NCBI GenBank assembly: GCA_026075535.2
Contig: AP026548.1
Location: 10,139,997 to 10,203,996 of the forward strand
Reading direction: 5' to 3'
From: Tricholoma matsutake
Taxonomy: Eukaryota > Basidiomycota > Agaricomycetes > Agaricales > Tricholomataceae
DNA length: 64,000 bases
The first letter of the stretch is position 1, and every line of letters begins with the position of its first letter. Below are positions 1 to 64,000 of this stretch, in pieces. A program made the position numbers and the translations under genes. The notes under the pieces are model-generated. The model worked only from the letters and a program-made list of their open reading frames with translations, searched no databases and was not told where the DNA came from.

Positions 1-428
1 CACTGTCTTTCAGCAATACCCACTCAGGGGGGGGGGGGGGTCAGGGTTCAATTTCACAGTGTGCTACCTGGTTATAATAAAGAGTATTTCATGTGCAAAT
101 AAAGGTTCTAGCCATTTTCTATTTTTATCACATTAATCTATATTTACCACCAACTGCTGCAGCAAAGATCGAGGGTATGAGACATTCACTTGCCCCACAC
201 CGGACAGACCTCACTCTCAATTTATAAAATAGTGCCAGGGTGGGCACTGAGAAGGAATGGTTGAGGCATTGAAAAACTATTGGGGACAGTTGGAACACAC
301 CATAAACAAGGCCAGAAAAGTCACTCATAGACAGAAACTTTCACCCTTGATGAAGTCAGAAGAGGTGAAAGTAGAGAAATCAAATCTTGCATTTCTTGTG
401 TATAATGAGATTTGTCAAAGGAATCAAA
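1..428. other. AT-rich left edge with a 14-G run, no gene recognised
   Basis: A G14 homopolymer lies at 27-40. The rest is AT-rich. An open frame runs from 257 to 646 on the + strand, but its second half lies inside the MITE at 429-754 and its protein resembles nothing I know, so I do not call it a gene. Confidence 0.5.
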
Positions 429-754
429 TAGTGATGGTCAAAGTAGGACGATTATGCGGGGATTATATCCACAATGTTTGGGACACGGATAATCGCGATT
501 ATGGTAATAATCGCAGAACTGGAGGCGATTCGACGATTCTTTGCACGATTATCGAAGCCGATTATTCTATCTGCTTACATTTTGCTTACATCATGCAGAA
601 GATCACGAACCTGTCAAAAGAATCGTGGCCCATGATTGTCAAGTAATCGTACTCAATAATTGTCATGGTCAAGGTGGTTTGGATTATTGTCACGATTTTT
701 TTGTGCAATAATTGAACCCTGAATCGTTCAATAATCGCCCTACTTTGACCGCTA
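429..754. mobile_element. Short inverted-repeat element (MITE, hAT-like)
   Basis: The ends are near-inverted copies: TAGTGATGGTCAAAGTAGG at 429-447, and TAGCGGTCAAAGTAGG read on the minus strand from 754. Both lead into CGATTAT. The interior (about 326 bp) is full of ATAATCG/CGATTAT motifs and codes for nothing recognisable. TAG-initial termini suit non-autonomous hAT elements, but I do not see a clean 8-bp target duplication, so the superfamily is an inference. Confidence 0.6.
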
Positions 755-1039
755 CTTTCAGGCACTTACCCATACCTGTATCGTGACCTAAATACAGGTT
801 TACCTGTACATGTGTTGATCCCTAAGTGCAAAGTAACACATCTGGGTAACTCTGAAACATGAAACTTGCATGAAACACCGTGACACTACCTATCACGGCC
901 ACACCTAACGCATCATTATTGCACAGCAGTGACACATGCAACAGCTAATTAGCGCTGTATGGATCACTGCGAGGTGCTTACTACCAATATATCATGCATC
1001 AAATCAGCATCGGCGGTAGCTGTAATTTGTGGCATGTCA

Positions 1040-1049
1040 TATAAAAAGG
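1040..1049 (+). promoter_or_regulatory. TATA box of the Cys-rich secreted protein gene
   Basis: TATAAAAAGG lies 182 bp upstream of the ATG at 1222. That places a likely transcription start near 1070-1080 and a 5' leader of roughly 145 nt. Confidence 0.6.
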
Positions 1050-1221
1050 GCTTGGAAATGAGACCTTCCGCACTACTTCAAATTCCCTTTACAAGCACTC
1101 GTGAGTAGATTATTATCTCTTCCAGTAGCAATTTCTAACGCACGTCGCTGAATACAGTGCCGGTCAGAGTTCAAGTTTTACACAAATCGTTCATCTGCAT
1201 CTCATCATCGATCTAACCAGC

Positions 1222-1563
1222 ATGAAATTTGTGGCACTCATGATTTTCACCACCATGGCAGTTGGTGTCGTGTTCGGACAATGCGTCATGACAAACAGAT
1301 CAATGAAGCAGCATTGCAATGTTGCACTTTGTGAGGCACTTCGGGCAGCGTGTGAAGTCGACCCGAAAAGTACCAAGATTCCGAAAGAATGCAGGCCAAA
1401 CAAGATGATGTTTGATGTGCAAGGGTTGGGGATAACCGCCTGTCAACACTGTGTTTGCCAGAGGGTCGATTTTAATCACCTACCTCCTCTACTTAGCCAT
1501 GGGGATTTGAATCAGCCAATTCCTCGAATTAGCGATCCTAGAGGTTCGCATCAACAGAGCTGA
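1222..1563 (+). CDS. Small secreted cysteine-rich protein (8 Cys)
   Basis: This 113-residue protein begins with a textbook signal peptide: MKF, a hydrophobic run to about residue 18, and likely cleavage after Gly19. The mature part holds eight cysteines at 21, 32, 37, 44, 57, 74, 77 and 79, all in its first 60 residues, followed by a Pro-rich Cys-free tail. An even number of closely spaced cysteines suggests four disulfides and export. This is the profile of the fungal small-secreted-protein class, which includes many effector candidates, but I recognise no named family and assign no function. A TATA box lies upstream. No intron is needed. The frame is clean, unlike the surrounding transposon debris. 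The TAATC-to-end tail could be altered if an unseen 3' intron exists. Confidence 0.7.
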   Translation: MKFVALMIFTTMAVGVVFGQCVMTNRSMKQHCNVALCEALRAACEVDPKSTKIPKECRPNKMMFDVQGLGITACQHCVCQRVDFNHLPPLLSHGDLNQPIPRISDPRGSHQQS

Positions 1564-1976
1564 GTTTGTAGCGGAGTTGTACATGTTTGGGTCAACCTCC
1601 CGGATAGATCTAGCTTAACATTTAGCCAACCCCTGTGCAATTTGTAAATCATGAAACTGGGTAGAGATTGGGAAAAGACATGGTTTAACCCTCTGTACAC
1701 TCATCCCTGGGTTGAAGAATCGGCTGAACTCTGAGCTGTAAGGATATGGCCGATTGTTTATATCAACTCAAAGGTCTGAATTGATATAATTGATTGAGCG
1801 CTCTATCTAAATTTAGCACACAAAGTCTGGGCGCGTTCAGCAACCCTAGCTCAACCCCTCCCCAGCAGACATGTCACGGGACTTGTCTGACACATGAAAC
1901 ATTGTTGGACACGTTTTGCTTCTGCTGGATGGGTATATAGTATTTGAATGTATAATAATGACTCTGAAGTGAATCT
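1564..1976. other. 3' flank of the secreted protein gene, no feature recognised
   Basis: This is non-coding sequence with no repeat or gene that I can support. It presumably holds the 3' UTR and terminator of the gene ending at 1563. Confidence 0.4.
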
Positions 1977-2208
1977 ACATCAGCAATCTGTCAATTTAGT
2001 TTCTGGTTTCCAGTGGTTTTTTGGGGTTTTGGGGTTTTGAGGAACCTGGAAACCTTGAAAGAGTCCCTAAGAAAAGCTAGTTTACACTAATACTAGTAGC
2101 GGAGTTAGATAGGTTTCTAGGGTTTCCATTGGTTTCTTAGGTTTTTCAAATACACAGACATGTGAGGTTTCTGGGAAATGGGACCTAGTGTTAGGGTGAC
2201 ACCCACTA
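1977..2208. repeat. Dispersed repeat R1, copy 1
   Basis: About 210 bp here (CATCAGCAATCTGTC to GGGACCTAG) match the minus strand of 53096-53272 joined to 54020-54054, with only scattered differences. The right end carries a 20-bp terminus, GTGTTAGGGTGACACCCACT, also present at 36058-36077 next to unrelated sequence. The repeat abuts the truncated 3' end of gypsy fragment B. This copy lacks the 747-bp hAT insertion seen in copy 2. Confidence 0.75.
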
Positions 2209-2449
2209 TCTGCTAGCTAAGACTGTGTGGGTTCTCTCTACAAGAAGGGGACAGGATCTGTGCTCATGATGGGGGAATTGATGGTTTTGATGCGAGGGGT
2301 TATTAATAGGTGAGTTTGTTGAGATTTGCGGAGTAGTTTGTTGGCCAGGAATAGTGGGTGGGCGGTAAGGGCGTAGGCGGGATACATTAATCTCGGGATC
2401 AATCTTGAATGATCGGGGTAATTTTAGCACTACCACATTAGGTGAGATC
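2206..2449 (-). pseudogene. Gypsy element B, C-terminal part split off by element A
   Basis: The minus-strand frame reads SPNVVVLKLPRSFKIDPEIN and then SRLRPYR, the post-integrase region of Ty3/gypsy polyproteins. It continues in frame from the minus-strand sequence ending at 8438, once element A and one copy of the 5-bp duplication are removed. It stops at 2206, against repeat R1. No LTR of B follows, so the 3' end of B is missing. Confidence 0.8.
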
Positions 2450-2875
2450 TGTAAGGGGACTAGGGGGGTGCCCTGTGTGTTTTTCCTATTTTTTATGTTC
2501 ATCCTATATTTTTCCCCACCGCATTTCCTTCTATTCTTCATTTTCTGTGATTTTTCTGGATTTTATTACTAATTTTCACTTGCTATCATGTTTGTACATG
2601 TTGACACTTTTATATTTAGAGGCGGAGTACCCCTTCCGACACATACCCCTTGGTATGATGTCATTTGGCGGCCTTGATCCGCCTATCTCCGCCTTTTTCT
2701 ATTTTTAGGTTATATTTGATTTTTGTCATCTTCACATATACTGGGCATCAGCAAGGGGATCCTTAGAGTTTTCTCTTCGGATTTCCCTTTGCTAGGTGTG
2801 TCCCCAATGCCTGTACTATGTAGTATAATTTTAACTTCGGATTTCCCTTTGCTAGAGGCTTAGGTTGCCCTTATA
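2450..2875 (+). repeat. 5' LTR of element A
   Basis: It is 426 bp, against 366 bp for the 3' LTR. The extra 60 bp is an internal duplication: CTTCGGATTTCCCTTTGCTAG occurs at both about 2775-2795 and 2835-2855. An AT-rich central part and GC-containing termini match the 3' LTR throughout. Confidence 0.92.
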
Positions 2876-3041
2876 GTAGAAAACTCTCCCCTAAGGCCCG
2901 AAAATCGCGAACGCGCTGCCCAAGATAGGCAGGTATGGACTGGACGACGCTTCCCAAAGCTCCACAGAGTCCCTACACACCGTTCCAGATAATCTCGCCT
3001 TTATTACGCCGCCATTTTCGCCAAACGCGCTCCCTAGCGAC

Positions 3042-4095
3042 ATGGACGCATCAGAATGCTTCGACGCGCTTGAAAGTGACGTTTCCGGAATGCGCGCGCA
3101 AATTGACTCGCTTAAATCTACGATTGAAAACTTTGTTAGGACCCTCCAGACTAACCCTACGACCAATAGTTCCCCCTTTACGACTCCAAGCGCACCCAAC
3201 AACGACGTTTTGCCAAACACGTCCACTAAGGAACATGCCCAGATCAAACCGTCCCCCCCCGCCGAATTTAATGGTGCACGTGCGCAGGGACGTGCATTCC
3301 TTAATTCCTGTGAGTTATACATTAGTCTCCAGTCGCATCAATTCGTCGATGAGGCTGCAAAAATTTATTGGGCCTTCACATACATGAAATCTGAACGCGC
3401 CTATCTCTATGTGGACCATATCCTACGTCAAACTAAAGAACTCGGTTCTCTACCTTTCTCCACTTGGGGTGACTTTTGAGCTGAGTTTGTACGCCACTTC
3501 TGCCCCCTCAATGAATGCCACTGAGCAGTGACACGACTTGAGTCATCCGCTTACCACCAGGGACGTCGATCCGTGGACGACTATATCGATGAGTTCAAGG
3601 ATTTGGTGGACATGGCAGGATATGTGAGTGGGTTACCAGTGGTGGTGAAGTTCCGACGGGGGCTCAACTGAGAAATTCAGGACCAGATTGCACAGATGTT
3701 GGAAGGGCGCCCAGCAGACGATGATATCCTTGCTTGGTATGAAGCTGCTTCACTCTGTGATGAGAACTGACTCACAAATGCGGCATTTAATGCTGCATTC
3801 CGTGCTTCAACTACCACTCATACACCCTACACCTTCGAATCGAAGCCTCCCCCGCCCTAACCCCATTCCTGTTCGTCAAACTCCCACACCAGCCGTCAAT
3901 GTCCCAGTACCAATGGATGTTGATGCAGCCCGCAGCCGTGCACTTAAGTTGGATCTCTGCTACCGTTGTGGGGAACCTGGACACAGGGCTGGAGCGTGTC
4001 CCCATCGTCAGGATATCCACATGCTCACCCCCGAGGGACAAGACAAACTCCTGCAAGATTTGTTGGCGCTTGTAGATGTTGAGGGTAGATGTTGA
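3042..4095 (+). pseudogene. gag: gag of element A (capsid and zinc knuckle), stop-ridden
   Basis: The frame opens with an N-terminal coiled-coil-like stretch (MDASECFDALESDVSG) and runs into a retrotransposon capsid domain with the usual Tyr/Trp-rich core near 3360-3470. In-frame TGA codons follow at 3477, around 3522, around 3669 and around 3768, each where a CGA (Arg) would fit. The last part (3955-4005) encodes a CCHC zinc knuckle, CYRCGEPGHRAGAC, which binds nucleic acid in Gag proteins. The product would package element RNA in the cytoplasm. It cannot be made from this copy without suppression of several stops. Confidence 0.85.
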
Positions 4096-4170
4096 GGAAG
4101 CGAAGGATCAAGTTGCAGAGGAGATTAAGTTGGAAGTTGTAGAGGAGCAGGATTTTCCTATTCGCAGCGA

Positions 4171-6594
4171 GTGAATCGTACGCCCTCACTGCCTGTCCAT
4201 AACCGCTTTGAAGTCTTGTCAGTTGAATCCCCGGAGAATGAATCCATTTCTGTGACTGCTCCCCTCTCTGACCCTTCGAAGTTGGCTAAAGACGTACCTG
4301 CTCTCCCCATCTCTCCTTCTACTCCACATCCCAAATTTAAATCATGGGAATGTAAACTACCACGCAAGTATATTGTGGCATCCACTCCCTCTGCACACTC
4401 CTTAAACCTAGCCATCGAACTGCAGACGACCGACACTGGACAGATACTCGGTGTCTCTGCGCTCCTGGACTCTGGTGTGACTGGTCTCTTCATCGATTCC
4501 CATCTGGTACAACAACATCACCTAAATACTCGCTCACTCTCATGTCCGATACCTGTATATAACGTGGATGGATCCCCAAATGAAGCTGGTGCCATCCAAG
4601 AGGTTGCAGACCTGGTTCTCCATTACAAAGATCATAGTGAGTGTGCCCTTTTTGCTGTCACTCAATTAGGAAAGCAAAAGGTGATTTTGGGATATCCATG
4701 GCTTTGAGACCATAACCCAGAGGTCAACCGGCGCACCGGGGAGGTTACCATGAGCCGATGTCCATCCCGCTGTCGGACGTGTTTCACAGAAGCGTTGTGG
4801 ACAGAAGGCGGCAATACGAAGAACTCAGAAGTGTCATGCTGGAGCCCTGCCTATACCTGAAGTGGAATTGGAAGGGGTTCCTGATCTAATGCCGGACTCG
4901 GATGATGATGATGAGGACCCAGAGGAAGTGGAGGAGGGTGATCGGATCTTCTACACTGTGATTCGCTCATCACATGAGGTGTGTGCCACATCGAACATAT
5001 CCCAATGCCTCGCCGAGGCCTTCCACAAAAACAATGCTGCTAAATCCTCTACTAACTCCTTACTCCCTCATCTCCATGAGTTTGAAGACGTGTTCTCCAA
5101 GGAGTCATTCGACTCTCTTCCTGTGCGTAAGCCATGGGATCACGCAATCGAACTCACCCCCGGTGCAACCCCTTCATCCTGCAAGGTCTATCCTCTCTCT
5201 CTGGAAGAACAACGGCAGCTTGACCAGTTCATCGACGAGCACCTGGCCTCTGGACGTATTCGACCATTGAAGTCACCCCTGGCCTCTCCCTTTTTCTTTG
5301 TCAAGAAGAAGGATGGCTCACTTCGACCGGTTCAAGACTACAGAAGGCTCAACAACATCACGGTCAAAAATCGCTACCCACTACCCCTCATCTCCGAACT
5401 CATAAACCAGCTCCGTGGAGCCTGATACTTCACCAAGCTCGATGTCCATTGGGGCTATAATAATGTGAGGATAAAGGAGGGAGATGAGTGGAAGGCAGCC
5501 TTTCGTACCAACCGTGGTCTTTTTGAACCGCTTGTCATGTTCTTTGGCCTTACTAATAGCCCTGCCACCTTTCAGACCATGATGAACGACATCTTCCATG
5601 ACCTCATCCTCAAAGGCGTTGTCTGCATCTATCTCGACGACATCCTCATCTTCACTTGCACGGTTGAAGAGCACTGTCGCATCACGCGCCTCATCCTAGA
5701 GCGACTTCGATGGTACAAACTCTACCTTCGTCAGGACAAATGCGAGTTTGAAAGGACCAAGATCGAGTACCTCGGCCTGATTATCTCGGAGGGTCAAGTG
5801 GAGATGGATCCTATCAAGGTAAACGGGGTCACAGCTTGGCCAACGCCCACGAACAAGAAGGAGGTGCAGTCTTTCCTGGGCTTCATCAATTTCTATCGGC
5901 GTTTTATCAAGGATTTCTCACATCATGCACGACCACTGTTTGACTTGACAGGAAAGGAGGCATGGAGGTGGGATAATGCACAACAGGAGGCGTTCGAAAA
6001 CCTTAAGGAGATGGTCACCCAATCCTTACCTTTGCTGACGATTCGCATCCTTTTCATGTAGAAGCCGACAGTTCTGACTTTGCGACGGGCGCCGTGTTGT
6101 CTCAGCAGTCTCTGGAGGACCAGAAGTGGCATCATGTTGCGTTCTACTCCAAAAGCCTTAGTGCTGTAGAGAGAAACTACGAGATCCATGACAAGGAGAT
6201 GTTGGCGATAATGCGTGCACTTGAGGAGTGGCGACACTTCCTCGAGGGTGCCCAACACAAGGTGGAAATTTGGACAGATCACAAGAACCTCAAGTACTTC
6301 ATGACAGCCAAGAAATTGAACCGTCGTCAAGCTCGTTGGTCCCTGTATCTATCTAGATTCGACTTCTCCTTACACCACTGTCCAGGTTGCAGCATGGGGA
6401 AGACCGATGCCCTATCCCGACGTGCAGACCATGGGGATGGCAGCAGTGACAACCAAACCATTGTGCTGTTGCAGCCAGACCTGTTCACCATTCGGGCACT
6501 GGAAGGCATTGCACCCCAGGGCAAGGAGCGGGACATCCTATGTGACATTCATCGCGCAAACCGTAGCGGTTTACATGAGGATGTTGTCGCCTGA
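4171..6594 (+). pseudogene. pol: pol of element A: protease, reverse transcriptase, RNase H
   Basis: The aspartic protease motif DSGVTGLFID (normally DSGAT) lies near 4468. A TGA after GYPWL (4705-4707) and another after QLRGA (about 5423) interrupt the frame, both at expected Arg codons. Reverse transcriptase is well preserved: FFVKKKDGSLRPVQDYRRLN around 5297, the [10 protein letters not shown] block around 5542, and the catalytic YLDD at 5630-5641. A one-base loss near 6025-6040 shifts the frame before RNase H, which resumes at EADSSDFATGAVL (about 6061) and includes the HDKEMLAI helix and TDHKNLKYF. The section ends at a TGA at 6592, where the related copy C still has CGA. The encoded enzymes would copy element RNA into DNA. 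Confidence 0.9.
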
Positions 6595-8055
6595 GCTGTT
6601 AAAGAACTGAGGAAGGGATCAACCCTTTCCTTACATGTGGCAGAGTGGGCTGAAAAGGAGGACTTGTTGTATTTCAGGGATTGCATCTATGTTCCCAATG
6701 ACCCAGACCTTTGCCGGCGCATCATATCCCAACACCATGACTCACAGATTGCTGGCCACCCTGGACGCTGGAAGACCTTGGAGCTCACCTCACGGAACTA
6801 TTGGTGGCCACAAATGTCACGGCTCATTGGTCAGTATTGTCGCACTTGTGACCTTTGCTTACGCACCAAGGTTCCTCATCGCAAGCCTATTGGTGAGCTA
6901 CACCCTCTTCCTGTTCCAGAGAGTTGTTGGGATGTCGTCAGCATCGACTTTGTGGTGGAATTGCCAGAGTCAAATGGGTTTGATGCGGTGATGTGCACAG
7001 TTGACTCAGTGGGAAAATGCGCTCACTTCATTCCCACTCACACCACTGTCAGTGCCCTAGGTGCCGCTCGACTCTACCTCCACCACGTGTGGAAATTACA
7101 TGGACTTCCTGGTGCCTTCCTCTCGGATTGTGGCCCTCAGTTCATGGCAGAGTTCACTCATGAGCTGTACCGACTCCTGGGGATCAAACTCCTCGCTTCA
7201 ACCGCTTATCACCCACAAACTGATGGCCAGACGGAGCGAGTCAACCAGGAACTGGAGCAGTACATCCGCCTCTTTGTCAATGAACGCCAGGACAATTGGG
7301 ATGATCTCCTTCCTTTGGCCGAGTTCGGATACAACAACCATGTCCATGCTTCCACTCAACAGACCCCTGTCCTCTTAGACACTGGACGACATCCACGCAT
7401 GGGATTTGAACCTCGCCAAACTCCCTCACACATTGAGACAGTGAATGAGTTCACAGAATGCATGAGGGATAGCTTGGAGGAGGCAAGGGCAGCCTTAGCA
7501 AAGGCAAAGGACGACATGGCACGATTTTACAACCAACGCCACTCCCCAACCCCTCAGTACAAGGTTGGTGATCGAGTTTATCTTGACTCCAGTGACATCT
7601 CCACTACACATCCATCCAAGAAACTCGCTCATCACTTCTTGGGACCTTTCCCCATTGTCAAGTGCGTTGGAACACATGCCTATCATCTACGCCTCCCAGC
7701 CTCCATGTCCAGACTCCATCCTGTCTTCCATGTCGTCAAATTGCTTCCAGCTCCCCCAGATCCGTTCCCGGGATGCCATTCACACCCACCACCACCACCT
7801 ACAGTGATCAAGGGAGAACCCCAATATGAAGTTGAGTCAATCTTGGACAGCCATTTGCGTTGAGGAAAACTCCAGTATTTGGTACATTGGAAGGGTTATG
7901 GGTATGAGGAGAACTCATGGGTCGAAGAGTCTGACATAAATGCCCCTTGGTTAGTCAAGGAATTCCACCGACGGCACACTGCTGCACCGTGTCGCATTCA
8001 AGTCATGGACTTTGGTCATATACGATTTCGAATGCATCGGGGCGATGCATCTTAG
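6595..8055 (+). pseudogene. pol: Integrase and chromodomain of element A
   Basis: The frame is open from 6637 to 7860. The zinc-binding HHCC module is visible (HHDSQIAGHPGRW, then CRTCDLC, 6733-6865). The catalytic core has Asp in VVSIDFVVELPES, Asp in LSDCGPQF and Glu in RVNQELEQY, after YHPQTDGQTE. The C-terminal region continues to HLR, then a TGA at 7861, where Arg or a similar codon is expected. The frame continues as a chromodomain, LQYLVHWKGYGYEENSWVEE, to a TAG at 8053. Chromodomains guide integration to modified chromatin. Copy C carries the same TGA before the chromodomain, so that stop predates the split of the two copies. Confidence 0.9.
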
Positions 8056-8066
8056 AGAGGGGGTAA
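8052..8066 (+). other. Polypurine tract of element A
   Basis: A purine run, AGAGAGGGGG, lies immediately before the 3' LTR. This is the expected primer site for plus-strand DNA synthesis. The same run precedes the LTR of copy C at 41181. Confidence 0.75.
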
Positions 8067-8432
8067 TGTAAGGGGACTACGGGGGTGCCCTGTGTGTTTT
8101 TCCTATTTTTTATGTTCGTCCTATATTTTTCCCCACCTCATTTCCTTCTATTCTTCATTTTCTATGATTTTTCCGGATTTTATTACTAATTTTCCCTTGC
8201 TATCATGTTTGTACATGTTGACACTTTTATATTTAGAGGCAGAGTACCCCTTCCGACACATACCCCTTGGTATGATGTCATTCGGCAGCCTTGATCCGCC
8301 TATCTCTGCCTGTTTCTATTTTTAGGTTATATTTGATGTTTGTCATCTTCACATATACTGGGCATCAGCAAGGGGATCCTTAGAGTTTTCTCTTCGGATT
8401 TCCCTTTGCTAGAGGCTTAGGTTGCCCTTATA
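8067..8432 (+). repeat. 3' LTR of element A
   Basis: It is 366 bp, starting TGTAAGGGGAC and ending CCCTTATA, followed by the target duplication AGATC (8433-8437). It has the same length as the LTR of copy C (41192-41557), so this is the ancestral length and the 60-bp duplication is private to the 5' LTR. Confidence 0.92.
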
Positions 8433-8577
8433 AGATCACTTTAGAGATCACATATTGGCCAACTTGTTTCTCCGTAAGTTTCCTCAAAGGTCATGGAATA
8501 TTTAGGTCCTTGGTACTTAGCCACACCAAGTCATTAACTTTGTACTCTGGAGTGCGCACTCGAGTACGATCCACATG

Positions 8578-10356
8578 TCACATCATGTCATGACATGCTT
8601 TCTTCAATGCCGCCTCTGCTTCCTCTTGTACCTTTTGCATCTTAGATACAAAGTCTTCTACTGACTGTACTTTGACTTCCCTTCTGGGTTCTACTCCCAT
8701 GTGAGGATGATATCCATAATTCGTGAAAAAGGGTGACATACGAGTAGCTGAATGGAATCTGTTATTGTGGGAAAATTTGGCAATTGCCAGCCATTTGGGC
8801 CAGTTGGTTTGTCGGTAGTTGACAAACATACATAGGTACTGCTCCAACTCCTGGTTCATTCTCTCTGTCTGCCCATCAGTCTGCGGGTGATATGCCATAG
8901 ATAATTTAGTTTGAATCCCCAATATGTTGTTCAGTTCTCACATAAATGTGGAAGCAAATTGTGGTCCGCGATCGGAGATAACGGTATTGGGTAACCCATG
9001 TAACCGCCATACCTGATTTAGATAGAGGCGCGCCAAGCCTAATGATGAGGTTTCTGTAGTAGTAGGAATAATATGGACCTCCTTTGTGAAGCAGTCGCAT
9101 ACTTTGAATATTGCATCATACCCTTGAGCCTCGGGTAATCTGGTAATAAAATCCACAGATATATCTTGCCACGGCCCTTTAGGTATAGGGTTTGGCATTA
9201 ATTTTCCTGCATGTTTTTCTGGAAATTTCTTCCCCCTCATGCACATATCACATCCATCCACATACCTCAACACATACTTCGAAATTCCAGGCCACCAATA
9301 ATTTCTCATTACTAATTCCAACGTCTTCCATCTTCCTGGGTGTCTGGCAGTTGGCGTATTATGATGTAACTGGATGATCTCCCTTCACAAATTCTGATCC
9401 TTTGGTACATAGACTTTTCCTCAAAACAACACCAACCCTTGTTCCTCAGCCCATTCATCTCCTTTAATATTACCTTTCTTCTCTCCCTTCAGAGCTTTCA
9501 CGGCTTCCACTACTTCATTGTCCATTTCCAAACATTGTCTAATTTTAGACAACATTTCCGTTTCTGAGCTATCTACTAATAGATACCCTTGATGCATAGC
9601 ACAAATGCGAAAGTATTTGGGTTTGAGCAAGGTAACATTTTTATTGTCCTCCTCCACCCCCCTTTTATGATCAATACGTCTGGACAATGCATCTGCTTTC
9701 CTCATTAAGCTTCCCACCAAGTGAAAATTGAAATGCGATAGGAATAGTGCCCACCACGCTTGCCTGCGATTAAGCTTTTTAGCGGACATGAAGTATTGCA
9801 GATTTTGATGATCCATCCAGATCTCAATCTGATGCATACATCCTTCCAAATAATGCCTCCATGCCTCCAACACTCATATTATCCCCAACATCTCTTTGTC
9901 ATGTACATCATAATTCCTCTCCACATCATTCAACCCTCGGGACAGATATGCACAAGGATGCCATTTGTCATCTTTGCACAGCATTGATAATACTGCTCCA
10001 GTAGCAAAATCGGACGCATCAGATTCCACTCGTAAAGGGCATGTGAAATCCACTGGGGCTAATATTGGTCCCTCCACAAACTTCCTCTTCAACTCCTCAA
10101 ATGCTGTCTGCTGCTGCTCTCCCCACCTCCACACTACTCCCTTTCGCATAAGGTTATGTAAGGGTGCAGCAATTTTAGAAAAATTGTGCACAAAGCGATG
10201 ATAATAATTTGCGAGTCCCAAGAAGGCTTGAACCTCCTTGACACGGGTGGGCGCAGGCCAATCTGTGATTGCCTGTACCTTGATCGGATCCATTTTGATA
10301 CCGTCAGGGCTGATCAATAATCCTAGCAATTGATTTCGCTTGCCCCAAACACACAC
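8578..10356 (-). pseudogene. pol: RNase H and integrase of element B
   Basis: The RT thumb (ISPDGIKMDPIKVQAITDWP) leads into RNase H ([40 protein letters not shown]). Integrase follows: MRNYWWPGISKYV and CDMCMRG, catalytic Asp in ISVDFITRLPE, Asp in ISDRGPQFAS, a TGA after FASTFM, then YHPQTDGQTERMNQELEQY. RNase H and integrase are separated by a stop near 9420. Domain order and motifs are typical of chromoviral gypsy elements, but the reading frame is broken in several places. Confidence 0.86.
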
Positions 10357-11085
10357 TTCTCTGGTTTCAAAAATAGATCATTCTCCACCAACCTCTGTAA
10401 CACCTCCTGCACTATCGCCTCATGATTCTCTTCATCCTCTGTGAATATCAGAATGTTGTCAATAAATATTATTACCACGCCTTTGTCTATTCCATCCTTG
10501 AAAATGTTGTTCATCATATTTTGAAAGGTCGGGGGACTATTAGTCATCCCAAAAAACATGACAAGTGGCTCAAAGGATCCTCAACGCGTGGCAAATGCAG
10601 CCTTCCACTCATCTCCTTTCTTTATTCATACATTGTTGTATCCCTATTGTAAATCCAATTTTGTAAAGACCTTGGCTTTTCCCACCTTGTCAATTTTTTC
10701 CGAGATCAATGGCAGGGGGTAGACATTCTTCCCTGTCTACTCATTCAGATACCTATAATCTGTACACATCCTCTTCCTTTGGTCTTTCTTTGGCATGAAG
10801 AATATTGGTGACATCTGTGGTGATTTTGAAGGTCGTATGTATCCTTTGTGCAATTGCTCCTTCAGGAACACATCCACTTCTTCTTGTTCCATCGGAGATA
10901 ATGGATATACCTTTGACTTCTTCGGCACAAACCCTGGCTTCATCTCGATCGCATGATCCCATGGGCTTCCACACCGGCATTTGCTCAGATTCCTTCTTCT
11001 GGAACACTGACAGATATTCATGATACACTTTTGGCACCCATTCCTCCACTGGCTTCTCCACCTTCACAATATTCTTGTCCCACAA
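10323..11085 (-). pseudogene. pol: Reverse transcriptase of element B, frameshifted
   Basis: It begins with the pre-RT stretch [20 protein letters not shown]. Next come the [19 protein letters not shown] and TDYRYLNE blocks in overlapping frames, then FGMTNSPPTFQNMMNNIF, and FIDN where active gypsy enzymes carry YMDD or YLDD. The change of the second catalytic Asp to Asn means this copy is catalytically dead. Stops and frameshifts separate the blocks. Confidence 0.85.
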
Positions 11086-11089
11086 CCAT

Positions 11090-11760
11090 CAGGGTTTAGA
11101 GGGTCAGGGAGGTGTATTCTACTACCTACAGAAGAGTTTGCGAGTTGTATAGGATGACAGGCACTGGGGAATCGAAGTGCATCCTGTTTTGCTTTTATAA
11201 GCTCTTCGGGTCCTGTTTCTTGCGCTGACAAAATCAGCAATGACAAATGCTGAGGGTGATTTAAATCATGGCCTTGAGCATAAACAATAATCAGTAATCA
11301 AAATTATAAAGACACTTACCGATTGCTGAATGGCCGATCAACATTTCTAAGAATAAAAAGATCTTACCAATAGCTGAAGCCGATGGGAAAAAATTCTAAA
11401 AATAGAAAGATAAGCAGATAAGAAAAATACTTATAAGCAGAGCCTATATCGCCATATTCTGAATACCCCCCACTGCCACAACAAAGTGGCATACAATGGT
11501 GAGCAGTCCAACCCACCAAACCCGCCTGATGCCGGAGGCTAACATAAACACCTTTAGGGTTCCTTTTTAGGGTCCCCTAACCAGTAAAATGCACTGGCTA
11601 GTAGGTCCCCTTGTGCATAATCAAGACATCTGATTGGTCAATTTTATTAGACACATTTGGTTGTATTTGGGGGTGACTATATAAGTTCATCTGATTGGTC
11701 AATTTTGAAGATACATTTGGCTTTGTTTGGTTGGCACTATATTTCTACTCGCCTCCCATG
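11090..11760. other. AT-rich spacer, no gene recognised
   Basis: I see no supported gene or repeat between element B and the first minisatellite. A short minus-strand open frame (11064-11246) joins no recognisable domain. Confidence 0.4.
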
Positions 11761-12000
11761 GGAGTACAACTGCAGTCAGTCATGTGATTCTCTCCATTTT
11801 CTCATCTTTTATATATTTCAAATGAATACAACTGCTGTGAGTCATGTGATTCTCTCCATTACTCATCTTTTGTATATCTATATCTCAAGTGAGTACAACT
11901 GCAGTGAGTCATGTGATTCTCTCCATTAAATACTCGTCTTTTATATATCTCTATGTCAAGTGAGTACAACTGCAGTGAGTCATGTGATTCCCTCTATCTT
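11761..12000 (+). repeat. Minisatellite array 1, four units of about 60-70 bp
   Basis: Units start near 11761, 11823, 11890 and 11961. Each carries GAGTACAACTGC, then GTCATGTGATTCTCTCC, followed by an AT-rich spacer with CTCATCTTTTATATAT-type sequence. The core is shared with array 2 at 13126-13380. Confidence 0.85.
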
Positions 12001-12089
12001 CTGCAACCAGTTCCAATGGCCCATCTCCACCTCTCCAAAAGCTCACCAGTCACCTGACATCACACAAGGTCTTAATGTATGCGAGTGGT

Positions 12090-12109
12090 CCCCCCCCCCC
12101 CCCCCCCCC
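12090..12109 (+). repeat. C20 homopolymer
   Basis: An uninterrupted run of 20 C. Such runs are slippage-prone in replication and in sequencing, so the exact length is uncertain. Confidence 0.9.
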
Positions 12110-12842
12110 TTGCCTGTCCCTTGTTGCTTTCCTGTTCTCTCCTCCCTTTCTTTCACCTCCCACCATCCTGATGAACTGGGGAACTGTAGGGCCAAAAGCC
12201 CACATAATCACGTCTGTGTTGGTTTCTTATGGAGGTCCATATAGTTCCACCTCTGGACATCAAGCAGGGTATATGGTGGTGCTTCCCATCGGCAGCATGC
12301 AGGTGATATATACATGCAGATTTCTCTAGTTTAGACATGTCACATGTAGATATGTTCAGGGTTACCAGCTATGATCATAAAAAAGCAAAATACCATGAAT
12401 ACAATGAATTCCTGGTTAGCCTACCACCTGTTTCCCTTGTGCCTGGAGAGAACATACATGACCCTCATCGCCGTCTCATCTTCTTATCTCACCCTCCACT
12501 CCTTCCTAAGATCCAAAAAACCAACATTAGTAAGTCAACATATCCCATGGAGCAAAATAAACTTACAAAATTTAACGCCTCTAGAAGAATCCTTTACCTT
12601 CCCTCCATGATTTGGAGATAACAGCAGCACAGGTACATGACTGTCCAGTCAGACTCCTGATGGTCTTTTCACAGGGCAGCTTTGAGGTGGTGAGGATTGG
12701 TGAGCAGGAGATGGAAGCAAGGTATTAGGATTGCTGTACCTGGTGAGTCTGGCAAATTCTCCACTACACAGGCATCCAAGCATCTTCCGAGCATCTACTG
12801 GTACCGTTATTTGCAGTTTTGAGGTGGAGGTCAACATGACTT

Positions 12843-12864
12843 GGGGGGGGGGGGGGGGGGGGGG
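12843..12864 (+). repeat. G22 homopolymer
   Basis: An uninterrupted run of 22 G, about 730 bp from the C20 run and of opposite polarity. It is capable of forming a quadruplex. The length may be unreliable. Confidence 0.9.
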
Positions 12865-13125
12865 CAGATATAGCAATTTGATGTGTCATCTGTCTGTGCT
12901 GCACCCAGGAGCAGGAGGCTGGTTCTAGAGTAGACAGGTAGCTTCCTACCAAATGGCATGTTCATATGTGATTTCTGAGTGACTAAAGTGGATATGAACA
13001 GGCTGGACAATATTGGAAGGACACCGCAGGCAGTCAATTACATGTCGGGACAGGCAATCCAAGAACAACAAAATACCTAACCATCAATTGGATTTTTATT
13101 TAACATTTTATGTTTCAGAGACTGA

Positions 13126-13380
13126 TAAGTAATGTGGATTCATGGTCACTTGTTTGGCTATCTCGATCTCATGAGTACAACTGCTTTCAGTCATGTGATC
13201 TCTTCCGAGTAAGTAATGTGGATTCATGGTCACTTGTTTGGCTATCTTGATCTCATGAGTACAAATGCTTTCAGTCATGTGATCTCTTCCGAGTAAGTAA
13301 TGTGCATTCATGGTCACTTGTTTGGCTATCTTGTATCTTACTCTCATAAGTACAACCACTTTCAGTCATGTGATCTGTTC
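13126..13380 (+). repeat. Minisatellite array 2, three 84-bp units
   Basis: TAAGTAATGTGGATTCATGG recurs at 13126, 13210 and 13294, an exact 84-bp period. The second half of every unit repeats the array 1 core, GAGTACAACTGC with CAGTCATGTGAT. A single degenerate core follows at about 13627. Confidence 0.88.
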
Positions 13381-13384
13381 CATC

Positions 13385-14522
13385 TAACTGGTATTTGTAC
13401 TGTCCACAAACAGTACAACTTCTACTAATTACTTTGGCACTGTGATTGTTTACAACATTACCAGTGTTGTCTATTACCTCTGTATTGTAATGATGACCAA
13501 TGTCAACATGCTTCCTTGAAGCCTTCTAAACTAATATATTGTTACTCCATCCACATGTGGTATTAGTTTTTGTATGTTCAGCTTGTCTTCATTCAATCCT
13601 GTGACTAAGTAGTGAGCCATTCTCAGGAGTACATCTGTAGTGAGGCACATGATTGTGATTTATAGCATGGTCAGCCTATTCCCTTGCGACACTACAATGG
13701 TGTGCAATCAGATGACTGCACAATCATGGATGTGACTATACAGGATGGATTATTCAGGTCCAGTGTTGTTATGCCTCAAGGTCTGAATTATTCCTTTTAT
13801 GGGAGAATTACTGCACACAGCACATCGTCTCTCAATCACATGGTCGCCAACCCATCAGGTGGGTATAGCAGGGCCGATGTTTTGCATTGGTGGTGAACCA
13901 TTTGTGTTCACTATGGTCACATTTATGGTTTTGAACATAATCTTTTTGTGCATGAAACTTCATTCTTATCTGGGGCTGATGGCAGTGATAGCTTTGTAAA
14001 GGCATCTTTATTGGTGTCTAGCACATGGGGATATGGCAGCAAATCCTTATAGAGAAGCTTCTTTTATGGCTGTCATATTATTGACAGAATCATGTCCATA
14101 TTTGATTCTTCTTTTCATCGTTACCAAAGATTCAACCCATTCACTGGCCACTATATTTTCCAATTTCCCTCTCTCTCTCAGTCTGGTTTACAACCAACCC
14201 CCCTTTTGCCTTTTTTTGTTTCCTGATCTGGAATAGGTAGATTTTTTTTCATCTGTTCTTTTCATTCCTTCTCTAATGCCAGTGTGCCACAGTCAAGTTA
14301 TGAAGCATAATCTGTCCATTCAATCACAGGCAACTGACTCCTCTTTGATTGTGGAGACTGCGTCAACTCCCAGACTTCTTGCATAGGGTTATTTATCTAT
14401 CTATTCCTCCATTTTTTACTCATTTCTTGTAGACATAAGAAAGCAAAGATGAACTCTGAGTACATATAAACTCCAGATCAAATTTTATCATTCCTGACTG
14501 ATCTTTTTCTAGTCAACAAGCA
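13385..14522. other. Non-coding stretch before the helicase pseudogene
   Basis: Apart from one stray copy of the minisatellite core near 13627, I see only AT-rich sequence with short chance open frames. Confidence 0.4.
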
Positions 14523-17500
14523 TGTTACCGCTGTCAGCGACCAGTTGCCATCTCCAGTGGTCAAGGCTGTCACAACATTTGCCACCCCATCACGGTGAAA
14601 ATCCGAGCACAGGAACATTCAGGGTTATTGGCCATAGAATGGCACATGGGAGTGTTGAAGTGTCCTTGGTGTCTTTTCAAATGCAAGGTTGGGAGTGATT
14701 TGCAGGTATGTATCCCATGACATCTGTCCCGATGCTGAATGACTTGCATGTTGTCAGTCCCATTGTGTTCAATGTAGACCAGTACCATGTGGACCAGGGC
14801 AACCTTCGTATATGCCTGAACTACCTGTCCACATGACAGTAACTGAGTCAGTTGACTCTCCTTCTGTGGATGAGGTTCAACTTCATGTTCCTGCTGATGG
14901 ACATGGCTGTGGTGGGGTTCCAACTGTCATGTCTACTCTTTGACCTTCCTCTATTGGCTGGAGTACACTATCCTCACCCTTGCGCACCGTATCCTTGGCT
15001 TCTACTCCGTCCCCCGTGATGACTGGCAGTACGCTCAAGTCATTTTTGAAACAACATGGGTGGATTGTGAATGAGGCCCATAACATCATAGTTTGTCTGC
15101 AGTGCAAATATATCCTCAATCCAGCCAAGATCCACGAGCATGTTGTCAAGTATCATAAAGATGTTAATCCTGATGGTCGGCTGCAGGTGCAATTCGATTC
15201 TGTCATCATGACAGAGTATCCGAACCTCACATTTCACCCTGATCATCCCAGGACACCTGTTCCCTATGTGCATGGTTTAGACACAATGACGGAGTTTCAA
15301 ATTTGCTCTGTGTGTTTTTGTGGATTCTCAAAGGATCCAGGAAGTACTCCCAGATGCGAGTCTCACTCTTTTCAGAAACATTCTTGTGGTGTGGCCCCTC
15401 ATCAACTGTGACACAAATTTGTTGTTCTACCTGGCCAATGATTCAGAAAGACTTTTTCATGGTTTGCAATTGTGGCAATCCCCTGGCCAGCTGTGACTTC
15501 CTCGTTATGGGGTCTTTACCAAGCCAAACTGGCTGCATGTCCACATGTTGCTGAGGCGGTTTCTATTCCACAGAACTATCGCATTCTAGATCAGTTCTTG
15601 CACAAAGAGAGGTGGCTAGAACATGTTAGCGGAGTCAAAGTGACTATGGCTGTGGGCCTGATAACTTATTCCCCAACAGACCCCAAATTTCGTGGCCTAC
15701 ACAAACATATCCATGCTTTCTTGGCAGAGGTGCAGAGCAAGACTCGAAGCTACTCACTCAGATGATTAATTGGCACGAGACCTACTTCTGAACACTCGCA
15801 TAGCTATCAGCATCATCATAGTAATGTCAATTTTGACATGCATAAAAGATATGCTTTGACAATGGCCAGTGCGCTTGTCCTTCTGATGTGCAACATACAG
15901 AATCCACACTCTGAGTATTCGTTCCATGTACCCCCCAATATTGTGATGGCCAGCCAGTCTGCACTCCATGCGATGCTGTTGCATGCACCTCTGCTGCATG
16001 ATCACAAGATGTACGATGATGTGGGACCTCTTGACGATGTGGAAGATTCAGATGATGAAGATTCCTTCCCTGACAATCAGCCATTACCTGAGGTTTTATA
16101 TGATGTGCTTCTTGCAGATGACATGGGAAGCACCATAGTTGATGTTATTGCTGATACCACTGCCTCTCCATGACTGAAAAGCGACAGCCACCTGTGTTCC
16201 ATGACAAAGCCCAGGAGCTCATGAAGCGCCTGCTGTACATGTTATTCACACAAAATCCCAATGATGGACAAGACAACCCATTCCGGAGTGTTTTTACCTG
16301 TTATGTAGTGTTGTCATCGCTTACTCCAAGTGGCAGTTGGTGTGCAGGATCTGTGATCACCCAATCAATTGCAGCAATTTTGTTTACTGGACGTCTGGTT
16401 ATCGCAGATGAGATGCTGCATCAGAAATCAATCAACCCCACATTATCTTATATGAAGTCAGTGAACTCTATTTTCTATCTCATACTACGCTCATATTGAT
16501 CCCATAGGATTTATGACATTGTCAAGCCATTTCTTGAAGAATCATCAGATGGGGTCATGCCCCATCTATATCTCTTGAAGTGTGGACTGTCATCAATCAA
16601 ATCTGCATCAGAACACACAATACTGTTCTCCTCACCTACCAATGATGGCAGGAGTGTGATTGTCGATGGAAAACTGCTCACCTTGGACTCTGTGAAACAC
16701 GTGCATGACAAACTCATAGATTGTATCGTTTACCCTACATGAAGATACCTATATTCATGATGAACCTCGAGCACTTATGGCAGGATATGGGTTTGTTAAT
16801 GAACAGATAAACCCGTGGATGCAAGAACAATCTGTTGTTGAGCACATCATCACAACTCCCCACCTGCGGTCACAGTACACCGACGTAGATGATGAGGGAA
16901 ACATCTTTTGGCTCCCTGGCACTTGCATGAGAAGGATGTGAAGTATATATGAACTTCAAACTCTCTTTGCGATAGCAATTGTGCTAACAGGAGGAGAGCC
17001 CGCACGAGCATCTGAGTATGCAATGATGGTGTTGGAGAATGTTGCAGGAGGGTCCATACGCAACATCTTTTGGCTGTTCAATACATTTATCATCCAGGGA
17101 TCATACAACAAAACCAGTCACTTTACTGGGGAGGATAAGACGATGATTCAAGTGCCACTTCCGAGGCTTGGACAGTTGATTGTGTGGTTTTTGGTATATC
17201 TCCGACCATTGTACCAGGAGTGGCAGTATCATTTTTGACACACACTATATGCCAATGTGAAAACCTTCCTCTTTGTTGGCCTTTACAGGCCTGTCACAGG
17301 TTCAGATATCTCGATGTTGTTGGCCAAATATATGGAACAAAACTTGGGAATTTGCCTGACAATCCACAAGTTTCGACAGTTCATGGCATATGTAACATCA
17401 TGGCATTAGCATCTCTTGAAACCCATGCATGTCAGGACAAATTATGCACATGTGCAGTTGGGGCATACTGGAACAGTGGATAGTGATTATTATGGGGGCG

Positions 17501-19230
17501 ATGCACAACTCCCGGAAGGCGTAACGTGAACCCTTTTCATGGAAACAGCGAGGGTTAGTGCCATATTGCACATCATATTTGGCCACCCCCCAAAACTGCT
17601 TGAGTTACTCAACAAGGGACAAATATTTAGTGCTTCCATTGAGTGTGTTATCAATGGTGTTGAGAGAATAGACCTGGATTCGGTGTTCTCACGTGAGCAG
17701 GTTGTTCCGGCACCCCATATCCTTGATACAGTGGCCAATGCTGTATCGACCCATGTAGTTTCTGAAGTCATCGATCATAGTAAACACGCTCTAGTCCAAG
17801 CACATGCAACAGTTGTGCAACTATTTCATTGGTCCAATATGTTTGGTAGGGCATGCGAGCCCATGTCCACATGTGTTATCTATCCACATCCCTATCTCCT
17901 GGGGCACCTGCAGCATTTTCTGGGTTTGAGCCATGAAAACCTAGGATTCAAAAATATTCAACAAGCTGTCACAACTCAGCTCATGTATGAGTGAAAGATG
18001 CAGGTTCTATATATATCTCCAACTGGTGAATACTTTGATGGCTTTGTATGTTATGTTGTAAATCTGACGATGCACAAGGATCTGGAAAAACAGCACCTGG
18101 ATTGCTATGCAGTTCCGCTTTGGATGATGGGTTGAGCACAATTATCATACTGCCGCTTCGTCGATGCACAAGCAATAAAAGTATCTGTATACAAAATATG
18201 GGATTTCATGGGAAATCTGGTCAATTATCAACCCCCTATCAGCATCATTGTGGCAATTGAGCAAACAGAATGGGAAGTGTTTCATATGTTTTTGGATGTG
18301 CTGGTGGCTACAGGTTGAGTTGCCCATGTTATTGTGGATGAGGCACATTTGGTTTGAATGCATTGATGCTTCAGGCCAGTTATGGAAATGCTGGCAAGGC
18401 TTGGCAAGAAACATGTCCAGATTGTCTTGGAGACTGCGACATGGCCCCCTTACTTAGAAGAGGAACTTCTAACCAATTTTGGCATCCCTGTGGAATTGTG
18501 CCATATCACGTGATGCAAAACATCTCGATCAAACATATCATTCAATGTTGTGTGATCTGACACTCACGACCTAGACACTGCCATTGAGATGGAGTATGTT
18601 AGAGCAAAGGATTACTCTGACACAAATCGGGTGCTTATTTTCTGCTTGACAAAGCGAGAAGTGCAACAAACAGCTCATTCTCTGAACATTCCATATTGTG
18701 ATGCAAGTTTGACACAGGATGAAATCGATACGGTATTGTGAAAATTTAGACTTGGAGAAGAGAGGCGACTTTGTTGCAGTTCCATCTTGGGTGTTGGACT
18801 TGATTTCCCAAACATCACACATGTGATCCATCGAGGATATCCCCACGATGTTATTTCTTTTGTGCAAGAAACAGGACACATGGGGAGGGATGACATTATG
18901 CAGAAAGTATGGTTGGTTGTTGTATTGCCTCCTGTCAGTGTTATGGATCTTGCTCCAGGGAGGTTTGGTGAATGACTTGTGTGACTGGCTCTGGACAGCA
19001 CTGAACATTGTCGCTGGCTCTTCATACAGATGTTCATCGATGGAGAAGCCGATCTGTGTGTCCTCATGGAAAGGTTCACCCACCTTTGTGATATATGTGA
19101 GGAACAGTGTAGATTTAAGCCGACAAAGGGGCAGTTTATGGTATTTCCATGGTCATTGATGCACAATGGTTTAGGAGGCAAGTGTTACTATGGAAGACAG
19201 TATTGCATGCTAATCACATGTTGTAGATGA
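14523..19230 (+). pseudogene. Telomere-linked RecQ-type helicase, decayed
   Basis: A cysteine-rich segment (CYRCQRP to CPWCLFKCK, 14523-14700) is followed by a GTATGT donor and a probable 52-bp intron. Next is a C2H2-like module, VCLQCKYILNPAKIHEHVV, near 15090. A long middle region contains ASEYAMMVLENVAGGSIRN near 17005, typical of the large basidiomycete helicase proteins. Helicase motifs follow in order: Walker A GSGKT (18078-18092) with IIILPL, IVDEAH (DEAH at 18337-18348), LETATWPP near 18430, LIFCLTKREVQQTAHSL, GVGLDFPNITHVIHRGYP and motif VI QETGHMGRDD (18865-18894; RecQ enzymes usually have GRAGRDG). Subtelomeric RecQ helicases are a known fungal class. More than ten in-frame stops and several frameshifts disable this copy, and the reading frame changes between blocks. 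Confidence 0.78.
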
Positions 19231-19589
19231 CACTCATAGCTTGGGACTGTTGCTGAAATTTCCGCTCACTGCTCAGCCCACAAATGCCTCATTCGAAATA
19301 CAGGTAGCGTCAGCGATCTCCAAACCTCGGTTTGAGCAATGTGTGGATTTGGTTGACGAACATGACAAGAGGATGAAAGCAGCTCATTTACTGCTCCAGA
19401 AGTTATCAATGTGTTGTGCAGCATGCTGGGTTACTTGTACAGCCTCACAACGTGAGCATATCTGGGCAACTTGTGTGCAGCCAAGACAAGCCTCTGGTAC
19501 AAACAATTTTGACCTGTGGAGAAATAGCTTCGAACTTCCATCTGGGACATGCTACCAGTGTGGCATCCCCCAAATGGTAAATCATTTAT

Positions 19590-19901
19590 TCTAACCATTT
19601 GTCCAATGCTAATGCATCACAGGCGCATTACAAAGGAGATGATGCCAAGATCATATATATACATGAATACGATGATGGTAAGCAAAAGAATTGTGAATAT
19701 GAAGGTGTTCTCTTTCCATTATTATGGGTGGCATCCAAGAGCGAGCCATTGTGGCTTTCTATTGCACATGCCATTCAGCCCAGTTTTTCTCTTGACTTTG
19801 GGCCTTGTAGTTTTGATCAGTGGATTTGGCTTATTAACACCAGTGGCATGCCTAATATATTCCGATTTATTTTGGCATGCCAAGAGTTAAATGTTATGTA
19901 A
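19590..19901 (+). CDS. Unrecognised open frame after the helicase
   Basis: A 100-residue frame (19599-19901) contains YIHEYDDGKQKNCEYEGVLF and LWLSIAHAIQPSFSLDFGP, which read like genuine protein rather than chance. It may be a further exon of the helicase element or part of another decayed gene. No family is recognised. The end near 19901 has no clear splice site, so boundaries are approximate. Confidence 0.3.
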   Translation, partial: SNHLSNANASQAHYKGDDAKIIYIHEYDDGKQKNCEYEGVLFPLLWVASKSEPLWLSIAHAIQPSFSLDFGPCSFDQWIWLINTSGMPNIFRFILACQELNVM

Positions 19902-22590
19902 TCTTTTTCTGGCTGCGTTATGTCACAGGCTGTTATATAGAGTATATACATCAATCCAAGCATTGCTCACTCAATATTTCCTGTCATGGCTCCCTCACAA
20001 ACAATGTCCATTTCTGCTCAGCAAAGCAGTCGATGCAGTACTTCTTCTGCCTCAATCTGCAAGGATTGCCACAGCACTGACTGCTCTTGCCTTTATCGGT
20101 TAGTGCTCATTTCTTCCGCTTAGTTTGTTTGCTCAATTCGATGGGTTTTGGGTAGATGTGAAGCACACACAAGTCACCGTGGTCAATTCATGTCGCTCAA
20201 TGTTTCTGGACTAGTCAAATGCATCTCCAGAGTGAAGACCAGACTGGTGGGCACACGAGTCATCAAAGGGGGGTACCCATGTCCATTTTGTTTGAATCCA
20301 GTCTCTAGCCAGATAAGGCTACAAGTAAATGACCATGATGTATGCATGTATGCATTGTATTTAATGCACATATAGCACCATATAGAGCAGAGATGTGCCA
20401 TGTGCCCTGCAGGACTCTGGAACAAGCACATACATGGGTCTGCAGAATCAGGGCTGGTTATCCATGGATCTCAAGCTACAGTCATGTCACAGTTAACAAA
20501 GACTGACCGGGATGTCTGGTCTTTGGAAAGCGTCAGTCGGGCATCCCCTGTAGCCTCGACATTGCATGAGAATCTTGAAGTTTGCTGTTTTGTTCTGTAC
20601 TTATAAATGAACTAGCCCCACCATCTGATGTTAATACCAGGGTGGTGGACAGTGGTGCTTGTGAGTCTGTTTGTGTTTCAGAATATCATATAAAGCCAAT
20701 GTTTGTGCAAATAGTTTATGATCTCAGCCATGCTGGCATGATGCAACTTGCCAGTCAGATGACCTATGTGTCTCAGCAGTTGGTGACAATTGTACAGCAT
20801 GGTGTCGATGGGCTTTGTTGTTGCAGGGAATGTGGCCAGTTGAAGGGAAGCCGCATGATAGCTCGGGTCATCCATGCAGGGGTCAATGTGGATGCAGGTC
20901 TTGAATCCGATGGCGACTGATTTATCATTGTTAGCATCAGTATACTTCTACTCACTTGTACTTCTTTTAGAGAATGGTGTGCATGATGAGAAGGTACTTG
21001 CCTGGGTACATGAAAGCTGTGGTGGTACAAACACTCCGACTGTGCCAACAATTGTGGTTGAGCACCAGGCTTCACAATCTGCAGTACTCCCTGCACCAAG
21101 CCCTGGCGTATCACATGAGCATCTGTCAGACATGCCCGTGGCATCTGGTGTCTTGGGTCAGACGACAACCCCACAAATAGCTGCCATTGTACCCCAAGGT
21201 CAGGAGTGTCCTATTGTTCACCTGGCATTGATTAGTAACTTTCGTCTTGTGTAGAGGCTCCAGCATCAACCTCAGGGATCATTGAGGGTGTTGCTGCCAC
21301 TCATTTAGCCTGGGTGTGGGACATATTGGGGTTGCTCGAACATGGTTGTGCGATCTGCTGGGCTTTGGGGTGTGAGTATTCACAACATACTCTTACACAA
21401 TATTGACACGGAACTGCAAATGGGAGAGACGCAGAGTATCAAAGCTTCTGATTGAACATTCAGTATGGGAAGGGTCTTTGCTATGGATGCGGGTTTCAAA
21501 ACAAAGTAAGTTTTCGGTAGAATGAACATGGCACAGAATTTGCTAAGCTTAGTGACTCCCAAGGTATTTAGGGACTCTGTTATGCACAAAGTAGTGCATT
21601 TTCATAGTGGACCCTTTGGTTCAGCATGTCCATGGAGGGACATTGTGTGGCCAATTTCTTTCCTTGTGTTTAAAGTCCCTGCTTTATGGGAACTTCTTGG
21701 TCGATGTGATGGTATTCCGGGGTTTCTCAACATGTCGCTTGATGACTGGATGATGTCTTTGTCCCAGAAAGGTAGTCTCACTGCTAGCTACATGATGGAC
21801 ACTATTATCTCTATTTGAGCATGATACAATATAGCCTGTTTGCTCTTTCTTACTCTCTGTCCTTCATTTGCTTTCGCGCAGTGCCGATGTAAATAATGTG
21901 TACCGTTTGCTCTAGATATGGATTATCCATTTGCTCCTTTCTTTCATCTTTCATTAACTTTTGTAGTGCTTTCCTGGATGTGGAAATAGAGTCGACCGAT
22001 GGGTGGAACTTGTCATTGTTCATCAATGATATATGACCGATGTATTACATCAGTTATGCAATGTTGTCATCCCTAGTACATCTGTTGTGTATATTGTTCA
22101 CATGTCTTTGAAACATACACGTCACTTTACATATATATGGCTCCACCATGACTTGGTGTCAAAACTGCAAGAATTCATTCAGTAACACATGCAGCACAGT
22201 TATGGCATCAGGGTTATACAATGTAGAGGTTGTCTGCCTCATCACATAGTTCTGGCAAGATCCACAATAACAGGTCATGATTGTTGATGCAGGAATAATC
22301 ATATTCATTAATTCAAAAGCATGGACCATCCAATCACATGACTGACAACGGTTGTACTGATGCCAGCACATGACTGTGCCATGACATGAAACATATTTCC
22401 AGGGTCAGATCAATTGTATAAGCCTAATGGATGGACCATCAAGCAGTTTCTTTGCATGTACAATGTACATATCTTTCTGGGTTATATTATGAGTAACGGA
22501 TCTATAAGGGGAAAACAGGATGTTGGCACCCCTGGCAAGAGGGTATTTGTGAACTGATTATATTAGTAACTTATTGAACTAAACCTGTCA
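19902..22590. other. Degenerate coding-like stretch, no gene supported
   Basis: Short + strand frames (20582-20920; 21522-21818, which reads MNMAQNLLSLVTPKVFRDSV) look coding-like but have no recognised domain and no consistent exon chain. This may be the remains of one or more genes. Confidence 0.35.
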
Positions 22591-23560
22591 GTTTTCTACC
22601 ATTGTTTTCTGGCGTACCACATCCAATGTATTTTGCAAAATGTTCTGATAAGATTAATATGAAAGCAACTCCTCCCTATGATTGTCTTCACTATCACTGT
22701 GTGCTTGATCTCAAGGATGGGGTTGAATAATACATTTTGGATGTGTTCAGTACAGAGTCCATATTTGCAGATCAATGTGGACAGGGGTTTTCCATGAAGA
22801 AAATGGAAGAAGCAAGGATCATTCATCTGTTGGGATCTGACAATAAACCCTTTAGTACAGGCCGGATACAAATAGAGTATGGGACAAGGAGAAATATGTA
22901 GCTGAGTGAAAAAGAAAAATATAGGGTGACAAAAAGTGGATAAAAAATGTGGAAATGATAGAAATATGGGCAAAAGAAAAAAGGAAAATGAACGCTTCAG
23001 GACTCCATTATGGTGTCCTCCAGAAGTGTCACCCTGTTTTGTTCATAACTTTTTTGTTGAGATTGTACCGGACTGTTTGGTAGTCTTGGCCTTTTTCATC
23101 ACGACAAAGTTAGTGAAGGCATCATCGGCTGCTGAACGTGGCTGAGATGACTTGAGTTGTGTTATGGTGGGGTGGGGAACTACAGGTTGGTGAGGAATTT
23201 TGATGGGGGTGTGGGAAGGATCGATGATGCGGATGCTTTTTGCATTGATATGGAAATACTGGATGGAGAAATTGTATGTCAGTTAGAAGTGAGGAAGTGT
23301 AGTTGGGTACATACCTGTAGCAGAAAAAAAAACACGAAAATAACAGAAATATGAGCCAAATAAAAAATACAAAAATGCTTCAGGCCTCGAGCTCCAAACG
23401 CAACCAAAAAAAAAGCTGGACACCACAAAAAAAGCCAAACTGACCAAAAAACTGACATTATATGTAACGCCACCCGAAGAGTAAAAAGTAGTGGGCTCTG
23501 TCACTGAAGGCACGCTACCTGGTAATATATGTAATTAATTCTATACATGCAATGCTGTAG
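22591..23560. other. A-rich non-coding stretch
   Basis: There are several A/T runs (23322-23460) and no recognisable coding domain on either strand. Confidence 0.35.
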
Positions 23561-23569
23561 TAATTTTTT

Positions 23570-26200
23570 CATAGTACACCAGTTGGTCAAATGGCCAATT
23601 TTGACCATCACAATAAATTCCAAATGATATTTTATATAGATAGAGCGCATTAATAGGATCATATTAATCACAAAATTTTGAATTTTGGCGGACTAGTTCT
23701 TGAGATATGCAGGAAATACTGAAAATATAGGTTTCATGAGCTTCTGCATGAATGAGGCACTCAAAAATTGGGTTTTTCTGACAGTTAGTCTTGTAACATG
23801 TCCCAGTAAGTTAGAAAAATGGTTTGGTGATTTTTACTCTCTTACATAAGTTCTGAAGGAGCTGATCATGAAATTATGACAACTGGAAGTTGTATCTTGA
23901 CCATTACACATGCAAAATTCATGATTTTGACTGTTCCCCAGTCCCTCAGTCCTATTGAAGTTGGGAACATAAGTATCTCAATTTTTTGTGCCCAGAGTCC
24001 AGTACAATGGCCAGTACTATCTTGATATCAAATATGCACGTGATGGTTCTGAACCATCACATGCATTAAGATGCATGTCACCATCACCATGACATGATGT
24101 GACACTTCTGCAAAATTTATTGTCAACAATTATCTTGTAACAACATTACTTTTGATGAGAGACATCATGTGACGGTTAAGAACCATCATGTGCATTTAAT
24201 AAATTTATCATAGATAATGGGGCCCGGCAGGGCCCTGCGAACGATTGTAGCAGAGAAAGTGGTCATTGCCTTTTTGGGAAAGTCAAAACTCATCCTCGTT
24301 CTTAAGATTGTTTCTTAGCTTCCACAGGCCTGATTTGACTCAAATAAGTCATGGTGACAGTATGTAGGACCCCTTGCTTGAGTTGTCATATGCAAAATCT
24401 GTATTCAGATCGTTGATCTTATATTCTGTAGTTAAGTCCTCATTCTTGAGATCTTTGCATTGAACACGGAAGATTGGAAGGACTAAGCCATTTAATAAAA
24501 TTCCACTCAGAAGACTTTGATTAAAGCATGTATGAGAGTATTTCTTCTCATACAAAGTATATGTGAATCGTTGTGCATACTTAGAAAAGTACCTGTACCA
24601 CTTTTCACTGTGAGTTCAGAGGGGGTCAAATTTTTTCCCCACTATCCATTCTGTCACTGTACAAAAGTAGGGGTGACTAAGTGCACAGCACCATTGTCAA
24701 ACAGTCTTTGCATGCTTAGAAAGATGGTTCTGAACTGTCACATGCATTGAATAAATTTATTGTTGACAATTGTTCCACTTACTTGGGGGTCTGAATATGG
24801 AGGAAATACTGAAAATATAGGTTTCATGAGTTTCTGCAAGAATGAGGCATTAGGTTTTTCTGACAGTTAGTCTTGGAACATGTCCCAGTAAGTCAGGAAA
24901 ATGGTTTGGTAATTTTTACTATCTTACATAAGTTCTGAAGGAGCTAATCATGAAATTATGACAACTCGAAGTTGTATCTTCAGCACTACACATGCGAAAT
25001 TTGTGATTTTCACTGTTCCTAAGTCCCTCAGGCTTATCAAAGTTGGGAACATAGGTATCTCAATTTTCAGTGGCCCAAGTCACCTGTACTATCTAGATGT
25101 CAAATGTGCATGTGACGGTTCTGAACCATCACGTCCATTGAGATGCATGTGACAGTTCTGAATAAATTTATTGTCAACAACATTACTTTTGATGTGAGAC
25201 AGACATCACATGCAGCCACTTTGGAAAACTTATGTATAAGTAGAGCTGTGCAGTCACCACTACTTTTGTACAATGTCATACATCAATAGTAACATTGTCA
25301 ACAATAAATTTATTCAGTGCACGTGTTGGTCAAATGGCCAATTTTGAACATCAAAATAAATTCCAAATGATATACAATTATATTCATCCCAAGATCATGA
25401 ATTTTGGCGGACTAGTTCTTGAGATATAGACAAAATACTAACAATGTAGTATATATATGCGTTTCTGAATGCATAGGGCCCTCAAAAATCACCCTTTTGC
25501 TCCAGTTAGTCTGTAACAATGTCATAGTAAGTTGGGAAAATAGTCGGGTGAATTTCACTATCTTATGTAATTTCCAAAAGAGTGAATCATAAAATTATGA
25601 GAACAAGAAGTTGTATCTCAATCTCTACATGTCCAAAATTCATAATTCCAACAGCACTCAAGTCCCTCAGATCTACTAAGGTTGGGAACATAAGTATCTT
25701 GAATTCTGGTGGCTGGAGTCCAGTACAACAGCCTATGCTATGTGGCCACCAACTGTGCACATGATGGTTCTGAACCATCATGTGTATTGTAAATACATGT
25801 GATGAAAAATCTGCTACATATATTAATTAACTCTAAACATGTTACAATGCTTGTCACCACCTCACCAATACTGCTCTGATGTGACCAAAAATCTGCTACA
25901 TATATTAGTTAACTCTAAATGTGCTAGAATGGCAGATTTTTCTACTCAGATGGAAATAGTCCAGTTAATTTTACTATCCAAAGAAGCAGATCAGGAAATT
26001 ATGACAATTATGTTCCACTATCTGAAGAAGCAGATCATGAAGTTATGACAATTATGCATAGCATATCATAAACAAGCATCATTATGGTGCTGGAGTCCAG
26101 TACAATAGCCTGTGCTATGTAGCCGCTAACTGGTCACGTGACAGTTCTGAACCATCACATGTGTTGGAAATACATGTGATGGAAAGTCTGCTAGTTAACT
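23570..26200. repeat. Array of related, diverged non-coding repeats
   Basis: Blocks starting near 23570, 24770, 25330 and 25990 share long runs in the same order: CAAATGGCCAATTTTGA, GGCGGACTAGTTCTTGAGAT, ACATGTCCCAGTAAGT, AAGGAGCTGATCATGAAATT, AAGTCCCTCAG with GGGAACATAAGTATCT. Each block ends close to a palindrome CATGTGATGGTTC/GAACCATCACATG. No open frame spans a block. They look like several truncated copies of one AT-rich mobile repeat, but I see no terminal repeats to class it. Confidence 0.7.
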
Positions 26201-26744
26201 CTAAATGTGCTAGAATCACACATTTTCTACTCCGATGGCAATAGTCTGGTGAATTTTGCTATTTAAAGAAGCAGATCATGAAGAACTATAACAATTATGC
26301 ATAGTGTTGTGTAACATAGCATAACATAGCATACCATAGCATAAAAAGCATAATATGACCCAAGATATGTATATATTTCAGATGAGTATTTCATGTAATT
26401 CTCTCTGCATGGATTTCCTACTTTATGTGCACCCCACTTCTTATTTCTAAAGTAGTTGATTGGGTTATATTAGTGTTGTTCACAGTACCCATTTTTGGGC
26501 CATTTTCAGCTCATTTTCAGGTTCATTTTCAGATCAGTTTTGGCTGTTTGGCAGAATAATGATCAAAATGGACCGAAAAAATGAAGCCAAAAACAACGTG
26601 AAAAATTGCTACTATGAATGCTTTGATTCCTTTCTTTTAGCCAAGACTTCTCTCTACTCCTTGTGCATCAAGTGGTGGGAAAAAGTACCAAACCTGACCA
26701 CATTAGGATGTTAGGTGCATGTGATGGTTCAGAACCATCACATG
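24037..26744. repeat. Seven copies of a 27-bp palindrome
   Basis: Arms CATGTGATGGTTC and GAACCATCACATG around one central base recur at about 24037, 24166, 24723 (partial), 25109, 25758, 26135 and 26718. Differences are mainly C/T or A/G at CpG positions, and both arms stay complementary in most copies. Confidence 0.85.
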
Positions 26745-26870
26745 CAATATGTGGATGTCACATGATGGTTTTCCACTCTTAACACCCCCAGATACCTGTT
26801 TGCACAACTTGCATTTTAAATTGTGCAGGAGATCACATTGAATCAAGTGCATCTCTAGCCTAATTCAAAT

Positions 26871-29800
26871 ATGCCTAGTTCTTGGGGATCACAATGCATG
26901 GTATGGCCTGACTTCACAGATTCATCCTTCTCAAACTCCAGAAATGCTCGGAGTTGGTCAAACTTCACAGATTCTGATCAAGTAATGCATACTCAGGAAA
27001 TTCATGCACAATTGCCTCCCCCATCAGCGCAGCTACACACAGGTGGCTCTTGGAGCCCATTCCCCTCATGGTCTGCATCGGATTGGAGCACATGTCCACC
27101 ATGGTCCACATCAGAGAATAGTTCTAACCATCAGAAAGAACACTGGGATGTGGAAAGCTTTCTGGGTTCTCAGCCTAGTAACAAATGTGATGAAGACTAC
27201 AAGCCAGGTTCCAAGTTCAGCCCACTTATCCATTCTCCAAAACCCCAATCAGAAACCAATGTGTCAGATCCCATAACACAGCCATCCCCACCAATTGGTA
27301 TGTCACTAACACATCCATACTGGTTGTTCACTACCCATACCTTATTTATTATCTAGCGATGCACCTTGCCAATTCAGTTTTTTGGGTAGATGCCTGTCAT
27401 AATCTAGAAACCCTGAAACCTGGAGGGCTCATAACACTGTCAGTACTAGATTTCTTTTTGAGCTGGGAATCCCATCAAAGTCAACATTCTGGTAACTCAG
27501 CCAACTCCTTCTATTATCTCCATACCGAGACTGTACGAAAATTCACTGGAGACCTCAATCATGACAATTCCCTTGTACAAAAGTGCCTTGGCTTGGACAC
27601 TGGGCCTATCCCTCATGCTCCAGTCATATTTTTAGTCACCTCAATGCCAAACAGATATTTTCTTGCCTTGTTTGACTTTTCGGAGAAAAAGGTTTTGATT
27701 TTGGGATGCTATGGACTTCAAATATTGGATATCATATCTGTTCATGCAGAGTGGGGGTCCTGGAGTGGTCACACACTCTGGCACAGAATCGGAAGAGCAT
27801 TTAAGTGGCTCACATCCGAGATGACAGAGGCTCAATCTATGGTGGTCATATATGAAGCAAATTGGATTCCGGTATATTTCTGCACCCAGTTAGGATGAAA
27901 ATTGGGCTAACTATGTCAATTAGCAGGATTCTCACTCAGGCCCTGATATTGCAGCATTTTCCAAGCTGCTGAAAGACAGGGATTGGACTTGGGACAAGGT
28001 TTCATCCCACAGCCAACTACCCAATCTTTCTTGTGAGCACAAGGCAAGAGAACTAATGTTTCACACTATTCTCCATGCCTCGCATTCATGCTTCATCCTT
28101 TGGAAGAAAATGTCCAGAGGAAAAAAGGATTGGATACAGCCTCCGGAAGCATTGATTGCTGAAATGCATATCCCACCTGCTCAATTTCAGTGGGTCAGAA
28201 ATATGACCCTGGTCTTTCTGAATCAAAGTTGGAAATGCCAAACATGCCAGATTCATGCTGTTTCTGATGATTCCCCCATGGATGATACAAAAAGTCCTTA
28301 TCTGAAAGGCAGACCCCTATGCCCACTGTCAAAAATCAGAACGCTTCACCTCCCACATCCTCTTCCTATGGAAGAAATGGATACAGCATCTTCATCATCT
28401 GATACTTCTGATGATGGTAGTGGATTCGGTGACTTTGATGACTACAGCACTGCACCAATATGGAGTGGTAATGATCCACCCCTCTTTGATGGGTGGACCT
28501 TTAATTCCTCTTATTCTCCGACTCTCCCCAGCTTTTTTTTTACATGGAAAGACAGAGGATACAGGTTGCCTCCAGATTTTGCCAAGATTTCCCAGAAAAA
28601 GATCCCTACAGATTTGGTTTCACGCCTCTTACCCACTGCTTTTCCATCTACAATCAACAATGTTACACTTCCATCTATGATCAACACTGCTACCTTTCCA
28701 TCTACAATAAACAATTCCACCCCCCCGTCTACAATCAACAATGAGCTTGAAACACCAGGGGGCACACCAACTGGCAGTATTGTTCCAGAAACCATTTCCT
28801 TGGGTGCAAAAGGGATTCTGGATGAGGCTGGGAGAACTCCGAAAACACGAGAAAGTTATAATGCTTTCATTTGAGGAAAGACCAGGATGGATGATTTCCT
28901 GGAGCTGGACCTAGAACAAGATCACATTCCCTTAACTCGGGAGCAGGTTTCAATCTCCATCAACATTGATAGTGTTCTCTGGGTCACCACAAATACATCT
29001 CTATCATGCAAAGGTGCTATCAATCTCCATCTACTCCCTCATTTTTCAGATCAACCCCCATTTTCTGCAAATCCCTCTGTATATATTGCACTTTTGGGAC
29101 CTCCAGAAGACCAAAGAGAATTGAATAATCCACAGTTCCAAAGAAAATCTCAGTACCCCCTCAGTTCCATTCCTCATATGCCATTTGGTTATTTTGGTGA
29201 AGCCTCTCAGCAGTTTAACCTGTATATTTTCTTCCCCAGAATGATACACAAAAACACCAACAACAATCAAGCAATTACCATAATGCCTCATGAACTGCAA
29301 GAGCTGTGGATTTCAGAAGCTATTTTCAAAGCATTGGCTTCTGCCCTCGATCACTATCCTGGAGTCATAGAATATCTCCCTCAGAGTATGGAGCAACTTT
29401 GTTGGAAAACAGGAGATTGTGCTCGACGTCCCACAATTGCCCTTGCTCCAGAGTCACTGGAATCTCTTTTGGCTGCTGTTAATTACGCAGTATCTCAAAA
29501 TTATGATCTTCTTTCTCGCTTCGGGTCATTTTTTTTTGTTCTTGATGCAAGAGGTATAAAAAAGGCATATTTCCTGCAAAAGCAAATCAGAAATCTCTGG
29601 AGAATACATGTTATTTCTTACAAATTTTGGCCTAGAAAATTGCATGTGGAAAAGTGTAAATTTCTCCAGGTGAAAATCTGGCAAACATGAGGAGAAAATT
29701 ACCTTTTCCACATGCAATTTTCTAGGCCAAAATTTGTAAGAAATAACTTGTATTCTCCAGAGATTTCTGATTTGCTCTTGCAGGAAAAATACCTTTTTTT

Positions 29801-30180
29801 TCCTGGGAAAAAAATCAGGGGGAAATCAAGAGGAAATAAGTTCTTTTCACTTCAAATTTCCCTCTTTTCTCTCCACACAAATGATATATTTTCCCATAGG
29901 CAGATTGCAGAGAAAATAAAGAGAAGATAACCTATTTTCACCAGTTTTTCTTTACTTGTTTGCTACATGAAAAAGCGTAATTTTCTCCACATTTTCTCCA
30001 CATTTTCTCTCTGGGAAAGTTTTGCCCTGCCTGTTGTGTGAGCCATGCATTACAAGGGTTGTTGCAACCCCACTCCACATTTCTTTGCAGACCCTGGAAT
30101 ATCACAGAAGGATGAAGAACAGATCCATCTGCACAGATGGTCTCGATGACTGTGACAAGCCCCCTATTCCATACTCAATT
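26871..30180 (+). pseudogene. Unrecognised multi-exon gene, broken by stops and a MITE
   Basis: A first frame (26871-27297) joins in phase to 27359-27898 if the GTATGT...TCTAG intron at 27298-27355 (TCACTAAC branch) is removed. After a frameshift near 27895, the frame continues to 28874. It includes an acidic Ser/Asp stretch (SSSSDTSDDGSGFGDFDDY, near 28390) and a fourfold FPSTINN-type repeat (about 28650-28745). A single TGA (28872-28874, CGA expected) separates it from 28887-29690, which reads on as GKTRMDDFLELDLEQDHIPL. The last residues run into the hairpin element at 29570, and likely coding resumes beyond it (LHISLQTLEYHRRMKNRSIC, near 30080). About 900 residues in all. I know no domain here. 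It is possibly a multicopy gene of mobile origin. Confidence 0.5.
29570..30015. mobile_element. MITE-like insertion with an 85-bp-arm hairpin (R2)
   Basis: Positions 29570-29654 and 29703-29787 are inverted copies of 85 bp with two mismatches by eye, around a 48-bp loop. The following 225 bp (TTTTCTCC and GGGAAA-rich) resemble 45080-45470. It interrupts the reading frame of the gene at 26871-30180. Confidence 0.75.
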
Positions 30181-30545
30181 GAATAAATAGTCTGTTGATG
30201 ATGATCAATCATGGCAGTGATTCTTGCACCAATGCCAAGTAGAATACCCTTTTTGTCCATATTGTAGAGATTCCCTGGCAGAATATAGACTCTTTTATCA
30301 CATCAGTGAGCATATTGAAGAATTCATCAATGGCAAACTGATTGAGTGCTTTGGCATGTGTTTTCTCCAAACCTGTTGTCTTCTTCATCTTCAAATTTGG
30401 ATGATGCTTACAGAAGCATTTTGGCCATGATCCCCCAACTTGCTTACCAGAAATTTCACTGGCACACTGTGCAACAGATGTGTATGTCATGGGTATACCA
30501 CAATGGCCTTGAATTTTAACCCTTTTGGGTAAGATCTCCTCCTGG
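30020..30545 (-). pseudogene. pogo/Tigger-like DDE transposase fragment
   Basis: On the minus strand, a CENP-B-type DNA-binding region (VAQCASEISGKQVGGSWPK, then KMKKTTGLEKTHAKALNQFA) is followed by the linker FFNMLTDVIKE. After a frameshift comes NLYNMDKKGILLGIGARITA, the block holding the first catalytic Asp. After a second frameshift comes ETICADGSVLHPSVIFQGLQ and NNPCNAWLT. These blocks, in this order, are characteristic of pogo-family transposases in fungi. The catalytic C-terminal half is missing beyond 30020. Confidence 0.75.
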
Positions 30546-30557
30546 GCTTCAGTGAGG

Positions 30558-30950
30558 AGTAGTCCCCCAACCTTTCAAAATATGATGAACAACATTTTCA
30601 AGGATGTAATAGACAAAGGTGTGGTAATAATATTTATTGACAACATTCTGATATTTACGGAGGATGAAGAAATCATGAGGTGATAGTACAGGAGGTGTTA
30701 TGGAGGTTGGCAGAGAATGATCTATTTTTGAAACCAGAGAAGTGTGTGTTTGGGGCAAGCGAGATTGAGTTCCTAGGATTATTGATCAGCCCTGATAGGA
30801 TCAAAATGAATTTGATCAAGGTACAGGTGATCACAGATTGGCCTGCGCCCACCTGTGTTAAGGAGGTTCAAGCCTTTTTGGGACTCGCAAATTATTATCA
30901 TCGCTTTGTGCACAATTTTCTAAAATTGCCGCACCATTACTGGACATGAG
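30558..30950 (+). pseudogene. pol: Gypsy family B reverse transcriptase fragment
   Basis: It reads PPTFQNMMNNIFKDVIDKGV, then FIDN at the catalytic site (as in element B), a frameshift, and FLKPEKCVFGASEIEFLGLL to ANYYHRFVHNF. It closely matches 10140-10560 on the minus strand. The FIDN substitution in both copies shows the dead site predates their separation or reflects the same source. Confidence 0.85.
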
Positions 30951-31560
30951 GTAGGCAGGGGCAGATATTGGCATAGGGTGGAAGATGCTTGGAAGGAACA
31001 TGAATATTGGCAGCATTGGTGCAACATTCTGCAGGCCAGATAACATGAGGATGGTTCAGACAATTTAAAATAAGCCCTATTTCATGCACCTGCTGTGAAA
31101 CTTCAACATCCCTGTGCCTCCCATGCCCATAACAAATTCCATAAGCTAACATGTTGAAAAAGTGCATACAGATGTAACAGAGTGCATAGAGGCATGAATA
31201 AAAATATAACAACAGCTGCTAATGAAACATTAGGTTTATATGAAGATGACTACCAAAGGTCATGGACACACCTTGTCATCTGAAACTGACATGTGTCAAT
31301 CAAGGCTGCCCATCCAAAATGTAAAACAAATGGGTGAGACAAATGTATATGTGAAGTTTTGAAGGATTCAATTTGAAATTGCATCCACAAGGCAGTGGCT
31401 ACTGCATTTGGCCATGCCATTGATGTTACCAAATTAGGCAAATTCTCAGCTTGGCAACAATAACCTGCCTGTTTACAATGTTTACAATTTGATATCTGCC
31501 TACAGCTACAAAAGACTTAGGACATGCCTAGGCAGCCTCGATAGACCCAAAAATGTCTAC
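30951..31560. other. Spacer, no gene recognised
   Basis: AT-rich sequence between the gypsy fragment and the LINE 3' end. Nothing is supported. Confidence 0.35.
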
Positions 31561-31565
31561 TATTA

Positions 31566-32840
31566 TTGATCTCCCATGTTCCAATGTCTTCCCCCTTTCT
31601 CATTCTGCCTTGCCATTTCCCTCTGCATGTTACCCCATATCCTCCCTGCCAGTCAAATAGCCTCAAGATGCCAATCATGTGATATATGGTAGGTTAGTTG
31701 TTGTTGTAATACACTATCAAGTTGTCCATTCTTTGTTAAATCCCATGGTATTTGAGGGGTCAGCCCTAGATAATAAAAGGAATAATGTAGCAGCCATATA
31801 TCATTGTTTTTGAACATGGACTTCACTATCAAGAGGAGACCACTTGTCATAGTCTCCAATAAGCCCTTGTCTGCCAACTTGATCTTCATCTTCTCTACAA
31901 TTCTTTCAGCAATTTCCATCCTCCATCTTTTATAGTGTTTGCATTTGATGTATAAGTGATGCATATCCTTTAGCTGAAGCAACACCTGTTCTCTTCTAAC
32001 TTCCCTCTTTTGTGCCAAGTTTCTCCTGTTGCCAGTTGTCCAGAGCAAACATAAAGTTGTATGAGTATTGTAGGGTGATGTGGCTTTCATATAAGGGTAG
32101 TCAGGGGGTGGGATCATATAACCATGTTGTCATCCTCTGGCTACTACCAGCCCACAACTTTTCTGCAGTGGATTTTGCAACATCTTGTTTGATGAAAACC
32201 TATATGTTGGATTCAATCCATCCATCCTGTGTGTGATAGAATGCATAATTGCCCATGCAAAGTGATGGACTTGGGGCTACTAGAATGTGATGTATGCCTC
32301 TTTGTGCAGACATCACATAAGGGTCTGCCTCTGTATTTAGCTTTGATGGCACTGTGAGGCCATCCAAATGTCCTTGAGTGTAGTTGACTAGAACTTGCTT
32401 CTGTCAGACCAGTGACATAATCCAACTGTAATATGACTGGCCATTCATGTGTCAAAGCTTGGGTTCCTGATCTGCTATTGTTTTGCTGTCACTGATGAGA
32501 CATGTGGAATTCATATGATCAGAGTATAGTTGAGCTGTCTTGGGGGGTTCAACAGTGAGAACTAGTCCTAGGATGAGACCCATCAGTTCACCATGTAGAA
32601 TTGAGGAATTACATCCTGTGGTTTGCAGCACCAGGGTCTGGGGACCCATCACCATGGCCATAACTGTTCTGTCTTTCCCAATTCCAGCTGATGCTGGTAT
32701 CATTGAGCCATCAGAGGCCCATAGCTGCTTGTGACTTGACATTTGTGAATGGGTTAGGTTGCTGTTGTCAGCTAGGTGCTGAATAAGGATCTCAGCCCAT
32801 CTGTGGTGTTCAGGGCATTTGACCAGGAGTTCTGCATCTC
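31566..32840 (-). pseudogene. LINE (non-LTR) C-terminal fragment with RNase H
   Basis: The minus-strand frame contains CPEHHRWAEILIQHLADNSN, then an RNase H domain: Asp in LWASDGSMIPASAGIG, Glu in LHGELMGLILGL and Asp in LYSDHMNSTCLI. A C-terminal Cys/His motif (MHHLYIKCKHYKRW) follows, and the end is WHLEAI, TGA, LAGRIWGN and on to a TAA near 31566. Domain order matches fungal LINEs that carry an RNase H, a feature of the Tad1-like group. The endonuclease and reverse transcriptase are absent, as expected for a 5'-truncated insertion. Stops and frameshifts occur near 31655, 32120 and 32450. Confidence 0.72.
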
Positions 32841-33189
32841 CATTTTAGGTCTAGATGTGATAGTGCTTCTGACACCTTATGGTAGTTGCATATGCTGGCC
32901 AAGGACCGTGTGGCATTAGTTATCATATTTCACACTATGAAGGTCAGCCATCCCACATCATCCATTGTTCACTTACCCATATCCACCAGTGTTCATATTC
33001 CCTTGCTTCTAAGAGATAAGGCATGACATGGGTATTGGTAAACCTGTAATAATATGGTTACAGGTATGCACGGTTATGGGTTGTACCATTTTCCACAGTG
33101 TTACAGGTATGTGTGGGTATGCTGGTACCAGGGTTTTGGTCAGGTCAGTGATCATCTGACCTTGTTGATATACTCACAATGTTTCTAAT

Positions 33190-33770
33190 TTAAAACTACA
33201 GGATGATTCATGACCACTGCCACCACTATAGCACCCCCAACCACCACTGTGAACAATTGCTCATGGGGTGGAAATTTGGAGCAAGGATGACTAGTAAGCA
33301 ACTACAAAGGCCACATTGTGGCCCAAACAATATCTATCATTGTTTGGGCCCTAGGTATATTTTCTATCTTTTGTTCTTGTTTTTTTCTAACTAATGTTTT
33401 TATTCAATTTTTTAGGTTCTAATAGTGCTATAACAATGAGACAACACTGTTGACAGCACCACCCCACCACTGTTGCAAGCCTCTGCTTGCAAGGTGAATA
33501 ACAACAGGGATGGGACCAGCGATGAACAAGAAATGACACACCCCACTCCAGCCTCACAAGCAACTGCTTGTGGGGTGGATCACAGGTGGAATGACAATGA
33601 TGATGATGACCCAAGATGACAATGAGGGTGGCATTGTGGGGTGGAAACAGGGAGCAACTTGTTCTGTTCTGGGCAACTACAGGCACCACTACCCCCCCTC
33701 TCTTGCTCCAAATGTGTGTGGGGGGGTTCTCCTATATATTAGTTTAGTGTAATTAATTCAGTGTAACTAT
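33190..33770 (+). repeat. R3 family copy 1 (hairpin plus intron)
   Basis: A 12-bp perfect hairpin, GGCCCAAACAAT/ATTGTTTGGGCC (33320-33350), is followed by an intron-like segment 33355-33415 (GTATAT donor, CTAAC at 33387, TTTTTTAG acceptor). The palindromes near 33249 and 33555 (AAGCAACTGCTT) are those found in all R3 copies. Confidence 0.65.
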
Positions 33771-33984
33771 ATTATTAAAATCCATAAACCTGTGAATAAT
33801 GATGGGTACAGGTGCAGATACCACAAAATATACCCAGGGGTTACCCATGTCATGCCCTACTAAGAGAGTGCATTGTGTTCCCATTTGGTTTGTTAATGTT
33901 TCCTAAGAGGTGATGACTGTCTGCACATGCAATGGAATGAGAGATAGAAACATCACCTTTTACATTTGTAAGGACAGTTTGGGG

Positions 33985-34690
33985 CTCTGTGAGAAATCCT
34001 TGATAAAATGCCAATAGAAATTGATGATGCCCAGGAAAGGCTGCACCTCTTTCTTGTTTGTGGGGGTTGGCCAGGCTGTGACCACATTCACCTTATCCAT
34101 CTCCACCTGACCCTCTGAGATAATCAGGCCAAGGTACTCAATCTTGGTCTTCTCAAACTTGAACTTGTCCTGATGAAGGTAGAGTTTGTACTGTCAAAGT
34201 TGTTCCAGGACAACACGTGATGTGACAGTGCTCTTCAACTGTGCAAGTGAAGATGAGGATGTCTTCAAGATAGATATAAACAATGCCTTCAAGGATGAGG
34301 TCATGGAAGATGTCATTCATCATGGTCTGAAAGGTGGCAGGACTATTAGTAAGGCCAAAGAACATGATGAGTGGTTCAAAAAGACCATGGTTGGTACAAA
34401 AGGCTGCCTTCCACTCATCTCCCTCCTTTATCCTCACATTATTGTAACCCCAATGGATGTCAAGCTTGGTGAAGTATTGGGCTCCATGGAGCTGGTTCAC
34501 AAGTTCAGAGATGAGAGGTAATGGGTAGCAATTTTTGACCGTGATGTCATTGAGCCTTCTGTAATCTTGAATCAGTCAAAGTGAGCCATCCTTCTTCTTG
34601 ACAAGGAAAAAGGGAGAGGCCATGGATGACTTCAATGGTCAAATATGTCCAGAGGCCAGGTGCTCATCAATGAACTGTAGTCTTTGAGGT
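33985..34690 (-). pseudogene. pol: Gypsy fragment D, reverse transcriptase of family A
   Basis: The minus-strand frame carries [40 protein letters not shown] and YLED in place of YLDD, so the second-to-last catalytic Asp is lost. Flanking it are HLASG and KKDGSL upstream and INFYWHFIKDFS downstream. It is an internal piece of the element A family with no LTR. Confidence 0.85.
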
Positions 34691-34899
34691 CTAGTTGCTG
34701 CAACCAAAAAAAAAACTGGAACTCAACTGGACCCATCTGCAAGCAATGGGTCTTTCTGGTTGCAGTTGGGCCTCATTGTCAACAGTTGTGGTTGCAGTTG
34801 GTAGGCTCAGGCTCGTAAGTCCAACCAATTGGAACCAGTCACAACCAGTCGCAATTTGGTGGCCTTACCTCACTACTCAATCTTAGATAGTACAATTTT

Positions 34900-35930
34900 T
34901 ATTTTATTTTCTATGTAATTTACTTACTCCATAACAAATTTGGGGCATGCCCAAGGAATGACAGGTTGGATGGGCAAGGGTTTATATATGTTTGGGCCAT
35001 TTGTATATGTTTGAATATGTGTGGTGCAAGTAAACAGCAATGTGACACATTTGTTTGTATGTGCCATCATTTGCTTCTCACGACAACAACAATGATGGCC
35101 ACAAACAACATGGGCCCAAACAATGTTATCGTCATTTGGGCCCATGGTAAGTTTTCTTTTGTATATCTTTATGTTTACTAACTTCATTTCTATGTTTTTA
35201 GGTTGAAAGTCTTTGGTAATGATGTGCACTGACACGTACAAACCACACCCACCCACCCTACCTCCTCCCCATCGAAATGGGATGTGAGGAGTGCTGATCA
35301 GTCAGGAGGATGGGGAGGGACACCAGGAGACCCCAGCAGGGGGATACCTGCCAGGTAAGCCCCCCCAGCTGCACCCACCTCCATGCCACGTCACAGCTAA
35401 CCCACCCCACCTAGATCAGACATGCCCTCTCTTGCTCCAAATGTGAGATGGAGGGGTATGTTCTTTTTCTATGGCAACACCCCCCTCCCTCGCTCCAAAC
35501 GTGAGATGGAGGGGCCTCTATTATGTTTCCAGCACCACTACCCAGCCTGCGAGCCACTGCTCACAGGGGGAGATGGGGGTGCTGACTGAGAGGAATGACA
35601 ATGGGGGTATGACCACCAACCCAACAAGAACAATGTGGCACTGCTGCAATATTGCCAACCCAACAATGATGATGACAATGATGATGATGATGATGACATG
35701 GCACTGCTGCCACGTCACCAACACCCACTGCCAACCCCAATAATGACGATGGTGGCCCTGCCACCCCCCTCTCTTGCTCCAAACGCAAGCAGGGGGGGGT
35801 TCTTGATCTTTTCTACATGACTACAGCTACCTCCCCCCCTCTCTTGCTCCCAACATGAGCAGGGGGAAGGTTCTTGTTATTTTATTATTAGTTTTATTAG
35901 TACATATTATTATTTACAAATTACTATACA
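34900..35930 (+). repeat. R3 family copy 2 (hairpin plus intron)
   Basis: Perfect 12-bp arms CATGGGCCCAAA/TTTGGGCCCATG (35109-35146) are followed directly by a canonical intron, GTAAGT at 35147 to TTTTTAG at 35201, with TTTACTAAC inside. Downstream, CTCTCTTGCTCCAAATGTGA-type strings repeat at about 35430, 35490, 35770 and 35842. An ATG/GAT microsatellite lies at 35667-35697. Confidence 0.65.
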
Positions 35931-35933
35931 TAT

Positions 35934-36078
35934 GTATGGTTGCGACTGGTTGGAACCAGTTGCAAACCAACAACAACTGGTCACCGACCGGTTCACCATG
36001 GTTGTGGTCACGGTTGGTGGGATTTTGTAAGTGAGACAACTGGTTGTGGTTGTGGTTGTGTTAGGGTGACACCCACTA
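35934..36078. repeat. hAT-like end with the R1 terminus
   Basis: GGTTGCGACTGGTTGGAACC-like, GGTTGTGG-rich sequence ends in GTGTTAGGGTGACACCCACT (36058-36077), identical to the right end of R1 copy 1. Similar Asn/Gln-codon-like CCAACC/GGTTGG sequence at 34692-34860 may be the opposite end, with R3 copy 2 between them. Confidence 0.45.
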
Positions 36079-36079
36079 A

Positions 36080-36800
36080 TGTGGAAGGGGACCATCAAAC
36101 AGTGTTGGATGTGAATGCAATCACAGCTATATTCAGATCGCTGCAGAAGAGCAGTGCATCCGACATACTCAATGACATGCAGGTGCAAATCATGTCGCCA
36201 CACATTGTTCACTCATTGTGTCCTCCATTTGTCAATTTAATGGCCCTGAGCATGACAGTGCAGACATGGTTCAAACATCCTGCTGAAAACAGGCAAAGTG
36301 CCACTGGCACATCAGACAGTAACTGGTGGGTCTTCTCAGCTCTGAGGCTTGAGTCTCTGTGAGTTGACATTGACACTGCTCGCACACTTTATTTCCCAGA
36401 CTCACTGCCATTGACAAAGTCGGAATTGAACATCTTGAAACTTCCTTCTGCTATTATTTATCCTCCATTTCATCCTCCTTCCTGCCAATTCAGATTGTTT
36501 TCAATCAAAGAAGCTACAGGACTGGACAGAAGTCACAGAACATTGTGGGGCAGTGCAGCTCTGTTCACAGAATTTACTGCCATATCCCTATGCCTCACAC
36601 ATCTTGAACTGGTAGCCAAATCAAAACACCTGGTTGGACTGCAACCACTCACCCTCCCCAATCTTCTCACCATCATCCTGCACATTACAGAGCAATGATC
36701 CATGAGCCCTTCACACCGCGGTATCGAGATACTCACACCTTTTTTGGAGAATGCCCAGCTGCTACTCACACAATGGGCAAGCCTTGAGGCAGATGATTTG
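36080..36800 (+). CDS. Unrecognised gene fragment
   Basis: A protein-like frame from 36080 (QTVLDVNAITAIFRSLQKSS) ends at a TGA at 36360. It continues in the same style at 36411-36698 (LPLTKSELNILKLPSAIIYP) and beyond a stop at 36698 to about 36800. Residue composition and the single-stop breaks suggest one decayed gene of at least 230 codons. I recognise no domain. Confidence 0.35.
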
Positions 36801-36999
36801 TAGTTGACTCATACTTAACTCGTGTTTGACTTGTGTTTGACTGGGAGTTGACATTTGTAGTTATGTAATATACTTTAGTAATAATTATTCATTTCATGAC
36901 AGTTTGGCTCATTGACATCGAGAATAGTTCACTTGAAAACTTTATTTTGTACTTGGAACTGCAACAATTTAATATTTCTAATTAGAACTACAATACATG

Positions 37000-38330
37000 A
37001 TGCTACCAGCTCACACCATGCCGTTTCCATGTTTGCATAGTGTGTTTCCACCCCTGATCTACGCCACGAGCAGTTGCTTAAAGCTGTAGTGAATGATCAT
37101 GGTGGTTTGGAAGGCTGGTTGTCATCATAGGAATTAGGACTAGAGATCCTATGAAAAAGTGTAAGATTAGTTAGGAATTACCAGGAAATGAATAAAAGAA
37201 ACTCGCCTGTGGCCCAAGAGATGTGTTGATGTCTCTTGGGCCTCATTGGTGTGCATTTGTAGGGCTCTCTGCTGCTGCTACCATCACTTATGTTGGTTGT
37301 CCTGGGGCCCAGCATGTGTCGCCATTATTGTTGATGTGAGCACCGGTGATCCACCCCACAATCAGTTGCTCATAGGGCTGGGGGTGGGTGCCATGTCATC
37401 ATGGGGCTTTGAGATCATCATCCTATGCTGCCAGCACTCATGATGCACACAAGCAGCTGGTCATAGCATTGTGCATGGGTGCTATCAGGGGGATTTTGTT
37501 GTTCCGGGTGTTGCTGGCATCAAATAGTAGAATGAGCACCTAAAAACATTAATTAGCAACATTAAAATGAAAAGAGAAAAGAAAAGAAAATTACTTATCT
37601 GTTGTCAATAATGGTCATCAATGGTCGATAGCACCAGGGGATTCTACCCCACGAGCATTCACCAGTAGCACCCATGATCCACCCTGTGAGCAGTTGCTTG
37701 CAGCGGTGGTGGGTGCTAGGTTCAAGGGGGATGGGGAGTGAAGCAGGGGTGAGGGTGGCATACCTGGCAGCTGCTTGAGTCTCCCAGCATTCCTCTTCTG
37801 TCGTCTCTGTTCTGTTTCCACCGCATCTCTGCCATCTCCATGGTTGTGTCACTTGTCTACACCCTGCCATAGCTCAAGCCTCCCGGCATTGCTCTGTTGT
37901 GGTTCCTGTTCTGTTTCTGCCATCTCTCTGCCATCTCTGTGGTTGCATCAGCATTCGACACCCTGTTGTAGTGGTGCAATGTTATCATTTGCTGTTGTTC
38001 AGAAGGTGGTGTAGCCATTATGGTAGGCAGAACTAAAGAAGCTATTGAAAGAACAAGATTAGTTACACAAAATGAATCATAACAAAAACTTACCTACAGC
38101 CCAAGAGATGTCAATGATCAACGTCTTCTGGGCTGGTGTTAGGCAGTTGTTGTCAGCTCGTGGTGGTAGTGCTTTGAGCCCTCCCTCATCTCCAACCTGG
38201 TGGGTAGGCTCCCCGGCAACCACCCCTCACAACCTTCAAACCTGAAATAAAATTCCTCACATCCAATTTGGATGGGGAGGAGGCAGCATGTGTCGTTGTA
38301 TCTTGCATGAGATAACCTAATGATGAATAG
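37000..38330 (-). repeat. R3 family copies 3 and 4, minus strand
   Basis: Hairpin GGCCCAAGAGA/TCTCTTGGGCC (37211-37242) sits before a minus-strand intron 37206 to 37149 with a GC donor (GCGAGT) and CTAAC. A second, imperfect hairpin (AGCCCA...TGGGCT, about 38098-38133) sits before a minus-strand intron 38093 to 38042 (GTAAGT, TAACTAAT, AATAG). GAGCAGTTGCT palindromes lie at 37074 and 37685. Confidence 0.6.
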
Positions 38331-39146
38331 TAAAAAAATGTTAGTAATTGAAAAGAATAACAGTGAAAATACTTACAGATGTTACATAGAGTGAAATGGG
38401 GTAGGGTCAATGCAAGTTCGGCAGGTTCCCATGTGTTGCATGATTGTGCTTGTTACAGTTCTCAATGTGTTCATGCCTTCTGGCTTGACTGGATATCTGG
38501 ACTCTTTATTCTATCATCTCCTATGCCATGCAAGAGTCTGATGCCAGTCACTGGTCACTATCATGAAGCAATTGATTTTAACAGATGTTTGTTCTTATGT
38601 AAAAGGATCCATAAAGTGAAGTGCTCAATTTGGTAGGATTATGTAATGAGGTGCTCAACCCCAAGTCAACCATGAGTCAACTGTGACCCTGTATGTATCC
38701 AGATTTGACTTCTCCTTGCACCACTGTCCAGGTCGCAGCATGGGGAAGACTGATGCCCTCTCCTGATGTGCAGACCATGGGGATGGCAGCGATGACAAAA
38801 CATTGTGTTGTTGCAGCCAGACCTGTTCACCATTTGGGCACTGGAAGGCATTGCACCCCAGGGTGAGGAGCAGGACATCCTACATGACATTCATCATGCA
38901 AACCATAGCAGTTTACATGAGGATGTTGTTGCCCGAGCTGTTATGATTTTCTGTTATCGTAACCCAGGACAACCAGACGTACGCCAGCAAGACTGGGTAC
39001 TTTATTTTTCTGATTCAACTCGACTCACTTCCGATGGGAGACACTTTGACACATGGTGACTCCATGCACCTGAACCCACTCCCACACATGCTGTGGTATG
39101 ACAGCCCCTTGACATGAGGTCCATGACGTCGGACTCTCACAATCAA

Positions 39147-39304
39147 CATGCTGCGCTGCAGCATGTCCTTGACATCGGATCCTTGACATCGGATCCATGA
39201 CATTGGACGCCTCATGCTAGGCATGAGGCTTATCCTTTATTGTTCCCTGACATGCTGCGCCGCAGCACTCCGTGACATCGGACGCCTCATGCGAGGCATG
39301 AGGC
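39147..39304 (+). repeat. Two palindrome modules in the U3 part of the solo LTR
   Basis: Arms CATGCTGC/GCAGCATG (39147-39165) and GCCTCATGC/GCATGAGGC (39209-39229) recur as TGCTGCG/CGCAGCA (39253-39267) and GCCTCATGC/GCATGAGGC (39284-39304). Only the three-base centre of the second palindrome differs (TAG versus GAG). TGACATCGGA occurs between and around them. Confidence 0.88.
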
Positions 39305-39383
39305 CTGTCATTTCTATTGTTCTTTCTATTTTTACTTGATAACAATCCTGCATTCCGATTGGATGATAGGTATCTTCGAACTG

Positions 39384-39390
39384 TATATAA
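39384..39390 (+). promoter_or_regulatory. TATA box of the solo LTR
   Basis: TATATAA preceded by GAACTG, 330 bp before the LTR end. It would start transcripts near 39415, just ahead of the stem-loop row. Confidence 0.55.
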
Positions 39391-39465
39391 GCTGTAGTAA
39401 TACTGCCTGTATTCCTTAGCTTGACCTAATTCAAATAACGGTCTTAGACTCAACCAGAACACTCA

Positions 39466-39672
39466 ACAGCTTAGGAAGCCCCTAGCTGTGATAACTCGAA
39501 CTCGACAGTTGGAAAGCCTCCAACTGTGATACATGAACCGACGGTCTACTCAGAAAGCCTCTGAGTATGGATAGCCGTATCAACGTAGGAAGCACCAAGT
39601 CCCAAACAGAACCCAATACAGTAAGAAAGCCTCTTACTGCAAGAACTGATACAATTGGAAAGCCTCCAACTG
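39466..39672 (+). ncRNA. Row of stem-loops with invariant AAGCC loop
   Basis: Hairpins: 39466-39489 (ACAGCTTAGG/CCTAGCTGT, one bulge), 39505-39527 (ACAGTTGGA/TCCAACTGT, perfect), 39547-39567 (TACTCAGA/TCTGAGTA, perfect), 39619-39639 (CAGTAAGA/TCTTACTG, perfect) and 39652-39672 (CAATTGGA/TCCAACTG, one mismatch). All have the loop AAGCC. A decayed sixth (loop AAGCA) sits at about 39590. Loop centres are 38, 41, 35, 37 and 33 nt apart. Stems differ in sequence but stay paired. This is a structural RNA signal within the transcribed LTR region, not a known gene. Confidence 0.8.
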
Positions 39673-39721
39673 CAACATATGAAGACTAGGCTGAGTTGAG
39701 ACCTATAGTCTTAACACGAGC

Positions 39722-41112
39722 TGTTAAAGAACTGAGGAAGGGATCCACCCTTTCCTTGCATGCAGCAGAGTGGGCTGAAAAGGAGGACTTGTTATATTTC
39801 AGGGACCACATCTATGTTCCCAATAACCCAGACCTTTGCCGGTGCATCATATCCCAACACCATGACTCACAGATTGCTGGTCATCCTGGACACTGGAAGA
39901 CCTTGGAGCTCACCTCACAGAATTATTGGTGGCCACAAATGTCATGGCTCATTGGTCAGTATTGTCGCACTTGTGACCTTTGCTTATGCACCAAGGTTCC
40001 TCGTCGCAAACCCATTGGTGAGCTACACCCTCTTCCTGTTCCAGAGAGTCATTGGGATGTTGTCAGCATTGACTTTGTAGTGGAGTTGCCAGAGTCGAAT
40101 GGGTTTGATGTGGTGATGTGCACAGCTGATTCAGTGGGAAAATGTGCTCACTTCATTCCCACTCACACCACTGTCAGTGCCCTGGGTGCTGCCCAACTCT
40201 ACCTCCACCATGTGTGGAAATTACACAGACTTCCTGGTGCTTTCCTCTCTGATTGTGGCCCTCAGTTCATGGCAGAGTTCAATCGTGAGCTGTACCAACT
40301 CCTGGGGATCAAACTCCTTGCTTCGACTGCTTATCACCCACAAACTGACAGCCAGACTGAGCGAGTCAACCAGGAACTGGAGAAGTACATCCACATCTTT
40401 GTCAATGAATGCCAGGACAATTGGGACGATCTTCTCCCCTTGGCCGAATTCGGATACAACAACCATGTCCATGCTTCCACTCAACAGACCCCTTTCCTCT
40501 TAGACACTGGACCACAATCCATGCATGGGATTTGAACCTCGCCAAACTCCCTCACACATTGAGATGGTGAATGAGTTCACAGAACACATGCAGGATAGCT
40601 TGGAGGAGGCAAAGGCAGCCTTAGCAAAGGCGAAGGATGACATGGCACACTTTTACAACCAACGCCATTCTCCAACCCCTCAGTACAAGGTAGGTGATCG
40701 AGTTTATCTTGACTCCAGTGACATCTCCACTACACGTCCATCCAAGAAACTTGCTCATCACTTCCTGGGACCTTTCCCCATTGTCAAGTGTGTTGGAATG
40801 CATGCCTATCATCTATGCCTCCCAGCCTCCATGTCCAGACTCCACCCAGTCTTCCATGTCGTCAAACTCCTTCCAGCTCCCCCAGATCCATTCCCAGGAT
40901 GCCATTCACACCCACCACCACCGCCTACAGTGATCGAGGGAGAACCCCAATACGAAGTCGAGTCAATCTTGGACAGCCATTTGCGTTGAGGAAAACTCCA
41001 GTATTTGGTGCATTGGAAGGGTTATGGTATGAGGAGAACTCATGGGTTGAAGAGTCTGATGTGAATGCCCCTTGGTTAGTCAAGGAATTCCACTGACAGC
41101 ACACTGCTGCAC
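39722..41112 (+). pseudogene. pol: Integrase and chromodomain of element C
   Basis: The frame runs from HAAEWAEKEDLLYFRD through the HHCC module (HHDSQIAGHPGHW, CRTCDLC), Asp in VVSIDFVVELPES, Asp in LSDCGPQF and Glu in VNQELEKYIH to about 40505. There a small insertion shifts the frame. It resumes at MGFEPRQTPSHIE (40525) and ends at the TGA 40987, shared with element A. The chromodomain (LQYLVHWKGY) follows with a further one-base loss near 41027. CpG sites of element A are very often TpG or CpA here. Confidence 0.88.
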
Positions 41113-41191
41113 TGTGTCACATTCAAGTCACAGACTTTGGTTGTATGTGATTTCGAATGCATCGGGGTGATGCATCTTAGAGAGGGGGTGA

Positions 41192-41557
41192 TGTAAGGGG
41201 ACTAGGGGGGTGCCCTGTGTGTTGCTCCTAATTTTTATGTTCATTCTATATTTTTCCTCACTTCATTTCCTTCTATTCTTCATTTTCTATGATTTTTCCG
41301 GATTTTATTACTAATTTTCCCTTTCTATTATGTTTGTGCATGTTGACAGCTCTATATTTAGAGGTGGAGCACCCCTTCCAACATCTACCCCTTGGTATGA
41401 TGTCATTTGGCAGCCTTGATCTGCCTATCTCCGCCTGTTCTATTTTTAGGTTATTATTTGATTTTTGTTGTCTTCACATATACTGGGCATCAGCAAAGGG
41501 ATCCTTACAAATTTCTCTTCAGATTTCCCTTTTCTAGAGGCTTAGGTTGCCCTTATA
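41192..41557 (+). repeat. 3' LTR of element C
   Basis: It is 366 bp, with the same TGTAAGGGG start and CCCTTATA end as the element A LTRs, and is preceded by the purine tract AGAGAGGGGG. It is more diverged from A's LTRs than those are from each other. Confidence 0.9.
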
Positions 41558-44500
41558 AATATATTGAGTTGGGATGTAGTCACTCTGACTCACCCAAGGC
41601 CTATAGAACTTCTATATCTCAATTTAGTACAGAGATAATGGTATAATTTTGTATCAATACATATTCCCTGGAGTTGTAGACCATTCAGATAGGAGGTGAG
41701 GCCATAGGATGCACAAGAGAGAGAGTTGACCCAAGTAGTCCCAAAAGGGCAATAATCTGAAGATAACTCAGCAGTGTCTCAATGCGGTTCTAATTGGAAA
41801 GCAGGAGTGAATAGAGGCAAGTTGATTCCTTAGACTGCAAGAGGATTAATTTTATCTGTGGAGGAATGAGGACAAGATACTCAGGAAAGTGTTTATCGAT
41901 GGTGTGATCGGGAGTATGATCAGATGTGTCTCAATGTACTCAACTACTGCAAATACATTGTTTTGCACATTACTCACTCATTTCTGCACAGATTCCCTGC
42001 AGTTAAATTCATTTTTATGCAAAACACTCTCTTCTATCAACCGCTGCTACTACAGTGTGTTATTTCACTGCCGAGATATCTCAAGATTATTACCATTTTT
42101 GGAACACCTGGTTCAACTTGCTCCCTGGTGCATAGCTTGGCCTCTCCTGCTATATGAGTAGGCTGTAACTCAAGGGGATCTTGTCTAATATGATATCAGG
42201 CTCTAATTTTATTACTACAACAAGTGGTTGAGGCACCATTGGCTTTGGGTGAGTGACTGTGCCATGTCTCAATACATTTACTCTACCTCTCTTTTATAGA
42301 CTCATGAACCATTCAAAGGTGCTAAATTTACTTGTACTACATTAGTATGCCTGTATATAAGGCCACTAGTGAGTTTCATGAGCTGGCATGGAGTAACAAG
42401 GAAATTAGGTGAGTATGTGAAATTCCTACTTTGTAGGATGAAGTACTGACCATATGGATTGATTGTAGGCTATAAATGAAGGTGAAAGGCACCAACTGAA
42501 TGCCTATGATGAAGTTTGGATGAAAGGTACAGAGGGTGAGTCATGCTGAACAAAGTTCACCTCTGCTGGTGAGGAACCCATGCCGTGTTGAGCCAGGATC
42601 TTCTCCCCTGTCATAACATTTACTGACCTTTATTTTACCTTTATACTAGACCTAGGAATCAAAGAAAGCAAACACTTTTGCCCCACAGATCTTACAGGGT
42701 AAGTATATCTCTTTCTGAGTACATATGCTCTTTTCTGTCTATCCTTGCAACTTCAGGGCCTCTGGGGGGTCCATCAGGTCATTTATTAGGACCATAATAT
42801 GCTCTTTCCAGGTGCATTTCATAAGGGGAAGGCTTAGGTATGCAAGTAAGTGACCACCTCTCCTCCCTCCCTATGCAGGTCACTGACAGAGAGCACCTTG
42901 TCCCCAGCTCTCCCAACATCAGCCCTTGCTTCTACATACATCTCATATACCCTCCACATACATTTTTCTAGCTGTAGATAGTGTACAATCCCAGTAGATG
43001 GTACCCTCATTCTGTCACTTCTCCCCATTTCCCTTCCCATCTCATACAGCACCCTCCCCATTCATGTATTTAGTTATTAATATGAATATACAGCCATAGA
43101 CATGCATTACAGACACCCCCAAACAAAGAGAAGAGACCCCCTCCTCCTCTCAACCAGGGAGAGTGGGTTAAATATAGCTGTAAAAGCGAAAACAATTGCT
43201 TATTAACACTATATGTACATACATAAGTGTTATCTGGCAAAAAAAGCGAAGGGAAAGGGCCAGGAATGAGTGGAATAGCATGCTCATCATCGGGGATGAT
43301 GAGCACAACATTAGCTGAGACTGGCGTGTGTTGATCAACCATGGGAGATGGTGATCGGGTGGTAATCAGGGGGGGAACATATCCATCACTATTCCTAGGC
43401 TTGTATTGTGGGAAGGTCAGGTGATGATTCTTCGTTGAAGGCAATATTACATAATTACTGATTCAGGCACTGTCAACTGCCATACCCACTGCCTCGAAGG
43501 CAGTTGAGTTTCAACTGCCTTAGGTTTTGCCCATGGTGTGAGTAGTAATAATCATGGCTGATGAGAACAAGATCAGGCTTTTGATTCATGGGAGCACTGC
43601 CAGGTGGTAGATTGCAGGTGCCATGCCACCAGGAGTGCATGACAGTTTGGTCATGTGCACCCCCCATTATCTCTCCAACTGAATTCAACCACTCCTGCAT
43701 GCCTCATTCACTGTATTCCAATTTTTTGAAGGAATTCAAGCTGTGATTCCAGTACCCCTCTTTGCAAGGGCCCAGAAGACATGACAATCGACCTGAAAAG
43801 GCAAATGCTCTGCTGGAAAGAGGCGCTCAATAAAATGGTCAGAAGCTGTGATGACATCAGACCCCAGCTCTCTTGAAAGAGCAGAGGCTAGCTGACTCAA
43901 ATGAACACGACTGCCAGGTAGTTGAACAGGTTGCAGAATAAGAGGAGATGCGATAGACGGGATGGCAGATTCAATGGATGGAATTGCTAGTGCTGAAAGA
44001 AATTGTTCTTGGGCAGTAGGCCCAAGTTGTGGGATTGGGGAATGGTGTGTTCATATGGCAATGGAGGGTTTCCAAGATTTTCTATCTGCCATGGATCAGG
44101 CATATCATGAAAGTACTGTGAGCTGAAGCTGTCATAGGATGTGCTAAGGTCAGTGTTGGGGGTGCTGAAACAAGTGCTGTGGAGAAACATGGTGGGATCA
44201 TAAAGACCCTGCAATGCATGCTGCATCTTTCCCAGTTTACCCACAGATTATCAATGAGCATAGTTATCGATATCGATGAAATGGCAAAAGATATACAAGA
44301 AGACAAGGGAGATGTACAGCAAGCAACTACCAGACTCCAGTCAAGGTAGAAAAAGTGAGAAAGACAATATGTATTAAGAAAGTGAGTCTGAAGCACATAT
44401 CAGTTGAAGTTAGTTTGTGTTGTGCAGTGGCATCATTAGTAACACTATGTACAAAAAATAACATATCTATTCCTCCTCTGGAACAACCTCAACACTACCT

Positions 44501-45079
44501 CCCCAGCAAGCCACATCCAAGCCAGTTTTCTCGACAACAAAATATTGTGTGGCTCCTCAGAGAATGGCTTATGGGGGATCATTGCAACCACAGCACAAAT
44601 TGACTTCACATCAATTTCCTGGTTTCATCATCAGACCCTTTATTTGTATGTATTTGACTTATTCATGGCTCAAATGGCTCAAATGGCTCAAATGCTCGAT
44701 TCGAGCCAAACATTCATCAACATAGCAATCAACCAACATGTCAGACACCTCTCTAAAGTGTGTTCTCCCAGCTGACATGCACGATGCAACACAACCCAAA
44801 AAAAGGGTTAGGGTCAGTCATTATGCGCTCCTATCAGACATATATGACATTTCTATTCTAGCCCAGAAAGGTGCAAGCTTGAACACCTGACCATTCAATT
44901 TTTGCATGCATTAACCATTCTTGTTAGGACTGTCCACATACATGCAACAACTGTGAATCTCTGTCAGGAGCAGGAGGTGCCCTGGGCACACACCAATAAA
45001 ATTCTAACATCCACAGCAGTTGCCACCCTAACTGCCCTGGCAACCAATTTCTAACTGGCAAGAAAAAAGACACGACAAT
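41558..45079. other. Long stretch without a recognised gene
   Basis: There are several short open frames on both strands, the longest on the minus strand at 43070-43444 (MPSTKNHHLTFPQYKPRNSD), 43473-43700 and 43987-44396. The minus-strand frames at 43.1-44.4 kb may be exons of one decayed gene, but no domain or clear splice chain is visible. A short tandem, CAAATGGCT x3, is at 44667-44693. Confidence 0.35.
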
Positions 45080-45470
45080 TTTGGATAATGCCAATGCCAC
45101 ACCAAATAGGGAAAAAAGACACTTTTTCCTGGGGAAAAATAGAAGGAACCATCAGTAAAAAAATGTTGTTTTTCCCACACTTTTCTCTTTGCTCTTGCTG
45201 AGCAAAAATAACTCATCCATTCCCAGGAGAAAATCAGGTGAAAATGGAGGGGAAATATGTCTTTTTTTCCACATTTTCTCTATATCTGGTGAAAACAACA
45301 TTTTTTCTCCTGACTTCCACAATTTTTTCACCTAGAAACAGATTAGTTATTTTTCCACAGAGAAAAAACTGGGAATATGTGGGAAAATGACCTTTTTCCT
45401 CCTAATGTTCACAAGTTTTTCTCCTGGAAACAAATTAGTTGTTTTCCTGCAGCAATAAAGTGTATATATA
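45080..45470. repeat. R2-like AT-rich repeat
   Basis: TTTTCTCC, GGGGAAAA and CACATTTTCTC strings in close succession resemble 29640-30010, including TTGCTCTTGC and CCAGGAGAAAATCAGG. It is probably a diverged relative of the hairpin MITE, without the long perfect arms. Confidence 0.4.
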
Positions 45471-45923
45471 TGAGAAAAGTGCTGGAAATAAGACATATTG
45501 CCATAGAATTTGTTTGTCCATCACATGCCTTGATGTTAGTCATTGTTCATCCCTCTCATGGCCTTTTTCGGCAGTGTTCTGATGTAGCTGTGATGAATAT
45601 CAGTGTCATAAATATGTATGTGTGTCAATATATTATGGGTGAATGTAATGGATGTTGTATGTGAATGTAGTGGATGTTGTGAGTCTGGTGGTCAGGCTCC
45701 CACAACAATCTAATTGAGACTCAAGTCTGAAATGGAGCTATCAGAATGGGTATCAATCTCATTAGTATCTGAGTCACTTGAAAATGAATGAGAGCCTTCT
45801 TCATTCTCACTTCCACTCTCCTCAATACTCCTCAGTACAGTCTTTCAAAATTTCCTGCATGTAACACCAGGCTGTATAGGGTCGAGTTGAGGTTGTAATG
45901 GTTCTGTCCATAAAAAAAAGACA

Positions 45924-48170
45924 TTGACCCCCTCATGCAATCAGGTTGACATGGAGTGTGTCCATGTCATGTTCAACTGGAACCACAGGATCATTCATGA
46001 AGGTGAACATGAGCGATGTTATGATGTCCATCGTGCTCCAACCCACGAGTCAGGTTACAATGACTCACAGGTCACCACGTCATGGGCCCACTGCTCACAT
46101 GCCGATTGCATGACCAAGCTTGTAAGCGTGTCAACCACTTACCCAGTTCTTCTTATTGAACCATTGCCTACCATGAACACCTGAGCAAAATCAACACACA
46201 TCAAGATTACTGAGGATCTGGGGCTCTCCACACCCCCTCCCACCATCCAAACTGACAAAGAGGCCCCGATGGCACAGATTGAGGACGACAATTCCAATGC
46301 CAATGGTGATCAAGATGAGAACACAGTACACACAGTGAGCAAGGCAAGTGAGGCAAGTGAGGTCAGTCATTAGGTAGGTTACCTGAGCAAACCCAGACTA
46401 TTGTTCATGATTATATAGATTGAGATCATGGAGGAGCCACCCAAGAAGGGCAAGGGCAAGGGCAAGGGGAAAGCAAAGCAGACTGACACCAGTACTGATG
46501 AGCAGATCATTTTTGACAATGTTGTGGCCAAAGAACAAGAGAAGGTGACATGGGGAGCTCTATACTCAATTACCCTGATAGATCTCCAGGTGCCTCCACT
46601 CCCAATCAAACAAGGACCCTGGAACCAATGACCTCTGCAGGCAAAGGTGCAGAAGAAACTCAAGGAGAGCTTCAAGATGCAAGGCATCCATGCCTTCACC
46701 TTGGACAATGCCCTCCCCCTCATCCTTGCCTGAGAACACCTACATCCCGAAGCCATCAACAACAGCATCAGCAACCCAGAGACAGCTCCCATGTTGCAAC
46801 TGATGGAAAAGGGGATGGAGTCTGCTTCTTTGACATTTGCTGGGGGGCACCACTGATGTGACCTTGTATGCCAGCTATGGGAGGTGGGCCAGAAACCCCT
46901 GGCAGCATTGGAAGCAAAGCTGGAGAAGAAGCAGAAGACACTGCAGGCAAAGATGGACAAGGGGTCCAAGCTTTCACTCAAGGAACTTCACAAAGAAATC
47001 GATGAATTACAAAAGAAAATCCTTGCCACAAAATGGTCATCGTTATGGACTGTCAAGGTTTATGATGCCAGTAAGTGATGATATGGACATATAAATATAT
47101 TGATGTACACAATCAACAGATATTGTGCTCCAAAATGATGAACTCCCCACCCACTATCTGGCATGTAACATGGAGGTTGTCAAGAACGTCGAGGATGACT
47201 CCCAAAAAATGTTGCGCTTGTTTAAAGAATATTCAACACTCACAGCAAAAAAGTGGGGGAACAGGAGGAATGAAGAAGTGGGTGGAGAATCTAGGTAAAT
47301 GTGAGCAACATGCATTGCAGGTGTTCCAGTGCGACAACAACATGAGGTTTTTCATGTTATTGAATATGTTTGGGGATGTCTTTCATAACACGCACATCTT
47401 CTCCATGAAATATGTACAGCAACATCTGCACAGATTATTGGGTGGGGTGAGTCAGTTTATATATATGGATATTACATTACTATTGACACAATTTCAGATC
47501 ATTGTTGAGGTCCTGGAGAAAATGGCAAATATCACATGGGGAGTGTTCTCCAGCATCCCAAACTTCGAGATTGACAAGGAATCAATGGCAACACATGCTA
47601 TGCTGATTGATAAACTGACCAGTGAGTCAGGTGAGGATCAACCACCAAAGGCAGTGAGGGACAAGGTGCGGAACATGATGATGCACATCTGGAAATCGAT
47701 CCTGCAGGTTGCACCTGAGTCAAACAAGATGATGTCACTTTATATGACACCATTGGCAAGATGGGCAGACAAGCAGATGTTGATGGCATGCATCAATGAT
47801 GTTTTCAGAGTGCTTGATCTGGGTAGGATCAAGGAATTTTTTTTAACTGACACGGACACCTGGTATGACTTGTTGGACGGTTACCTCAACAAAGTCCACA
47901 TGCTGATCGTGGACAAGATCGTGCAAGGAGTAGTGGGGAAGGGCAGGCCAAGTGAAGTTGCAGAGAGTGTCAGCATACACTTTGAATGGGTATGTCTCGA
48001 TCACAAATACTTTTACCACCATGGCCAGATGCCACTCATCTCGCCATCGGTTGTAGTGTTGCCATGGCTCAGGCCACATTTTTTGCTATCTTGGGAAATA
48101 AATTATGTAAAATCACTAAAATATTTGAGGAGCTAGATCCCATCAAAAGCCAAGGGGTCTCCTGCCAACT
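45924..48170 (+). CDS. Unrecognised multi-exon gene, partly decayed
   Basis: Coding-like segments follow one another on the + strand. 45924-46184 is the first, and a second has an acidic stretch (MAQIEDDNSNANGDQDE, about 46270-46370). A likely intron then runs from GTAGGT (about 46372) to TATATAG (about 46420). Next is a frame with a Lys/Gly-rich run (KKGKGKGKGKAKQ, 46440-46480) and a coiled-coil-like stretch (LEAKLEKKQKTLQAKM, about 46910). A good intron (GTAAGTGATG to CAACAG, about 47070-47118) leads to a long frame to 48136 containing EKMANITWGVFSSIPNFEID. In-frame stops (46630, 46730, 46855) break the middle. No domain is recognised. Repeated low-complexity Lys/Gly suggests nuclear or RNA-binding character, which is only a guess. 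Confidence 0.45.
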
Positions 48171-48984
48171 CTAAGTGGTCGGAGAAGTGGTTCCTGAGAT
48201 ATTCCAGTGGCTTTGAAATGGCTCAAGCCAAAGGGGGCACTCCTCAGCACAATTCTGAGTCTGTACAATAGACTTGTTATGAGGCAGTATATTTGGTACT
48301 TATTAGCAATATATGCAGGGTTTGAACACAGTAGAAAGGGAATAGCCTGTTAGTAACAGATAATGTATGGGTAATATACTATACTTGGTCATTCTAGGAC
48401 CTAGGGATGACAATTGAGCACCCAATGATGCCTATTGGCATCATTTTCACAATGGTCAAATAAAAGATGTCAGCCTCTGGCAGGACCCCCCCTATGTCTG
48501 GTGCAGGATTCCTGCTCCACCCTCTTGATCCACCCTTAATTCAGCCATTTATGTTAGGAAATTCACATTTCATTAAATGGCTTAAAACCCTACTGTGCTA
48601 GGTACACAGTGGCATTCTGCACTGATGTGACACGATGGAACTTGACTCACAAGGAATGTTAGATTGAGGCCTCTCTAGCATGTTGTCTGGAAACAAGTGT
48701 TCTGCATGTTGTCAGGCATCCTCTGGGTCCAGGAAATGCTTCATCAGGCTCAAATTTGGGCAGGAGGTGGGGCTGAACCATGGGTTGAGGCTGCAAAAAG
48801 AGTTGAAGAGAAAGGTTGTGTGGATGTCAAAAAAGGTGTGACCTTCTGCTTGACCCAGTACCTGAATACATACAGTAATCACATGATCATGTAGTAATTA
48901 TAATAAGATCATCCCACTGTGAACCATAGACTTGTAACCACTCCCTCATACAGGTATGAGTGAGTGTCGATACTTTGTAGAGAA
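48171..48984. other. Spacer without a recognised gene
   Basis: A short + frame at 48697-48894 has no known domain. Nothing else is supported. Confidence 0.35.
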
Positions 48985-49378
48985 GACTGGTGAAGCTGAG
49001 TTTAAAAAGGCATAGTATTACAATTTTATGTTATGGAAGCTGAATCAGCAATCCAGAAACCTTCCTTTTTCAGTAACTCTTCTCAAAGAGGAAGGAAATC
49101 GCAAATTTCAGTGATCGAAAGTGATCGCTCACTATAATTGTTGATGAGCTCGCTCTGTGCCATCCCTGCTTTGCTTCTGCTCTAAATCTCATGGACACTG
49201 TACCCACTCTTGAGGAATATCTTGATTGCATCTGTCTGGCTTCTGGTGATGACATTAGGCTTCTTCTTTCATCGTAACCAAACTACTGGTAACCAAACTA
49301 CTGACAAAGTATCTGGAATAACTTGGGCAAGAAGACATGATCATGACTGGCAGGGCTTGACTTCTATCTTGGGCCATT

Positions 49379-49850
49379 ATGGGTGGTCTTGAAATCCCAC
49401 AAGAGCTTCAGCTGTGTGCTTATCTAGTGACACATCATAGTCAAGACTTGTTGATTAGTGCTGGGACTGGAAGTGGCAAAACTTCGCTGATCATCCTCAA
49501 CCATCTGCTCAATGACCCAAGGGACAATGGAATGTCTCTCACAATATCGCCTTCAGGTCACCCAGGTGTGATATCTGGCGAGTATTCTCTGAAATTGTTC
49601 ATGACATCACGAACAGGGGAATGATTTTAATGCAATGTATGGCATTCAGACCATTGTGATTAACGATTGCACACCGCGAGAGGACACATATTGGAACATG
49701 AGTATCTGTAATACCTCATGCATATTCGGAACATTTGGGTCGAATGTGAGAGGCTTTGGAGAGGCTTGTCATCTTGAGTCTTTGGTGTTTGGACCTATAA
49801 CGTGGAGAAGCCTTGCAGGTTGTGCAGAGAGTCACTATACATAATGTAGA
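49379..49850 (+). pseudogene. RecQ/DEAD-type helicase N-terminal fragment
   Basis: MGGLEIPQELQLCAYLVTHH supplies the Q-motif region and is followed by LISAGTGSGKTSLIILNHLL, with Walker A at residues 28-35. After a stop near 49622 the second frame reads YGIQTIVINDCTPREDTYW, the segment that follows motif Ia in these fungal proteins. The DEAH box and C-terminal lobe are missing, so it cannot be an active helicase. It is a different lineage from the copy at 14.5-19.2 kb, because the Walker A context differs (AGTGSGKTS versus AQGSGKTAP). Confidence 0.72.
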
Positions 49851-49903
49851 GCTGAGGGTATCAATGTATTGAGTGGTATAAAGGACAATCAGGGTATACT
49901 ATT

Positions 49904-49921
49904 CGACGCGTCGACGCGTCG
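49904..49921. promoter_or_regulatory. 18-bp palindrome with two ACGCGT boxes
   Basis: CGACGCGTCGACGCGTCG is a perfect palindrome with ACGCGT at 49906 and 49914. ACGCGT is the Mlu I cell-cycle box bound by MBF-type factors in fungi. Whether it works here is unknown. It lies just inside the right inverted repeat, 200 bp before the gene at 50123. Confidence 0.55.
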
Positions 49922-50122
49922 CGTTAAAAATATCTCTCGTTGTAGTGATCTCCTTCCTCTTTGAGAAGAGTTACCGAAAAAGGAAGGTTCTAGATTGCTG
50001 ATTCAGCTTCCATACATAAAATTGTAATACTATGCCTTTTTAAGTAGACTCAGCTGTACCGGTCTACGTGAACCACTCCTCTCCAGAATTCTGTTCGAAT
50101 TTCTCACTCGATTGTTCTCAGA

Positions 50123-50704
50123 ATGGATGGTGTTTGGCCTCTAACCATTCGTAATCGTTTTGCCACTATTCCTGCCAATCCCAGAGAGAATGACTATTAC
50201 GCCCCCTACAACAAACTCCTCAACTTTCTCTTCCCTGTGGACAGTCCATTTACCGTTGGACCGCAGACTCACCCAATTGCGGAATCCCGCGAATCTATCG
50301 ATTTCATAGTTGAATATCAGGTGTTCTGGGGAGACGCGCCCGTCTTCATTCTGGAGATCAAGACAGGGCCTAAGCTTGGCCTGTTGTCCGCTCGAGAAGA
50401 AGCTGATCTTCAAATTCGTAGGCGTTTGAGGGATTTGGTTGGTATTTGTCCACTTCCCAAGCTTAATGCCGTCAGCGCAATCGGTACCAAATTGTGTTTC
50501 TACACCGCCGACGATCGTGTCATCACTCCGCCCAGAATTGTTGCAGACGATCAGTTCACCATTGATACAGCACCGCGAGAACGTTGGGATTGTGATGTAT
50601 TGGAGGCAGAGGGAGCAGCTCGTCTTAAGGCTATCGTTCACGAGATACAACAAACGTGCGCTCAGCTTGACTCTGGTAAGCACTTTAATTCCTTCAATTC
50701 CTGA
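50123..50704 (+). CDS. PD-(D/E)XK nuclease-like protein of unknown role
   Basis: The clean 193-residue frame has the pattern of the PD-(D/E)XK nuclease fold: Asp60 in ESIDFIVEY, then Glu78-X-Lys80 in PVFILEIKTG, spaced by 17 residues, followed by a helix rich in Arg (EADLQIRRRLRDL). Similar proteins of unknown function recur in agaricomycete genomes; that is general knowledge, and no search was made. The C terminus is uncertain: GTAAGC at 50676 is a plausible intron donor after QLDSG, and a last exon could lie downstream. CpG is abundant here, unlike the surrounding repeats, which suggests an unmethylated, selected gene. It sits directly beside the right inverted repeat at 50064. A structural or enzymatic role in DNA cleavage is inference only. 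Confidence 0.6.
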   Translation: MDGVWPLTIRNRFATIPANPRENDYYAPYNKLLNFLFPVDSPFTVGPQTHPIAESRESIDFIVEYQVFWGDAPVFILEIKTGPKLGLLSAREEADLQIRRRLRDLVGICPLPKLNAVSAIGTKLCFYTADDRVITPPRIVADDQFTIDTAPRERWDCDVLEAEGAARLKAIVHEIQQTCAQLDSGKHFNSFNS

Positions 50705-51520
50705 TAATCACATGTCACTAGAGGAGTAATTGATTGACTTTGTGATGGGTTATGGTTGTGCCTCGATTTTCACTCCGTATTTGCTTGTACAACTTTTGCG
50801 TTTTTCTTTTTTCGTGTAACACTTATCTGTATAAATTCCTACAAACCCATCATTCCTATATAACCTAACGCCCGAAATTTGTATTATCGCCCGAACCCGT
50901 GCAGCAATGGGATAATCATTTCTACTCAATGTGCAGGAACCGATCTCGATACCATCGCACTCGATTTTTGCCAGTTGAGTGATTCGCGCCCAGGACTTGA
51001 GCACCGACTAGAGCTCCTATGTGAGATTTGGGAATTTTCCAGAATATGAAGGAAGATGCGAACGACTGACAGCGGGGTAAGAAGGGTAAGAGGAAGAGGG
51101 AGCAAGGGGATGCTGTAACTAACCCATAATGATGCAAACGACGTTGAATTGGACGTCGACGTAGCGATCGACGATGAGCGTGACGACGACTGAATAAGCA
51201 AGGTTTCCGCCGTCGCTTGCGACGGCACCTGGCATTAGATAACCTCTGAGAATGACACACAGGTTGTGGCAAGGAGAACGAGACTATTTTATCAATTTAG
51301 TACTTGAATGTCTCGTCAGGCTGGATTATTATCTCCACTGCCATGCGGCCCATGCCGACCGAGTTATTTCATTTATTCAAATTCCCTGTCAAGCTGGATT
51401 CTTATAACGTGGGCAATGCCAACCAAGTTATAACTTGCAGATGAAATTATAACGCACCCGGTTCAAGTTCGTTGACGAGTTATGACGTCATCATGTTTGT
51501 AACAGCATAGATAGACAAGT
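50705..51520. other. Downstream region of the nuclease-like gene
   Basis: There are several minus-strand frames (50922-51272 and others) rich in Arg/Ser, and CpG-rich sequence (GACGTCGACGTAGCGATCGACG near 51155), but no recognised domain. A last exon of the upstream gene may lie here. Confidence 0.3.
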
Positions 51521-51900
51521 GTTATAATGCAAGTAACCAAGGGAGGGTATTATTACGCCAAGGCCTAGGGAAAGGTGGGGAATGGAGACGTTATAATGCA
51601 GGTAAACGAGCTGATGGGGGGATTATAACACGAGCAAATGAGAGGAGAGTAGGGGGTATTGTAATGTGAGTAACCAAGGGGCGGCACTATTACGCAGATA
51701 TCCAAGGGGGAGGCCATGAGCGGGAGACGTTATAATTCAGGTAAACAAGCAGATGGGGCCATTATAACACAAGCAAACGGAGGAGAGTCAGCGGCATTAT
51801 AATGCGAGCAGCCAAGGGGCGGCATTATTATGCAGGTGTCCAAGGGGGAAGGTCGTGAGCAGGAGACATTATAATGCAGCTAAATAAAGCTAAATAAGCG
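51521..51900 (+). repeat. About 137-bp tandem repeat, nearly three units
   Basis: TTATAATGC followed by AGTAACCAAGGG-type sequence recurs at 51522, 51659 and 51797. Each unit contains CAAGGGGGAG, GGAGACGTTATAATTCAGG and ATTATAACACGAGC-like strings. TTATAATGC appears at least six times in the array. Confidence 0.82.
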
Positions 51901-52104
51901 GCAGGTGGATTATAATCTATTATAATGGGGGAAATGAAGGGGGGAGTGTTGAGTTATAATGAATCGTGCTTGATAGTGCTCCTAGGTAGGAATTCTTTGC
52001 CAGGACAGTGTGACGTTATGACGTCCCTTTCTACAATTCGTGGGACATATTACAAAGGTACTACATTGATGCCTCCCTATGCGACACACCTGTCAAAATC
52101 AGAG

Positions 52105-52335
52105 AATGCAGTCAACAAACTTTTGTTGAGCCGCAAGTTGAGGGTGGTTGCAAATGATTTAGCCCTCTGGAAACCACCGATCAGAACTGCCCAAATGCAG
52201 TCAACAAAATTTTGTTGAGCCGCAGGTTGAGCGGTTGCAAATGATTTAGCCCTCTGGAAACCTCCGATCAGAACTGCCCAAATGCAGTCAACAAAATTTT
52301 GTTGTTGAGCAGCAAGTTGAGCAGTTGCGCATTTC
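52105..52335 (+). repeat. 87-89-bp tandem repeat with a central palindrome
   Basis: AATGCAGTCAACAAA starts at 52105, 52194 and 52281. Units contain CAACAAAATTTTGTTG (52202-52217 and 52289-52304; one mismatch in the first unit). The array ends 150 bp upstream of the ATG at 52484, so it may lie in that gene's promoter. Confidence 0.88.
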
Positions 52336-52483
52336 TTTTCGATAGGCAGTGCTCGTGCACTCATGTACGTTCCATTAGGAACATTGTTTGTCCAAATAAA
52401 ATTGTTTCACACCACCACCCTGTTTGCTCAAATATGCACCTCTGATTCGATTCTTGACCGAAACAACTTCCATCTGAAGCATC

Positions 52484-52669
52484 ATGAAATCACTCAATGC
52501 CATTATTGCATGTGTCCTCCTTGGTATTACCGCTTGGGCAGCACCTAGTAGTGACACTCCTCTAAGCAAGCGGACTTTTTGTGAGATGTTTCTGTTTCTT
52601 TCAATAGTGACAACGATGAGCTATTTCATAATCACAGGTACCGATTCTACTTATGGAGTAAGTGTTTAA
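52484..52669 (+). CDS. Short secreted peptide with a Kex2-type site
   Basis: The signal peptide MKSLNAIIACVLLGITAWAA is followed by PSSDTPLSKR, with Lys-Arg at residues 31-32 (exon 1) as a likely Kex2 site. A 57-bp intron (GTGAGATG at 52581 to ATCACAG at 52637) fits well. Its length is a multiple of three and it has no stop, so the unspliced frame reads through and gives a 61-residue product. The spliced product is about 42 residues, ending TFCTDSTYGVSV. A GTAAGT at 52658 could be a second donor with a further exon downstream, which I cannot resolve. A Cys-containing tail after Lys-Arg suggests a processed extracellular peptide. Confidence 0.55.
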   Translation: MKSLNAIIACVLLGITAWAAPSSDTPLSKRTFCEMFLFLSIVTTMSYFIITGTDSTYGVSV

Positions 52670-53092
52670 TGTGAATTTTTGGGGAATGATATGACCAATC
52701 CGGTTCATCGGTTCGAGTAGATTTGTATATGCTACTCCTGCTTCCAAGTTGTCTAGAGTTTGACAATGTTCTTAGGTCCTGAGGCAGGTGAATCTTGCTG
52801 CGCGAATGGGCCCAGTGACGACTCAAGAGTGCCAATATAGTGAGTAGAAATTCATCTGTGGAATTTGTCAAATTAATTAGATTTTCTAATGGCTGTGTCA
52901 AAGGTAGCTGCGGATTGCTATAATATGTGGGCATGTCTTGTAGAAATTTCCGTGATTGGTACTAGGCATTAGCCTGTAGGATGAACAATCTGATGATTCA
53001 TCAGTAATCCTGCATTTCGGTTTTTACCAGTTTCTGAACCCAAAAAACTGACAAAAACTGACAAAAACCAGAAAACCCAGAAACTTCAAGTT

Positions 53093-54054
53093 GGAGACCT
53101 AGGTCCCATTTCCCAGAAATCTATGTATTTGAAAAACCTAAGAAACCAATGGAAACCCTAGAAACCTATCTAAATCTGCTACTAGTATTAGTGTAAATTA
53201 ACTTTTCTTAGGTTCTCTTTCAAGGTTTCCAGGTTTCTCAAAACCCCCAAACCCCAAAAAACCATAGGAAACTAGTGTTTAAAGGTCCAGTCCAGTCCGG
53301 TTTTTGACTTCCAAATTGGGCAACCGCAACTGGTTTAGGACCGACCCAGATATTGGAGGACTGCAACCAGACCCTTTAGGACCAGTCCTAATTGGTCCAT
53401 GGACCGAAAAAAGACTGGTTTGGACCAGTTTTTTGTCGTAACATTTATTGTGCCAAATAACCCATATGTATCTCAACAAATGTGACCATTACCTCATATA
53501 TATTATATTCAGGGATAGAGATTGTAATGCTCCATAGACCAATCCAACATTTAAGCAATTCCGTCAAGATTTGACTGAGATATGGCCAAAACCGAAAGGA
53601 CATGCATTCAAGTTGCAGTTTGTAGTTTGTAATTTGTAGTTTGTAGTTGCACTCATTTGGGCTATTATATGAATAAAATCCCATTACAGATAATTAGGTG
53701 TGTTGTTGTTACTTTTATGATGTCATATAGCTGTACAAAAAAAATTATAGCTCAGGTAATAAGCAATGCAATCAAAGTTGTTCTGATACAACAAAATACT
53801 CGTACAAAAATGTTTTTGGTCATATCTCAACCAATTCTTGGTTGCAACCGGTTTTAACCAGTTTTTGATCGGTCCTACTATATTTTTCAAAATGAAAGAC
53901 CAGCAACTGGACTGAAAAAGACTGGTCCATAAATAGACCACTGGTCCGGTCCTAATCGGTCCAGTTCAGTTCAGTTTTGGTCTTTTTTTTGGTCCTACAG
54001 ACTGGACCTTTAAACACTATTGGAAACCAGAAACTAAATTGACAGATTGCTGAT
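53093..54054. repeat. Dispersed repeat R1, copy 2, split by a hAT MITE
   Basis: 53096-53272 plus 54020-54054 together match the minus strand of R1 copy 1 (1977-2195). The interruption at 53272/54020 falls at ACTGGAAACC of copy 1, which serves as the empty-site reference. Confidence 0.8.
53273..54019. mobile_element. Non-autonomous hAT element, 747 bp
   Basis: The ends TAGTGTTTAAAGGTCCAGTC (53273-53292) and its inverse (54000-54019) match over 20 bp. Target copies TAGGAAAC (53265-53272) and TTGGAAAC (54020-54027) agree at 7 of 8 bases, as expected for hAT elements, which make 8-bp duplications. Sub-terminal GGTCC/GGACC repeats are also typical. No transposase frame is visible. Confidence 0.85.
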
Positions 54055-54329
54055 GTTGTATACTACTGTATCTCAGGTCTATATACCTGTATGTGCTGTG
54101 TCTAGGCTCTATGGTGCAGTGCACTGGGTCACTGCTACTTTTGTACAACTAAAACTCAGCTTTGAGAAATTATCTGATTTCTTATTCCTCTAGCCAAAAT
54201 GCTTGCTTTGATGAGGGGAACAGATCTAGGCTAACACAGTTTTACAAAATACTCACAACTGATGGAGATATTAATATTGCCCCTCACCAATTCCACCACC
54301 ATTATATAAACATGCCTAAAATGGTAATT

Positions 54330-54990
54330 TTATGCATCCAAGGCTGCAGCAACATGCTCGGGAACCCTTCTGTGAGATGTATAGTGTTTGAAGCTGAACT
54401 TCTTGACCTGTATCTGTGCATCCTTTGCCCCAAGCCATCCCCATATGCCTCTATCCACTGCTTCATCTGATGCTCCCATTTCCAAATAGTTTCAACTGAC
54501 ACTGATGCAAGCACTTTCGGCATGTTCTCTTGCAAAGTTGTGAAGCTGTAATCACAATTTTCATGGAGCTATCTCTTCACTGCACCCCTGAGAAACTCAA
54601 TAAAGTTGAGTTCACAGTGAAATTTGGGCAGAAAGATGCATGTATGACCAGCTGTCTTGATGACCTCCTGTACAAGTGACCTCTGTTCCTGAAAATTGGG
54701 TTGCAGGTCAAGAATGTGCTTTGCACAACAATCAGTGGCACCTGGTTTGCATTTTACACCTGATGCATCATTTTTGCTCTTCTTGCACTGCATATCAAGC
54801 CTGTTCTTCCACAGACCCTGCTCTGAGAAACAAAACAATGGCTCAAATGTATCAGGAGCTAGATCCAAGTGCAGGTGATGCCAACAATTGCAGCCCTTAA
54901 ACAAGGATTTCAGGATCTCGCACAGTGCCTCCAAATGTGCTGCATCCCTGGGTCTATTTCTGTTGGTAGGATGTTATATTGGACAGACAA
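54330..54990 (-). pseudogene. DDE endonuclease-type transposase, C-terminal half
   Basis: The minus-strand frame reads CKPGATDCCAKHILDLQPNF, then CIFLPKFHCELNFIE, the conserved block containing the last catalytic Glu (Asn-x-Ile-Glu), then the tail YTFTTLQENMPKVLASVSVE-like region, and AKDAQIQVKKFSFKHYTSHR after a frameshift near 54410. The order and the HCELN-x-IE motif identify the basidiomycete DDE endonuclease family of transposases. Upstream, EQGLWKNRLDMQCKKSK joins, but the N-terminal catalytic Asp region is missing beyond about 54990. Stops and frameshifts make it inactive. Confidence 0.7.
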
Positions 54991-54999
54991 ATCACATTT

Positions 55000-57900
55000 G
55001 TTGGAATATTGCACCCAAAAGCAAACTAGTTGACTGATTGCATTGGATGTGCTCCACATTGATTGTTTCTAGGATGGTAATGTGAAAGGATGTCCCAAAT
55101 TTTGTGACAGAAATTATGATTGCTTGCCAGTGACCACAGACCCAATGGATCATACCAAGGAGGGAATTCTGTTTCTTCATTCCCACTGTGATGTGGGAAA
55201 TCATATCTGTAGGTAGTAAGAACCAGAATATTAAACATAACAACTCTGTCAGAAGTTAAAGTATAAACCAAGGCTGCATGCCATGTAGTTGCTGTCCAAC
55301 TGACAACAATTATGATTACTGTAGGTGATGCAACTTTCTCGCTGTTGCATGGCAAATGGAGCTTTCCACTTAGTACTTGGCTAATATTCAGCATAATGTT
55401 AGTTTGTACTAATTAGAGTAGTACATACTTCATAAAATTCATGTTACAACAAAGAGCCGCCAGAGGTGCTTGTCTTGAGTAGTTAACAGTGCACTGCGAT
55501 ATATATTGATGGTCAGTAATTTTTTGATTTGCATTTAACATGGGGGGATCCCAGATTGAAATTTCTGCTAGCTCTGGGAGAATGGGTGACACAGTCTAGC
55601 CTGGAAATCTGGCTGTAAAATTTAAATGTGAAATGGTACTAACCAGGACTTTGGCCTGGTCACAACAAAATATTGGTAAATCTCCTAATTATAACACAGA
55701 ATCCTTGCAGTATGATCATGAAAGGTATTATATATACAACCCTTTTGTTCTAGATCCAGATCTTCTAGATTTGAAGTCATGAATGGAATCTAGACATAAT
55801 AGGGAGTTCAGCAATTCATCTAGGATAAGGTCAAAAACTGTTGCATATGCACTCACCACGAGGATACCGTGTTTCAGAACAGCAAATGCAATATCAATGA
55901 ACCACAGATCTGAGAGCTTGAACAAATGTACCATGCTGTAAATGTGAGGTCATCTTCTAGAATGGTCAAAACTTTAGGAACCTATGACTAGTACTATTCC
56001 ATATGGAAATTTGAATCAAATGGAGTTGCAATTGCCTCAATATTTTTGCCCTGAAGTGTGGGCATCATTGAAAATCATGAGCATGGATTCAAATGTGATC
56101 CATGTGTGAATGCACCAATACTTCAGGTTTAAATTTCAAGATAGCTTTCCAATGTTCCACCACAATGTACAAAATTGGGGGTTGTTTGTTATTGAGTAAT
56201 GGATATATCATTATTACTACTGGTATCTTTAACCTGTTGGATTAATGTTCCAGGATGTTTGTCCACATGCAATGAATGATCTGCAGGCAGAATAGATGAC
56301 ACACTAATTTCAACTTGAACATCAATCTGGAATGAGCAGCCACAAATAGTTGATGACATAGTGCACATGTGCATGTGCATGACATTTTGGGGCTTCGCTT
56401 TTACCCAGTACTTTTAACATTGATATTTCCAAGGATGTGGCATGGCAGGGATCAATGGTGGTGGAGCTTGCATCATGTTTTCTCAGCTGATTTTGGGCCA
56501 AACTCCTCAATCAGACATTATGTGTGAATTTCTGCTCCTTCTGTGCATTTGAGGTAGAAAAATTTGTGTATTTGGAGTTGCTACTTTGCATTTACAGCTC
56601 TGGAAGTAAACTGGTAGGCAATGCTTGTGTTTGTTTGGACCCACATGGACCCACAAAAAATGATATCCTGGCAAAGCAACAGGTCCAAACATAATATTAT
56701 CTCTCACAAAAAATTGGGTATATGCACTTGGAAAGGAGCTCAGAGGTGTGCAGAAAGATTCTACATATGGAATCCTTAAGTACAGGTAGCAAAGAGGCAA
56801 ATGGATCTGGCGTTGCAAATGTCAAAAATGATAGGCAAGATGGTACATTGTGGCTGTTGTACATACCAAGGGTTATGTATGACAATTGGCTGGATGAAAC
56901 TGAATGAGCCCTGGCTGGTAGTGGAGTTGGGTAAACTGTAATGTAGAAGAACTGCACACAGGAATTAAATCTTTCTCACATATCAGCTCTGAACATGGAA
57001 CCAGATGGTGCCAGCTCAGTTAGGATCTAAGTGTTGAATTAATATTACCTCCAAGATGACAGGTTGTAATTTGCCAGATCTACAGTCAAGTTTGACATAA
57101 CTTACATCCAATTTTAAGAGCATTTAGGATATATATACCCTACATAAAGTTCTATTCAATGAAAACAAGATGCGTTGGAGACAAAAAGAGTACACAGCCA
57201 CATCATGCCTCTATATTTGCATATATATAATGACTTACATGAGCTGAGGGAATTGCTGAGAATTGAACCACTCAGCAATTTCCCTACCCTCACTGTTTGG
57301 CTGGGTTATGTGTGAACACTTTCACATGGTACCACTTTTCAAATCTTGACTCAAACTCCCATATCCTAATTATAAGCTTAAGGAGACCCTCTATTAGTAG
57401 TACTAATATATAGAGGGTCTCCTTGTCCTGATCATGGGCAGGCATCTTTCAATGATTAATTTATGTAAAATGGAAATTGGATCTCCAATGGCTTGCCTGT
57501 TGTTCTGTATTAGTAGTGACTCCAGTGAAATTGTGCTTTGAATTACATAGTACTACTGTAAGATTCTAACAACATAGCTTGGCACACATATGTGTGCCTG
57601 GCTAGAGGCAGACTCCATCTTACAACATAAATAGTTTACATTGCTTCTTTGGTGTGAACACTGACATTATTATCAGGGCATTTCATGGTCATGTATAGTT
57701 AACTTTGCAGAACTGAAGTTCTACTGTTGTGTAGTTCTTGTCACAGCCAAATGCACTGTACATATGGAATAATGTATTATCTTGATCATGATCAATGCAT
57801 GATCAGGTGTATACTTACATGTGGTTGCCTCATGATTGCATATGGAATCTGCTGATGTTGTTCCTGGAAGCATAAGACAAAGGAGTATCATAATCAGTCA

Positions 57901-58130
57901 GTGGATTGTGCTAGCATTGCATAATAAGACACCTGCATATTCTTGGGTTCATATAGCAACCCCGATTATATCTGTGGGCATCTACATCCTGTGCAAAATC
58001 TGTACAGCTTTCCATAATGTTGAAGAGCACCCCTTTTAAGAATGACAATGCTATTCCTTTGCAGACAATTGGTATACTGCATTTTTCAAATCTCATCAAT
58101 ATTCCACATAGCTTGTTAGTATGGATTTGC
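55000..58130. other. Stretch without a recognised gene, two small hairpins
   Basis: No domain is seen on either strand. Hairpins at 57247-57285 (AGGGAATTGCTGAG/CTCAGCAATTTCCCT) and 57380-57424 (15-bp perfect arms AAGGAGACCCTCTAT/ATAGAGGGTCTCCTT) may be ends of small inverted-repeat elements. Confidence 0.4.
57380..57424. repeat. 15-bp-arm perfect hairpin
   Basis: AAGGAGACCCTCTAT (57380-57394) and its exact complement (57410-57424) surround TAGTAGTACTAATAT, which is itself partly palindromic. Confidence 0.8.
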
Positions 58131-58134
58131 CCAG

Positions 58135-59863
58135 ATGAGGCTCGAATCAGAAGCCACATTGGCAGAAGTGGAGAGCCCTGTGACACCTATAATGACTATG
58201 CAGATGCCCAAAGTCCCAGGTCACTACTCAATCTCTGCCTCAGAGCAGTTTGTCATGCATTCTCTGTCCTTACTCATCTCACAAAGATTCCGTAGCCACA
58301 ACACAGTTTCCAACACTCCAGAACAGCAAGGAGCCCCCATTCCAGCCGAAATGCAGTCTCAAAACAAGTTTATTGCTCCTGCTAGGCTGCAAACCTCATA
58401 AGTGATTGTTGGTACATGATCGTCATCCCATTTTACACATTTCTCCTCAAGGACAAGTCTAGCCATGACTTTAGCCATGACTGCACACATAGGAGGTATG
58501 CTGAATCAACTGGACCCAGCACCCATATCAGATATTCAGACTATGAGCTGCCATCAGCACCCGTGGACACCTTGACAAAGAATAACCCAAGCCAGAGCTC
58601 CCAAGATGGGTCTGATAGCTCTCTTCAAAGGGAAATACAGAGTTTGCTTCAGCAATTCTGTTCAGATCAGCTTGAGGTGATCCAGATCCAGAATATTGAA
58701 GCTGTGTCGAGTATTCTAGCCAGTGGTAATTACAGGGATGTGGCCTTGATTATATGTAATCTAGTTCCATTGAAGGATGGATCCCTGGCTGGTGCCGCTA
58801 TGGCTGCAGTCCAGGAGCGCTTATTAGCAAATGGTGAATCTAAAGGAATCTTGTACATGACATTGTTTGCAAGTATGTAATAACTGCTGATGATAATTCT
58901 ACTGGTCAGAATGCAGGAGCTCTGCAGACATCCCTGACCCCATGCTTCACCATACTGCTTCACCTGCTGTTATCCAAACAAATGCCATGATCCCAGTCAC
59001 CCTGCACATTCCAACTGTCCTGTCAGGGAACACATCTGCTCTGTCTGCCAATACAAATGTGCAAGTGTATCCTGTGCATCCTGATCTGCTGAGAATGGAC
59101 CCTTCAAACTCCAAGTAGGATCATTGTAATTCTATCTTTCAGACACTCATTGCTCACCCTCTACACTCAACAGGCAACAGCTGTGCAATTTTCTTCTACC
59201 TGGATATCATCCATCAGAAATTCTGCCATAAGTTTGATATGACACCCACTTTGTATATACAGGCTCATGTTCTAAAGTTTCAGAGGCAATCTGCAGGTTG
59301 TAAATTACAACCATCATCTGAGAGATTTATATCCTAACATTCTATGCACTTAGTTTTCAGCCACCAGCCACTCCTGTTCCTTCAATATTGTAAGTAAGCA
59401 TGCCTGCAAGGTCAGTTAGTCAATTAAGTGTTCCTATATAGAGCAAACCAGCCAGCAGAATCACCTGCATTGTCTGCATCTCAACCACCCATTTGAATCA
59501 TACAGGTCAAAGACTTTACGTGGAGATGCTGGTGGGCTGAAGTTGCAAGTATATATGTTGTTGTCCAACTATGATCCAAAACTACTGGGACTCTGCAATC
59601 CATGCCCAGAGCTTGCAGATGTATATCTACATACTAACACTCTAAGCAGCCAGGACCAGTGGTGGGTCTGCCAGAATGATGGCACCTGGAAAAACATCAC
59701 TGTGGAACATCTTGCTGGCACCAATATACTCCACCCTATGTCTTTGAAACCTGTTGTCCTTAGCAAGACAGGTATAAGTGGTGAGCCAACCTATGTGAGA
59801 GCGGATACCCATAAAACAACGGTGAATAAGATGTTTAAAGCAGCAAAGACAGTGTCTCAATAA
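58135..59863 (+). CDS. Unrecognised multi-exon gene or remnant
   Basis: Three coding-like segments lie on the + strand: 58135-58401, 58416-58880 (SSLQREIQSLLQQFCSDQLE, then GDVALIICNLVPLKD-like helix) and 59543-59863 (LLGLCNPCPELADVYLHTNT, then DQWWVCQNDGTWKNITVEHL). The last part has a CNPC pair and Trp-rich zinc-finger-like sequence. Splice sites between the segments are not clear, and a TGA ends the middle segment. No known domain. Confidence 0.35.
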
Positions 59864-60604
59864 ATCTACATATACTGGTAATCTAACAAAGAATATAATA
59901 TCATGGTGCTGGATATAACCTGTCATGATAGAGCACTTGACAACAATCTTCCTGAATAATCCTTGATGACTGACGTTCTGAGAGGCTGGCCTGATGATTG
60001 TTGCCACCATGATATCATCTGACAATGTACATAATGACATTGGCCATGGTTGACTGTTTGGGATAGCATGCAGGTCATGACCAACATAACCTCATTCTCA
60101 ATACTGAGAACTCAGAACCTCAGTTTAAGGATGTACATGCCCAGTGTCACAATCGCGAAAATTCCAGATGTTCTGGATTGGGAACATGGATTGGCGGTTG
60201 ATGTTGTCAAACAGAAGAACACTTCAAGGCAGATCTAAACAGTCTGGATCTCAATTGATGTGATTTTGCATTCTGCTCATCTCCAGCTGCATGGATCACT
60301 GGAAGCTGACAAGGGTAAACTTTGCACTCCCCCCCATATTCCTATCGGAGTCCTAGGAGTCCGAGTTTTCCGATAAGAGTCTGATCGGAATCCGATAGGA
60401 GTCCTACTAGTCCAATACTAGTCCTACTAGTCCAATACTAGTCCTAGTAGTCCGATCAGAATGTATCTTGATGACCATGTACTTTTATTTCCAAGAAATT
60501 CCTAGTAAATTCCAAGTAAAGTCCTATGCAATTCCAACAGGTAGTAGTCGGAATACCACACCATTTCAGAAGACTTAACTTGATGAAAGTGCTTACAAAA
60601 TAAA

Positions 60605-60691
60605 TGGGCAGAGCAGGAATTGAACTCTAGACCTTGGGATATAAGTGACATGACTACCAAACAAGTGCTCAACCAGTTGAGCCACAGGAGC
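60605..60691 (-). tRNA. Degenerate tRNA-like sequence (SINE head or tRNA pseudogene)
   Basis: The minus strand holds TGGCTCAACTGGTTGAGCAC, a good Box A with an intact D-stem (GCTC/GAGC), and AGTTCAATTCC, close to the Box B consensus, 36 nt further. Acceptor stem and T-stem do not pair, so it cannot be a functional tRNA. It probably provides the pol III promoter of a SINE. Confidence 0.45.
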
Positions 60692-60939
60692 ATTAATAAA
60701 TATGTAATATAAAGTCCATTTAAAGCACTTAGGATTAGTTCACTTATTTTTAACCTCTCTCACAAGAGCTCAAAAAAAAATTGTTGAGCCCTTGCATCTT
60801 TGCGAGGGAGTAGATAAATATAGATTTAAAAAAAACTCCCCACGCAAATGCAAGGGGGAGAATTAATTATACTATTTAATTATACTATTTTAAATTCTAC
60901 AAAAAAAACCCACCCCCCCACGAAATGGGGGGGAGGGGG

Positions 60940-61990
60940 TGGTGGTGCATCACGTTGGCTGTCTCGTCAGCCCTGTCCCATCACTTCCCCTCCCTCTCAT
61001 CTCCATCGTGTCTTGCCTCCCTCACCTCACCTCCCCCATGGCTTCCCTCCCCTCCCTCGTCTCCCCTCCCTTGTCGTTCCACCCACCGTCCACCCCATGA
61101 GCAGTTGCTCACGAGGCTGGTGGTGGGTGGTGCGTCGTATGTTGGTGGCGGTGTTTGTCCATTGTCTCCCCTTCTGGTCGTCGTTTCCCTTTCCCCTTGT
61201 CATTTCATCACCCTTGTCATTCATCCCCCTCGTCATCTGCACCCACAAATCACCCTATGGGCAGCTGCTCGTAGGCATGTCATTTGGTGCCATTGTTGTC
61301 CCTCCACGCCATTCCCGTGTTCTCACACCCCATATACACCCTGCGAGCAGTCGCTCACGGCAGTGATGGGGGGTGCTGGATGTCATTGGTGTCATGGGGG
61401 GTCCATGCACTCATGATCCACCCTATGAGCAGCAGCTCGTAGGCGTGGGGTGGGTGCATTGTCAGTTTGTCAGTGACGTGGCTCAAGGGGAGGGGTCGGG
61501 TGGTGCTTACCGGGCGGGTATTCCCCTTCTGGGGTCTCCTGGTGTTGCTCCCTGTGCTCCTGACCATGATCGATACCCTCACATCCTGTTTTGACAGGGA
61601 GGAGGGGGGTTGCCAGGGGTGTCGTTGGGTGTGGGTTTGGCTCGCATCAGTCCGTCATTACTCATGTAGATTAGAACCTAGAAACAAAAAAAATGAATTA
61701 GTTAGTTTACAAAAGTAAAAAATGAATGAAACAAAAAACTTACTATGGCCCAAATGACGATTGCATCGTTTGGGCATCGTTCGGCATCAAAACCAGTCAT
61801 TTCCGGTCTTGGGGGCTCGTCTAGAGAAGGGGGTGAAGTGGGAGTGGTGGGAGTTGCTGGGTTGAGGTGGTTGAGGTGGGGGGGATGGAGGTGATGTGCT
61901 TGTCGTCATTGGTGGTGGTGGGAGGAGTTGATGAGCTGGCAGGTGTGATGATGCGGCTATGTGCTTTGTCATCACACCCATGGGAATGGT
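60940..61990. repeat. R3 family copy 5
   Basis: The hairpin (GGCCCAAATGACGAT...ATCGTTTGGGC, 61747-61775) lies before a minus-strand intron 61743 to 61678 (GTAAGT, TAACTAACTAAT, TTTCTAG). Palindromic GAGCAGTTGCTC variants at 61097, 61254, 61341 and 61424 each encode the peptide EQLL or similar in a Pro/Gly-rich frame (HPPHEQLLTRLVVGG-type). Confidence 0.65.
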
Positions 61991-62394
61991 ATGTAGTGTA
62001 GTATGATCACTTACCTGTAATGATTGTTTAGCCTAATGGTATTGTTGTCAGTTTATGCTTACATAATCTTCTGTAGTCAAGTGTTCAATTCTCATCTGTG
62101 CGTTTAATTTTTCATACTATATTACTAAGCAAGGCTGCTTTCATTCCTATCAGAATCCTATGTTGTCTGATGTCTTAGCATAACTTTGGACTAGTCCTAT
62201 GTGATTTCTATGATCGTAAATTCCTAGGAAATTCCGATAGTCTGATCGGACTCTGATCGGACTACATCAGACTGGACTAGGACTAAATGTGCCATTTCAT
62301 GTCAATTTGGCTGGTGAAAATGACATCGGAATATGGTTGGATTCTGATCGGAATCATCGGAATCATCAGATTCCTATAGGAATACAGGGGGGAG

Positions 62395-62678
62395 TGTAAA
62401 GACCTCCAACAAGGCTACACTAAAGATGGAAGGGAACAAAACTGAAGAAAAGGCAACTCACTAATAATCACGCAGATATAACAAGATAACATTGTGGTAT
62501 TAGGAGCGAGAGTCTATACAAAAGCAGAGTAGAATAATGAGAGAGTAGGAAGGGGGAATGGGGAAGCAACAAGAGTAGTCGCTAAAAATGTGGTAGTCTA
62601 TATTCGTCAGAGCAGGATGATGTACAAACAAGTATCAATGAGATGACATAAGATGATGTAAGCACCTCCAGGCTTACA
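62395..62678 (-). repeat. Probable 3' LTR of gypsy element F
   Basis: On the minus strand it begins TGTAAGCCTGG, right after a purine tract (AGAGTGGGAGGG), and ends GGTCTTTACA, giving 5-bp inverted ends TGTAA/TTACA. Its left end coincides with the CACTCCCCCC element terminus, so the boundary is ambiguous. Confidence 0.5.
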
Positions 62679-62739
62679 CCCTCCCACTCTTAGAGAATTG
62701 TATGTCAGTAGGAAATCAACCCAACATCAACATAACAGC

Positions 62740-63862
62740 AGGTGCATTAAAAAACCCAGTGGGAAAAAGCTACCATGTTCCCTGTGCCTTAACAGCCTTC
62801 CAGCGATCCAGAGCCTCGCAATCTTCGAGCTCACATCGCAGTAGCCACAGGTTGTCGCTCTCGGAGTAGCCTGACTATCATATGAGGTACTGGAATCTGC
62901 GGCCACGTTTACGTTCATCGATAATCTTCTCAACGTGGTATTCTACTAGTCCGTTTTCGGTCATCACAGGGCCCAGTCGCTCGAGTTCGCAGGAAGGGAA
63001 AAGCTCAGCATCGTTATCGACATGTTGCTTGAGCAATGAGGCATGGAAAGTGGGGAACACATTCAGAGAGTTCAGCAAGAGCAGAGAATATGACGATGTT
63101 TCAGGGAAAGCTTTTGTCATGGAGAAGGGTCCATCGAAGTGAGGAGAAAATTTTGCCACTCTTGACTTGTCTCCAGCCTTAAATTCTCGGCGCCGGTGTA
63201 AGGTTGCGAGCATTACTTTATCGCCAACGAGGTATGAGTCCTCTTCGCCACGTGATTTATTAGTAAAGAAAGCTTGTAATATTTTTGCGCCAAGCAAGGC
63301 ATCCTTGGCTTCATCTATGTCGCTCTCAATCCAAGCAATAACACTCCGTGTGGCAGCGTCCTCTGAAGTTTCATCAGGAATTGTACCTGGTACTAAAGGG
63401 GGAATGACTCTAGGGCTGCGACCCATCCAAATCTGGAATCCTGAGAATCCCGTTGACCCATTGATCGATGTCATCATATGGAAATGGATAAGTGGTAATG
63501 CTCATGCCCAACCTTTTTGGTTTTGCTCAACATGGAATTGAATACATGGGTTCAATGTTTTGTTGGTGTGTTCACTTACACCATCAGTTTGAGGGTGATA
63601 TGCAGACGACATTTTGAGATGAACTCCAGTGAGAGCATGTAGTGCTTTCCAGAATTTGGATAAGAATAACTTATCACAGTTGGAGATTAACTCCAAAGGT
63701 AAGCTGTTTTTGCAATACCATTCATTGAAAAATACTAAGGCTAATTGTGGTGCATTGTGGTGCAGTGATATCAGTTCATGTGAGGATAAGTCAGATGTCA
63801 GACCCCAGTCTGTCCATTATAGTCAGAATGCAATTGTAGTTTTCATCTTCAGGCAGAGGTCC
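62740..63862 (-). pseudogene. pol: Gypsy element F integrase, cut by the telomere
   Basis: Reading leftwards from the telomere: DENYNCILTIMDRL, the first integrase core block; ELISNCDKLFLSKFW with the second Asp; YHPQTDGVSEHTNKTL with the Glu; then WMGRSPRVIPPLVPG and the post-core region VGDKVMLATLHRRREF to a chromodomain (VEYHVEKIIDERKRGRR). Tandem TGA TAG codons at the Trp-rich core of the chromodomain and a broken joint near 63495 disable it. The element is a third gypsy family. Protease, RT and RNase H would lie beyond 63862, but telomere repeats begin there. Confidence 0.88.
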
Positions 63863-64000
63863 TTAGGGTTAGGGTTAGGGTTAGGGTTAGGGTTAGGGTT
63901 AGGGTTAGGGTTAGGGTTAGGGTTAGGGTTAGGGTTAGGGTTAGGGTTAGGGTTAGGGTTAGGGTTAGGGTTAGGGTTAGGGTTAGGGTTAGGGTTAGGG
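63863..64000 (+). repeat. Telomere repeats, (TTAGGG)23
   Basis: 138 bp of perfect TTAGGG units run to the window edge with no interruption. This orientation (G-rich strand reading toward the end) is that of a right chromosome end. Confidence 0.98.

Follow-up and report, generated by a model that had tools for sequence, protein, structure and literature searches.

A long terminal repeat (LTR) in the genome of Tricholoma matsutake carries a row of hairpins with differing stems and one shared loop, AAGCC. Is the pairing of these stems selected, and what might the row do for its element? The locus lies in a window of 64,000 nucleotides, which is the whole stretch analysed (contig 11, 10139997-10203996); the genome searched comprises 161,040,721 bases on 13 contigs. 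A telomere-to-telomere assembly of the species has been published (PMC10211490), and window position 64000 is the last base of contig 11, a chromosome end in that assembly.

Six hairpins in a solo LTR

The original prediction had placed five AAGCC hairpins and one decayed copy inside an LTR, downstream of its TATA box and at intervals of 33-41 nt. All six were found on the forward strand. H1 (39466-39489, loop 39476-39480) has nine pairs and one bulged T, and is supported by sequence, fold and alignment. H2 (39505-39527, loop 39514-39518) is a perfect stem of 9 bp, and H3 (39547-39567, loop 39555-39559) and H5 (39619-39639, loop 39627-39631) are perfect stems of 8 bp; these three were also recovered by a shuffle scan. 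H6 (39652-39672, loop 39660-39664), identified from the sequence and from other copies, forms seven of eight pairs, with one A.C mismatch. The decayed member, H4 (39583-39600), was recognised in the same way; it is weak, with the loop AAGCA (39590-39594) and a broken stem in the window copy. Successive loops start 38, 41, 35, 37 and 33 nt apart, and the TATA box, TATATAA, lies upstream at 39384-39390 on the same strand.

The blemishes of H4 and H6 are recent. H4 has a G at 39585 where the other 29 copies aligned have a T, and the H6 mismatch is common only to the window copy, L002 and L020 among the 30 aligned copies.

Such a row is not expected by chance. The segment 39440-39720 has four hairpins that combine a 5-nt loop with a stem of 7 bp or more, three of them with the loop AAGCC. 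Dinucleotide shuffling of this segment (2000 replicates) produced 0.084 such hairpins on average and two at most, never two with an identical loop. The fold z-score of the window array is -3.72.

Two further structures are associated with the array. A terminal hairpin, GTTGAGAC-CTATA-GTCTTAAC (39695-39715, forward strand), was found by the hairpin scan and by RNAalifold; it adjoins the LTR end and is thus U5-IR-like in position. A possible stem enclosing the array, GGTCTT..ACTCA on the forward strand (5' side 39440-39452, 3' side 39692-39703), is paired in nearly all rows of the main alignment described below. It is almost invariant there, so that covariation says nothing about it, and RNAalifold favours the overlapping terminal hairpin.

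The array does lie inside an LTR, as predicted, with the correction that the window copy is a solo LTR, TGTTATG...CTTAACA, of 778 bp (38939-39716, forward strand). Its limits were taken from its TG...CA ends and from the alignment of copies, most of which diverge outside 38939-39716. It is flanked by a 5-bp target-site duplication, CGAGC (38934-38938 and 39717-39721), and interrupts a gypsy pol reading frame, as read from the sequence. The 40 matches scored among 1092 candidates, window copy included, are all 96-100% identical to it; 30 of the 40 were made into loci, and these, the window copy among them, form the alignment of copies. The insertion itself (38934-39721) aligns with L002 across both flanks and with L020 across part of both. 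The same insertion of an LTR in a gypsy element thus seems to be present at three places (the window, L002 and L020), which suggests that the host element, or the segment, was duplicated once the LTR was in place.

The family carrying the array is a chromodomain Ty3/gypsy element (chromovirus) of T. matsutake. This assignment rests on gag, reverse transcriptase, RNase H, SH3_Tf2-1 and chromodomain matches in separate pieces of the full element (L004, L096 and L023), where Pfam gave Chromo at 7.7e-16, Retrotrans_gag at 2.5e-11 and RVT_1 at 1.6e-27, together with RT_RNaseH, RT_RNaseH_2 and SH3_Tf2-1. Upstream of the LTR in L036 (531-800), a frame with Cys/His knuckle-like motifs was also noticed. 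The U3 part of the LTR contains two near-identical palindromes, GCCTCATGC(T/G)AGGCATGAGGC, at 39209-39229 and 39284-39304, both of which sit in a repeated 45-nt block.

Spread of the array and turnover of hairpins

The array is widespread in the genome. Pairs of RAAAGCCTY separated by 15-23 nt occur at 227 places (control 1) and pairs separated by 25-31 nt at 73 places (control 0); the two sets may share loci, and neither count is a number of LTRs. The presumed RNA start region, AGCTTGACCTAATTCAA, occurs 969 times (control 0).

Related subfamilies keep the array on different stems. Depending on the subfamily, the H5 stem is CAGTAAGA/TCTTACTG, CACTAGGA/TCCTAGTG or CAGTAGGA/TCCTACTG, and that of H1, besides the bulged form of the window, AACTTAGA/TCTAAGTT or AACTCAGA/TCTGAGTT. 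Further paired stem types lie outside the main alignment: CAGTTAG/CTAACTG in L091, a GGG-containing H2 in L103, and TACTTAG/CTAAGTA with nine occurrences.

The number of hairpins varies as well: L095 has one extra hairpin, L080 has an extra one with the loop AAGTC, L094 has a repeated block, and L068 and some others carry fewer. H2 and H6 have an identical stem. These gains and losses of units, and the identity of H2 and H6, are what would be expected of a functionless palindromic unit spread by tandem duplication, its pairing a relic of the founding unit; we return to this explanation below with the tests of pairing.

Some candidates stand apart. L085 (1430-1730), a relic resembling an LTR, contains the primer word and a 24-nt palindrome, and its two AAGCC hairpins stand on unrelated stems; it had no other match in the genome except for a shared 50-base end and its own palindrome. 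L093, found by the spacing pattern, has neither primer nor LTR end and is absent from the main alignment. A scan of viral contigs with three motifs gave five records, which were set aside as tandem or coding repeats or, for L100, a CRISPR-like array; by eye, the primer word and these stems were absent from all five. The L100 repeat (6564-6643, an IMG/VR contig) contains GAAAGCCTC, apparently by coincidence. None of the 4227 Rfam models matched 38900-39760 at E up to 1.

Is the pairing of the stems selected?

Of 64 distinct arrays between 285 and 314 nt long, 43 make up the main alignment, A1. Loci L001-L030 contributed 12 of their 30 arrays and the remaining loci 31 of 34, with L048, L076 and L086 excluded; another 25 arrays, of other lengths, lie outside A1. 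The structure of A1 comprises 61 pairs in nine helices. In this structure 96.6% of cells are paired, compared to 30-39% when it is slid, and even the worst-paired helix, H4, reaches 76.7%. Both sides have changed at eight pairs, in 56 cells, compared to one to five pairs and one to six cells in the slid structures. None of 500 shuffles of A1 matched this cell count or the covariation score, but 214 had at least as many pairs changed on both sides and 497 at least as many pair types. RNAalifold recovers the hairpins from A1, with covariation contributing just -2.61 of the -67.55 kcal/mol.

Significant covariation was the evidence that the original prediction had named beforehand, and it was not obtained. 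When the 10,440 pairs of variable columns in these 43 arrays, all from one genome, were compared with 200 null alignments in a tree-based test, none reached E<0.05. Pairs of H1 ranked first and third, and linker columns linked to the subfamilies scored alike.

A second test, the swapping of arms between units, is less open to such linkage. It used 47 distinct AAAGCCT units (330 occurrences in 91 of 98 loci), chosen by that motif and not by the pairing of the outer stem, and mixing different hairpins and different subfamilies. A unit's own arms form 6.23 of seven pairs, compared to 4.75 for swapped arms, a difference reached in 0 of 20000 permutations. When positions in A1 were taken separately, compensation was found at H1 (4 of 20000) and H5 (44 of 20000), and none at H2, H3 and H6 (20000 of 20000 each). 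The lower stem of H3 (ACGG/CCGT) had looked paired; at 13272 of 20000 it was dropped. The prediction that differing stems stay paired therefore holds for the units as a whole, by arm swapping and by the 56 cells compared to one to six when slid; by position it holds for H1 and H5 only.

Rates of change give a more mixed picture. Much of the variation in the arrays falls at CpG sites. Among the 12 rows of the window subfamily, 2 of 58 non-CpG columns vary in linkers, compared to 5 of 83 in stems and 2 of 25 in loops, so that stems are not slower; the contrast of conserved stems with variable linkers was accordingly dropped as proof of selection in this subfamily once CpG sites were separated. 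Over all 43 rows and outside CpG sites, minor bases have a mean frequency of 0.011 in loop columns, 0.039 in stem columns and 0.077 in linker columns, figures to be read with the caveat that most of these arrays were found by patterns fixing some of the loops.

The stems that are not slower in the window subfamily and the negative tree-based test both suit the tandem-duplication explanation. It does not account for the compensatory types of H1 and H5 or the excess pairing of a unit's own arms, nor does it explain why loops outside the search selection are kept (135 of 146) and why the motif stands near 305 of 366 junctions (see below). We regard it as improbable.

Would the selected molecule be RNA? 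G.U pairs exceed A.C pairs by 29 to 13 cells, but by only 11 to 8 distinct variants, which leaves undecided whether the RNA or the opposite strand is the selected one. That indecision would fit repeats that work at the DNA level, for instance by binding a protein immediately after the promoter, and AAAGCCT, the part that changes least, is what such a protein might recognise. Stem arms that change together in the arm-swap test, and the unrelated stems of L085, are left unexplained by DNA sites, and we consider this quite improbable.

The AAGCC loop

The original prediction of an invariant loop stands in large part. In A1 rows, 135 of the 146 loops outside the search selection are AAGCC; the other 11 are AGGCC, AACCC, AAACC, AAATC or AAGCT.

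Dimerisation through the loops, also suggested at the outset, is unlikely, since AAGCC is not self-complementary. Kissing or dimerisation between loops was dropped as a general function on this ground, and because the AGGCT partner is absent from an array-bearing subfamily. The loops could instead contact another stretch of RNA, in a switch or a kissing interaction: AGCCT is complementary to an AGGCT that commonly precedes the terminal hairpin, near the 3' end of the LTR. The L102 subfamily, however, has AAGTTTGAG in place of AGGCTGAG and keeps its AAGCC loops; with the loop's lack of self-complementarity, this makes such pairing very improbable.

A candidate self-primer and its binding site

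In the window, the TATA box starts 32 nt upstream of the primer word TTAGCTTGACCT (39416-39427, forward strand), a candidate self-primer at the presumed RNA 5' end. This word was identified by its complementarity to the 12 nt that follow the LTR in junction loci; behind the solo LTR of the window there is no primer-binding site (PBS) to partner it. Where the copy is a 5' LTR, AA (AT in L035) separates it from a downstream AGGTCAAGCTGATC, the first 12 nt of which are complementary to TCAGCTTGACCT or, with one G.U, to TTAGCTTGACCT.

All 12 pairs form in 21 of 26 junction loci, 10 by Watson-Crick pairs throughout and 11 with one G.U. L007 forms 11 pairs and L078 10, while in L046, L048 and L059 the best match is just 10 of 12 and lacks a TATA box, which is the chance level. 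Of the 21 loci that pair completely, 20 have a TATA match beginning 32 nt upstream of the primer. Random 12-mers compared with 270 nt, G.U allowed, find a complete partner in 5 of 2000 trials; the argument for self-priming therefore rests on the fixed place of both partners together with their complementarity. Covariation is no guide to this pairing, as both primer and PBS are nearly constant.

The exact junction TAACAnnAGGTCAAGCTGATC occurs 366 times in the genome (control 0), and in 305 cases AAAGCCT lies 36-66 nt upstream (control 0). One junction locus outside the 305, L104, has the array too; its H3 is damaged, and the loops of H2 and H6 have changed. The hairpin array is thus located between candidate self-primer and PBS, 50-256 nt downstream of the presumed RNA start, and the earlier guess of a role in priming has gained in substance. 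From this arrangement the elements look self-primed.

Folds of five leaders (L004, L035, L072, L087 and L050) gave mean primer:PBS pairing probabilities of 0.991-0.999. H1, H2, H3, H5 and H6 are all predicted in L035, L072 and L087, with a 6-nt loop for H3 in L072 and the loop AAACC for H5 in L087. In the L004 fold, H2 pairs with H6, replacing both hairpins; the arms can do so because the two share stem sequences. Such cross-pairing would be a possible switch or recombination site.

A probable folded leader domain

We conclude that the array is probably a folded domain in the 5' leader (R-U5) of a self-primed chromovirus. Transcription would start at or near T(T/C)AGCTTGACCT, and the 5' end of the RNA would fold back onto AGGTCAAGCTGA, 2 nt past the LTR. 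The approximately 290 nt between primer and PBS would form a compact multi-branch domain of six hairpins and the terminal U5 hairpin, which may keep primer and template together; release of the primer by reverse transcriptase/RNase H would then follow, as it does in Tf1. The element's own Gag or reverse transcriptase might dock on the constant AAGCC loop, present in about six copies; taken alone, we give this docking step somewhat less than an even chance.

A broader proposal is more tentative: the array may represent an RNA signal of a kind new to retroelements, in which a row of constant-loop hairpins between self-primer and PBS offers multivalent binding and is read by Gag or reverse transcriptase. 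Under the same proposal, and just as tentatively, the array would evolve as entire hairpins are added or dropped and as stems change in a compensatory way around a fixed loop.

Dispersed packaging signals of RNA viruses share a loop motif. The array may be chiefly a multivalent packaging signal in which each AAGCC hairpin would bind a Gag zinc knuckle, its placement between primer and PBS being incidental. A constant loop on changing stems is what a protein target would predict, a CCHH-like knuckle can be read from the sequence in the gag frame, and in RNA viruses multiple dispersed stem-loop packaging signals are described as promoting assembly (PMC6281560). The position of the array between primer and PBS is left unexplained by this reading; we hold packaging as the main role to be possible but rather unlikely. 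It overlaps the docking step of the leader domain, and the chances given to the two are not exclusive.

Comparison with known systems

Self-priming is already known. In Tf1 the 11 bases at the RNA 5' end anneal to the PBS and are cut off by RNase H, between bases 11 and 12 (PMC7175516, PMC10085805); self-priming has been described for Tj1 (PMC4600332) and proposed for Tcn1 of Cryptococcus (PMC7175516). As these sources present the Tf1/sushi group (Tf1, Tf2, Tj1 and, as proposed, Tcn1), it shares with the matsutake element an RNA 5' end complementary to the PBS, a PBS just after the 5' LTR, and CA as the last bases of the LTR. The likeness is one of self-priming layout and of Pfam matches (RVT_1, RT_RNaseH, RT_RNaseH_2, SH3_Tf2-1 and Chromo). 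The matsutake element differs in having approximately 290 nt with six shared-loop hairpins between primer and PBS.

A leader of three duplexes, the 'pretzel', has been described in Tf1 and its fission-yeast kin (PMC10085805). The matsutake leader has a predicted primer:PBS duplex like that of Tf1 and a candidate flanking duplex, GGTCTT..ACTCA with TGAGT..AGACC; no further pretzel-like duplex with the 60 nt after the PBS was consistent in nine loci. The account of the Tf1 pretzel, in the sections consulted, mentions no hairpin array (PMC10085805). The known gypsy element of T. matsutake, marY1, is of approximately 6 kb with a 426-bp LTR (PMC10627285, PMC10211490); host and type are alike, and the LTRs, compared by description only, measure 778 and 426 bp. 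A shared-loop hairpin array was not found in the sections searched of PMC7175516, PMC10085805, PMC4600332, PMC10211490, PMC10627285, PMC2864245 and PMC3601003, among the literature covered. Within that literature, then, the new element is the row of hairpins between primer and PBS.

In the literature searched, what is understood of how self-primed elements bring their RNA 5' end to the PBS comes chiefly from Tf1. The matsutake family would open the rules of such a leader to direct testing, since its copies number in the hundreds, fall into several subfamilies and have naturally gained and lost hairpins. Viral packaging signals are dispersed, whereas the matsutake hairpins stand in one compact row in a retrotransposon leader; if AAGCC is a protein target, this row would be a repeated, constant-loop docking array in a retrotransposon, comparable with those viral signals.
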